From NCBI GenBank assembly GCA_019247695.1, contig JAFBAP010000090.1:1-41731 (forward strand): a stretch of DNA of 41,731 bases, read 5' to 3'. Below are positions 1 to 41,731 of the stretch, one piece after another (position 1 is the stretch's first letter; each line of letters opens with the position of its first letter). The stretch is from Verrucomicrobiota bacterium. Lineage in GTDB: Bacteria > Verrucomicrobiota > Verrucomicrobiia > Chthoniobacterales > JAFAMB01. A program made the translations under genes and the position numbers. Below the pieces are notes generated by a model that saw nothing but the letters and a program-made list of their open reading frames with translations, did not search any database and was not told the origin of the DNA.

Positions 1-93
1 CTCATCAAGGAAATTGCACGTCTGGGCGGCAGCGTGGACGCTTTCGTCCCGTCCTGCGTGGCCAAAGCCCTGGACGCGAAACTCAGATCCTAG
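1..93 (+). CDS. C-terminal end of an unidentified protein (partial)
   Basis: An open frame enters from the left edge and ends at a TAG at 91-93, giving the last 30 residues of a protein. The tail (ending AKALDAKLRS) is mildly amphipathic and contains no motif I can assign, so no function is proposed. It is read toward the ubiA-like gene on the opposite strand. The repeat motif GAAATGCCACAAATG starts only a few bases after its stop codon, the same arrangement seen after the PpiD-like gene at 16997. Confidence 0.5.
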   Translation, partial: LIKEIARLGGSVDAFVPSCVAKALDAKLRS

Positions 94-95
94 GA

Positions 96-300
96 AATGC
101 CACAAATGCCACAAGTGAAAAAATGCCACAAATGGAAGAGGGTGTCGGGTAACGGGTAACGGGTAACGGGTAACGGGTAACGGGTAACGGGTAACGAGTA
201 ACGAGTAACGAGTAACGAGTAACGAGTAACGAGTAACGAGTAACGAGTGACGGGTAACGAGTGACGAGTGACGGGTAACGAGTGACGAGTGACGAGTGAC
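96..300 (+). repeat. ATGCCACAAATG motifs followed by heptamer array A (GRGTRNC)n
   Basis: Copies of ATGCCACAA(A)TG occur between about 97 and 135. They are followed by GGGTGTC (140-146) and 22 uninterrupted 7-bp units at 147-300: seven GGGTAAC, seven GAGTAAC, then a mixture of GAGTGAC and GGGTAAC. Because 7 is not a multiple of 3, the GGGTAAC strand shows a TAA in every frame within 21 bases. The opposite strand has no stops, which creates a spurious minus-strand frame. The array abuts the inverted repeat that begins at 301. Confidence 0.95.
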
Positions 301-702
301 GGGCGGTGAGACCCCACTGCCATTTAGTTAAGGACGGCAGGCCAGGTATTGCTTTCGTCCCGAAGGGACGGCTGATTTTAGCCAGGTACTTTAGTGCCTG
401 TGCGGGCGTGCCCCCGGGGTTGCGTCCCCTCGGGACGCCTGAAGCGGCGCGCCGAGGCCAGGCGGGCGTCAACGCTGGGGAGCCGTTCGGATTTTTGGCG
501 CCGAGGGTCGCACCGGGTTTGGCTGGCCGATTGGGAGTCGGCACCCTGCGGGCCAGCATTTCAGGCGTCCCGACGGGACGCGCTCCCTCTTAAATGCCCC
601 GTCCAGGGACTGAAGTCCCTGGCTAACCTCAGCCGTCCCTGCGGGACGAAAGCGCCCCCCTCTACCGGCCCTTAACTAAATGGCAGTGGGGTCTCACCGC
701 CC
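301..702. repeat. Long inverted-repeat element with nested hairpins
   Basis: The element is bounded by a perfect 33-bp inverted repeat at 301-333 and 670-702. Inside, mirrored hairpin modules recur: CGTCCCGAAGGGACG (356-370) and a CAGGTACT/AGTGCCTG hairpin (383-400) on the left are matched in reverse order by CCAGGGACTGAAGTCCCTGG (603-622) and CGTCCCTGCGGGACG (634-648) on the right. A second pair of hairpins lies at 422-438 and 565-581. No credible gene is inside. The structure resembles a REP/BIME-like or MITE-like palindromic element that could fold into a very long hairpin. Whether it is mobile cannot be seen from one copy. Confidence 0.85.
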
Positions 703-772
703 GTTACCCGTTACTCGTTACCCGTTACCCGTTACCCGTTACTCGTTACTCGTTACCCGTTACCCGTTCCTC
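703..772 (-). repeat. Heptamer array B, inverted relative to array A
   Basis: Ten 7-bp units (GTTACCC, GTTACTC and a final GTTCCTC) follow directly on the right arm of the inverted repeat, so arrays A and B face each other across the element. The last units lie inside the 3' end of the prenyltransferase gene and provide its TAA stop codon (complement of 760-762). Confidence 0.95.
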
Positions 773-1614
773 AACACGTCCAGCGCGATGGCCACCACGA
801 ATACCAGGCTGACGAAAGCGTTGCTTTGGAAAAACGCCCGGTTAATGCCGGCCACGTCCAGCCGGGATGCCGCGCGATGTTCGTAAAACAGGGCCCCCAG
901 CACCAGCACGAGGCTCGCGTGGTAAACGGACCCGAGGCGCGCGCTGATCCCAAAAGCAACCAGGCAGAGAAAAAGGGCGGCATGCATAGCTTGCGCGAGC
1001 CGCAGGCTTTGCGGCACGCCGTACCGGACCACCATCGAACCGAGCCCCCGTTGGCGGTCAAAGTCGTAATCCTGAATGGCGTAGATCAGGTCGAAACCGG
1101 CCACCCAGAAGAGCACGCCGGCGGCCAGAAAAACGGGAGGCCATCCAAGGCGCCCGTGGACGGCCAGCCAGGCCCCGACCGGAGCGACGGCCAAGGCCAG
1201 CCCGATGAAAAATTGGGTGTACGACGTAAAGCGTTTAGTCAGTGAATAGAAGAACACGATCGCCAGGGCCACCGGCGACAAGGCGAAGCAAACCAGGTTG
1301 ATGAACCAGCAAGTGAGCACGAATGCCGCCGCCGGCACGATGACCAGCCCGATCGCCACTGGTTTGCTCACGAGCCGGTGACGTTCCGCCGTCCTCGGGT
1401 TGGCTTGATCAATCTCCCAATCCGCGACGCGGTTGAACGCCATCGCCGCCGTGCGCGCAAAGACCATGGCCAGCAAAATCAGCAGGAGCGTGCGCAGGCT
1501 TGGAAGACCATGCGCAGCGACCAGCATGGAACCGAGCGCGAAAGGCAGCGCAAAGACGGTGTGCGAAAACCGGATGAATTTCAGGATTCGACTCAGGAAA
1601 GAAGGCTGGCTCAT
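760..1614 (-). CDS. UbiA-family polyprenyltransferase, probably menaquinone pathway (MqnP-like)
   Basis: Integral-membrane enzyme of the UbiA superfamily, which transfers a polyprenyl chain from its diphosphate to an aromatic acceptor. Two Asp-rich Mg-binding motifs are visible: NRVADWEIDQANPRTAERH in the first half and YAIQDYDFDRQRG in the second, with hydrophobic helices around them. The D..NPRT..R pattern resembles the futalosine-route prenyltransferase (MqnP), which would supply menaquinone to the nearby complex I. That pathway assignment is inference; a 4-hydroxybenzoate transferase cannot be excluded. An ATG at 1665 would add 17 unconserved-looking residues; the ATG at 1614 (MSQPSFLSR) fits the family better and gives 284 residues. 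The last residues and the TAA lie in heptamer array B, so the original 3' end may have been replaced. It lies 75 bp downstream of the Nudix gene on the same strand. Confidence 0.85.
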   Translation of the reverse strand: MSQPSFLSRILKFIRFSHTVFALPFALGSMLVAAHGLPSLRTLLLILLAMVFARTAAMAFNRVADWEIDQANPRTAERHRLVSKPVAIGLVIVPAAAFVLTCWFINLVCFALSPVALAIVFFYSLTKRFTSYTQFFIGLALAVAPVGAWLAVHGRLGWPPVFLAAGVLFWVAGFDLIYAIQDYDFDRQRGLGSMVVRYGVPQSLRLAQAMHAALFLCLVAFGISARLGSVYHASLVLVLGALFYEHRAASRLDVAGINRAFFQSNAFVSLVFVVAIALDVLRNG

Positions 1615-1689
1615 GCTGCTATTTATGCTGCTGTAAATATACCCGGGACCGGCCGGCACTGTCATCGAAACGTCATCCGGCCTTTCAGC

Positions 1690-2199
1690 TCACCGCTTCC
1701 CAAGGTCCCTCGCACCCTCGTCCCACTCGATCAGGTAACTCAACATCCGCTCGCCATCGAAGAGGAAATAGCCTTGAAACCGCTCGCCGTTGAGGAGCTG
1801 TGAAAGCCACAGCCGGTCATCCTCCCACATCTCCCCGAACGGCAGGCTGTGAACGTCGAACCACAGCGGATCCGCTTCGGGTGTCGGCCGGGGATCGCCG
1901 TCGAAGCGGGTTGCCACGTACACCGTGCAACGCAGGCTGTACCCGTCCTGGAATTGGAAATTCAACCGCGCCCGGGGCTCGGGATCGAGCAAGGTAATCC
2001 GGAGCTCTTCCAATGCCTCGCGCTGGATCCCGGCCAGTTCGGTCTCTCCCGGTTCAAGCTTGCCCCCCACCCCGTTGATCTTGCCCGCACCCAACCCGCG
2101 CTTTTTGCGGATCATGAGGACCCGGTCGCCTTGCCGGACGAAACAGAGAGTAGCCAGCTCCCGAGGGGTCCAGTTTGACCAGGCGAAATGAGCCATCAA
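1690..2199 (-). CDS. Nudix hydrolase, MTH1-like (8-oxo-dGTP diphosphatase type)
   Basis: A 169-residue Nudix protein. The Nudix box is complete: G46, E52, R60-E61 and E64-E65 in the pattern Gx5Ex7REUxEE. Beyond the box it resembles animal MTH1/NUDT1 more than bacterial MutT: KKRGLGAGKINGVGGK matches the MTH1 segment holding the substrate-binding Asn (here N42), and MWEDDRLW (W125, D127, D128) matches the Trp-Pro-Asp-Asp segment that recognises oxidised purines. The C-terminal GYFLFDGERML also fits MTH1. The inferred role is cleansing the nucleotide pool of oxidised purine triphosphates in the cytoplasm. It is likely co-transcribed with the prenyltransferase downstream. Two adjacent ATGs (2199, 2196) are possible starts. 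Confidence 0.88.
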   Translation of the reverse strand: MMAHFAWSNWTPRELATLCFVRQGDRVLMIRKKRGLGAGKINGVGGKLEPGETELAGIQREALEELRITLLDPEPRARLNFQFQDGYSLRCTVYVATRFDGDPRPTPEADPLWFDVHSLPFGEMWEDDRLWLSQLLNGERFQGYFLFDGERMLSYLIEWDEGARDLGKR

Positions 2200-2936
2200 C
2201 GCTCACAAAATTTGGCCGCCGGGACGGGTGGAAGTACGATTGCCGGGGCAGCCGGCCGGCTTTTTGTACGAGTGGCTGGTGCGTTCATCACCATCATTTT
2301 ACTCCCCGCGCCTTCACGCCGGGGTTTCTCTTGATGCCCTTGGTGCAGCCGACTGTAAAGTCTCAGACGCGTTTCTTCCCTCATTTGATCGGCGTCGCAG
2401 GCACGCGCATCAGGCCGGGCCGGGTTCGCTCTGCTGTAAAGGCTATCACTGTTCTATTTTCCAGGTCTAGCGTAGATTTGTTTCCCTTGCATTCTCGACG
2501 TTCGAAGCCGCGGGAGTTAACCCGCGGGCAAACTATGACAGCCTTTGCCCCCTTTGCCTTGGCCGCTTGCGCGCTTTGTGCGGCCTTATACTTTCCGACA
2601 GCTGCCCGGAACGGGCTGCTGCCCTTAATTTCTACCGGCCGTAACGCGTGTGCCGCGCCTTCGGCCGGTGCCCGGCGCTTCTCAGGACCGGCTTTTCGAT
2701 GGTCGATGAATGCCCGGCCGGGAGCATTCAGGCAAGTCAACCCCTTTCGCCGGTATACGCCGGTATAAAGTGACCAACGCAGTACCAGGGTTCACAACGA
2801 ACAACGACGAACAACGAAGAATTCTCATAACCGCCTTTAGCGCCCGTGATGATTCGTGCTTGTGAAATATTTCACGAATAATCGCTTGCGGGTGCAAAGT
2901 GGCCAAACTTATCTTCCGATTGTTGTATTTGCTCCT
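2200..2936. other. Intergenic region between divergent Nudix gene and nuo operon
   Basis: About 740 bp without a convincing gene; the open frames here lack recognisable domains. Visible structure includes a perfect 7-bp stem with 6-base loop at 2508-2527 (CCGCGGG/CCCGCGG), a 9-bp tandem duplication GCCGGTATA near 2749-2768, a 10-bp tandem duplication ACGAACAACG at 2797-2816, and the 14-bp palindrome annotated separately. The promoters for both divergent units should lie here, but I cannot assign -35/-10 boxes with confidence. Confidence 0.6.
2862..2875. promoter_or_regulatory. Perfect 14-bp palindrome upstream of nuoD (candidate operator)
   Basis: GTGAAATATTTCAC is a perfect dyad centred about 70 bp upstream of the nuoD start codon. 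An overlapping pair TTCGTG (2853-2858) and CACGAA (2873-2878) extends the symmetry. It is AT-rich against a GC-rich background and lies where an operator would be expected. No binding protein is identified, and its role is inference. Confidence 0.35.
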
Positions 2937-4187
2937 ATGCCAACTACGCGCGACATCGAAACGCCGGACACGCTGGCACGAACAACCCGATCCCTTGACG
3001 CCATCAATGACGCTGAGTTGCTTGGTGAAAAGCTTACCATCAACATGGGGCCGTCGCATCCGGCGACCCATGGCGTCTTGCGAGTGATTCTGGAGTTGGA
3101 CGGTGAGATCATCACCAAGGCCGTGCCGGACCTGGGGTACCTGCATCGAGGCGACGAAAAAATTGCAGAGAACATGCAGTACAACCAGTTCGTTCCCTAC
3201 ACGGACCGGCTCGACTACCTGGCGCCGCTCGCCAACAATGTCGCGTATGCGCTTGCTGTGGAGAAACTCATGGACTGGGAATTGCCCCCGCGCGGCAAAG
3301 CCATCCGCGTGATCTGCTGCGAGATGGCTCGCATTTCCGCCCACCTGCTCGGGCTCGGAGCATTCGCCATGGACATCGGCGCGACCACCGTATTTCTGTA
3401 CACCTTTACCGAACGCGAAAAGCTCTACAACCTGACCGAACTGCTCACCGGCGCCCGCTTCACCACTTCTTACACGCGCATCGGCGGCCAGACGCGGGAC
3501 CTGCCCGACGGCTTCATCCCGGCTTTGCGTCGTTTTCTGGACGAGTTTGTACTGCAACTGGATGAGCTCGACCGGCTGCTTACCCGTAACCGCATCTTTG
3601 TTGACCGGACAAAAGACATCGGCGTGATCCGTCCGGACGACGCCATCGACTACGCCCTGAGCGGCCCGAATCTCCGGGGAAGCGGCATTGATCACGACGT
3701 CCGTAAGGCCCACCCTTATCTCGATTATCAAAATTACGACTTCGACGTGCCGATCGGGACCGTCGGCGATGCCTACGACCGTTACCTGGTGCGCATGGAA
3801 GAAATGCGCCAGAGCGTCAGGATTCTGCGCCAGGCGCTCGATAAACTTCCCTCCGGCCCCATCACCGTTCAGGACCCGAAGAACCTGCCCCCGCGCAAAC
3901 CCGACGTGCTGATGAAAATGGAAGAACTGATCCATCATTTCATCATCCATACCGAAGGCGTGCACGCGCCCCCCGGGGAAGTGTACTTCGGGGCGGAAAA
4001 CCCAAAGGGCGAACTTGGTTTTTACATTTACAGCAAAGGCGGCGGGGTACCTTACCGCCTGAAAATTCGTGCTCCCTCGTTCGTGAACCTGGGAATTCTG
4101 CCAAAGCTTTTACCTGGACACATGATGAGCGACGTGGTTTCCATCCTGGGCAGCCTGGATTTTGTAATGGGTGAATGCGATCGGTAG
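2937..4187 (+). CDS. nuoD: NADH-quinone oxidoreductase subunit D (NuoD, 49-kDa subunit)
   Basis: Peripheral-arm subunit of complex I that helps form the quinone-binding site. Family landmarks are clear: GPSHPATHGVLR (residues 38-49), YNQFVPYTDRLDYL, and the C-terminal segment IYSKGGGVPYRLKIRAPSF, ending in the usual GECDR. The ATG at 2937 gives 416 residues, the normal length. A GTG at 2856 would add 27 residues without homology-like features and was not chosen. No good Shine-Dalgarno sequence is visible. It is the first nuo gene here, and nuoA, nuoB and nuoC do not precede it as they usually do. A lipoprotein gene follows after 3 bp. Confidence 0.96.
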   Translation: MPTTRDIETPDTLARTTRSLDAINDAELLGEKLTINMGPSHPATHGVLRVILELDGEIITKAVPDLGYLHRGDEKIAENMQYNQFVPYTDRLDYLAPLANNVAYALAVEKLMDWELPPRGKAIRVICCEMARISAHLLGLGAFAMDIGATTVFLYTFTEREKLYNLTELLTGARFTTSYTRIGGQTRDLPDGFIPALRRFLDEFVLQLDELDRLLTRNRIFVDRTKDIGVIRPDDAIDYALSGPNLRGSGIDHDVRKAHPYLDYQNYDFDVPIGTVGDAYDRYLVRMEEMRQSVRILRQALDKLPSGPITVQDPKNLPPRKPDVLMKMEELIHHFIIHTEGVHAPPGEVYFGAENPKGELGFYIYSKGGGVPYRLKIRAPSFVNLGILPKLLPGHMMSDVVSILGSLDFVMGECDR

Positions 4188-4190
4188 CGA

Positions 4191-4487
4191 ATGCGAACCG
4201 TCCAGTCTATAACTGTTGCGGTTACGGTGACCGTGACCGGTCTGACGGGTTGTCACCGGCAGTTCACCAACCGCAACCTGGAGCAATTGCGACCGAACAT
4301 TTCGCAAAAAGAAGTCGAAACCATCCTGGGTCACCCGGACCGGACGGAAAAGGTAGAGCTGGAACTTGAAACCCAAAAGAAAACGATGGCCATTACCCGC
4401 TACTATTACCAGCAGGACGGCCAGACCGTCGTGCTGCATTTTCAGAATGGTCTCTTGCTCAATCAGCCAAACCTACTGGAGCATTAA
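4191..4487 (+). CDS. Small SmpA/OmlA (BamE-like) lipoprotein inside the nuo operon
   Basis: A 98-residue protein with a hydrophobic N-terminus and a lipobox LTGC with the acceptor Cys at residue 21, so the mature lipoprotein should be attached to a membrane. The following ISQKEVETILGHPDRTE and YYYQQDGQTVVLHFQNGLL match the SmpA/OmlA fold (two helices packed on a small beta-sheet), the family of the outer-membrane assembly factor BamE. It sits 3 bp after nuoD and 5 bp before nuoE, so it is surely co-transcribed with complex I genes. It is not a standard complex I subunit. Whether it serves outer-membrane assembly, complex I biogenesis, or is a chance passenger is unknown. Confidence 0.8.
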   Translation: MRTVQSITVAVTVTVTGLTGCHRQFTNRNLEQLRPNISQKEVETILGHPDRTEKVELELETQKKTMAITRYYYQQDGQTVVLHFQNGLLLNQPNLLEH

Positions 4488-4492
4488 CGGTC

Positions 4493-4987
4493 GTGGACAT
4501 ACCCGCGGAGCTTGAATCTGTGGTTGACGAGGTGATTACGCATTACCCCGTCTCCAAGCGGAGCGCCTCGTTGCCGTTGCTGCACCTGTTCCAGGAGCGC
4601 TTCGGCTACATCAGCGATGATGCCATCGTGTGGATCGCTCAAAAACTGGGGCTCGAACCGATCAACATCCTCGAACTCGTGACGTTTTACCCGATGATAC
4701 GTCGCGAACCGGCCGGCAAACATCACATCCGGGTGTGCCGCACCCTCTCCTGCGCCATGGCCGGCAGCTACCGGTTGCTTGACACGTTTTGTAAACACGC
4801 CAACATCGACCCGGACCCCCATAACCATGAGGGCCACCTCCTGAAAAGTCCGGACGGCCGCTACAGTATCGAATTCGTGGAATGCCTGGCCAGCTGCGGC
4901 ACCGGCCCGGTTTGCATGATCAACGACGATTTCTATGAAGCGGTGTCCGACGAGGAGGTTCCGCAACTGCTGCAGAACTACCCGTAG
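4493..4987 (+). CDS. nuoE: NADH-quinone oxidoreductase subunit E (NuoE, 24-kDa subunit)
   Basis: Thioredoxin-like [2Fe-2S] subunit of the NADH-dehydrogenase module. The four cluster ligands are visible as C82 and C87 (CRTLSC) and C131 and C135 (CLASCG). The 164-residue length is normal. The start is a GTG at 4493 with GGAG about a dozen bases upstream; no better ATG exists before the conserved N-terminal helical domain. The gene lies 5 bp after the lipoprotein gene and 6 bp before nuoF. Confidence 0.96.
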   Translation: MDIPAELESVVDEVITHYPVSKRSASLPLLHLFQERFGYISDDAIVWIAQKLGLEPINILELVTFYPMIRREPAGKHHIRVCRTLSCAMAGSYRLLDTFCKHANIDPDPHNHEGHLLKSPDGRYSIEFVECLASCGTGPVCMINDDFYEAVSDEEVPQLLQNYP

Positions 4988-4993
4988 CCATCC

Positions 4994-6379
4994 ATGGGTT
5001 CCGTCATCCGCACCCCGCATCCGCGCGAAAAGCGCATCGTCTTTAAGAATATAGACCGTCCGGGCTACACGCCCGACATCGATCGCTATTTTGCCGATGG
5101 CGGTTACGAAGAGCTGCGCAAAGCCTTCACCATGAAGGCGCCGGACATCGTGGCCGAGGTTAAAGCATCCGGTCTGCGCGGCCGCGGCGGCGCCGGATTT
5201 CCATGCGGGGCCAAATGGGGATTCATTCGTCCCGGCGAGACCAAGCCGGTTTACCTGATCTGTAACGCGGATGAATCCGAGCCGGGGACCTTCAAGGATC
5301 GCTACATCATCCACCAGGACCCGCACCAGCTGCTGGAAGGCATGATCATCTCGTGCTACGCGGTGAATGCCCGGCTGGCTTACATCTATATCCGGGGCGA
5401 ATTCCCGCTCGGGGCGAGGATCCTGGAACGGGCGTTGGCGGAAGCGCGTGCGGATGGCTTTTTAGGCAAGAACATCCTGGGCAGCGGCTTCGACCTGGAA
5501 ATCTACGTTCACCGGGGGGCGGGCGCTTACATTTGCGGCGAGGAGACCGGCCTGATCGAGTCGCTGGAGGGCAAACGCCCATACCCGCGCATCAAACCCC
5601 CGTACTTCCCTGCGGCGCTCGGCCTCTACATGGCGCCGACGATCGTGAACAACGTCGAGACGCTCTGTAACGTAAAACACATCCTCAGGATGGGCGGCGC
5701 GGAATACGCCAGGCTGGGCCGGCCGAATAACACCGGCACCCGCGTCCTCTGCGTGAGCGGCGACGTGCAGAAACCCGGGTACTACGAACTTGAGGTGGGC
5801 GCCGTCACGCTGGGCGAGTTAATTCATGATATTTGCGGCGGCCTCAAACCGGGGCGCAAGCTCAAGGCCGTCATCCCGGGCGGCAGCTCGGCCAAGGTGT
5901 TGCGGGCCGGGGAACGCTACAAGCTCAAGGCCAAGCAACCCGACGGCTCCATGTCGGAGCGCGAGATCGGCATCGAAGAAATCCCCATGGATTTCGATTC
6001 GCTCGCCGCGGTCGGTTCCATGGCCGGTTCCGGCGGCGTGATTGTCATGGATAATTCGCGCGATATGGTTTGGGCGCTCAACAACATTAACGAATTTTAC
6101 GCCCACGAAAGCTGCGGCCAGTGCACCCCCTGCCGCGAGGGCTCGCTGTGGATGAAAAAGCTGACCGAGAGAATGCTCGACGGCGGAGCTGCGCCCGAGG
6201 ATCCCGACACGCTGAAAAGCGTGGCCGACAATATCGCCGGCCGGACCATCTGCGCCTTCGGTGAGGCTTGTGCCTGGCCGACGCAGAGCTTCGTGGCTAA
6301 GTTCCGCGACGAATTCGCCGGCTACGCCTCGCGGAACGTTCCTGCGGGCGGCGACGGTAATGCAGAAAGCCATCCATGA
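4994..6379 (+). CDS. nuoF: NADH-quinone oxidoreductase subunit F (NuoF, 51-kDa, FMN/NADH-binding)
   Basis: The subunit that oxidises NADH and passes electrons through FMN to the first [4Fe-4S] cluster. The glycine-rich nucleotide loop GRGGAGF (residues 63-69), the FMN/NADH segment NADESEPGTFKDR (91-103) and the cluster ligands C374, C377, C380 (SCGQCTPCR) and C420 are all present. At 461 residues it is slightly long: residues about 303-330 look like an insertion between the GGSSAKVL and PMDFDSL segments compared with common NuoF proteins. Its TGA overlaps the nuoG start (ATGA), indicating translational coupling. Confidence 0.97.
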   Translation: MGSVIRTPHPREKRIVFKNIDRPGYTPDIDRYFADGGYEELRKAFTMKAPDIVAEVKASGLRGRGGAGFPCGAKWGFIRPGETKPVYLICNADESEPGTFKDRYIIHQDPHQLLEGMIISCYAVNARLAYIYIRGEFPLGARILERALAEARADGFLGKNILGSGFDLEIYVHRGAGAYICGEETGLIESLEGKRPYPRIKPPYFPAALGLYMAPTIVNNVETLCNVKHILRMGGAEYARLGRPNNTGTRVLCVSGDVQKPGYYELEVGAVTLGELIHDICGGLKPGRKLKAVIPGGSSAKVLRAGERYKLKAKQPDGSMSEREIGIEEIPMDFDSLAAVGSMAGSGGVIVMDNSRDMVWALNNINEFYAHESCGQCTPCREGSLWMKKLTERMLDGGAAPEDPDTLKSVADNIAGRTICAFGEACAWPTQSFVAKFRDEFAGYASRNVPAGGDGNAESHP

Positions 6380-8058
6380 GCGATCCAGTTCCTCTTCTTA
6401 ACGTTCAGATTGACGGCGTCTGGCACCAATTCCCAAAAGGGACCCGCGTGATCGAGGCGTGTTCCCAGGCCGGCAAATTTATCCCGCGCTATTGTTATCA
6501 CCCGAAACTCAGTTCCCCGGGCAACTGCCGGATGTGCCTGATCGAAATGGGCATGCCCAAAATGGGGCCGGATAAAAAACCTGAACTCGGCCCGGATGGC
6601 AAACCGGTGATCAACTGGATTCCACGCCCGCAGATCTCCTGTGCCCAGGATATCGCTGAAGGCATGGGCGTTCGCACCGATTCACCCCTTACGCGGGAGT
6701 GCCGGAACGGCGTGATGGAGTTCCTGCTCATCAATCACCCGCTGGATTGCCCGATCTGCGATCAGGCCGGTGAATGCCAGCTCCAGGAATTCAGCGTCGA
6801 ATACGGCAAGGCAGGTTCGCGGTTCCTGGAAAACAAGGTCAAAAAGCCGAAGCGGATCGCCCTTGGTCCCCGGGTGACCCTGGATGACGAACGTTGCATC
6901 CTCTGCTCCCGCTGTATCCGGTTCATGAAAGAAGTGGCCAAGGACGACGTCCTCGGCTTCGTGAGCCGCGGCGGCCACACCTACCTGACCGCCCACCCGG
7001 GGCGGCCGCTCGACAGCAATTACTCGCTCAATACGGTTGACATCTGCCCCGTCGGTGCGCTGACCTCTACCGATTTCCGGTTCAAAATGCGCGTCTGGTT
7101 CCTGAAGGAGACCAAGAGCGTCTGCACCAGTTGCGCCACCGGCTGCAACACCGTGATCGGCGCGCGCGAAGGCATCATTTACCGCCAGACCCCGCGCGAA
7201 AACGACGACGTCAACTCGTCCTGGATGTGTGACTACGGCCGGCTTAATTTCCATCACGTCAATTCCGAACACCGCCGCGCCGCGCCGCAGATCCGGCTCA
7301 ACGGCGCATTGGAAACCGCGGATTGGGGTCCGGCCATCGTCCGGGCCGTGGAGGAACTCCGCCGTTTCCGGCCCGACGAGATCGCGGTGATCGCCTCGGC
7401 CCGGATGACGAACGAAGAACTTTGGCTGGCTCGCCGCCTGATCGAGGCGCTCGGTAGGCCGCGCCACGACGTCGTGCCGCACTGGGGTGAAGGCGATGAC
7501 CTGCTGTTGAATGCCGATCGCAACCCCAACACGATCGGCGCCCAACTGCTCGGCGTAACCGGTGAACGCCCGGGCGACAAGCTGGCCCCGATCGTCGCGA
7601 AGGTGCGCTCCGGTGAGATCAAGGCCGTGCTTGCCCTGCAGGAAGATCTGCTGGAAGCGGGCTTTACCGCCGCCGACCTCACCCGGCTCACGTTCCTGCT
7701 CGCCCTCAACACCCTGCCGAACCCTACGGTAGAGGCCGCTACGGTCGTTCTCCCCGGGGCGGCTTTCGCCGAAAAGCGCGGCTCGATGATCAACGTCAAG
7801 GGGCGGCTGCAGCGGTTGAATCGGGCCATCCCGGCCCCGGGCGACGCGCACGACGATTGGGAAATCCTGCGTGACCTGCTCAATCAACTGTCCGGAGCCG
7901 ACGGTCTCTACGTCATTGAGGACGTCTTCAAACAGATCGCGGGTGCGGTGCCGGAAATGCGCGGCTTGAGCCTGAGCAGGATCGGCGACCGGGGTTACCA
8001 ACTCGAGGACGTCGACGAAGCGCCTGCCACGCCCGCGCCGGAGCCTGCGCACCTATGA
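6376..8058 (+). CDS. nuoG: NADH-quinone oxidoreductase subunit G (NuoG, 75-kDa subunit)
   Basis: Carries most of the iron-sulfur clusters of the peripheral arm. Ligand sets visible in order: a [2Fe-2S] site (C40, C51, C54, C89), the His-coordinated site (H121, C125, C128, C134), a [4Fe-4S] site (C174, C177, C180, C224) and the extra N7-type site (C250, C253, C257, C285), present only in some lineages. The remainder resembles a molybdopterin-oxidoreductase fold without catalytic function. At 560 residues it is shorter than the roughly 900-residue enterobacterial protein because this last domain is reduced. It overlaps nuoF and nuoH by 4 bp each. Confidence 0.96.
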   Translation: MSDPVPLLNVQIDGVWHQFPKGTRVIEACSQAGKFIPRYCYHPKLSSPGNCRMCLIEMGMPKMGPDKKPELGPDGKPVINWIPRPQISCAQDIAEGMGVRTDSPLTRECRNGVMEFLLINHPLDCPICDQAGECQLQEFSVEYGKAGSRFLENKVKKPKRIALGPRVTLDDERCILCSRCIRFMKEVAKDDVLGFVSRGGHTYLTAHPGRPLDSNYSLNTVDICPVGALTSTDFRFKMRVWFLKETKSVCTSCATGCNTVIGAREGIIYRQTPRENDDVNSSWMCDYGRLNFHHVNSEHRRAAPQIRLNGALETADWGPAIVRAVEELRRFRPDEIAVIASARMTNEELWLARRLIEALGRPRHDVVPHWGEGDDLLLNADRNPNTIGAQLLGVTGERPGDKLAPIVAKVRSGEIKAVLALQEDLLEAGFTAADLTRLTFLLALNTLPNPTVEAATVVLPGAAFAEKRGSMINVKGRLQRLNRAIPAPGDAHDDWEILRDLLNQLSGADGLYVIEDVFKQIAGAVPEMRGLSLSRIGDRGYQLEDVDEAPATPAPEPAHL

Positions 8059-9170
8059 CCGACGTCCTCTTTGCCATTGCCATCTCGCTGGCCAAAACCC
8101 TCGGTCTGATCTTCCTGGTCGTGCTGCCGATGGTGTCGTACACGGTCTACGCCGAACGGCGCGTGAGCGCGATGATCCAGGACCGGATCGGCCCGAACCG
8201 CGTCGGCCCGCTCGGCCTCCTGCAGCCGATCGCCGACGCACTCAAGCTGCTGCTCAAAGAGGATTTCACCCCGGCACACGTAAACAAGTTTTATTACTGG
8301 CTGGCGCCCGCCTGCGCCATGGCGCCCTCGATGATGGCGCTGGCCGTGATCCCTTTCGGCAGCCAGATCTGGGGACAACCGATGGTCGTGGCCAATGTCG
8401 ACATCGGCGTGCTCTGGGTCTTCGCCGTGTCATCCCTGGGCGTCTACGGGATCGTCCTCGCCGGCTGGTCGTCCAATTCCAAGTACCCGTTTCTCGGCGG
8501 GATCCGCTCCAGCTCGCAGATGATCTCCTACGAGCTGTCCCTGGGGCTTTCCGTCGTTCCCATTTTTCTCCTCTGCGGGACGTTGAACCTGCCGAAAATC
8601 GTCGATTATCAGATCCATCACGGGTGGCTGATCTCCCCCTTCTGGCTGAAAGGATTAAGCCCGGATGGGATTCTGCACTCGTTCGACTTGTGGAAGCTGC
8701 TGCTCTGGATCCCCCTCTTCAGCGCCTTCATCGTCTTTACGGTCTCGATGTTCGCCGAGACCAACCGCTTGCCCTTTGACCTGCCCGAGTCCGAAACCGA
8801 GCTGGTCGGCGGTTACCACACCGAATATTCGTCGATGAAGTTCGCCTTGTTTTTCCTCGGCGAATACGCGGCCATGATCACCGGTTCGGCGGTGATCGTC
8901 ACCCTGTTTTTCGGCGCCTGGTACGTTCCCGGAATCCCGGTCAGCGTCGCCAACCCGTATTCGGTCTGGGGCGTGATTCTCGGCCTGGTCCATATCACCT
9001 GCTTCTTTGCCAAAGTCGCGCTTTTGCTATTCTTTTTTATCTGGGTGCGCTGGACGGTACCGCGGTTCCGTTTTGACCAGCTCATGCACCTGGGCTGGTA
9101 TTACTTTTTTGAGATTGCCCTGGTTAACATCCTTCTCATGGCGATCATCCTGGCAGTGATGCCTAAATAG
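8055..9170 (+). CDS. nuoH: NADH-quinone oxidoreductase subunit H (NuoH)
   Basis: Membrane subunit joining the peripheral arm to the proton-pumping arm and lining the quinone tunnel. Multiple transmembrane helices are evident, with family signatures [20 protein letters not shown] near residues 30-50 and [20 protein letters not shown] in the second half. The 371-residue length is typical for this type. The start ATG overlaps the nuoG stop (ATGA). It is followed by a 44-bp spacer holding a tandem octamer. Confidence 0.97.
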
Positions 9171-9171
9171 A

Positions 9172-9211
9172 AGACTAGGAGAGTAGGAGAGTAGGAGAGT
9201 AGGAGAGAGTT
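9172..9211 (+). repeat. Tandem octamer (AGAGTAGG) carrying repeated ribosome-binding-like sites
   Basis: The nuoH-nuoI spacer consists of 8-bp units: AGACTAGG, three exact AGAGTAGG, then AGAGAGTT. Their junctions produce AGGAGAG four times. The last copy (9201-9207) ends 7 bases before the nuoI ATG at 9215 and is a good Shine-Dalgarno sequence; the upstream copies are spaced 8 bases apart. Copy-number change by slippage would move or remove sites. Confidence 0.9.
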
Positions 9212-9214
9212 TTT

Positions 9215-9745
9215 ATGGCTTACGTCGTTTCCCGCCCCAAGCTTACCCTGGCCGAAAAGGCTTACCTGCCTGCGTTGATGGCCGGTCTGGGCATCACCAT
9301 CAAGCATTTCTTCAACGTCCTCAGCGGCAGGCGCAAGGTGACCATGCAGTACCCCGAAGAAAAGTGGGATTCGCACCTGCCTCCGTATTATCGCGGGGCG
9401 CCGACGCTGGTGAAGGATGAGCACGGTCGCGAACGCTGCGTGGCCTGCCAGCTTTGCGAATTCATCTGCCCGCCGCGGGCCATCAAAATCAAGCCGGGCG
9501 AAATCCCGGAAGGGAGCCGCTGGCGCAAGGTTGAAAAGTTTCCGGAACGATTTGAGATCGACATGATCCGGTGTATTTACTGCGGGCTTTGCGAAGAGGT
9601 CTGCCCCGAGCAGGCGATCTTTCTACGGAAAGATTACGCGATCACCGGGCTGAGCCGGGCGGAGATGGTGCACGACAAGGAGAAGCTGTACGAGCTTGGC
9701 GGCGTCATGACCGGCTTGGTCCATAAATGGAACGAAAAGAAATAA
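9215..9745 (+). CDS. nuoI: NADH-quinone oxidoreductase subunit I (NuoI, 23-kDa ferredoxin-like)
   Basis: Ferredoxin-like subunit bearing two [4Fe-4S] clusters that relay electrons toward NuoB. Both ligand motifs are intact: C75, C78, C81, C85 and C120, C123, C126, C130. The length of 176 residues is normal. An AGGAGAG ribosome-binding site from the upstream octamer array fixes the ATG at 9215. nuoJ begins 7 bp after its stop. Confidence 0.97.
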   Translation: MAYVVSRPKLTLAEKAYLPALMAGLGITIKHFFNVLSGRRKVTMQYPEEKWDSHLPPYYRGAPTLVKDEHGRERCVACQLCEFICPPRAIKIKPGEIPEGSRWRKVEKFPERFEIDMIRCIYCGLCEEVCPEQAIFLRKDYAITGLSRAEMVHDKEKLYELGGVMTGLVHKWNEKK

Positions 9746-9752
9746 TCGCCCG

Positions 9753-10256
9753 ATGGCTCCGGCGCTCTTTTGGACGTTCGCAGCGATCATGCTCGTTTTC
9801 GGGTTGCTGGTGGTGGTCAGCCGTAACCCGGTGGCAAGTGCGCTCAGCCTGGTCGCCTGTTTTCTCGGTTTGGCGGCCCTGTACTTTTCGCTCGACGCCT
9901 CCTTCATCGGCGTCATCCAGATCCTCGTCTACGCCGGCGCGGTGATGGTGCTGTTCCTGTTTATCATCATGCTGTTTGACCTCAGGGTGGAGGCGCGGCG
10001 CAAGATGAACGTTTCCGCCGTGTTTGGCGGGGTCGTGGTGGTGACGCTATTCATGAGGGTGCTGTTCGACGTCGCGTACAGTTTTCAGAACGGCAATGCC
10101 GCTTTTCCGGCGATCGAGCGCCGGCCTGAGGGCGACGCCTGGCACATCGGCATGACGCTTTTTCAAACGTACAACCTGCCCTTTCAGGTTATCGCCACCC
10201 TGGTGCTGGTCGCTTCCATCGGCGTTGTCCTGCTCAGCAAACGCGAGCTCAAGTGA
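9753..10256 (+). CDS. nuoJ: NADH-quinone oxidoreductase subunit J (NuoJ)
   Basis: Membrane subunit of complex I with five predicted hydrophobic helices in 167 residues. The segment IQILVYAGAVMVLFLFIIML is the conserved third helix with its pi-bulge region. The start is the ATG at 9753, just after nuoI. The gene is followed by an 80-bp spacer with a heptamer array, unusually long for this operon. Confidence 0.95.
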   Translation: MAPALFWTFAAIMLVFGLLVVVSRNPVASALSLVACFLGLAALYFSLDASFIGVIQILVYAGAVMVLFLFIIMLFDLRVEARRKMNVSAVFGGVVVVTLFMRVLFDVAYSFQNGNAAFPAIERRPEGDAWHIGMTLFQTYNLPFQVIATLVLVASIGVVLLSKRELK

Positions 10257-10289
10257 ACCACCGTTCCAGCGCCAAAGCGTGACAGAACG

Positions 10290-10331
10290 CCCGACACCCG
10301 CCACCCGTCACCCGACACCCGCCACCCACCC
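10290..10331 (-). repeat. Heptamer array C between nuoJ and nuoK
   Basis: Units CCCGACA, CCCGCCA, CCCGTCA, CCCGACA, CCCGCCA and a degenerate CCCACCC. Read on the minus strand they are GGGTGTC, GGGTGGC and GGGTGAC, that is, the same GRGTRNC family as arrays A and B. The array ends 5 bases before the nuoK ATG and occupies the place of its ribosome-binding site. Confidence 0.85.
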
Positions 10332-10336
10332 GTCCC

Positions 10337-10654
10337 ATGGTCACCCTTAACGACTACCTGCTCGTCAGCGGCCTCTTGTTCACCATCGGGTTTGCGGGCG
10401 TGATGCTGCGGCGCAACCTCATCATCATTTACATGGCCCTGGAACTGATGTTGAACGCCGCAAACCTTTCGCTGGTCGGCTTTTCCCGCTTTAACATCCA
10501 GAATAACCTGCCGGATTTTAACGCGCAGGTTTTCGTCTTTTTCATCATCACCGTTGCCGCCGCCGAAGTGGCCGTCGGCCTCGCCATCATTGTGGCACTC
10601 TACCGCGCCCGGCAGACCACCCACGTGGAAGATCTCACCTCGCTCAAATTTTAG
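10337..10654 (+). CDS. nuoK: NADH-quinone oxidoreductase subunit K (NuoK)
   Basis: Small antiporter-like membrane subunit with three transmembrane helices in 105 residues. The family pattern [20 protein letters not shown] includes the conserved membrane Glu of the second helix, and [12 protein letters not shown] contains the third-helix Glu. The start ATG follows the CCC-rich heptamer spacer and has no Shine-Dalgarno sequence, so translation may depend on upstream ribosomes. nuoL follows after 3 bp. Confidence 0.96.
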
Positions 10655-10657
10655 GTT

Positions 10658-12448
10658 ATGAATCCCCTTCCCTGGATCATCCTGTTCTGCCCGCTGGTGG
10701 CGGCGGCCGTCATTGCCCTGTTTACCCGGCGGCTGCCGAAGTTGAGCTCTTATCTGTCGGTTGCAGCCGTGGCCGTTTCGTTCCTGGCCGCGCTCCCCGT
10801 GTTTGCCGGTCCGGATCAAACCGGCGGCTTCAATTGGGTTGACGTGGGCAGTTTCCGGATACCTTTCGGCTACCTGATCGACGGCTACAGCAAGATGATG
10901 CTGCTGGTGGTGACCGGCGTCGGGCTGCTGATCCACATCTACTCGATCGGTTACATGGCGGATGATCGTGGCCGGTCCCGCTACTTTGCCGGCCTCTCGT
11001 TGTTCATGTTTTCGATGCTCGGCATCGTGCTCGCGAATAACTTCGTCATGATGTTTGTGTCCTGGGAGTTGGTCGGCGTCAGCTCCTACCTGCTGATCGG
11101 GCATTGGTTCGAGCGTGCCTCGGCTGCGGATGCGGCCAACAAGGCGTTCCTGGTGAACCGGATCGGCGACTTCGGTTTCATGCTCGGGATCCTGATGATC
11201 TGGAGCGCTTCGGGCTCCCTGCTTTTTACTGACCTTGCCTCGAAGTGGGCCGGCTTGAACTTGTCGCCGGCTTACCTGGCCGCAGCGGCGCTCCTGGTGT
11301 TTTGCGGGGCGGTGGGTAAGTCCGCCCAGTTTCCCCTGCACGTCTGGCTGCCTGACGCCATGGAGGGTCCGACGCCTGTGTCAGCCCTCATCCACGCTGC
11401 GACAATGGTGGCGGCAGGCGTTTACATGCTGGCCCGGGTTTTCTTCCTGTTTCAAGCGCAACCCGCCACGCTCACCGTGGTGCTGACGATCGGTCTCATC
11501 ACCTCCCTGCTTGCAGCCCTGATGGCGACCCAGCAGGACGACATCAAGCGGATCCTCGCCTACTCAACGCTTTCTCAGCTCGGGTTGATGGTCGCCGGGG
11601 TCGGGTTGGCCGTGCCGCAGGCCGCCCTGTTTCACCTGTTCACCCACGCCTTTTTCAAAGCACTCCTGTTCCTGGGCGCCGGTTCGGTGATCCACAGCCT
11701 CCATCACGAGCAGAACATCTGGCGCATGGGCGGCCTGCAACACAAAATGCCCGTCACTTTCTGGACGTTCGCTCTCGCCACCCTGGCCCTGATCGGCTGC
11801 CCGCCCTTTGCCGGTTTCTGGAGCAAGGACAGCATCGTGGCGGCGGCGTTTGCGCGGCAACCGGTCATCGGGGGCGTCGTCTCGGTGGTCAATTTTTTCA
11901 CGGCCTACTACATGACCCGGCTCTTCGTGGTTGCGTTCCTCGGCCACGCCCGATCGCAGAATGCCGAGCATGCCCACGAGTCTCCTCCGGTCATGACGCG
12001 GCCGCTCGTCGTGCTCGCGATTCCCTCGGCGTTCATCGGGCTGCCGTTCGTGGCCCCGCTGTTTCTTCCTTTCCTGGAACACGAGGCCGTGGCCGCCCTC
12101 GCCATTCTCGTCTCGCTCGCGGTCCTGGTTGCAGGTGTCCTGGCGGCTTTTGCCCTTTACCGTGACCAGGACAGCGATTCGATCCGCATACCGCTGTTCG
12201 AAAACCGATTTTACATCGACCAGTTCTACAACCGCCTCGTTCGCTGGACCCAGGACGCGCTGGCGGCAACTTCGGCCTTCGTCGATCGCTGGATCATTGA
12301 CGGCGGCATCATTCGCGGGATGGGCGGCGTCACCTGGGGCTTTGGGTTTGCCCTCCGGTTTCTTCAGATCGGCAACCTGCAGGCGTACGTCTTCCTGTTC
12401 GGGCTCGGCGTCGTGCTTCTGCTTTACCTGGTGTTATTCGCCTCTTAA
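10658..12448 (+). CDS. nuoL: NADH-quinone oxidoreductase subunit L (NuoL)
   Basis: Distal proton-pumping subunit related to Mrp antiporters. It has about 15-16 hydrophobic helices in 596 residues, with the antiporter core signature VGKSAQFPLHVWLPDAMEGP followed by TPVSALIHAATMVAAGVYML. The C-terminal lateral helix region is present and ends in a hydrophobic segment. The start ATG lies 3 bp after nuoK and nuoM starts within 7 bp of its stop, so the genes are tightly coupled. Confidence 0.97.
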   Translation: MNPLPWIILFCPLVAAAVIALFTRRLPKLSSYLSVAAVAVSFLAALPVFAGPDQTGGFNWVDVGSFRIPFGYLIDGYSKMMLLVVTGVGLLIHIYSIGYMADDRGRSRYFAGLSLFMFSMLGIVLANNFVMMFVSWELVGVSSYLLIGHWFERASAADAANKAFLVNRIGDFGFMLGILMIWSASGSLLFTDLASKWAGLNLSPAYLAAAALLVFCGAVGKSAQFPLHVWLPDAMEGPTPVSALIHAATMVAAGVYMLARVFFLFQAQPATLTVVLTIGLITSLLAALMATQQDDIKRILAYSTLSQLGLMVAGVGLAVPQAALFHLFTHAFFKALLFLGAGSVIHSLHHEQNIWRMGGLQHKMPVTFWTFALATLALIGCPPFAGFWSKDSIVAAAFARQPVIGGVVSVVNFFTAYYMTRLFVVAFLGHARSQNAEHAHESPPVMTRPLVVLAIPSAFIGLPFVAPLFLPFLEHEAVAALAILVSLAVLVAGVLAAFALYRDQDSDSIRIPLFENRFYIDQFYNRLVRWTQDALAATSAFVDRWIIDGGIIRGMGGVTWGFGFALRFLQIGNLQAYVFLFGLGVVLLLYLVLFAS

Positions 12449-12451
12449 CTA

Positions 12452-13933
12452 GTGATGAACTTTCTCGTCCACCTCACCTACCTTGCGCCGCTGCTGGGCG
12501 GGCTTATCATCCTTGCCGGGGCGCCGCCGCGCCGGACGGCTCTCGGAGTCGGCATCCTGGCTGCCGTGGCGGCCACCATCCTTTTCCTGGGGTACGACTA
12601 TCACCGGGGTGGCTATCAGTTTCTCTCCAGCTTGAGCTTAGTACCGGCGTGGGATCTGAAAATTCTGGCCGGCGTGGACGGTTTGAACGCCACGATCCTG
12701 TTCCTGACCTCCATCGTCGGCTTCGCCGCCGTCTGGATGTCCCCCGCCCTGGCCGAGGGACAACGCCCCTACATGGCCTGCGTCCTGTTCATCGCTGCCG
12801 GTGCAGCCGGCGCGTTCGCCTCGCTCGATCTGTTCTTCTTCTATGCGTTTCATGAGTTGGCGTTGATCCCGACCTTTTTGATGATCGGCATCTGGGGGTC
12901 CGGCAGCCGGCAGGCCGCCGCCTGGAAGATCACGCTTTACCTTTCCACCGGCAGCATCATCCTCCTGGTGGGCCTCATCGGCCTTTACCTGCTGCCGGCT
13001 CCGGATCAGCGCACCTTCGACATCCCCAAACTCCAGCATCTCGCCGCTACGGGCGTCTTCGACGGCCCAGGCTCGCGCACCGTTTACCTTCTGTTGCTGG
13101 TCGGCTTCGGCATCCTGGTCTCGCTCTTTCCATTTCATACCTGGGCGCCCCCGGCGTATGCCTCCGCGCCGGTACCCGTGGCGATGCTGCATGCCGGCGT
13201 ACTGAAGAAATTCGGGTTGTACGGCCTGTTGCGTCTGGCCCTGCCCTTGATGCCCCATGCCGCCCAGCATTGGACCTGGCTGCTCCTCATCCTTTTGGCC
13301 GGTAACCTCCTCTTTGTGGGTTTGGCGACGATTGCCCAGAAACAACTCGATCTGACCCTCGGCTACTCGAGCGTCATGCACATCGGCTACATCTTTCTCG
13401 GCTTGGCGAGTTTTAACCTCATCGGCGTGACCGGCGCGACCTTGCTCATGCTCGCGCACGGCCTTTCGATTGCGGCCCTGTTCGCCCTCAGCGGCGAATT
13501 GCGCAAACAGACCGGGACGCTCGAATACCGCAACCTGGGCGGCTTGGCCCGAAACATGCCGGTGCTCACGGTGCTTTTCGGCTTTTGCGTATTCGCCCTC
13601 ATCAGTCTACCGGGATTCGCTAACTTCGCCTCCGAACTACTGGTGTTGTTCGGCGCCTTCAGGAACTCCACCCCCGGCGCCGCCCTCAACCGGTTCCAGA
13701 TCGTCGGCGTCATCGGACTCTGGGGCGTCGTGATCTCGGCCGTTTTCATGCTGCGCGCGTACCGGGCGATCTTTTTCGGGGATCGTCCCTCCCGCTGGCA
13801 GAACCTCAAAGACACGCCATTGTCAGTCACCTGGCCGGTCGGGGTGCTCGTCGCGGCCCTGCTCTTTTTCGGGTTCGCCCCCCAAACGGTCGTGCAGGCC
13901 GTTGAACCGGCCCTCCGGCTCTTCGTGAAATAA
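12452..13933 (+). CDS. nuoM: NADH-quinone oxidoreductase subunit M (NuoM)
   Basis: Antiporter-like proton-pumping subunit, 493 residues with about 14 hydrophobic helices. The conserved FFFYAFHELALIPTFLMIG carries the membrane Glu, and FPFHTWAPPAYASAPVPVAM is the family signature. Start is either GTG at 12452 or the ATG immediately after it at 12455; the two differ by one residue. It lies between nuoL and nuoN with only a few bases on each side. Confidence 0.96.
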   Translation: MMNFLVHLTYLAPLLGGLIILAGAPPRRTALGVGILAAVAATILFLGYDYHRGGYQFLSSLSLVPAWDLKILAGVDGLNATILFLTSIVGFAAVWMSPALAEGQRPYMACVLFIAAGAAGAFASLDLFFFYAFHELALIPTFLMIGIWGSGSRQAAAWKITLYLSTGSIILLVGLIGLYLLPAPDQRTFDIPKLQHLAATGVFDGPGSRTVYLLLLVGFGILVSLFPFHTWAPPAYASAPVPVAMLHAGVLKKFGLYGLLRLALPLMPHAAQHWTWLLLILLAGNLLFVGLATIAQKQLDLTLGYSSVMHIGYIFLGLASFNLIGVTGATLLMLAHGLSIAALFALSGELRKQTGTLEYRNLGGLARNMPVLTVLFGFCVFALISLPGFANFASELLVLFGAFRNSTPGAALNRFQIVGVIGLWGVVISAVFMLRAYRAIFFGDRPSRWQNLKDTPLSVTWPVGVLVAALLFFGFAPQTVVQAVEPALRLFVK

Positions 13934-13938
13934 CCGCT

Positions 13939-15378
13939 ATGCCCTCTTACCTCGTCGAACTCCTGGTTCTCGTGCTCGGCCTGGCGCTGTTGCTGGCCGA
14001 GTCGTTCTTCCCGGCCGGACAGCGGCGCGATGTGCTCGCCGGCGTCGGCATAATCGGGCTGGCTGTCGTTTTCCTCCTGCTTCAGTTCGTGCCGTTCAGC
14101 CCTTCGGGCAGCCCCTCCTATGTCTCTGATGCGCCGGCGCTTTTCTTCAAGAAGTTCGCCGTTCTGACCACGATCGTCGTTCTGATCATGGCCTTGGATT
14201 ACTCCGAAACCATCCGGCGCTTTATCCATGCCGCCACGCCGCAAGCGGGCCTGGGCGAGTACTATTCGTTACCCATCCTGACCTGTGCCGGGATGATGTG
14301 GATGGCGTCGGCCGCTGATTTCATTCTTATTTTCGTGTCGCTCGAACTGGTCACCATCTCCTTCTACATCCTAGTGGCGTACATGCGGCGCAACGCCGCC
14401 TCCCTCGAAGCCGGGGTCAAATACCTCATTCTGGGCGCCCTCTCGACCGGCTTCATGATTTACGGCATCACCTGGATCTACGGTATCACCCGCCAGACCA
14501 ACCTCGGAGCGATCCAGCAGGTCCTGCCGAGCATCGCTCCGGTTAACCAGCCGGGATTGCTTTTCGGTGCGCTGCTGGTCCTGGTCGGGCTTGGCTTCAA
14601 AATCGCCGCGGCTCCGTTTCAGTTCTGGGTGCCCGACGTTTACCAAGGGGCGCCGACGCCGACCACGGCATTCCTTTCCGTCGGTTCGAAGGCGGTCGGG
14701 TTCATCGTCCTGCTGCGCGTCGTGCAATCGCTGCAGTCGCTGCCTTTCGTGGCGAACAAGGTCGTCCTGGCATTGGTGCTGCTGGCCGCCGCAACGCTGG
14801 TCTACGGTAACATGGCCGCCCTGCCGCAGACCAACTTCAAGCGGCTGCTCGCTTACTCCAGCATCGGGCACGCCGGTTATCTGCTCATGGCCGTCGCCAG
14901 CGTCGGCGTGCAGGATGCCGGCCGGGCGGTGGTCGTCTACCTGGCGGCTTACCTGCTGATGACGCTGCTCTCTTTTCTTGTGCTGATCAATGTGGCCAAC
15001 CATTCCGCCGGTGATGACATCGCGCATTTCAATGGCTTGGCGCGGCGCTCACCGTTTCTCGCCTTCAGTCTGCTGGTTGCAATGATGTCGCTGGCCGGGG
15101 TGCCGCTGACGGCGGGTTTCCTGGGCAAATTCATGGTTTTCAAGGTCGCCTTCGAATCCCGGCAGTTCGTGTTGCTCGTTCTCGCCGTCATCACCGTCGG
15201 GTGCGGCTTTTACTATTACCTTAAAGTGGTGCGGGCCATGTATTGGCAGGCGTCATCAACCGGGGACGCGTCAATTATCAACCTGACCCCGTTGTCCACG
15301 GCCACCATGGCGGTGCTGCTGGTGCTGATCTTTGCCCTCGGCATCTTCCCGCAACTCGCCCTCGGACTCCTGCGGTAA
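13939..15378 (+). CDS. nuoN: NADH-quinone oxidoreductase subunit N (NuoN)
   Basis: Third antiporter-like subunit of the membrane arm, 479 residues with about 14 hydrophobic helices. Recognised by FVSLELVTISFYILVAYMRR, and by KIAAAPFQFWVPDVYQGAPT with the downstream TPTTAFLSVGSKAVGF. It ends the operon. A GTTACCC heptamer array follows 12-20 bases after the stop, and no simple hairpin-U-tract terminator is visible. Confidence 0.96.
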   Translation: MPSYLVELLVLVLGLALLLAESFFPAGQRRDVLAGVGIIGLAVVFLLLQFVPFSPSGSPSYVSDAPALFFKKFAVLTTIVVLIMALDYSETIRRFIHAATPQAGLGEYYSLPILTCAGMMWMASAADFILIFVSLELVTISFYILVAYMRRNAASLEAGVKYLILGALSTGFMIYGITWIYGITRQTNLGAIQQVLPSIAPVNQPGLLFGALLVLVGLGFKIAAAPFQFWVPDVYQGAPTPTTAFLSVGSKAVGFIVLLRVVQSLQSLPFVANKVVLALVLLAAATLVYGNMAALPQTNFKRLLAYSSIGHAGYLLMAVASVGVQDAGRAVVVYLAAYLLMTLLSFLVLINVANHSAGDDIAHFNGLARRSPFLAFSLLVAMMSLAGVPLTAGFLGKFMVFKVAFESRQFVLLVLAVITVGCGFYYYLKVVRAMYWQASSTGDASIINLTPLSTATMAVLLVLIFALGIFPQLALGLLR

Positions 15379-15390
15379 CCGGTTGTCTTC

Positions 15391-15460
15391 CGCACCCGCT
15401 ACCCGCTACCCGTTACCCGCTACCCGTTACCCGTTACCCGTTACCCGTTACGAGTTACTC
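15391..15460 (-). repeat. Heptamer array D between nuoN and the PpiD-like gene
   Basis: Ten 7-bp units (CGCACCC, three GCTACCC, four GTTACCC, GTTACGA, GTTACTC). On the minus strand these are GGGTAGC/GGGTAAC units of the GRGTRNC family. The plus strand has no stop codons, so it creates a false in-frame extension upstream of the true start of the next gene at 15504. Confidence 0.92.
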
Positions 15461-15503
15461 CTTGCGCGCCGGTGCGCCAGAAGGCATTTTCGATTCCTTC
15501 TGT

Positions 15504-16997
15504 ATGTTGGAAACGATTCGCAAACGCCAACGCGCGCTCCTTACCATCATCACCGTCGTCGTGATTGTCGCCTTCGCCTGGTTTTACAATCCGGCCACGT
15601 TCCGGCGTGGCGGGATGGGCATGACGGGCCAACTCGGCAAAGTCAATGGGCACGTGGTAACCATCGAGGAAGTCCAGAAACTCGAGCGCGACCTCAACGT
15701 GGCCATGCAGCTGGGTCTATACGATTTGCCCAGCCAGCTCGCCACCGACGGCCGGAGCCGGGATGAACAGGTGGTGAGTTACGTTTGGAATCTCTTCATC
15801 CTGAGGGATGCCGCGGCTCGCCTCGCCCTGGACCCGACCCCGGACCAGGTCAAGGATGCCGAGAAAAAGCTGGCTGCCTTCCAGACCAACGGCCAGTTCG
15901 ACGGCAGCAAATACCAAAAGCTCGTCGAGACCCTGAGGGGGGGCGGGCTGAGCGCGGCCGATATCGACACGGTGGTGACCGACAATCTCCGGCTGCAGAA
16001 TCTGAACAGCCTGCTGCGTCCTGTTGCTCAACTCCCGGAGGCAATGTTCAAACGCGAATACGAATTCGCGAACCTGAAGATGCACATCGCGGTCATCGCG
16101 TTTAAGCGCGCTGATTTCGAAAAAGGTATTCAGATTACCGACGCCGAGATTAAAAAGTATTACGACGACCAGAAAGATCATTTGCAATCCCCGGAGAAGC
16201 GCAAGATCGCGCTGGTCTCTTTCACGCTGAAGGACGACCAGAAGAATCTGACCGGCGACAAGCGCAACGAAGCGATCAGACCTTTGGCGGAACAGGTCGA
16301 GGCGTTCGCTCAACCTCTCCTCGATAAGCCCTCGGAATTCGAAAAGGTTGCGCAACAGAAAGAAGTGCCTGTCCTGACGACCGGCTTGTTTACCGAGAAC
16401 CAGCCCGATCCGCTGATCTCGGCCGACCCGGCCATCACCCGCGAAGCGTTTAATCTTACCAAGGAAAACCCGGTCAGTGATGTCATCCAGGGCGAGAACG
16501 GCTTTTATATCATCAAGCTGGTGCAGATTGAGCCCAGCCATCCGCTGACCCTCGAACAGGCCAAAGACCAGATCGTTTCTGCCCTGAAGCAGGAAAAGAC
16601 GACCGCTGCGATCGACGCAAAAGCCAAAGAGGTAGAGCACAAGATTGCCGACGACACCAAGGGCGGTCTGGATTTCGTTCAGGCCGCTGAAAAGGCCGGC
16701 TACAAACCCGAATTGCCGCCGCCCTTTGCCTTGAGCGAAGCAAACGCCAGTGACCCGGTGGCCCACGCCCTGGTTGCTAATCGGGTGGAACTCGAGCCGG
16801 GTGAAACGTCCCGGCTGCTTCAGGACGCCGACGGTGCCATGCTGGTTCACCTCGTCGGGCGCGACCCCCTCGATCCCGCCAGGTACGAAGAGGAAAAGAA
16901 ACAGAAATACCCGCTGCTTGATGAGCGCTTCGCCAGCGGGATCACCCGCGAGTGGTTGAGGGTGGAACAGCAGAAAGCCGGGCGCCCGCCCATCTAG
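15504..16997 (+). CDS. Membrane-anchored PpiD/SurA-like peptidyl-prolyl isomerase
   Basis: A 497-residue protein with a short basic N-terminus, one hydrophobic segment at about residues 11-29 and a long hydrophilic, charged region expected in the periplasm. The architecture fits the PpiD/SurA type: an N-terminal helical chaperone domain, then a parvulin-like region including GENGFYIIKLVQIEPSHPLTL (quoted in part), then a C-terminal helical domain. The likely role is folding of envelope or outer-membrane proteins. Parvulin catalytic residues cannot be confirmed by eye, so it may be chaperone-only. The ATG at 15504 was chosen because an upstream open frame runs through array D and is low-complexity. 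The stop is followed within 2 bases by AAAATGCCACAAATG. Confidence 0.8.
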   Translation: MLETIRKRQRALLTIITVVVIVAFAWFYNPATFRRGGMGMTGQLGKVNGHVVTIEEVQKLERDLNVAMQLGLYDLPSQLATDGRSRDEQVVSYVWNLFILRDAAARLALDPTPDQVKDAEKKLAAFQTNGQFDGSKYQKLVETLRGGGLSAADIDTVVTDNLRLQNLNSLLRPVAQLPEAMFKREYEFANLKMHIAVIAFKRADFEKGIQITDAEIKKYYDDQKDHLQSPEKRKIALVSFTLKDDQKNLTGDKRNEAIRPLAEQVEAFAQPLLDKPSEFEKVAQQKEVPVLTTGLFTENQPDPLISADPAITREAFNLTKENPVSDVIQGENGFYIIKLVQIEPSHPLTLEQAKDQIVSALKQEKTTAAIDAKAKEVEHKIADDTKGGLDFVQAAEKAGYKPELPPPFALSEANASDPVAHALVANRVELEPGETSRLLQDADGAMLVHLVGRDPLDPARYEEEKKQKYPLLDERFASGITREWLRVEQQKAGRPPI

Positions 16998-16998
16998 A

Positions 16999-17284
16999 AA
17001 ATGCCACAAATGGAGGAGGTTTCGAGTGTCGAGTGTCGGGTGTCGGGTCGAATGCCACGCGTGACCGGCATCTCTATCTGTGACATTCTGCTTACCACGC
17101 CGGTGACGTTCCTTGATCCCTCAGCCATGTAATCTCAGGAAGAAGGGCTCCAAATCAGGGGCTCTTCCCTTCGTGGCATTACACCCGCCACCCGCTCTTC
17201 ATTACCCGTTACCCGCCACTTCTTCATTTGTGGCATTTTTCCGCTTATGGCATTTGTGGCATTCTTCCGCTGTGGCATTTTCCT
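16999..17284. repeat. Composite repeat spacer: companion motifs and heptamers in inverted orientation
   Basis: The left end reads AAAATGCCACAAATGG then GAGTGTC, GAGTGTC, GGGTGTC (17024-17044). The right end carries GCCACCC and GTTACCC units (about 17187-17214) followed by CATTTGTGGCATT copies (17225-17280), the inverse of the left motif. GAATGCCACG and CGTGGCATT recur further inside. The spacer thus forms an inverted composite, with ends touching the stop of the PpiD-like gene and the start of the TPR gene. No gene is apparent in it. Confidence 0.8.
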
Positions 17285-17638
17285 ATGGACGAGATCCCGG
17301 CTTCGGTAGAAACGATTTTTGACGACGCTAATGGCGACCTTGCCGTCGGAGATCTGGAGGCGGCGATTGAGAAATACCGCCGATGCGTCGAGATCGAGCC
17401 GGCCTTCTTTGACGGCTGGCATGCGCTGGGCATGGCGTTGATGAAAAACGGGCGTTTCCCCGAAGCCATTGTTGCAGGGCAAAAGGCCGTCGAGCTCCGC
17501 CCGAACGATCAGCTCGCCTGGTCCAGCCTCTCTTTATTTTACGTCCGTAACAACCAGATCAAGGAAGCGGAAGCCGCCGGCGTCAAGGCGCGCATTTTAT
17601 CCTGGGGCGGCAAAATCGCCAAGGAACCGGACCGCTAA
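17285..17638 (+). CDS. Small TPR-repeat protein
   Basis: A 117-residue soluble protein made almost wholly of tetratricopeptide repeats; units such as LEAAIEKYRRCVEIEPAF and FPEAIVAGQKAVELRPND show the A/G-Y/A-P pattern. TPR proteins scaffold protein-protein contacts; no partner or enzymatic role is visible. The ATG at 17285 was chosen because the open frame upstream is translated repeat sequence (TTTGTGGCATT). It lies 30 bp upstream of metG on the same strand and is probably co-transcribed with it. Confidence 0.75.
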   Translation: MDEIPASVETIFDDANGDLAVGDLEAAIEKYRRCVEIEPAFFDGWHALGMALMKNGRFPEAIVAGQKAVELRPNDQLAWSSLSLFYVRNNQIKEAEAAGVKARILSWGGKIAKEPDR

Positions 17639-17668
17639 GGAACCGCCAGCACCTTTTTTAATCACCTC

Positions 17669-19219
17669 GTGAAATATTTCGTCACCACCGCCATCGATTA
17701 TACCAACAGCGGTCCGCATATCGGTCACGCCTATGAAAAGGTGCTCGCCGACGTGATCGTGCGTTACCAACGCCTGACCCGAGGCGCCGGAAACGCCTTT
17801 CTTTTGACCGGCGTCGACCAGCATGGCCAGAAAGTTCAGCAGGCTGCCCGCAGACAAAATATCGAGCCGATGCAGTTTGCGCAGCAGAACACCGACGAAT
17901 TCCTGCGCCTTTGGGACCTGCTGGAAATCCGAAAAGATGGCTGGGCCGCCACTACAGACCCGCGCCACAAGCGCGCCGTCCGAACGGTGCTCGCGGCGTT
18001 GCTTGAAAAGGACGAGCTCTACAAGGCCAAGTACACCGGCTACTACAGCGTCCGCCAGGAACAATTCCTGACCGACAAGGACCGCGACGAACGGGGCGAG
18101 TTCGGTCCGGAGTGGGGCGAAGTTGCTTACATTGAGGAAGAGAACTGGTATTTTCGGCTCAGCAAACACAGAGACTGGCTTCGAGCTTACGTTGAGCGCC
18201 ACCCGGAATTCGTTGCCCCCGCCTTCCGGCATGCGGAACTTCTGAACGCCATCGATCGGCTGAGCGGCGACTTGTGCATTTCCCGTCCCAAGGAACGGTT
18301 GTCCTGGGGTATTGAGTTCCCGTTTGACCCCGACTACGTGACCTACGTCTGGTTCGACGCGCTGCTGAATTACGTGACGTTCGCCGGGTATCTCGCCGAA
18401 CCCGGCTCAGGCCTGCCCGATTTTAGGGAACTCTGGCCCTGCCAGGCGCACGTCATCGGTAAAGACATCCTGATTCCCGCACACGGCATCTACTGGCCGG
18501 TGATGCTTCACGCCATGGGCTTTCCGGATGAGCAGATGCCGAAACTGCTCGTGCACGGCTGGTGGAACATGGCAGGCGCCAAGATGAGCAAGAGCCTGGG
18601 GAACGTGGTCGACCCATTTGACGTCATCCAGAAATACGGCACCGATGCGCTCCGTTATTACCTCATGCGGGACATTGTGACCGGCCAGGACGCCGACCTC
18701 AGCCTGGAACGCCTTCTCGTCCGGTACAACACCGATCTTGCCAATGATCTCGGCAACCTGGTTAACCGCACCATCAACATGAGCCGGCGTTACCGGCAGG
18801 GCCGCCTGGCGAAGCCCGCTGCCTTCAACCCGGGGACAGATGCGCTGCGCGACCTGAGCGCCACCATCGTTGACCGGTATCACCAGGCTTTTCAACAACA
18901 CCTGGTACACGCTGCCCTCGAAGCCGTCTGGGAACTCGTCGGCGAGGCCAATGCCCTGGTGGAACGCAAGGCGCCCTGGAAGCTCGCCAAGGAACCGGAG
19001 CAGGCCGCTGAGCTCGACGCGGTGCTTTATGCCCTGGCGGAAACCTGCCGGTTGCTGGCTGCACTCATTTCGCCGGTAACCCCGGGCGCCTCGCGCAAGA
19101 TTCTCGCCCAGTTGCAGGCCGAAACCATGCAGGAACTTGCCTGGGGCAGCTTACCTGACCAACACCAACTGGGTGCACCCAGCCCGGTGTTTCCCCGCGT
19201 TCAGATCCCCGCAGAATGA
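17669..19219 (+). CDS. metG: Methionyl-tRNA synthetase
   Basis: Class I aminoacyl-tRNA synthetase that charges tRNA-Met. The ATP-binding HIGH motif is at residues 17-20 (PHIGHAYEK) and KMSKS at 305-309 (AKMSKSLGN), with the anticodon-binding helical domain after it. The start is a GTG at 17669. At 516 residues it is the short form without the C-terminal EMAP-like tRNA-binding domain. The insertion that often carries zinc knuckles (about residues 120-160) has no cysteines, so it is a zinc-free type. The stop overlaps the hpnJ start (ATGA). Confidence 0.96.
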   Translation: MKYFVTTAIDYTNSGPHIGHAYEKVLADVIVRYQRLTRGAGNAFLLTGVDQHGQKVQQAARRQNIEPMQFAQQNTDEFLRLWDLLEIRKDGWAATTDPRHKRAVRTVLAALLEKDELYKAKYTGYYSVRQEQFLTDKDRDERGEFGPEWGEVAYIEEENWYFRLSKHRDWLRAYVERHPEFVAPAFRHAELLNAIDRLSGDLCISRPKERLSWGIEFPFDPDYVTYVWFDALLNYVTFAGYLAEPGSGLPDFRELWPCQAHVIGKDILIPAHGIYWPVMLHAMGFPDEQMPKLLVHGWWNMAGAKMSKSLGNVVDPFDVIQKYGTDALRYYLMRDIVTGQDADLSLERLLVRYNTDLANDLGNLVNRTINMSRRYRQGRLAKPAAFNPGTDALRDLSATIVDRYHQAFQQHLVHAALEAVWELVGEANALVERKAPWKLAKEPEQAAELDAVLYALAETCRLLAALISPVTPGASRKILAQLQAETMQELAWGSLPDQHQLGAPSPVFPRVQIPAE

Positions 19220-20721
19220 CTTCCGGACCCGAGACCGCACCTACCCTCTTTCTTAACCCGCCCTCCTATCGCGGGTTCGACGGCGGTGCGGGCTCCCGTT
19301 ACCAGGCCCGGCGCGAGGTCCGGTCCTTCTGGTACCCGACCTGGCTGGCGCAACCGGCCGCGCTGATTCCAAACAGCCGGTTGGTGGATGCCCCGCCTCA
19401 CGACCTTGACTCGGCAGCGGTACTCCGTATCGCCCGCGATTACCCGCACGTGGTCATCCATACCTCAAGTCCGACCCTCGCAGGTGACGCAGCGCTCGCC
19501 GAAAACATCAAAAATCAGCGACCCGACGCAAAGGTCGGTTTTGTCGGTGCGCACGCGGCCGTGCTGCCCGAGGAAACCTTGCGGGCTTCCGAGGCGATTG
19601 ACTGGGTGGGCCGTAAAGAATTTGATTTTACCTGCCGCGAAGTTGCCGAGGGACGGCCGTTGCCACAGATCACCGGCTTGTCGTACCGCGGTGACGACGG
19701 CCGGATTCACCATAACCCGGAGCGCGAGCTCATCGCCGATTTCGATCGCCTGCCCTCGGTTATGGATGTCTACCGGCGCGACCTGGACATTTCGCGTTAT
19801 TTTATCGGTTACCTCAAGCACCCTTACGTGTCCCACTACTCCGGCCGGGGCTGCCCCGCCCAATGCACTTTTTGCCTTTGGCCGCAAACGGTCGGCGGTC
19901 ACCGGTATCGGGCGAAATCCCCTGACGCGGTTGCGGCCGAGATGGTCCACGCGCGCCGGCTCTTTCCGCAGGTAAAAGAGTTTTTTTTCGACGACGACAC
20001 CTTTACGGCTTACCAGCCGCGTGCCCGCGAGATCGCGCTCCGGCTCGGCCGGCTGGGCCTCACCTGGAGCTGCAACGCGCGGGCCAATGTCAGCTATGAA
20101 ACGTTGAAAGTGATGCACGATCACGGCTTGCGCTTGTTGCTCGTCGGCTACGAGAGCGGCGACCAGCAGATCCTCGACAACATCAAGAAGGGCGTCCGCC
20201 TTGAAGAGGCTAAACGGTTCACGCACGACTGTCACCGGCTCGGGATCACCATCCATGGCACCTTCATCCTCGGTCTGCCGGGCGAAACCCGGGAAACGAT
20301 TCAGAAAACGATCGCCTTCGCCAAGTCGCTGGACCTGTTCTCCATCCAGGTGAGCCTCGCCGCTCCCTACCCCGGCACCGAACTGTATCAACAAGCGTTA
20401 CGGTCCGGCTGGTTGAAAACGGATGGACATCTCGTGGGAGAGGCCGGAGAACAGCTTGCAGCCCTTGAATACGACGGCTTGTCCGAACAAGAAATCTTCA
20501 AGGCGGTAGAAGAATTCTACAAACGCTATTATTTCCGGTTGCGACCCGTCAGCCGCATTCTCTGGACCATGCTGCGCGACCCGGACGTGATGAAACGCCG
20601 GTTGCGTGAAGGTTGGGAATTTTTCGAATTTATGCGCCTGCGCAGTCACACGGCGGGAAAGCAGGAATCATCCGCAGAACACGCAGAAAAGAGAAAACGT
20701 CCACAGATTGACACAGATTAA
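19216..20721 (+). CDS. hpnJ: Hopanoid-biosynthesis radical SAM protein HpnJ
   Basis: Radical SAM enzyme with an N-terminal cobalamin-binding-like domain (residues about 1-150) and a radical SAM core with the [4Fe-4S] motif C213, C217, C220 (GCPAQCTFC). The N-terminus FLNPPSYRGFDGGAGSRYQA and RSFWYPTWLAQPA is the pattern I recognise from HpnJ, the enzyme involved in converting the aminosugar head of bacteriohopanetetrol to the cyclitol ether. Membrane hopanoids are its expected substrates. The gene overlaps metG by 4 bp; no other hopanoid gene is in the window. The last 20 or so residues (from about SSAEHAEKRKRPQ) and the TAA are encoded by the dispersed repeat CCGCAGAACACGCAG..., so the natural C-terminus has probably been replaced. 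Confidence 0.86.
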   Translation: MTSGPETAPTLFLNPPSYRGFDGGAGSRYQARREVRSFWYPTWLAQPAALIPNSRLVDAPPHDLDSAAVLRIARDYPHVVIHTSSPTLAGDAALAENIKNQRPDAKVGFVGAHAAVLPEETLRASEAIDWVGRKEFDFTCREVAEGRPLPQITGLSYRGDDGRIHHNPERELIADFDRLPSVMDVYRRDLDISRYFIGYLKHPYVSHYSGRGCPAQCTFCLWPQTVGGHRYRAKSPDAVAAEMVHARRLFPQVKEFFFDDDTFTAYQPRAREIALRLGRLGLTWSCNARANVSYETLKVMHDHGLRLLLVGYESGDQQILDNIKKGVRLEEAKRFTHDCHRLGITIHGTFILGLPGETRETIQKTIAFAKSLDLFSIQVSLAAPYPGTELYQQALRSGWLKTDGHLVGEAGEQLAALEYDGLSEQEIFKAVEEFYKRYYFRLRPVSRILWTMLRDPDVMKRRLREGWEFFEFMRLRSHTAGKQESSAEHAEKRKRPQIDTD

Positions 20722-20895
20722 AAGGATCCCGGCGGCAACTCTAAGGCCGACACTCGCACCACCCCCCACGATGCCACTCCGAACTCCGAACGCCGAACTC
20801 TGTCCCCCTCTTCCCGCCGTGTTCGCCGTGTTCGCCGTGTGAACTCTTACGTTGTGCCCGCTCTCTTCCGCCGTGCCCGCCGTGTGACCCAGACC
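20651..20895. repeat. Composite repeat of family 2 between hpnJ and bphP
   Basis: The core CATCCGCAGAACACGCAG...CCACAGATTGACACAGATTAA runs at about 20669-20721 and overlaps the hpnJ 3' end. Next come a conserved stretch (CTAAGG-GACACTCGCACC), a heptamer CTCCGAA array (20778-20798), and repeats of CCGCCGTG and TTCGCCGTG up to the bphP stop codon. The same ordered modules occur at 36152-36306 and twice after 41219. It fills the whole gap between two convergent genes. Confidence 0.88.
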
Positions 20896-23800
20896 CTACC
20901 TACCCACACCGGCCAGCCAGCGTTCCAGCACAGCCCTCAGTTCGAGCTCCCGGACCGGCTTTGTCAGGTAATCATCCATGCCCGCCGCCAGGCACTTTTC
21001 GCGGTCTCCCGACATTGCGCTGGCCGTCAGGGCAATGATCCGGATGGGTTGATGCCATGGACACCGTTCCGGTGCGTCTCGTTCGAGCGCGCGGATCGCC
21101 GCCGTCGTTTCATAGCCGTCCCGGTTCGGCATTTGCCCGTCCATGAGAATCAGGTCGTAGGGAACTCGCTTCAAAATCTCCAGCACTTCCCCGCCGTCCG
21201 CCACGGCGTCGGCCGTGTAACCCGTCTTCCGTATCAAGGCCAGGATGACTTTCTGGTTGATGACGTTGTCCTCGGCGACCAGAATTCGTCCCTTCTGCGG
21301 CTTGGCGATCTGGTTGCCTGCCGGCAGGACCGGCCCGGACGACGTGCGGCCGGTGACATCCGCCAGGCAATCGAACAGAAGCGATTGCTTGACGGGCTTG
21401 TTCAGCTGAGCGTCGATGCCGGCTTCTTTAAGCATTTCGGCCTTTGGCGCGTGCACCAACGACGTCAGCCCAACCAGCCGGGTCGACCCGATCGCCGGAT
21501 CGGACCTGATCAAACGAGCCAGCGTAAGGCCGTCCACTTTCGGCATTTGCACGTCCAGCAACGCCACGTTGAAGGGCTTTCCGGCACCTGCCGCCTTTCG
21601 TAAGAGCTTCAGGGCCTCGTCCCAGCCCTTCGCACTCTCCGCCTGCATACCCCAGTCGGTAATCTGGTGCTGCAGGATGCTGCGCACCGCAGCGTCATCA
21701 TCAACCACGAGCACCCGCAGCTCGAATCGCCCGCGACGCGTCAGCGCCGCGGGAAGGCCGGGTCGGCTGTACTGTGGCTTCTCAAATTGGGCGGTAAACC
21801 AGAAAGTGGACCCTTCGCCGGGCTCGCTCCGCAGGCCGATCTGACCGTGCATCATCGCCACCAGTTGCTTGGAGATCATCAGCCCCAGACCCGTGCCGCC
21901 GTATTTGCGCGTTGTCGAGACATCGGCCTGGCTGAAGGCCTGGAACAGGCGAGTCTGAGCTTCCGGCGAAATCCCGATCCCGGTATCCTGCACGCTGAAT
22001 CGCAACACCGCATGCGTCTGAATCTCGCTCTCGAGCGAAACGTGCACGACCACCTGGCCGCGGTCGGTGAATTTAGCCGCGTTACCCACGAGGTTAACAA
22101 GAATCTGACGTAACCGTCCCGGGTCGCCGCGCAATCGAGACGGCACGCCCCGGGCGATGGCGCTGGCTAACTCGAGCCCTTTACGGTACGCCCGTTCGGC
22201 CAGCAGGTCTAACGTACCTTCAACAGTTTCAATTACGTCGAAGTCGACAATTTCCAGCGAAACCTTGCCCGCCTCGATCTTGGAGAAGTCCAGGATGTCA
22301 TTGATGATGGTCAGAAGGGATTCGGCACTGTTGCGGATGATCTGCGCAAGCTCGCGTTGCTGTGAGTTAAGTGTTCCCTCCAGCAGCAAACCCGTCATGC
22401 CGATCACGCCGTTCAGCGGGGTACGGAGCTCGTGGCTCACGTTGGCCACAAACGCGCTCTTGGCGCGCGCACTCGCCTCCGCAGCCTCTTTCGTTATCGC
22501 CAGTTCAGCCGCACGTTTCCGCTCAAGTTCGCCCCGGATCGCGCCTGAGAGGGTATTGCGCAGCTCCGTGGCGCTCTCAAGCTCTACGCCGGTCCACGCC
22601 GGCGATTGCGAGTCGACCGTCTGCTTCCATGCTTCAAACGATTTCCGCGGGCTGATTCGTATCCCGTCAGGTCCGAAGGAAGCAGGTTTGTCGGGGTCCC
22701 CGCCCCAGGTTACCGTCCGGACCACCTCCGGACGGAGCCAGCAGGCGTAGCAGGCCTGCTCCGGGAGGAGCCGCACGGCTAACAGGCCGCTCGCTACCGA
22801 TTTCCACCCGCGGGCCGGCGGGTAAATCATCGGCAGGGTGTGAGTCGCGAATACCGGCTCCGCTTGGCTGGCTGACAACCAATCCCGGAGTTCCAATAGC
22901 GTGCGGTCGTCCGGCACGGACCCCAGCGTCGTGATCTGATCCGCAAACAGCACGACCGCACCAGTCGCTTCGATGAAATCCAACAGGTCCGGCCGGTGCC
23001 GGGTCAGCCCTTCCGCAAAATGGCCGGTGCTGGCGATTGCCTCGAGAAAATCGGACAGCATCTTGGTCCGCGCCGCCCGGTACTCCTGCGCAGCAGCCGT
23101 CGTGCGCACCGCGATCTGAGCCGCCGTCACCTCGCCCAGCAACTGGCAGTCCTGCCGCGAGGCGAAGTCAATGAACTTCGGGCTGCTGTGATGGCAGGCG
23201 ATCAGACCCCAGAGTTCTCCATCGATCACGAGCGAAATGGTCAGGGTGGCGGCCACGCCCATGTTGTAAAGGTACTCGAGGTGAACCGGTGAGACGCTGC
23301 GCAGCACGCACCGGCTCATGTCGAGGGGCGGCTCCGGATCGCGCGTGAGAACCGGTATCGGCACGTAAGACGCATCGGCGATGAGCCGCACCCGGTTCAG
23401 TCTATAGAGTTCGCGCGCCTGCGCCGGGATGTCGGAAGCCGGGTAGCGCAACCCGAGGTAAGACGCAACGTTTTCGTCCCGGTCCTCGGCAACCACTTCG
23501 CCGCTCCAGTCCTCCAGAAACCGGTAGACCATCACACGGTCGTAACCCGTGAGGCGACGAACTTCTTGTGCTGTGACCCGGCACACGTCCGCGACGGTCG
23601 GCGCGGTTTGAACCGCCAGGAGGGCGCTGCGCACCGGCAAAATGGATCCGCCGGCCCGGCCGGCTTCCAATTCCAGAATAAGATTACCTTCAGCCCGATG
23701 GATGATCCCGTCCAGGCTTTCACCCGGCCGGGACCGCAGGCGAATCGGTAAAGGATTGCCGATCCCGGGGTCTTCCATCCGTGCCGCCTGTTCCACGGCG

Positions 23801-24009
23801 CGCGCCGAGGAGTCCTCGAGCATCGGCCCGAGCGGCTGGCCCAGAAGGGCGTCCGGACCACGGCCAAGCACCTCCGCGGCATTGGCGCTTACCTGAACTA
23901 CCGTATGGCCGGGACCGCGTAGAACCAGCAGGAGCCCGTGGGGCTGCACGCGACCGGGCTGGTGAATCGGCTCCCGGGCGCACGCCGTTAAATCTAGGGA
24001 TGGGTTCAT
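20896..24009 (-). CDS. bphP: Bacteriophytochrome hybrid histidine kinase with two receiver domains
   Basis: Red/far-red light sensor kinase of 1037 residues. Domains in order: PAS with the biliverdin-binding Cys at residue 10 ([13 protein letters not shown]); GAF with PASDIP (about 190-195); PHY with the tongue motif PRKSFEAW (about 454-461); a histidine kinase whose phospho-acceptor is the His in [11 protein letters not shown] (about 526) plus a full ATPase domain; then two receiver domains, one with [10 protein letters not shown] and one with [10 protein letters not shown] as phospho-Asp sites. The ATG at 24009 was chosen because it overlaps the heme-oxygenase stop (ATGA) and leaves the Cys at the usual distance. 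The pair should form a self-sufficient photoreceptor. The output partner, a phosphotransfer protein or response regulator, is not in the window. The family-2 repeat begins right after its stop. Confidence 0.95.
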
Positions 24010-24608
24010 GGTCCTTCGAAACCGGACGCCGTGACGTCCGGAAAAAGCCAACGCTCAAACGTTTGAAAGGTCTGCAATGCCGCCTCGGCGATAGCATCCG
24101 TACTTTGCGCCGGCCAGCGCTCGAGCACCTGCCGGAAAGCCTTCCAGCGTGCGGCGACCTGACGAGGACCAGCGCCATAAAAGAAGGCGACCCCGTTCTC
24201 GGGAGTCACTCCCAAGCGTGCCTGAAGTCGCGGTGCCACGACCTGGCCACCCAGCGCCGCTCCCTCAAGCACATAAAGGGCGCCGAGCGCCTGCGCGGCG
24301 CCGGTCAGATCCGGCAGGCTTCTGCAAAGCGGCATCATCGCAAGCGCGTTTTCAGAAAAACCCAGCGCCGACAGGTCCCTGACCAGCAAAGCGGTCCTTG
24401 GCTGGGGCTCGAATTGCCGGGGGAAGTCCGGCGTGCTTGCGAGCACCGCGAGGCGCGTCTCCATCGGACGGTAAAACCCAAGAAATTTGGCCAGGAGCAT
24501 TCCATAACCCGCACGGGAAATAGTCTCGAGCGCACCGGTTAACCTGTCTTCCAGGATTTGGTGGGCGGGCCGCGTGGTTTGTCGCAGCAACGAAAGGCAC
24601 ATGATCAA
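24006..24608 (-). CDS. bphO: Heme oxygenase (biliverdin-forming), bphO
   Basis: A soluble 200-residue heme oxygenase, which opens heme to biliverdin, iron and CO using reduced ferredoxin-like donors. The proximal heme ligand is H16 ([12 protein letters not shown]), and the distal-helix motif [14 protein letters not shown] is the form found in phytochrome-linked bacterial enzymes. It lies directly upstream of bphP with a 4-bp overlap, so its product is the chromophore for that sensor. Starts at 24608 or at the ATG two codons later (24602) are both possible. Confidence 0.93.
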
Positions 24609-24679
24609 GGGCTTACTTTCCGTGCTCCGCGCAGGCCGGGGCGCGCTTGCGACAGCTCGAGTTTTCTATCAAAATCATA

Positions 24680-24694
24680 CTTTCAAGATGAAAG
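24680..24694. promoter_or_regulatory. 15-bp inverted repeat upstream of bphO
   Basis: CTTTCA-AGA-TGAAAG is a perfect 6-bp dyad with a 3-base spacer, 72 bp upstream of the bphO start, in a locally AT-rich stretch (24660-24700). It could be an operator or part of the promoter region. A 49-codon frame starting inside it at 24688 has no recognisable features and is not called. Confidence 0.25.
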
Positions 24695-24877
24695 ACAACC
24701 ACGCCATGAATGCCAACGCAAGTGCTGTCTGCGGCGCACGTTCCGCCGCCGGCTCTCTTTCCCGTCAAGGCCGGCCGTGGTTGGTGGGGAATTACGGCCC
24801 TTTGCCGCCTCCGCCGCTTGGACGGCGTGCGGCTTGATGGCGCGGAAAGGTCAGAGAAGACCGCCTTCTGCTCTCGA

Positions 24878-25335
24878 ACGGGGACAGGTCCCGCGCACAG
24901 GGACATGCTCTCGTCTCGAACGGGGACAGGTCCGCTTCCCCCAGTGAAGCGCACAGGGACAGGTCCCGCACACAGGGACATACTCCCGAACGGGGACAGG
25001 TCCGCTCGTCAGGTCCCGCAAACGGGGACAGGTCACAACGGCGCTGAGTTACGGGCGTTCCGGCCGCTACGCGTTGGGCCTTCACCCATTTCCTCCCGCG
25101 TCGAGGCACCCCATACCAATAGGGACAGGTCACAAGGGCGGGTCAGGCCTGAGCCGTTCAGCGGGGCCGCACGAATGGGGACAGACCCCATACCAATAGG
25201 GACAGACCCCATACCAATAGGGACAGGCCCCACGAATGGGGACAGACCCCACGAATGGGGACAGACCCCAATGGCGCTATGATGGCGCTATGAGGAATGC
25301 CGCGCCGCACGATCTCATCTTCAGAGGGACAGGCA
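24878..25335. repeat. Degenerate array of GGGACA mini-hairpins
   Basis: About 14 copies of GGGACA occur in 460 bp. In the left half they read GGGGACAGGTCC or AGGGACATRCTC at irregular spacing. On the right they form a regular 19-21 bp ladder (GGGACA at 25178, 25199, 25220, 25239, 25258) of the type AATGGGGACAGACCCC. Each unit is itself a small hairpin (GGGG-ACAGA-CCCC or GGGAC-AG-GTCCC). A remnant ends at about 25325. It is unlike CRISPR because the intervals are not unique. Similar hairpin units accompany REP-associated transposases in other bacteria, but no transposase is present here. Confidence 0.8.
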
Positions 25336-25360
25336 CCGTCCGGGGTGGCACCGTACGTAA

Positions 25361-26110
25361 ATGAACAAGAAACCCGTCCACTTGCTGGTTCAGGAACAAG
25401 CTTTCCCAGGACCGCATTCGGGCCGCGTCCCGTCACCCATCACCCTCCGCAAAGTCGAGCGGGGCCCGGGGGTGCACGATGGCGTAGAGGACGTGCGCCT
25501 TGTGACCGACGCAGGCGACATCACCGGCCGGCTTCACCCGGCTCCGGGCGACGGAGTGGTGCTCTGGGTATTCGGTGCCGGGGGCGGCTTGGGCGGGCCG
25601 GCGGGAGGACTCTACACGCGGCTGGGCAGTCAACTCCGGGCCGAGGGCATTGCCTCGCTCGAGCTAGCTTACCGCTACCCCGGACGGCTGGGCGAGTGCG
25701 TGACGGACGTCCAGGTCGGCCTTGCCTGGCTTGGGACTCAGGGGAAACGCCGGGCCGTGCTCGTCGGCCATTCCTTCGGAGGCGCGGTGGTGATCACGGC
25801 CGGGGTCGCAGCGGGTGAGATGGTGCTGGGAGTGGCTGCCCTGAGCAGCCAGACCAGCGGAGCCCTCGGCACGGTAAGCGCGCTCAGCCCACGACCGCTG
25901 CTACTGATCCACGGTACCGCCGACGAGGTGCTGCCTGACACGTGCTCGCGTGCGCTTTACGCCCGGGCGGGTGCGCCGAAACAGCTGATCCTTTACCCGG
26001 GTTGCCGGCACGGCTTGGACCAGTGTAGGGACCAACTGGACCATGACCTCATAAAGTGGCTCGGGCACGTACTCGGGTTCCGCGGTGGTCATGGCGGCTC
26101 AACTCAGTGA
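25361..26110 (+). CDS. Alpha/beta-hydrolase (dienelactone-hydrolase-like)
   Basis: A 249-residue alpha/beta-hydrolase fold protein. The nucleophile elbow GHSFGG places the catalytic Ser at 138; D188 (HGTADEVLP) and H217 (GCRHGLD) complete the triad. It lacks a signal peptide and should be cytoplasmic. The substrate cannot be predicted; esterase or dienelactone-hydrolase-like activity is possible. The first 35 or so residues before VEDVRLVTDAG are low in family character and the ATG at 25361 has no ribosome-binding site, so a GTG near 25472 may be the true start. It lies just after the GGGACA array. Confidence 0.75.
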   Translation: MNKKPVHLLVQEQAFPGPHSGRVPSPITLRKVERGPGVHDGVEDVRLVTDAGDITGRLHPAPGDGVVLWVFGAGGGLGGPAGGLYTRLGSQLRAEGIASLELAYRYPGRLGECVTDVQVGLAWLGTQGKRRAVLVGHSFGGAVVITAGVAAGEMVLGVAALSSQTSGALGTVSALSPRPLLLIHGTADEVLPDTCSRALYARAGAPKQLILYPGCRHGLDQCRDQLDHDLIKWLGHVLGFRGGHGGSTQ

Positions 26111-26122
26111 ACCGATCCACGA

Positions 26123-26148
26123 TTCCCGGCAGAATCAGCAGCCGGGAA
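26123..26148. terminator. Hairpin between convergent genes
   Basis: TTCCCGGC (26123-26130) and GCCGGGAA (26141-26148) form a perfect 8-bp stem with a 10-base loop between the hydrolase gene and the small membrane protein gene. There is no T-run on either side, so intrinsic termination is uncertain. Confidence 0.4.
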
Positions 26149-26213
26149 CCGGCCGCCGCACTCGCCGGTTTAGCAAACCGCTGATAGCCGGATCCGTATC
26201 GATAAAGAGCCGG

Positions 26214-26522
26214 TTACGACTTGCGCGATACGCCGCTGACTTCTTCGAGGAAATCACTGGCCAGTTGCTTGATCCCTTTCTCCTGTTCCAGGCCACCCAA
26301 AGCTGTTTCCTCGGCGGCCCGCGCCAGACGGTGCGACAGGGCAAAGAAGCTGGGTACCCAGAGCCCAACGAAGATGGCCAGACGCTCGGCGTGATCGCGA
26401 TTCTGGTTGCGTTTGGAAAACCAACTGATGAGCGAGACGGCAATCGAAAGGAAACCGGCGGCAAGCGAGAGGTCCGACAGGAACTTCAGGGTTTCCTTAT
26501 TCAGGGAGAGGTCGTTTTCCAT
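26214..26522 (-). CDS. Small two-helix membrane protein, unknown function
   Basis: A 102-residue protein from the ATG at 26522; an upstream frame to 26606 adds a low-complexity extension and was not chosen. Two hydrophobic segments are visible, LAAGFLSIAVSLISWF and LAIFVGLWVPSFFAL, separated by a charged loop with KRNQNRDHAER. A C-terminal amphipathic tail is rich in Glu and Ala. I do not recognise a family. It lies downstream of the MBL-fold gene on the same strand with a gap of roughly 90 bp and may be co-transcribed. Confidence 0.45.
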   Translation of the reverse strand: MENDLSLNKETLKFLSDLSLAAGFLSIAVSLISWFSKRNQNRDHAERLAIFVGLWVPSFFALSHRLARAAEETALGGLEQEKGIKQLASDFLEEVSGVSRKS

Positions 26523-26615
26523 CGTGTATATCACCGGTTCGACGGCAGCTTCCCGATCGGATTGGGCGAATTCTGGAGGGACACCATCACCTGGGGACCG
26601 TGCCAACGAAGAAAG

Positions 26616-27554
26616 TTACGGTACGGAGAAGCAGTCAAGATCGTTTGCAAAGGCCACGGGGCCCGCAAACTTTTTCCGGATCTCCTCGAGGCTCTGGGCT
26701 TCCTTACCCAAGGTCCGCAGCATCCGGTGCGACAACACGAGCCGCTTGACGTGTGCCGCCTGAGCGATTTGTCCGATCACCGAAGGCGGCATGTGCAATT
26801 GCCGCTCTACCCCGGCAGCCCCTTCCGGAACCGCGTTGTGCGCAACAAGTAAATCCGCCTCTTTAGCCAGGTGCACCAGGTCGGCACCCTCGCCATTCGT
26901 GTCGCCGCTAAACACGATGGCCTTGCCGCCAATCTCAACGCGCCACGTCAAGGACGGTACAGGCCCATGGATGACCCGATCGGCGTACACTGAAAGGCGT
27001 TCGCCACGAAACACCACCGCGGCGGGGTCCCCGGCCACGTCGTGAGGCTGCAATCCATAGCTGCCGTCTCCTTGAGGGAGCAACAGCTCGCTCAAGTACC
27101 GATAAACCCCGGTCCGGTATTGAAAGAACGCGCGCACAAAACCTACCGTCGATGGAAACTCGCTGTTGCCCCCGGGGCCGTAGACGGGCAGGGGCCGGTC
27201 GCGCCCCTCAAACCATGACGAGAAGATCAGGGCGGGAAAATCGGCAGAATGATCCACGTGGAAGTGCGTGAACAAGATCACGTCGAGCTGGGACATTCTC
27301 GCGCCACTCTCATCGAATCGAAGCGCGCTGCCGCCGCCCGCATCCACTAACACCCGGGCCTGTCCGTCCTGCCACACCAGGTAGCTGCTGGACGCCCGCT
27401 TGTCTTCTAACTCCGGACCTCCGGATCCGAGCGCTTGAACGGCCACGCCCTGGCCGCCGCAAGCTTGCGCATCCCCCGATGGAACCCCTGGCCAATTGAG
27501 GCAAATGGTCACTAAACCGAGCAGCGGGATAATCGGGAAAACGCTTCGATGCAT
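26616..27554 (-). CDS. Exported metallo-beta-lactamase-fold hydrolase
   Basis: A 312-residue MBL-fold protein with an N-terminal hydrophobic signal-like segment (about residues 5-20), suggesting export to the periplasm. The metal-binding motif THFHVDH (H97, H99, D101, H102) is intact. Later conserved segments include VFSGDTN and VLSHRM, compatible with a binuclear-zinc site of the RNase Z/arylsulfatase-like branch. The substrate is unknown. A strong ribosome-binding site (AAGGAGTG) precedes the ATG at 27554. It is divergent from the gene at 28160. Confidence 0.85.
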   Translation of the reverse strand: MHRSVFPIIPLLGLVTICLNWPGVPSGDAQACGGQGVAVQALGSGGPELEDKRASSSYLVWQDGQARVLVDAGGGSALRFDESGARMSQLDVILFTHFHVDHSADFPALIFSSWFEGRDRPLPVYGPGGNSEFPSTVGFVRAFFQYRTGVYRYLSELLLPQGDGSYGLQPHDVAGDPAAVVFRGERLSVYADRVIHGPVPSLTWRVEIGGKAIVFSGDTNGEGADLVHLAKEADLLVAHNAVPEGAAGVERQLHMPPSVIGQIAQAAHVKRLVLSHRMLRTLGKEAQSLEEIRKKFAGPVAFANDLDCFSVP

Positions 27555-28159
27555 TTATCGTTCACTCCTTTTTGATTACTCGCGCTAAATGGCTGTTATG
27601 CAAACCCGTCAGACCAAGCAATTGGCGTCTGAAGCAGGCGGCAATCCGAACAGAAACCTGAATCAAAGCCGGCAGCGACACCGTTCGCGAACTCCCCAGG
27701 GGCTCGCATCCGAAAGCGGAGTACCTGCTGAACCGGTACCACCCGACGATGCGGCTGACCACGATGGTTTACTGCAGCTCTGAACCCAAGTGCTGAATGA
27801 AACCTGGCGCGGTACCCTGTCGCGCTGGTACCCCGCTATGGAGGTAATCCCCGAGACCCAGGCCGCATAGCTTCCGACGTTTCTGATCTCGTTGCCAACG
27901 GTGTGAGTGGTCCCATCCATCCGATCATCCTGCAGGCGTTAGCCATTAACCAAGGGGAAGCTGATTGCAGGCGATCCGCTGCGCAAAAACCGGGCATTAT
28001 CACTCTAACGTATTATGGTTTTCTATTCCACTTTCGCCGAAGAAACTGGTCTCCACCCAAGCCATCAAGGAACGAAATGTTCCGTGTGTAGGGGGCTTCA
28101 AATCCTTCCAAGGTGCGCCCCATCGCTTGGAGCTCTATACACTAACGTAAAGGAAGCAA
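27555..28159. other. Intergenic region at the start of the accessory segment
   Basis: About 600 bp without a convincing gene; short frames here lack recognisable domains or ribosome-binding sites. The left part is GC-rich like the flanks, and the right part (from about 28000) becomes AT-richer like the following gene. AAAGGAAG at about 28149 is the ribosome-binding site for the gene at 28160. Promoters for the two divergent genes should lie here but are not identifiable by eye. Confidence 0.5.
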
Positions 28160-29524
28160 ATGGCCAAATCCATCGAGTACAGCGAATCGATCCCTGAACA
28201 GACTAGCAAACATCTCGTCGTGAGAGGCCATGGCGTTTACTTCTGTTTTGACGTTGACCAGTCCACGCCGGTGAAGGAGCACACGGATTTTCTGGACTCG
28301 ACCCTGGTGCCCTTCATCATCAGGGCCGTAAAGAGACTTGGTCCTGGAACTTACAACCTGATTATGCACGGGTCAGCCAGTGCAACGGGCCAATCGACGC
28401 ACAATTTCGACCTTGGGTCACGAAGGGCAACCAACATCTTTAACGAGATTGACAAACGGTTTGACCAAAAGAAGAAAACGGATTCATCTCTTTCGATTTT
28501 TCAGTTGGAACCGATGATTATCGACCACGGGGATGAGGAGTCGGAAAAAGACCCATTACTCTCGGGAGCACGCAAAAAGGGACCAAAACAAGTCGAGCAC
28601 GTACAAGCAATTTACAGGTCTGCGATATACTTTACCAGAGCGAAACAAAAAAAGTCGTCTACATTTTCTATTAGAGAGATCTATTTTTTCAAATTCAAGA
28701 AAATAGAAGAACCCCTTCCACAAGTTCTTAAGCAGATTTCTGACTTTCTGGACAAACCAGTTCCGCATTTCATCTTTGGCCAGCTAAAGGACAGACTGCT
28801 GAAACCTGTTAAAGAGGCATTTGGCGAGCTTAGTTTTTTGGCGGGTCACATGGTGTCGTACCTTGTCCCGAGTACGGCGGACTATTGCTTTGAAATAAAG
28901 GATAGCCTGAAGGAGCATGCTCTCTATCGCTTCAACGGGATAAAAAATGAGGACAAATACGAACTCCTCGACCTGATTGGGATGATCACGAAGATTCGCG
29001 GTGTTAGTGATGCATTAAAAAGTGCGGCTAAAAAGGCGGGCCTGGCGAAGAAACTATTTTCTATCTCAGAAACGATTTCCAAGGTCACTGACGAGCTTGT
29101 CGGCCATGCATATCCAATCTTGGAGAAGCGCTTCGGCCGAGAGATTGCGAACCAGATTAGGGATGCATTCCTAACGGTACGCGAAGGTGCACGCAAGTTG
29201 TTTACGGCCATCTCGGTTCCAGGTTCAGAATTTACGCCGTTCCGTTTTCATGACGGTGGGTCAGACCACGCCCTCGCCGGGCTCGCAGGCCCGGCAAGGC
29301 GAATTGCCGTCGACGCGGGGTACCATTCGTCAGTCGAGATTTACTTCGGCGGCTCTGCCTCGCCGCGATCGACCGAATGGATGGCCTATGCGCACATTGT
29401 GACCGGCTTTCAGATCAGAAATGCGTTTTTTGCAATGGGTCGGGCCGACGGCTCCTTTATCTTGCTCAAATCCGGTTATCTTACTGATATTGCACCGGGG
29501 TTATATGATCCGGTCACAGGTTGA
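28160..29524 (+). CDS. Orphan protein with an OmpA-like domain, AT-rich, no signal peptide
   Basis: A 454-residue protein with a good ribosome-binding site. Residues about 45-100 resemble the OmpA C-terminal peptidoglycan-binding fold: a beta-strand, then IMHGSASATGQSTHNFDLGSRRA, comparable with the GH(A/T)Sx2Gx4N..LSxRRA pattern. Unlike OmpA proteins it has no signal peptide, lipobox or membrane helix at the N-terminus. A long helical, Lys-rich middle follows. The C-terminal portion (about 355-454) is again GC-richer in composition. Base composition is clearly more AT-rich than neighbouring genes, suggesting recent acquisition. Its function is unknown. Cell-wall or effector/toxin-like roles are possible but not shown. 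Confidence 0.6.
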   Translation: MAKSIEYSESIPEQTSKHLVVRGHGVYFCFDVDQSTPVKEHTDFLDSTLVPFIIRAVKRLGPGTYNLIMHGSASATGQSTHNFDLGSRRATNIFNEIDKRFDQKKKTDSSLSIFQLEPMIIDHGDEESEKDPLLSGARKKGPKQVEHVQAIYRSAIYFTRAKQKKSSTFSIREIYFFKFKKIEEPLPQVLKQISDFLDKPVPHFIFGQLKDRLLKPVKEAFGELSFLAGHMVSYLVPSTADYCFEIKDSLKEHALYRFNGIKNEDKYELLDLIGMITKIRGVSDALKSAAKKAGLAKKLFSISETISKVTDELVGHAYPILEKRFGREIANQIRDAFLTVREGARKLFTAISVPGSEFTPFRFHDGGSDHALAGLAGPARRIAVDAGYHSSVEIYFGGSASPRSTEWMAYAHIVTGFQIRNAFFAMGRADGSFILLKSGYLTDIAPGLYDPVTG

Positions 29525-29869
29525 GCGTGGTACGATCTATCCGTTCATTTAAATTGAACCGATCGTCAGCGGGGCAAGCATGGACCTTTCAGGGGAGGTT
29601 GTGCCGCCCTGGCGCCGCGATATTACGCGTTCACCCCAAGCAGCGGTCCACGCGGCGACCGACGAACGCAAGCCTGGACCGGATCGAGCGATTCTTGAGC
29701 GACCGTTAAGGACTCTTGCTGCCCCGCCTCGGCTGCCGTTTTCGCCTGCCGGCAAGTCCAAGCCTGGGCAAACTCTTTGTCAGGGCACTGATTTTATCGG
29801 TCCGAGGGGCGCCCTCGGCGCGCTTTTCCAGGCAAGAGTTCGGCGTGCCGGATAGCCACGGCTTTGATA
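29525..29869. other. Intergenic gap between the OmpA-like gene and the fic remnant
   Basis: About 345 bp separates these convergent genes. A short plus-strand frame here (29580-29855) has no recognisable domain or ribosome-binding site and is not called. The only notable structure is the hairpin at 29802-29818, annotated separately. Confidence 0.5.
29802..29818 (+). terminator. Candidate terminator hairpin downstream of the OmpA-like gene
   Basis: CCGAGGG-GCG-CCCTCGG forms a perfect 7-bp stem with a 3-base loop, followed shortly by CGCGCTTTTCC. It is about 280 bp after the stop of the OmpA-like gene and 50 bp from the end of the fic remnant. Termination is plausible but the T-run is short. 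Confidence 0.3.
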
Positions 29870-30688
29870 TTACACATTCGGCCTTTTCTGGGTGGGAAGA
29901 AAGGCCAAAATGATTTCTTTGCGGGCACGGACACCCTTATGGCTTCTCTCCAGCAATTCCATCTTCTCCAAAGCGTCCAGGTCTCGCTGCAGAGTTCGCA
30001 AGGTGCTTTGAGCATAGTTCTTGGCAAGCCGTGGCGTCAATTCCATCACCTTGACGGGAACAAAATGCTGGTCAGGTAAGTCAAGCAACAGATCTCTTTG
30101 ACGCTTGGAAGTTTTGCCCGTCTTCTCTCGGAAGGTCTCGTACACGAAATTGCGCCATGCGACGTCCCATTGTTGAAAACGGATACGGCTTAGTTGCTCC
30201 TTTAGGCCGCCGACCAATCCGCGAACCGCATAATGAACGAATGGCAAGATATGTTTCCGCCTGAAGCGCTGGCATTTCTGAGTTGCCGATAATATTCGGT
30301 GCGCGTTTGATTGTAATGGTTGCTCAGTAAGTGAGCCGCCGGCGACGGGATGCCGGCATGCAGGAGTAAGTAAAATTCGACCAGTCTCGAGGTGCGCCCA
30401 TTGCCATCATCGAAAGGGTGAATCCACGCTAGATATAGGTGAGCCACAACGGTTTTGACGATGGCGTAAACTGTCTCCAGCCCCTTCAGAGGCGAGAAAT
30501 CGCTGCTGGAAAACCATTCGCACAGTCGATCAACCAGCAGAGGGCAATCGTCGGGCGGGGCACCCCGGTATACGTTTCCCACCACGACCGAGCCGGTTCT
30601 AAACGCGCCCGGGATGATGCCGGTTCCCTCATGACTTCGCCCGTTTAGGGCAAGTCTTCGTTCGTAAGCGCCTCGTGCTGAGGGTATT
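29870..30688 (-). pseudogene. Broken Fic-family (AMPylase-type) gene
   Basis: Two overlapping reading frames together spell a Fic protein. The upstream frame contains the catalytic motif HPFDDGNGRTSR (30385-30420), which in intact Fic proteins transfers AMP to target hydroxyls. Its first part (LNGRSHEGTGIIPGAFRTG) continues without an in-frame start back to the 3' end of the tRNA gene, so the N-terminus is missing. Near 30247 the frame shifts: ASASGGN continues as LPFVHYAVRGLVGGLKEQ in another frame, with a 2-base gain or 1-base loss. The C-terminal part (PRLAKNYAQSTLRTLQRDL) looks like a winged-helix domain. An assembly or sequencing error could explain the shift, but not the missing 5' end. 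Confidence 0.8.
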
Positions 30689-30760
30689 TGTCCCCGCCGG
30701 GAATCGAACCCGGATTTAAGGTTTAGGAAACCTCCGTTCTATCCGTTGAACTACGAGGAC
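30689..30760 (-). tRNA. tRNA-Arg (anticodon CCU)
   Basis: The 72-nt cloverleaf folds fully on the minus strand: acceptor GTCCTCG/CGGGGAC with discriminator A, D-stem GTTC/GAAC, anticodon stem GAGGT/ACCTT with loop TTCCTAA (anticodon CCT), a 4-base variable loop and T-arm CCGGG-TTCGATT-CCCGG. CCA is not encoded. A 5'-truncated fic gene begins at its 3' end, the usual attachment side for integrative elements. Confidence 0.95.
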
Positions 30761-31102
30761 GGTTGCGTGATGAACGCCCGAAGAGGGAAAGGGGGGTCTC
30801 AGGTGCTGCTTTTACCAGGCGCTAAGAATTCAGCCTTTCCTCCTCAGCCGCGTTCACAGGCGTTCAGGTAACGCGAAAATCCGTATTCCGCAATGCTTTA
30901 GAAGGGTGGGTGTTGGCTGCGGCAAGGGATGAGGGCCCGGGTAACCGTCCCCAGCAGGCCCCAGCGGCCGGCCCGATCTCTTGACCTCAGCCAATCGCAC
31001 CAGCGCCGGGGACAACTCAGACGCACAAATCCCGAGAAACCGGCCGCAGTCCCCCGGGAGCGATTCAGGGGGGGTGCTTTTAAGTTGTTCTTTTTTCCCC
31101 TT
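30761..31102. other. Intergenic stretch without a recognised gene
   Basis: Between the tRNA gene and the promoter of the PEP-CTERM gene. I see only weak open frames and no clear RNA gene or repeat. The tRNA promoter should lie just right of 30760 on the minus strand, but its boxes are not obvious. Confidence 0.4.
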
Positions 31103-31129
31103 TTGTATATTTTTAGCAGAAAATATAGT
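31103..31129 (+). promoter_or_regulatory. Possible promoter of the PEP-CTERM gene
   Basis: An AT-rich tract (about 31080-31140) in otherwise GC-rich sequence contains TTGTAT (31103-31108) and TATAGT (31124-31129) with a 15-base spacer, about 85 bp before the start codon. The spacing is a little short of optimal, so the boxes are tentative. Confidence 0.3.
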
Positions 31130-31212
31130 AATTTAAACGAGCAAGCGCGAAATTTTATCGCCGAATCAGAAGCGGCTCGCCATTCTCGGGCGAGTTATTG
31201 CAGATTCTTTTT

Positions 31213-32019
31213 ATGCAACGCTTCGCCTCACTTTCACGCAGCACGCTTCTGATTGTGTCGGTGCTGGCTACCTCATTGCTGTTCAGCGGCAAAACGCACG
31301 CACAATTAGTCAATGGTGACCTCGCCGGTCCCGGTTTGCCGCCCGGAGTAAACGCAGAGGGGATCATTCCCGCCGGTCAAACCTCGAGCACCTTGCTGAC
31401 AGGCTGGACCGCAAGTAAAAGCGAGAACGCCGACTCAAACGTTTATTACTACACAACGAATCCGGACGCCCAAAACGGTGCCTTCTTCTTCCTGAACAAT
31501 CCCCCGCCCGGTTTTAATTACGCCGTACAGCTCGACAGCACCACGGGCAACGGCACGCAAGAACACTTTACGCAAGGCGCCTCGCTCAGCCAGGCACTGT
31601 TTCTGGCTCCGGGTACTTACACGTTAAGCTTTTATATCTCGACGGAAGTTGGCGTCGACCGGGGAGTAGACAAAGGCGGTACGTCCGGCGTTCTGGTAAG
31701 CCTGAATGGTTCCGGGATCACCAGCGGCAGCTTGACCAACGCAACGTTCCTCACCACGAGTCCGGTCCCGGCAACGCGCGCCACCGCCCCGTGGACCTCG
31801 GAAACGGCTAATTTCACCGTTGGCACCGGCAGCACCGTGACGCTCACGTTCCAGGATGATCCGAACCCGTTACTGGGCAATAACGTGCGTAGCTCTAACA
31901 TCGGCCTGGGGGGTATTTCGATCGCCGCAATCCCCGAACCGGCTCCGTTGACCCTGATCGGCGTCGGGTTGGTCTCGCTCGTCGGATTCCAGAACCTGCT
32001 GAAGCGGCGTCGCGCCTGA
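31213..32019 (+). CDS. PEP-CTERM sorting-domain exported protein
   Basis: A 268-residue protein with a signal peptide (about residues 1-31, ending SGKTHAQ) and a C-terminal PEP-CTERM tail beginning IPEPAPLTLIG, a hydrophobic helix, and KRRRA. Such tails are recognised by exosortase for attachment or export with exopolysaccharide. The body (NGDLAGPG, LTGWTAS, YAVQLDS, FLAPGTYTLSFY) is beta-rich and resembles the jelly-roll/galactose-binding anchors common in such proteins. Start is the ATG at 31213; a TTG at 31198 is less likely. It is a single-gene unit with its own terminator. Exosortase is not in the window. Confidence 0.88.
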   Translation: MQRFASLSRSTLLIVSVLATSLLFSGKTHAQLVNGDLAGPGLPPGVNAEGIIPAGQTSSTLLTGWTASKSENADSNVYYYTTNPDAQNGAFFFLNNPPPGFNYAVQLDSTTGNGTQEHFTQGASLSQALFLAPGTYTLSFYISTEVGVDRGVDKGGTSGVLVSLNGSGITSGSLTNATFLTTSPVPATRATAPWTSETANFTVGTGSTVTLTFQDDPNPLLGNNVRSSNIGLGGISIAAIPEPAPLTLIGVGLVSLVGFQNLLKRRRA

Positions 32020-32086
32020 CGCGAACCGGGGAGGGCCGGTCACCGGTCACCGGTTTTTCGGTTCGATTTACGCTGCTCTGTTTCTG

Positions 32087-32122
32087 CGCGCCTCCCGTCG
32101 AGGGAGGCGCGTTTCTTTTGTC
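32087..32122 (+). terminator. Rho-independent terminator after the PEP-CTERM gene
   Basis: CGCGCCTCCC (32087-32096) and GGGAGGCGCG (32102-32111) form a perfect 10-bp stem with a 5-base loop, followed by TTTCTTTTGT. It is a strong intrinsic terminator for the plus strand. The stem also lies 10-20 bp beyond the convergent kdgK gene, where it lacks a T-run. Confidence 0.9.
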
Positions 32123-32130
32123 TACGGGGC

Positions 32131-33081
32131 TCAGCGCCCCGGCTCGGTTTGCCCGGCCAAAAAGGTCTCCAGTTCGGCCCGGGTGGGCAGGCCGGCGTAG
32201 TCACCTTGGCAAGCGACGCAAAATGCGCCCAGAGCGGCGCCACGGCGAACGGCATCCGGGAAATCGACCTTATCGAGCAACCCGGATATGACCCCGGCGC
32301 AAAAGGCGTCGCCGGCTCCGACCGGGTCAACCTCGGGCACGGCAAACGGCGGCACCGTGCCTCTCCGCGGGCCATCCGCGAATCGGGCGCCCTCGCCGCC
32401 GAGTTTGATCGCCACCTGGGTGGGCCCCAATTCGAGCAGGCGCTCCCGTGCACGATCGAGGTCGTTCGTTTCCGCCAGCAGTTCAGCCTCTACCTGGCTT
32501 GGCAGCAAAACGTCAGCCCGCCGGGCCAGTTCCAGCAGGACCGGGCGCGCCTCCTTGGCGCCCCAAAGCCGGAACCGCATATTCGGATCGAAAACGATTT
32601 TGGCGCCTGTCGCTCGAAACTGGTCGACCACGGCCAAGGTCAATTCACGATTCGAAGGGCTGATGGCAGGAGTGATCCCGGTCACGAAAAGGTAACGGGC
32701 CGCCAAGCCCGCGAATTGTTCCGGCCGCAGCGCCGTGGCGGCCGAGTTTTTCCGGTAATAGAACACTTTGGTTGCATTGCCCGGACGCACTTCCTTGAAC
32801 ATGAGTCCGGTTGGCGCCACAGGATCTCGCTGCACCCGGTTGACGTCGATGCCCTCGCCACGGATCACCTTGAGTACCCGGCTGCCGAACGGGTCCGCAC
32901 CGAGCCGGCTGACCCAGCTCACCCGGTGTCCCAGCCGGGCCAAACCGATGGCGGCGTTGGATTCCGCCCCCCCGACCGACAGATGGAGGCTTGCGGCCAT
33001 TTCAAGGTTAGGCAGATCGAGAGGAGAAAGCAGGAGCATCGCCTCTCCAAAAGTGACAACGTCAAAAGCGGAATCGTTCAT
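32131..33081 (-). CDS. kdgK: 2-keto-3-deoxygluconate kinase (PfkB family)
   Basis: Cytoplasmic PfkB/ribokinase-fold sugar kinase of 316 residues. The N-terminal GG signature is GGAESNAAIGLARLG (residues about 37-51), and the C-terminal signature DPVGAGDAFCAG carries the catalytic base D258. Segments VFYYRKNSAATALRP and ISPSNRELTL are of the type found in KDG kinases, which phosphorylate 2-keto-3-deoxygluconate to KDPG. It overlaps the aldolase gene by 4 bp, which supports this substrate: together they take KDG to pyruvate and glyceraldehyde 3-phosphate. A related sugar kinase function cannot be excluded. Confidence 0.88.
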   Translation of the reverse strand: MNDSAFDVVTFGEAMLLLSPLDLPNLEMAASLHLSVGGAESNAAIGLARLGHRVSWVSRLGADPFGSRVLKVIRGEGIDVNRVQRDPVAPTGLMFKEVRPGNATKVFYYRKNSAATALRPEQFAGLAARYLFVTGITPAISPSNRELTLAVVDQFRATGAKIVFDPNMRFRLWGAKEARPVLLELARRADVLLPSQVEAELLAETNDLDRARERLLELGPTQVAIKLGGEGARFADGPRRGTVPPFAVPEVDPVGAGDAFCAGVISGLLDKVDFPDAVRRGAALGAFCVACQGDYAGLPTRAELETFLAGQTEPGR

Positions 33082-33701
33082 GAACGCGCCTTGCGTGCAG
33101 CCTCAAGCAGGCGGTCGGCAGCCGCAGCACACGCCGCAAAGTCCTCACGGCGTTTCGGGATCAACGCCCCACCGACGCCGACGGCCTGCGCCCCTGCGGC
33201 AAAGAACTCCGGCGCGTTGTCGAGGGTGACCCCGCCCGTGGCCACCAGCCGGGCCGAAGCCAGGGGAGCCAAAATCTCACGGAAATATTTCGGGCCTAAA
33301 CTACCGGCCGGAAATACTTTGATGTAATCCGCACCGGCGGCCATCGCATTGTAGATTTCCGTCGGGGTCATCGCGCCCGTAAATATCGGAATTCCATGGG
33401 CACGGCTGATCGCGATCACGTCCGGGTGGAAGTTGGGGGTGACCAGAAAATCCGCTCCCGCCGCCAATGCCTCTTCCGCCAGCGACGGATGCGTTACGGT
33501 ACCGGCGCCGAACATGGCGCCCTCCGGACGCTTGACGTTTCGAATGACGCCGGCGGCGCCGGCCGAGTCCATCGTCATCTCAATCAGGCGGATGCCCCGG
33601 CCGAAAAGCATTTCCACGCAGGCATGGATGTCGATCTGCGGCCGGCGCAGGATCGCAATCACGGGTGCCGCATGGAGGGCTTCCGCAAGTTGATGCTTCA
33701 T
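33078..33701 (-). CDS. kdgA: KDPG/KHG aldolase (Eda/KdgA)
   Basis: Class I aldolase of 207 residues that cleaves 2-keto-3-deoxy-6-phosphogluconate. The Schiff-base Lys is K128 (DYIKVFPAG), the acid/base Glu is E41 (LIEMTM), and the phosphate-binding loop GAGTV (about 65-69) and LVTPNFHPDV are present. The gene precedes kdgK with a 4-bp overlap, forming a short KDG-degradation operon. The sugar-binding protein gene upstream on the same strand may belong to the same pathway. Confidence 0.93.
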   Translation of the reverse strand: MKHQLAEALHAAPVIAILRRPQIDIHACVEMLFGRGIRLIEMTMDSAGAAGVIRNVKRPEGAMFGAGTVTHPSLAEEALAAGADFLVTPNFHPDVIAISRAHGIPIFTGAMTPTEIYNAMAAGADYIKVFPAGSLGPKYFREILAPLASARLVATGGVTLDNAPEFFAAGAQAVGVGGALIPKRREDFAACAAAADRLLEAARKARS

Positions 33702-33828
33702 AAATGCGCGGTTAAAAGCCGCATAACCGGCGTCTGTTCGGTCGACGTAGCTCGGCCGGGGCCGTCGAGGGGCTTTCCTTCATCGGTTATCTAATAACGA
33801 ACATCGGGCAAATAGTCACACCAAAGTC

Positions 33829-33852
33829 GGCCCGGCAAAATCGATCCGGGCC
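33829..33852 (-). terminator. Hairpin downstream of the sugar-binding protein gene
   Basis: GGCCCGG (33829-33835) and CCGGGCC (33846-33852) form a perfect 7-bp stem directly after the stop codon of the binding-protein gene. In the minus direction it is followed by GACTTTGG, a poor T-run, so it may end or attenuate transcription before kdgA. Confidence 0.4.
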
Positions 33853-33857
33853 GCGCC

Positions 33858-35129
33858 TTATCTCTGGAGGCCATAATCTTTGGCCGCCTGGACGAGCGCA
33901 GCCGTAAGATGATTCACGTCCCGGTCGGCGACAAACAGGCTGATCGCATCCTCCATGGCTTGTTGAAAGGCAGCCGACGCAGCCTCTCCATGCACGCAAC
34001 TCGGCACGAGGTCATCCTTGGCGAAGGACGACATCGACCATTGCAGGTACTCGCCAAACTTACTTTTGTCCACGTCGGTGCGGGATGGGATGGCGCCCTT
34101 CAACGGGTCAAACGCTTCCTGGGCCTGTTTGCTCCCGATTAATCGCAGCCACGCCGTGGCCTCGACTACGTCCGGTGCGCTCTTGCCCAGGGTAAAGCCG
34201 TCCGCCACGACGATGAAACTGCCGTCCGTGCCGGGATGATCAACCCAGCCGAAATCCTGATTTTCCTTCAAGCCCGCCTTTCGCATTTCACCGTAGACCC
34301 AATCACCCATGCAGGTGAAGGCGGCTTTGGCCTCAATGACCGCCCGGACTGCCCCATCCCAGGTCAGGGCTGAGTGGTCCGGGTTCTGGTAATCCAGCAT
34401 CCTGCCGTAGAGCTGGGCCGCCTGTTTCACTTTCGGGTCGTCAAAGGCAAGTTTACCGTTGAACAGGTCTCGCCAGCCTTGGGGTCCCAGCACCCCCAAA
34501 AGTGTGTTTTCGAAGATTTCGGCGGTAGCCCAAATTCCGGAATCGCCCACTGCCAGCGGCACAACGCCGGCCGCTTTAAGCTTTTCGGCCGCCGCGAAGA
34601 ACTGGTCAAAGGTGAGCGCGCCATCGATTTTGATCTGGTTTTTCTCGAGGATTTTTTTGTTGTACCAGAGGACGTTCCCGCGGTGCACCCCGACCAGCAC
34701 GGCGTACATGTCGCCGCCTTTGGTTACCTCATCGAGCAGAGCTTTGGGCACGACCTTATTCCAACCTTCGCTCTCGTAGAGATCGGTCACGGGATCGCAG
34801 GCTTCCAGAGCGACGTAGCGCGCCAGGAGTTCGTAACCCGGGTGGGTCTGCCATGTATCGGGCGGGTTACCCTCGGCCAGCCGGGTCTGCAGGATGGGGC
34901 GGGCGGCAGAACCGCCGCCACCGGTCACGGCGGCATTGATGACCTCGACCCCGTGGTTATGCTCTTTATACATCCGGAAAAGCACGTCCAGCGCCGACGC
35001 CTCGCTGCCGGAAGTCCACCACGAAAATACTTCGAGGGTTTTACGGCCGGCGGCATCAGCCTCCGGGCACACCTGGACAAGCGCAACCAGGGCCGCACCC
35101 AGAATGGACGAACGGAGTAAGGTCTTCAT
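33858..35129 (-). CDS. ABC-type sugar substrate-binding protein (exported)
   Basis: A 423-residue extracellular solute-binding protein (family 1). The signal peptide (MKTLLRSSILGAALVALVQV...) ends near ADAAGR, and the mature start LEVFSWWTSGSEASALDVLF with WQTHPGYELLARYV resembles glucose/mannose-type binding proteins. It would capture sugar in the periplasm for an ABC importer. No permease or ATPase gene accompanies it in the window, so its transporter is elsewhere. The ATG at 35129 was preferred to an in-frame start at 35207, since only the later start begins a proper signal peptide. The downstream kdgA-kdgK pair suggests a role in uptake of uronate- or gluconate-type sugars, but this is inference. 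Confidence 0.88.
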   Translation of the reverse strand: MKTLLRSSILGAALVALVQVCPEADAAGRKTLEVFSWWTSGSEASALDVLFRMYKEHNHGVEVINAAVTGGGGSAARPILQTRLAEGNPPDTWQTHPGYELLARYVALEACDPVTDLYESEGWNKVVPKALLDEVTKGGDMYAVLVGVHRGNVLWYNKKILEKNQIKIDGALTFDQFFAAAEKLKAAGVVPLAVGDSGIWATAEIFENTLLGVLGPQGWRDLFNGKLAFDDPKVKQAAQLYGRMLDYQNPDHSALTWDGAVRAVIEAKAAFTCMGDWVYGEMRKAGLKENQDFGWVDHPGTDGSFIVVADGFTLGKSAPDVVEATAWLRLIGSKQAQEAFDPLKGAIPSRTDVDKSKFGEYLQWSMSSFAKDDLVPSCVHGEAASAAFQQAMEDAISLFVADRDVNHLTAALVQAAKDYGLQR

Positions 35130-35574
35130 GGAGGTTAAAGGTGAATTCCCTGCACGGTGAGGTTGTCTGCTAAGTGATCGTGGCTCACCGATGACTGGTC
35201 GTGACAATCGGCGCCGCGTCCCGCGGAGGCGCTCAGCCGTACGAACGCACCGCGATTGCGGTCTTGGATTCGGATCGCAATTGGTGCGCTCCCGAGGCCC
35301 GAGCCGCCGGCCTCAAACCTGGCGCGTTGCCCCGCTGAACCTGACCGGGCGGCTGACGGGCGCCAGCCGGCAGCCCTGCCGCTGACCCGGCGAAATTTGT
35401 GCGTTCCTTGAATGGGCGCTGCCCCGCACTCGTCGAAACGAAGACACTTACGGCAGATCAGGCGCGTGGACTGGTTACCCGGGCGGGGCAGATGGGAGGG
35501 CGCCTCAGGCCCGACGCACGGGTAACTGACTAAAAAGACATTGCCTTCCTGCCAAGCGAATATATCTAATAGAT
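35130..35574. other. Divergent intergenic region
   Basis: About 445 bp between the sugar-binding protein and the Thr-rich secreted protein genes. No gene is recognised. The only clear structure is ATATCT-AAT-AGATAT (35562-35576), a perfect 6-bp dyad overlapping the next start codon. Promoters of both genes must lie here, but their boxes are not evident. Confidence 0.45.
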
Positions 35575-36021
35575 ATGAAAATTAAAGCTCTGTTCCTGGC
35601 CGTCGCCGTGCTCGGTTCCGTTGGGTTCGTGCGTGCAGACGACGTAATCCAATTCACGACGCTTCCTCAGACGGTCCAAACCACGGTTATCCGAGAGACC
35701 CACATTTCCAACCCGACCTCGGTAACCCGGGTAATCCGGGACGGCGACGTTTATGCGGTCACCGTCAGGGGCGACAGCGGCTCGCGGGTCGTTTACGTGA
35801 ATGACGCAGGTACGATCGTTGAGCATCATTCGGCTGCGACGACCACGACGACCACCACTACCGAACAGGTTGCACCGGCAGCCGAAACCGTGGTGACGAC
35901 CGAACAGGTTCAAGGAGATACCGGTCGCTACCAACTGATTGAAAAGAAAGGCAACAAGGAAACTTACCTTGATCGCCAGACCGGACAAAAGGTGAGGGTC
36001 AAGCGAGAGGACAACGATTAA
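35575..36021 (+). CDS. Small secreted Thr-rich protein, unknown function
   Basis: A 148-residue protein with an N-terminal signal peptide (MKIKALFLAVAVLGSVGFVRA, quoted in part, cleaved near ADD). The mature protein has a run of eight Thr residues (about 88-95) as a linker between two short domains: one with RDGDVYAVTVRG and VVYVNDAGTIVE, of the small beta type seen in PepSY-like proteins, and a basic tail YLDRQTGQKVRVKRE. Function is unknown. No Shine-Dalgarno sequence is visible, and the start codon lies in an inverted repeat. A strong terminator follows. Confidence 0.65.
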   Translation: MKIKALFLAVAVLGSVGFVRADDVIQFTTLPQTVQTTVIRETHISNPTSVTRVIRDGDVYAVTVRGDSGSRVVYVNDAGTIVEHHSAATTTTTTTTEQVAPAAETVVTTEQVQGDTGRYQLIEKKGNKETYLDRQTGQKVRVKREDND

Positions 36022-36095
36022 CGCCGGGCTGGCAGTGACGCCGGGCTTCCTGCAAGGACGATAGCGAAACAGCCTCCAACGATCACATCTGAGTG

Positions 36096-36132
36096 CGGGC
36101 GACGGGAATTCATCCGTCGCCCGTTTTGTTTT
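36096..36132 (+). terminator. Rho-independent terminator after the Thr-rich gene
   Basis: CGGGCGACGG (36096-36105) and CCGTCGCCCG (36114-36123) make a perfect 10-bp stem with an 8-base loop, followed by TTTTGTTTT. This is a clear intrinsic terminator about 75 bp after the stop codon. Confidence 0.93.
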
Positions 36133-36151
36133 GGAGGGTTGAATTGAAAAG

Positions 36152-36383
36152 ATCATCCGCAGAACACGCAGAGAACGCAGAAAAGAGAGAAAACATCCAC
36201 AGATTACACAGATTGACACAGATTAACGTCACACGGCGGGCGCGACGTAAAAGACTCACACGGCGCCACGGCGGAACACGGCGACCACGGCGGAAAGAGG
36301 AACGGAAGACCTGACATTGGCGCCGCTTCCGCAAGCCGTTACCCGTTACCCGTCACCCGGCACCCGGTTTCATTCGTGGCATT
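36152..36383. repeat. Composite repeat: family-2 core plus heptamer array G and companion motif
   Basis: The CATCCGCAGAACACGCAG...ACAGATTAA core runs at 36154-36226, with an internal duplication of ACACAGATTG. It is followed by CACGGCGG-type repeats to about 36300, then four heptamers (GTTACCC, GTTACCC, GTCACCC, GGCACCC; 36338-36365) and CATTCGTGGCATTT (36370-36383). Both repeat families are joined here. The right part lies inside the 3' end of the convergent ATPase gene. Confidence 0.88.
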
Positions 36384-39300
36384 TCCTCAGGGCTGCACGC
36401 GCCGAGCCGGTGAACCTGCAACAGATCGGGAGGGACGGCCTCCCTGGCTAATTCGATCAGGTGAGCGTGGTGAGTGAAGAAGAGGACCTGGGTTTTCGGA
36501 CACAGCTCAGCCAGTACGCGGAAGGCGTCGCGTGCCCGGTCGTTGTCGAAGCTGATGAAAATATCGTCGGCGACAAACGGGATCGGCTCGGCGCTCTCCT
36601 CCAACTGCCGCTCCAGGCTGGCCAGGCGCAAGGCGAGGTAGAGCTGGTCCCGCGTCCCTTCACTCATTCCGGCCACCATCACCTCTTCGTCATGAGGGCG
36701 CACCCCCAGCAGCACCGGGCGATCTTTCTCGTCAAAGCCGGTCTTGAGAGACGCGAACGAATGCCGGGTCAGTTTCGGAAACAGCTCGCTCGCACGCCGG
36801 ATCACCGGCCCCTGGTTTTCTTCCCGGTAAATTTCGATTTGCTGGCGCAGGATGCTGCACGCGAGGCGAAGGCGCAGGTAGCGAGCGCTTAGAGATTCAA
36901 TTTGAGCCGCAGCCTGTTGGGCCTTGCCGGCGGCTTCTGCGGCGCGCTCGCTTCCGTCCATCGCTTCGAGCTCCGTTTGGAATTTGCCGCCGGCCGTTTG
37001 CAATTTTCCGATGGCTGCCTCCTGCTCCGCGATGCCGGCGGTGAGGGCCTCCGCCTCGGCTGCGAGCCGGCCCGGATTCACTTCCGCAAGCTCCGCGAGG
37101 AAGTCTTCAAGGGGAGTACCGCCGCTCAACGGCACGAGCGTGTGCACAAGCTGCTCCGCCTCAGAAGTAAGCTGGCGCGCCCGCGCCGCCCTCTGCTCCA
37201 TGGCCACAAGTTCATCGCGATCGGCGCATTGGGCTTGTTGCAGCAGGGAATCGAGATCGGAAGTTGCGCGGCGAACTTCCGCTTGGCTTTGCTCGATCGT
37301 GGCCTGCGCCTGGGCCAATTGTTCTTCCAGGGCTTTGCGGCGTTCGGCATCCCGTTGCGCTTGCATCAGGCGGCTTTGGAGTCCTGCCGCGGCCTGATCC
37401 GCCGGTACGCCGTGCAGATCGGCGGCAACCGCCGGCACGAGGTCCGTAACGTCTTTTTCGAACCGCACGACCATGGATTCCAGGGCCGCGATCTGGGCCA
37501 GGCGCTGTTCAGCATCTTTTGCCTTCTGATGATAAACGTCGATCCGACGCACCATCGCCAGGGCCTGAGCCGCGTCCAGCTTCTCGGCCGGCCCGAGCAC
37601 GGCAACGGCCGCATTCCATTGCTCCTGCCATCCGGCGATCCGTTCTGCGGTTTGCACTTTCTCACGCTCCGCCTTGTCGAATTCCCGCGTGCGCCGTTGG
37701 ACCTCCGCCGCCAGCGCCTCACGCCGGGTTCTCGCCTGCTCGAGATGGGAAAGGAGCTCGCGGCCGCAGTCGATCAAGGCCGCCAATCCGGCGCCCGGCG
37801 CGGCCGGTGCTCCAAGCGTCGCCAGCGCGTCACGAATTTCGGCGGAATGCCGATCCGCGAGTTCTTCCAGGCGCTGAACCGCGCCGGCTTCGGTGCCGCA
37901 CACGTCTAGCACCCGGAGCACCTCGGCACAGCGCCCGAGCCAGGCACGCATTTCGCGGGGGGGCGCCGGCTGGATTGCACTCGGGCTCCAGGCCGTTTCC
38001 CATTGGCCGGTCAGAACGCCCTTTCGATAGAGCAGCAACTCCACGTCCCGGCTCGCGTCGAGCAACCGTTCCTCAGTTTCCTCACGCAAGGCTAGCAGCT
38101 GGGCCAATTGCGCAGCCCGCCCGGCTTCGCGCCGCAAACGATCGGCGGCCGCGTCCGCCTCGGCGACCGCGTGCTCATAGGCTTCAACCAGCGATTTTCC
38201 GGGCTGAAACCGGTGTTCCGCAGAGTCGTCCCCGGCGCTTCCGAGCCAGGCACGCCGCACTTGTTGCCAGGTGCGGTCACGACGATCCCGCTTCAGTTCG
38301 AGCTCCCGTTCCGTCGGAACCTCACCGCGCAACTGCACGGCTTGAATTCGCGCGTCCGTTTCCCTGACCATTTCCTGCAACTCCTTAAGCTGTTGCTCAG
38401 CCGCCTTCAGTGCTTCACCGGCTTCCGCGAATTCCAACTCAAACCGGTCAACGGTTTCGATGGATGGCAAGGGCAACCTGGCCAGGTCCGGTCCCGTTCC
38501 GTTCCAACGCCCGAGACGGCTGATTTGCAACTCCGCCTGTTGCTGGAGCGTTTGCAACCTGGTACGCGCCTCCCGGAGTTGAGCTTCCAGATCGCCACCC
38601 TTTTGCGCGCGGGTTACGACCTGCCGGAGGTGCGCCGGATCGAGAGCGGCAGGGGTTGCGTTGAGCAGGTCCCGGCTCTGCGCCAGCTCTTCACCTGCCG
38701 TGCCTGCCCTTTCGGCGGCATCCTGCATGCGTTGGATGAGGGCCGGATACCGGTTGGCGAGCGACTCGATTCGGTCGCGTTCAATGGCAGACAAATCAAG
38801 TTTAGCGATCGCTTCACCGTTCAGCCTGGCTTTCAGGTCCTGGAGAATTGCGCCGGCCTCATCGCGGTCACGGCTTTCTCTGGTTCGAAGCGTGGGCAGG
38901 TCAGCAACCGCCTGGCGGAAGGCGCCGAGGCGCTGGTTCAGGGCCGTAATGGCCGCCGCTTGTACAATCAACGCTTCGGGCGCGTGCACCCCGGCGATTT
39001 CCGTTTCCAGCCGGCGGGCTTCGCGTCCGGCCTCCGCGACGCGGGCAGACGCATCCCGGAGTGTGCGTTCGGCCTCGGCGCGTTCCCGGGCCGCAGATTC
39101 CGGCAACGGCACCACCGTTCCAAGCGCGCTGAGTTCTGACCGCACCTCTCGGAGCCGCGCCGCAGGGGGCCAGGCAAACTGGAGACGCTCCAGGCGTTTT
39201 TGCTCGGCCCGCATCCGCCGGAGCTCACCCTGACGCTGCTCCAGTTCCGCCTCCAACTCAGCCCCAGCCTCCTGTTTCTTTGCCCAATCGGATGGTCTTA

Positions 39301-39904
39301 CCGACCATTCACGGCTCTGCTTGCGTGCCTGCTGGTATCTCTCGATCGCGCCGTTGATTAATGGCTGGCGTCCCCGTGGCTTGAAGATCGCCTCAGCCTG
39401 TCCTTCGAGTTCTCTCAACACCTTGTGCAAACCGGTGACCCCGGCACCCGCCTGGAAAAGGCTCTCCGCAAGATCGCCGCGGCCCTCCCGCAAATCCTCC
39501 CCCCCGCGCACCAGGGCTTCGTGATCCAGACGATGCACGCTGGTAAAGGCTTCCTCCGAAATGCCCCCGAGCATCTCGCCAAGCGTACTGTCCGGCAAAG
39601 GCTGGTCATCTCCGTCAAGGAGGGTTTTCTGCTGCCCTTTACGCCGGACGATCGTCAGGCGCGCCCCGCTCGAACTCAGCAGTTCCGCACGGATTCGCAG
39701 GTCGCGGCCCTTGTGCCGGAAAACGTCTGCGGTCCGCGCGGGAATCCCGTAAAACAGATTGGTCAGGCCCCGCAATGCGGTGCTTTTGCCGGCCTCATTC
39801 TCGCCGTAGATGAGATGGAAGTTTTCCTTTTCTCCATCGCCGAAGCGGAGGCGGACATTGCTCAGGCAGCCGAAGGCGACGAACTCAAGGGCGACAATTC
39901 TCAT
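36353..39904 (-). CDS. SbcC/YhaN-like AAA ATPase with long coiled coil
   Basis: A 1183-residue SMC/Rad50-type ATPase. Walker A is GENEAGKST (residues 34-42) in a typical N-terminal domain (MRIVALEFVAFG). A very long Glu/Arg/Ala-rich coiled-coil region occupies roughly residues 180-1000. The C-terminal lobe has a signature segment SEGTRDQLYLALRLASLE and Walker B PFVADDIFISFD. It is paired with an SbcD/YhaO-like nuclease by a 4-bp overlap, so the two probably form a DNA end-processing complex like SbcCD or Bacillus YhaNO. No Rad50-type zinc hook is recognised by eye. The last residues (EEMPRMKPGAG) and the TGA are encoded by the repeat composite. Confidence 0.88.
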   Translation of the reverse strand: MRIVALEFVAFGCLSNVRLRFGDGEKENFHLIYGENEAGKSTALRGLTNLFYGIPARTADVFRHKGRDLRIRAELLSSSGARLTIVRRKGQQKTLLDGDDQPLPDSTLGEMLGGISEEAFTSVHRLDHEALVRGGEDLREGRGDLAESLFQAGAGVTGLHKVLRELEGQAEAIFKPRGRQPLINGAIERYQQARKQSREWSVRPSDWAKKQEAGAELEAELEQRQGELRRMRAEQKRLERLQFAWPPAARLREVRSELSALGTVVPLPESAARERAEAERTLRDASARVAEAGREARRLETEIAGVHAPEALIVQAAAITALNQRLGAFRQAVADLPTLRTRESRDRDEAGAILQDLKARLNGEAIAKLDLSAIERDRIESLANRYPALIQRMQDAAERAGTAGEELAQSRDLLNATPAALDPAHLRQVVTRAQKGGDLEAQLREARTRLQTLQQQAELQISRLGRWNGTGPDLARLPLPSIETVDRFELEFAEAGEALKAAEQQLKELQEMVRETDARIQAVQLRGEVPTERELELKRDRRDRTWQQVRRAWLGSAGDDSAEHRFQPGKSLVEAYEHAVAEADAAADRLRREAGRAAQLAQLLALREETEERLLDASRDVELLLYRKGVLTGQWETAWSPSAIQPAPPREMRAWLGRCAEVLRVLDVCGTEAGAVQRLEELADRHSAEIRDALATLGAPAAPGAGLAALIDCGRELLSHLEQARTRREALAAEVQRRTREFDKAEREKVQTAERIAGWQEQWNAAVAVLGPAEKLDAAQALAMVRRIDVYHQKAKDAEQRLAQIAALESMVVRFEKDVTDLVPAVAADLHGVPADQAAAGLQSRLMQAQRDAERRKALEEQLAQAQATIEQSQAEVRRATSDLDSLLQQAQCADRDELVAMEQRAARARQLTSEAEQLVHTLVPLSGGTPLEDFLAELAEVNPGRLAAEAEALTAGIAEQEAAIGKLQTAGGKFQTELEAMDGSERAAEAAGKAQQAAAQIESLSARYLRLRLACSILRQQIEIYREENQGPVIRRASELFPKLTRHSFASLKTGFDEKDRPVLLGVRPHDEEVMVAGMSEGTRDQLYLALRLASLERQLEESAEPIPFVADDIFISFDNDRARDAFRVLAELCPKTQVLFFTHHAHLIELAREAVPPDLLQVHRLGACSPEEMPRMKPGAG

Positions 39905-41151
39905 GGCGGCTCGTTCGCGGCGAGCAAATGCAGAACCAGGAGCTGTTCGACATCCCCGAGCATTTCGCCGGTGATGGCAGCTTCATCTGAGAGAATCCGT
40001 TCACCCAGTTCAGCCGGCAGCTTGCGTCTGAGGTCTTGAAAATTCGCCGCCAATTCCCTCAGGCGAGCCGGGTCCGTCGTCAGCGCCCGGGTAAACCTGA
40101 CTAATTGGCCCAGGGGATCAGATTGTTGCGCGATGGCGTCAAGGTTGATGGGTGCGCGGGTGTTGAAGTCGACGCGTTCGATCCAGACCTGACCGAGGTC
40201 GTTACCCAGGGCACGCACGTCGGCGATGAATTCGTCCGGTCTGGTGGCCAACGCGCGGTGCGCCTCGCAGGAACCGCGCAGGGTCAACCGGACGGCGAGC
40301 AGACGGTCTCCGGAATTCCGAACCGCACGGCCCAGCGCCGCCTGCACCCGGGCCAGCAAATCGTCCGTGGCATTCAGGCCGCTGACGTCGAGATCGCATT
40401 CGTACCAGCGCACGACGTCGAGGACCCGATGCTCGATGACGGTTTCATGGTTGTCGTTGACGCTTACCAGCGTGCAGCCCTTTTCACCGGTCTCACGGAT
40501 GTGGCGACCCTGGAGGTTACCCGGAAACACAATCCAGGGCTCACCGGTGCTGAGCACTTCACGCCGGTGAATGTGACCGAGGGCCCAGTAGCTGTACCCC
40601 TTGGCGGCAAGGTCGTTCTGCGAACACGGAGCGTAGTTTTCGTGTCCGGGCCGGCCATCGGCGCTGGTGTGGAGGATACCGATATTGAATAGCCCCTCGA
40701 GCGGCGCCGGATAGGAGAGCGAGAGGTTTTCCGTCATGGCCTGGGTGGCAAAACTCCGGCCGTGAAGCGCCACCCCCAGGTGTTCCAACCGCATCGTTTG
40801 GGCTTCACGAGCGGCGAAACTGTGCACATTGTCCGGCAGACGAAGCTGGCGCGTGATCTTGCTTTCGGCATCGTGGTTGCCGCGGATCAGGAACACGGCG
40901 ATTTGCGCCTCCCGCAGCCGCGACATCTGCCGGCTGAAAAACAGGCCGGTGTTGTAATCGTGCCAATCCCCGTCATAGAGGTCACCGGCGATCAAAAGGA
41001 AATCGGTCTTTTCCTCCAGGCACAAGTCCACCAGCTTCTCGAACGCTTTGCGGGTCGCGCTGCGCAGGTCATGGACCGGCGCACCTTCGTAGCGCTCAAG
41101 TCCACGAAGGGGGCTGTCGAGATGGATGTCGGCCGCGTGGACAAATTTCAC
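39901..41151 (-). CDS. SbcD/YhaO-like Mre11-family DNA exonuclease
   Basis: A 416-residue metallophosphoesterase of the Mre11/SbcD family. Metal-binding motifs are complete: D8 and H10 (DIHLDSP), D57 (GDLYDG), N92-H93 (GNHD), H161, and H193/H195 (GHIH). The N-terminal nuclease domain is followed by a C-terminal helical part. It should act as the Mn-dependent nuclease partner of the ATPase encoded downstream with a 4-bp overlap, in repair or processing of DNA ends and hairpins. Processing of the palindromic repeats common in this genome would fit the known SbcCD substrate type, but that is speculation. Confidence 0.92.
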   Translation of the reverse strand: MKFVHAADIHLDSPLRGLERYEGAPVHDLRSATRKAFEKLVDLCLEEKTDFLLIAGDLYDGDWHDYNTGLFFSRQMSRLREAQIAVFLIRGNHDAESKITRQLRLPDNVHSFAAREAQTMRLEHLGVALHGRSFATQAMTENLSLSYPAPLEGLFNIGILHTSADGRPGHENYAPCSQNDLAAKGYSYWALGHIHRREVLSTGEPWIVFPGNLQGRHIRETGEKGCTLVSVNDNHETVIEHRVLDVVRWYECDLDVSGLNATDDLLARVQAALGRAVRNSGDRLLAVRLTLRGSCEAHRALATRPDEFIADVRALGNDLGQVWIERVDFNTRAPINLDAIAQQSDPLGQLVRFTRALTTDPARLRELAANFQDLRRKLPAELGERILSDEAAITGEMLGDVEQLLVLHLLAANEPP

Positions 41152-41218
41152 ACCTCATCTATTTAAACCCTTTTGCCACTGTTGTGCGACACCAGAAGCC
41201 GGGGGCAACTCATTTCCT

Positions 41219-41731
41219 TCACACGGCGGGCACGGCGGAAGAAGTTCGGAGTTCGGGGCTCGGAGTTCGGAGATGTCGTATCACCGGGTCCAATCGTCCG
41301 GCGGAACGCGGTGAGGGGACAGAATCAGCCGCAGAACACGCAGAAGAACGCAGAAAAGAGAAAACATCCACAGATTACACAGATTGACACCGATTAAGGT
41401 CACACAGTGGGCACGGCGATTTGGCGGGCGCAACGTAAGAGTTCACACGGCGAACACGGCGAGCCACGGCGAACACGGCGGGAAGAGGAGAGAGTTCGGG
41501 GTTCGGGGCTCGGAGTTCGGAGGCGCCGTAGAACCAGGTCCGACCTCCCCCGAGGTGCACGCTCACACCGCGAGAAGACGGAATCATCCGCAGAACACGC
41601 AGAAGAACGCAGAAAAGAGAAAACATCCACAGATTACACAGATTAAGAGGACTTGGCGGTAAATCTAAGGTTGACACTCGCACCTAACCTCCATGATGCC
41701 GCTCCGAACTCCGAACTCCGAACTCCGAACT
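41219..41731. repeat. Two tandem family-2 composites with GTTCGGA heptamers
   Basis: The modules repeat in order: CACACGGCGGGCACGGCGG, heptamers GTTCGGA/GTTCGGG/GCTCGGA (41244-41271), the core CCGCAGAACACGCAGAAGAA to ACACCGATTAA (41329-41397), then CACGGCGAA 9-mers (41445-41480), heptamers again (41494-41521), a second core (41584-41646), and a final CTCCGAA heptamer array (41702-41731) that runs off the window. The two cores are nearly identical over about 60 bp. The first 65 bp after the SbcD-like start (41152-41218) hold no recognised feature. No gene is found here; short frames are translated repeat. Confidence 0.9.

Follow-up and report, generated by a model that had tools for sequence, protein, structure and literature searches.

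The repeats at the end of the window (the whole stretch of DNA that we analysed, a contig of 41,731 nucleotides from a 5.19 Mb draft genome) belong to a non-coding composite inverted-repeat element, of which two copies are present there, the second truncated where the contig stops. We put the probability at about 55% that this element is a non-autonomous, BOX- or MITE-like composite palindrome of intergenic DNA, moved in trans, whose arrays of 7- and 9-mers change by slippage. The heptamer arrays found here form layers around the fixed core of a palindromic element, and the 18-mer of one of its modules recurs across many phyla. For a patchy heptamer shared by distant bacteria, the pertinent passages of an earlier report suggest horizontal transmission by a mechanism that was not evident (PMC4679880). 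Through the palindromic element and its 18-mer, the question of horizontal spread of such patchy heptamers becomes testable.

Copies of the element in the window

An earlier note on this DNA had described several modules recurring in the same order near 20.7, 36.2 and 41.2-41.7 kb. The core motif CACAGATTNNNACAGATTAA (up to 2 mismatches) was indeed found at all three sites, at positions 20702, 36207 and 41378, with none expected from 100 dinucleotide shuffles of the window. CTCTAAGGTTGACACTCGCACC (up to 3 mismatches) was present at 20739 and 41663, again with none expected from the shuffle control, and GTTCGGRGTTCGGR (up to 2 mismatches) gave 12 matches in the window versus a mean of 2.1 from the shuffles. 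These cluster at 20778-20798, 41244-41271, 41494-41521 and 41703-41730; a lone match at 40310, with two mismatches, is likely due to chance. The 20.7 kb and 41.2-41.7 kb sites are the only ones in the window at which all of the named modules occur together. At 36.2 kb, mismatch-tolerant pattern searches detected neither GTTCGG heptamers nor the CTAAGG/GACACTCGCACC stretch, so that the earlier description is confirmed in part.

Read on the forward strand, the 41.2-41.7 kb stretch is made up of an incomplete copy, A, followed by copy B. Copy A begins with the start of a left arm (N3z, TCACACGGCGGGCACGGCGG; 41219..41238), recognised by reading the window and from the arms of other copies. It continues with an array of GTTCGGR heptamers (H1; 41244..41271) found by pattern search, a U module (GTCGTATCACCGGGTCC...; 41272..41325), for which 41222-41385 aligns with positions 72-251 of the query, and N1 (CCGCAGAACACGCAGAAGAACGCAGAAAAGAG) plus N2 (CATCCACAGATTACACAGATTGACACCGATTAA) at 41326..41397, identified by repeat comparison and pattern search. 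In copy B, a left arm of N3z/N3a and an array of CACGGCGAA nonamers (N3; 41400..41483, with a 9-bp period at 41445-41480) is followed by GTTCGGR heptamers (41494..41521; pattern search), U (41522..41582; module parsing), N1 plus N2 (41583..41646), which include CCACAGATTACACAGATT, the 18-mer shared with other phyla, and T (CTAAGGTTGACACTCGCACC...CATGATGCCG; 41657..41701; pattern search). The window then ends in an inverted, minus-strand array of TCCGAAC heptamers (41702..41731), the right arm of copy B lying beyond it.

The remaining two copies with a core, both on the plus strand, are reduced in different ways. At 20645..20888 a short left arm is followed by N1, N2, T, inverted heptamers and an inverted CACGGCG arm; this copy has no U and no left heptamer array, its GTTCGG heptamers being confined to the inverted right half. 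The copy at 36151..36385 has N1 and N2 (the CGCAGA/CACAGATT modules), a CACGGCG arm, inverted ACCCGTT heptamers of the first family and CATTCGTGGCATT, and is devoid of a GTTCGG array and of T. The direct joining of two heptamer families at 36.3 kb, which had been noted previously, is thus seen here as CACGGCG followed by ACCCGTT heptamers.

Outer layers also occur by themselves. On the plus strand at 95..301, TGCCACAAA nonamers and then GGGTAAC/GAGTAAC/GAGTGAC heptamers form a left arm that is matched by an inverted arm of ACCCGTT heptamers at 700..768 on the minus strand; the complementarity between 231-333 and 670-772 is 87% over 103 nt. Minus-strand heptamers are also found at 10285..10330 (CACCCGC/CACCCGT, a few tens of bases past a stop codon) and at 15394..15458 (an ACCCGTT array), and 16998..17283 holds an outer-layer composite to which no strand was assigned (TGCCACAAATG, GTGTCGG heptamers ... 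ACCCG heptamers, CATTTGTGGCATT).

The window is a whole contig that ends inside a CTCCGAA array, and among the matches listed four other contigs of the genome (C1, C5, C17 and C23) start with CTCCGAA-type arrays; the repeats seem to break the assembly. A search of the window against Rfam returned only a tRNA and one Acido-Lenti-1 match (603-648), the element itself having no match at gathering score. A separate cluster of short repeats (GGGGACAGGTCCC, GGGGACAGACCCCA) lies at 24872-25271. Between two palindromic repeats, at 36353-41151 on the minus strand, a gene for an AAA_27 ATPase adjoins a metallophosphoesterase gene, a pair that may be of the SbcC/SbcD type. SbcC/SbcD are nucleases that cut DNA hairpins.

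Architecture of the element in its own genome

Across the genome to which the window belongs we found 75 exact occurrences of CACAGATTNNNACAGATTAA and 136 of CCACAGATTACACAGATT, with none for either reversed pattern, and the 338-bp stretch 41394-41731 aligned with at least 190 pieces (40 of 421 first-look candidates scored). The canonical order of the element is N3z/N3a/N3 (the CACGGCG arm, with CACGGCGAA nonamers), H1 (GTTCGGA), U, N1 (CGCAGAACA nonamers), N2 (CACAGATTA nonamers), T, and inverted H1 and N3. Further inverted outer layers are H2, consisting of GGGTAAC and GGGTGTC heptamers, and N4, consisting of TGCCACAAA nonamers. The link between the heptamer families can accordingly be extended from a junction at one site, as arrays of GGGTAAC and of GTTCGGA both serve as layers within the same palindromes.

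Using module patterns and signs that were themselves defined on this genome, 58 sources, some of them overlapping, were parsed into 76 regions, 66 of which contained two or more module types. In these 66 regions the core order U-N1-N2-T was kept in 167 of 180 pairs, all 358 pairs of outer modules of opposite sign faced inward, and the outside-in order of the layers was followed in 189 of 247 pairs; shuffling of order or orientation gave a mean of 50% for all three measures, with 66% as the largest value for the first two. The looser order of the layers is largely because GTTCGGA arrays flank the CACGGCG arm on either side. The existence of ordered modules as such is borne out by these counts. 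Independent assortment of the modules, the finding that the earlier note had set against its proposal, was not seen within the core, but the order of the layers is less strict, and module content differs at sites compared with the same-genus genome. The non-repetitive modules U and T travel with the arrays in fixed order, and the element does not fit the class of simple heptamer satellites (STRR/SSR).

Eight of 13 bounded copies outside the window measured 424-466 bp, and the rest ranged within 332-571 bp. When folded as single-stranded DNA, a complete copy (L284:1442-1875) forms one very long hairpin (-145.8 kcal/mol, z -13.7; single copy), and an RNA fold of the truncated window copy gave a z of -2.9. 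Tandem arrays in approximately 295 kb of loci from this genome, mostly picked for repeats, numbered 123 for period 7 and 94 for period 9, versus 5 for period 6, 12 for period 8 and 11 for period 10. The corresponding counts for periods 6 to 10 in 154 kb of loci from a genome of the same genus were 6, 9, 1, 14 and 1, the 7-mers being unremarkable there. A common generating mechanism behind the 7-bp period, as proposed in the earlier note, is possible. Arms of the same copy were 90.5% identical versus 89.3% for arms of different copies (12 copies; 1987 of 20000 permutations; not significant), and this lack of significant likeness within copies speaks against one arm being copied from the other.

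Turnover of sites and sequence dialects among relatives

Syntenic blocks shared with the same-genus genome (G327) are 76-90% identical, and those of one region (L292) are spread over several G327 contigs. At one site, 392 bp in the genome of the window, with a copy directly past a stop codon, correspond to 12 bp in the same-genus genome; the copy within this stretch has no left CACGGCG arm. At another stop codon both genomes carry GTTCGG-type palindromes with different interiors, the one in the same-genus genome being short and accompanied by a gene. For the window sites, the CACCCGC heptamer stretch at 10.3 kb is missing from the orthologous place, both genomes have heptamer arrays at 15.4 kb, in changed form, and the equivalent intergenic slots for 17.0, 36.2 and 41.2 kb hold different modules. 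Intergenic stretches of 100, 110 and 173 bp that contain no modules, all from the same 20 kb of the window's genome as the 392-bp stretch, are likewise missing or much shorter in the same-genus genome. Since such module-free differences are common, the single empty site is weak evidence for insertion, and loss in the same-genus genome could also explain it. Opposite 17638-17645, at a stop codon, the same-genus genome has an 80-bp palindrome (L249 2932-3020) that is missing from the window, is unrelated to the composite and is possibly another MITE.

Individual genomes use their own versions of the repeats. Three consecutive GTTCGGA units gave 670 overlapping matches in the genome of the window, 2 in G333 and none in the other 22 of 24 genomes, the same-genus one included. 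By hand count and allowing 1 mismatch, the dialect CCACAGATTACGCAGATT occurred at 33 of 55 places of the same-genus genome G327, and CCGCAGATTACACAGATT at 31 of 33 places of genome G297. Of 288 genomes from the phylum, 11 contained exact CCACAGATTACACAGATT, and of 57 from the order, 15 contained it with up to 1 mismatch; both figures count the window's own genome, and the control was 0 in both cases.

The 18-mer in other phyla

Among GTDB species genomes, CCACAGATTACACAGATT was found at 120 loci or more, where by our own estimate about 7 chance matches are expected for the whole collection. The 120 listed loci represent 16 named bacterial phyla and one archaeal phylum (a single locus), with 6 loci having no named phylum; 60 of them belong to Bacteroidota, and several phyla have one locus each. 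In 23 genomes picked for having a match, the number of occurrences ranged from 2 to 266 (up to 1 mismatch, both hairpin arms counted), with all reversed controls at 0. The maxima per phylum were 266 in Planctomycetota, 103 in Bacteroidota, 102 in Pseudomonadota, 65 in Bacillota, 46 in Lentisphaerota, 26 in Spirochaetota, 23 in both Chloroflexota and Nitrospirota, 22 in Myxococcota and 9 in Acidobacteriota. Nine or more occurrences were therefore present in ten named bacterial phyla, besides Verrucomicrobiota as represented by the genome of the window. Two genomes of no named phylum had 120 and 158 occurrences, and low counts came from a Methanophagales genome (5), Cloacimonadota (2) and Latescibacterota (2). 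Many of the genomes are metagenome bins, for which contamination is possible in single lineages; judging by their titles, the isolates among them are from Bacteroidota and Pseudomonadota.

The 18-mer often forms a hairpin. The pattern AAT[CT][CT]G[CT]G lay within 200 bp downstream of 78 of the 137 instances for which the downstream sequence was long enough, versus 3.1 expected from base shuffles, and within 200 bp upstream of 9 instances of the same set. At least one inverted partner was found for 65 of the 120 listed loci, including only 2 of 15 in Planctomycetota. In 42 distinct hairpins, each counted once, the bases just outside the arms covary. The first base was complementary to its counterpart outside the other arm in 41 hairpins, where re-pairing gave an expectation of 14.4; the figures were 31 versus 15.1 for the second base, 28 versus 17.1 for the third and 19 versus 16.5 for the fourth. 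The signal was weaker outside Bacteroidota (first base, 19 of 20 with 11.6 expected; second base, 15 of 20 with 13.9 expected), and another count, in which some loci were counted on both strands, gave 57 of 58 for the first base. A reading of TTATCCACAG as a DnaA box, based on the box consensus, was abandoned, since lineages differ in the bases that lie beyond the arm.

Similar tandem nonamers, CACGAATTT, CGCAAAGAA and CGCAGATTT, lie near the 18-mer, some of them being variants of its motif. Among arrays within 500 bp of the motif, 9-mers were enriched (20 of 60 versus 10.2 expected, although several are motif variants and three come from one genome) and 8-mers weakly so (7 of 25 versus 4.0), while 7-mers (13 of 76 versus 11.8) and 6-mers (0 of 28 versus 3.7) showed no enrichment. 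It is conceivable, at somewhat worse than even odds, that CCACAGATTACACAGATT is the tip of a superfamily, not yet described, of hairpin repeats that have spread horizontally and have tandem-nonamer arms (CACAGATTA, CGCAGATTA, CACGAATTT, CGCAAAGAA and others); this superfamily would be many-copy in at least 11 named bacterial phyla, and perhaps an archaeon, and would be moved by a widespread enzyme. The Verrucomicrobiota composite would then be a built-up member that nests several families and heptamer arrays in one palindrome. Searches of open-access text for the motif, heptamer and nonamer-variant sequences returned no description, and searches by subject led to papers on heptamers, satellites, REPs, BOX and MITEs; subscription papers, preprints and supplements lay outside their scope.

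Occurrence in viral and plasmid sequences

A 28-base pattern had no match in the viral collection. The 18-mer was found in 30 stretches of viral contigs, which is above chance by a rough estimate, and 8 of the 30 had an inverted partner within 200 bp. One viral contig of 29.7 kb, IMGVR_UViG_3300037264_001851 (L326, L329), carries 11 exact 18-mers and may be misassigned host DNA. When the 78-base N1-N2 stretch was compared by blastn with plasmids and phages, only short matches with E values of 0.2 or worse were obtained; among these, the CACAGATT part was matched perfectly over 19-20 bases in records of Bacteroides, of Persicobacter and of a few faecal phages.

A hairpin from Bacteroides rodentium matched 17 plasmid records, 16 from Bacteroides finegoldii and 1 from Haliscomenobacter. 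Since one of the matching B. finegoldii records carries carA and carB, the plasmid records of this species may be pieces of the chromosome. A 131-base hairpin region of B. fragilis had no match in E. coli at E values up to 1. Comparison of locus L127 with a B. finegoldii record showed that the hairpin is missing at that place, with divergence too high for exact ends, and a search for an empty Bacteroides site with L138 gave short matches only.

How the element may spread

Under the preferred reading of a composite palindrome moved in trans, an enzyme that recognises the hairpin or the arms would copy or move the element, or would have done so in the past, a mode of spread already suggested for BOX and other MITE-like repeats. 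The arrays of 7- and 9-mers would then grow by polymerase slippage, and the layers would be mixed as copies recombine with each other. The element probably has no dedicated host function, and where it lies inside an operon it would be transcribed and could alter the mRNA. An all-against-all comparison of ORFs from loci L031-L170 revealed no gene linked to the cross-phylum motif, the widest ORF cluster covering 7 of 140 loci, and no linked transposase, recombinase or reverse transcriptase. Seven loci have main ORFs between distant N2-type arms, and comparison of four of these ORFs with Pfam gave a P450, a SpoU methylase, a DnaB and one unassigned protein. Inspection by eye of the ends of 14 copies, which the outer layers blur, revealed no target-site duplication, and none was clear at the one nearly empty site.

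The absence of a linked gene is also what would be expected if the arrays had grown in place without any mobiliser, with slippage making the 7- and 9-mers, fold-back template switching inverting them, and recombination between sites spreading and homogenising them. Heptamers are over-represented in bacteria, for which slippage is the explanation offered in the sections of PMC4692102 that treat them, and the window's genome and its same-genus relative share sites that differ in the type and length of their arrays. The module-free differences between these two genomes further strengthen this account and weaken the preferred reading. We nevertheless judge it unlikely, as U and T, which are not repetitive, accompany the arms in a fixed order, a whole copy is missing at the site with the 12-bp gap, and the homogenisation of arms within copies that is expected of fold-back copying was not significant. 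An element selected for regulation near gene ends, as a terminator, an mRNA stabiliser or a protein-binding array, appears more doubtful still. In its favour, 9 copies in the window's genome have a left neighbour that is read in their direction, and for 8 of them its stop codon lies 0-24 bp away, as judged from crude ORF calls and ends set by hand; in addition, a complete copy forms a strong hairpin, and the end bases of the hairpin covary in other phyla. No clear orientation bias accompanies this proximity, however: the cross-phylum sites comprise 55 tandem, 16 convergent and 14 divergent gaps, plus 10 sites inside ORFs, versus 253, 67 and 83 for all ORF gaps at these loci, and in the window's genome the copies lie in 10 tandem, 4 convergent and 1 divergent gaps versus 38, 10 and 10. 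The patchy distribution within the phylum and the species-specific dialects likewise argue against selection for such a role.

Mobilisation by one of the genome's Y1 tyrosine transposases, with the repeats acting as REPs or TIRs of a RAYT/TIRYT system, we consider very improbable. The window's genome does have two Y1_Tnp matches, and at one of the Y1 loci (L200) a CACAGATT pair lies approximately 360 bp from the gene, on a single side. Precedents exist in RAYT-like genes with long flanking TIRs, which make up families of repeats, as set out in parts of PMC3733652. The association with RAYT or IS200-type transposases that the earlier note had recommended looking for nonetheless failed to appear, as 23 of 24 genomes have Y1_Tnp whether or not they contain the repeats, and a different repeat lies on both sides of the RAYTs in the window's genome and its same-genus relative. 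Furthermore, at none of 16 Y1 loci did CACAGATT-type pairs lie on the two sides of the gene, and a home-made, Verrucomicrobiota-based profile gave no Y1 match in loci L051-L170. Since neither a target duplication nor a mobiliser was found and the RAYT test failed, the composite is not filed as a MITE or a REP.

Comparison with known repeat systems

A close likeness in architecture is to BOX of Streptococcus pneumoniae. In the sections of PMC3049150 devoted to it, BOX also has modules in a fixed order, the inner ones in tandem and variable in number; it is bounded by terminal inverted repeats, is predicted to form a stem-loop and often overlaps the 3' ends of genes. This comparison is one of architecture and not of sequence; BOX has a single tandem module (boxB) versus layered 7- and 9-mer arrays here, and its TIRs resemble a known transposon (PMC3049150). 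A minisatellite within a MITE of Porphyromonas gingivalis, described for that one species in the relevant part of PMC4596501, is similar in having a tandem array inside a MITE.

Intergenic tandem 7-mers that are many-copy and patchy over distant taxa, as here, include GGGAATC of Xanthomonas and GGGGA(C/T)T of Nostoc, with inverted pairs mentioned for the former (PMC4692102), and TAACTGA of Beggiatoaceae, Cyanobacteria and Bacteroidetes (PMC4679880). In the passages of these two reports that concern them, such heptamers are described as arrays, in contrast to the layers of a fixed-core palindrome found here. REPs and BIMEs with their RAYTs, and TIRtrons, are likewise dispersed intergenic palindromes in mosaic clusters, but REPs are given a length of 20-40 bp in the account of PMC3733652, compared with 332-571 bp for the 13 bounded copies here. 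Moreover, a REP or BIME flanks its RAYT gene, while the RAYTs of the window's genome and its relative carry another repeat.

Two observations concern other mobile or repeated sequences in these genomes. At G000:C19:62262-62624 (L182, L201), the genome of the window has a second Y1 transposase beside a reading frame that is TnpB-like by eye, as in IS605 elements. The Acido-Lenti-1 motif (RF01687), presented as a candidate non-coding RNA in the pertinent part of PMC2864571, behaves as a REP: with 150 scored candidates in each genome, it has at least 106 matches in the genome of the window, at least 146 in G083 and at least 80 in G326, and in the last of these genomes a Y1/RAYT gene lies between two oppositely oriented copies (G326:C298:6143-6803; L188).
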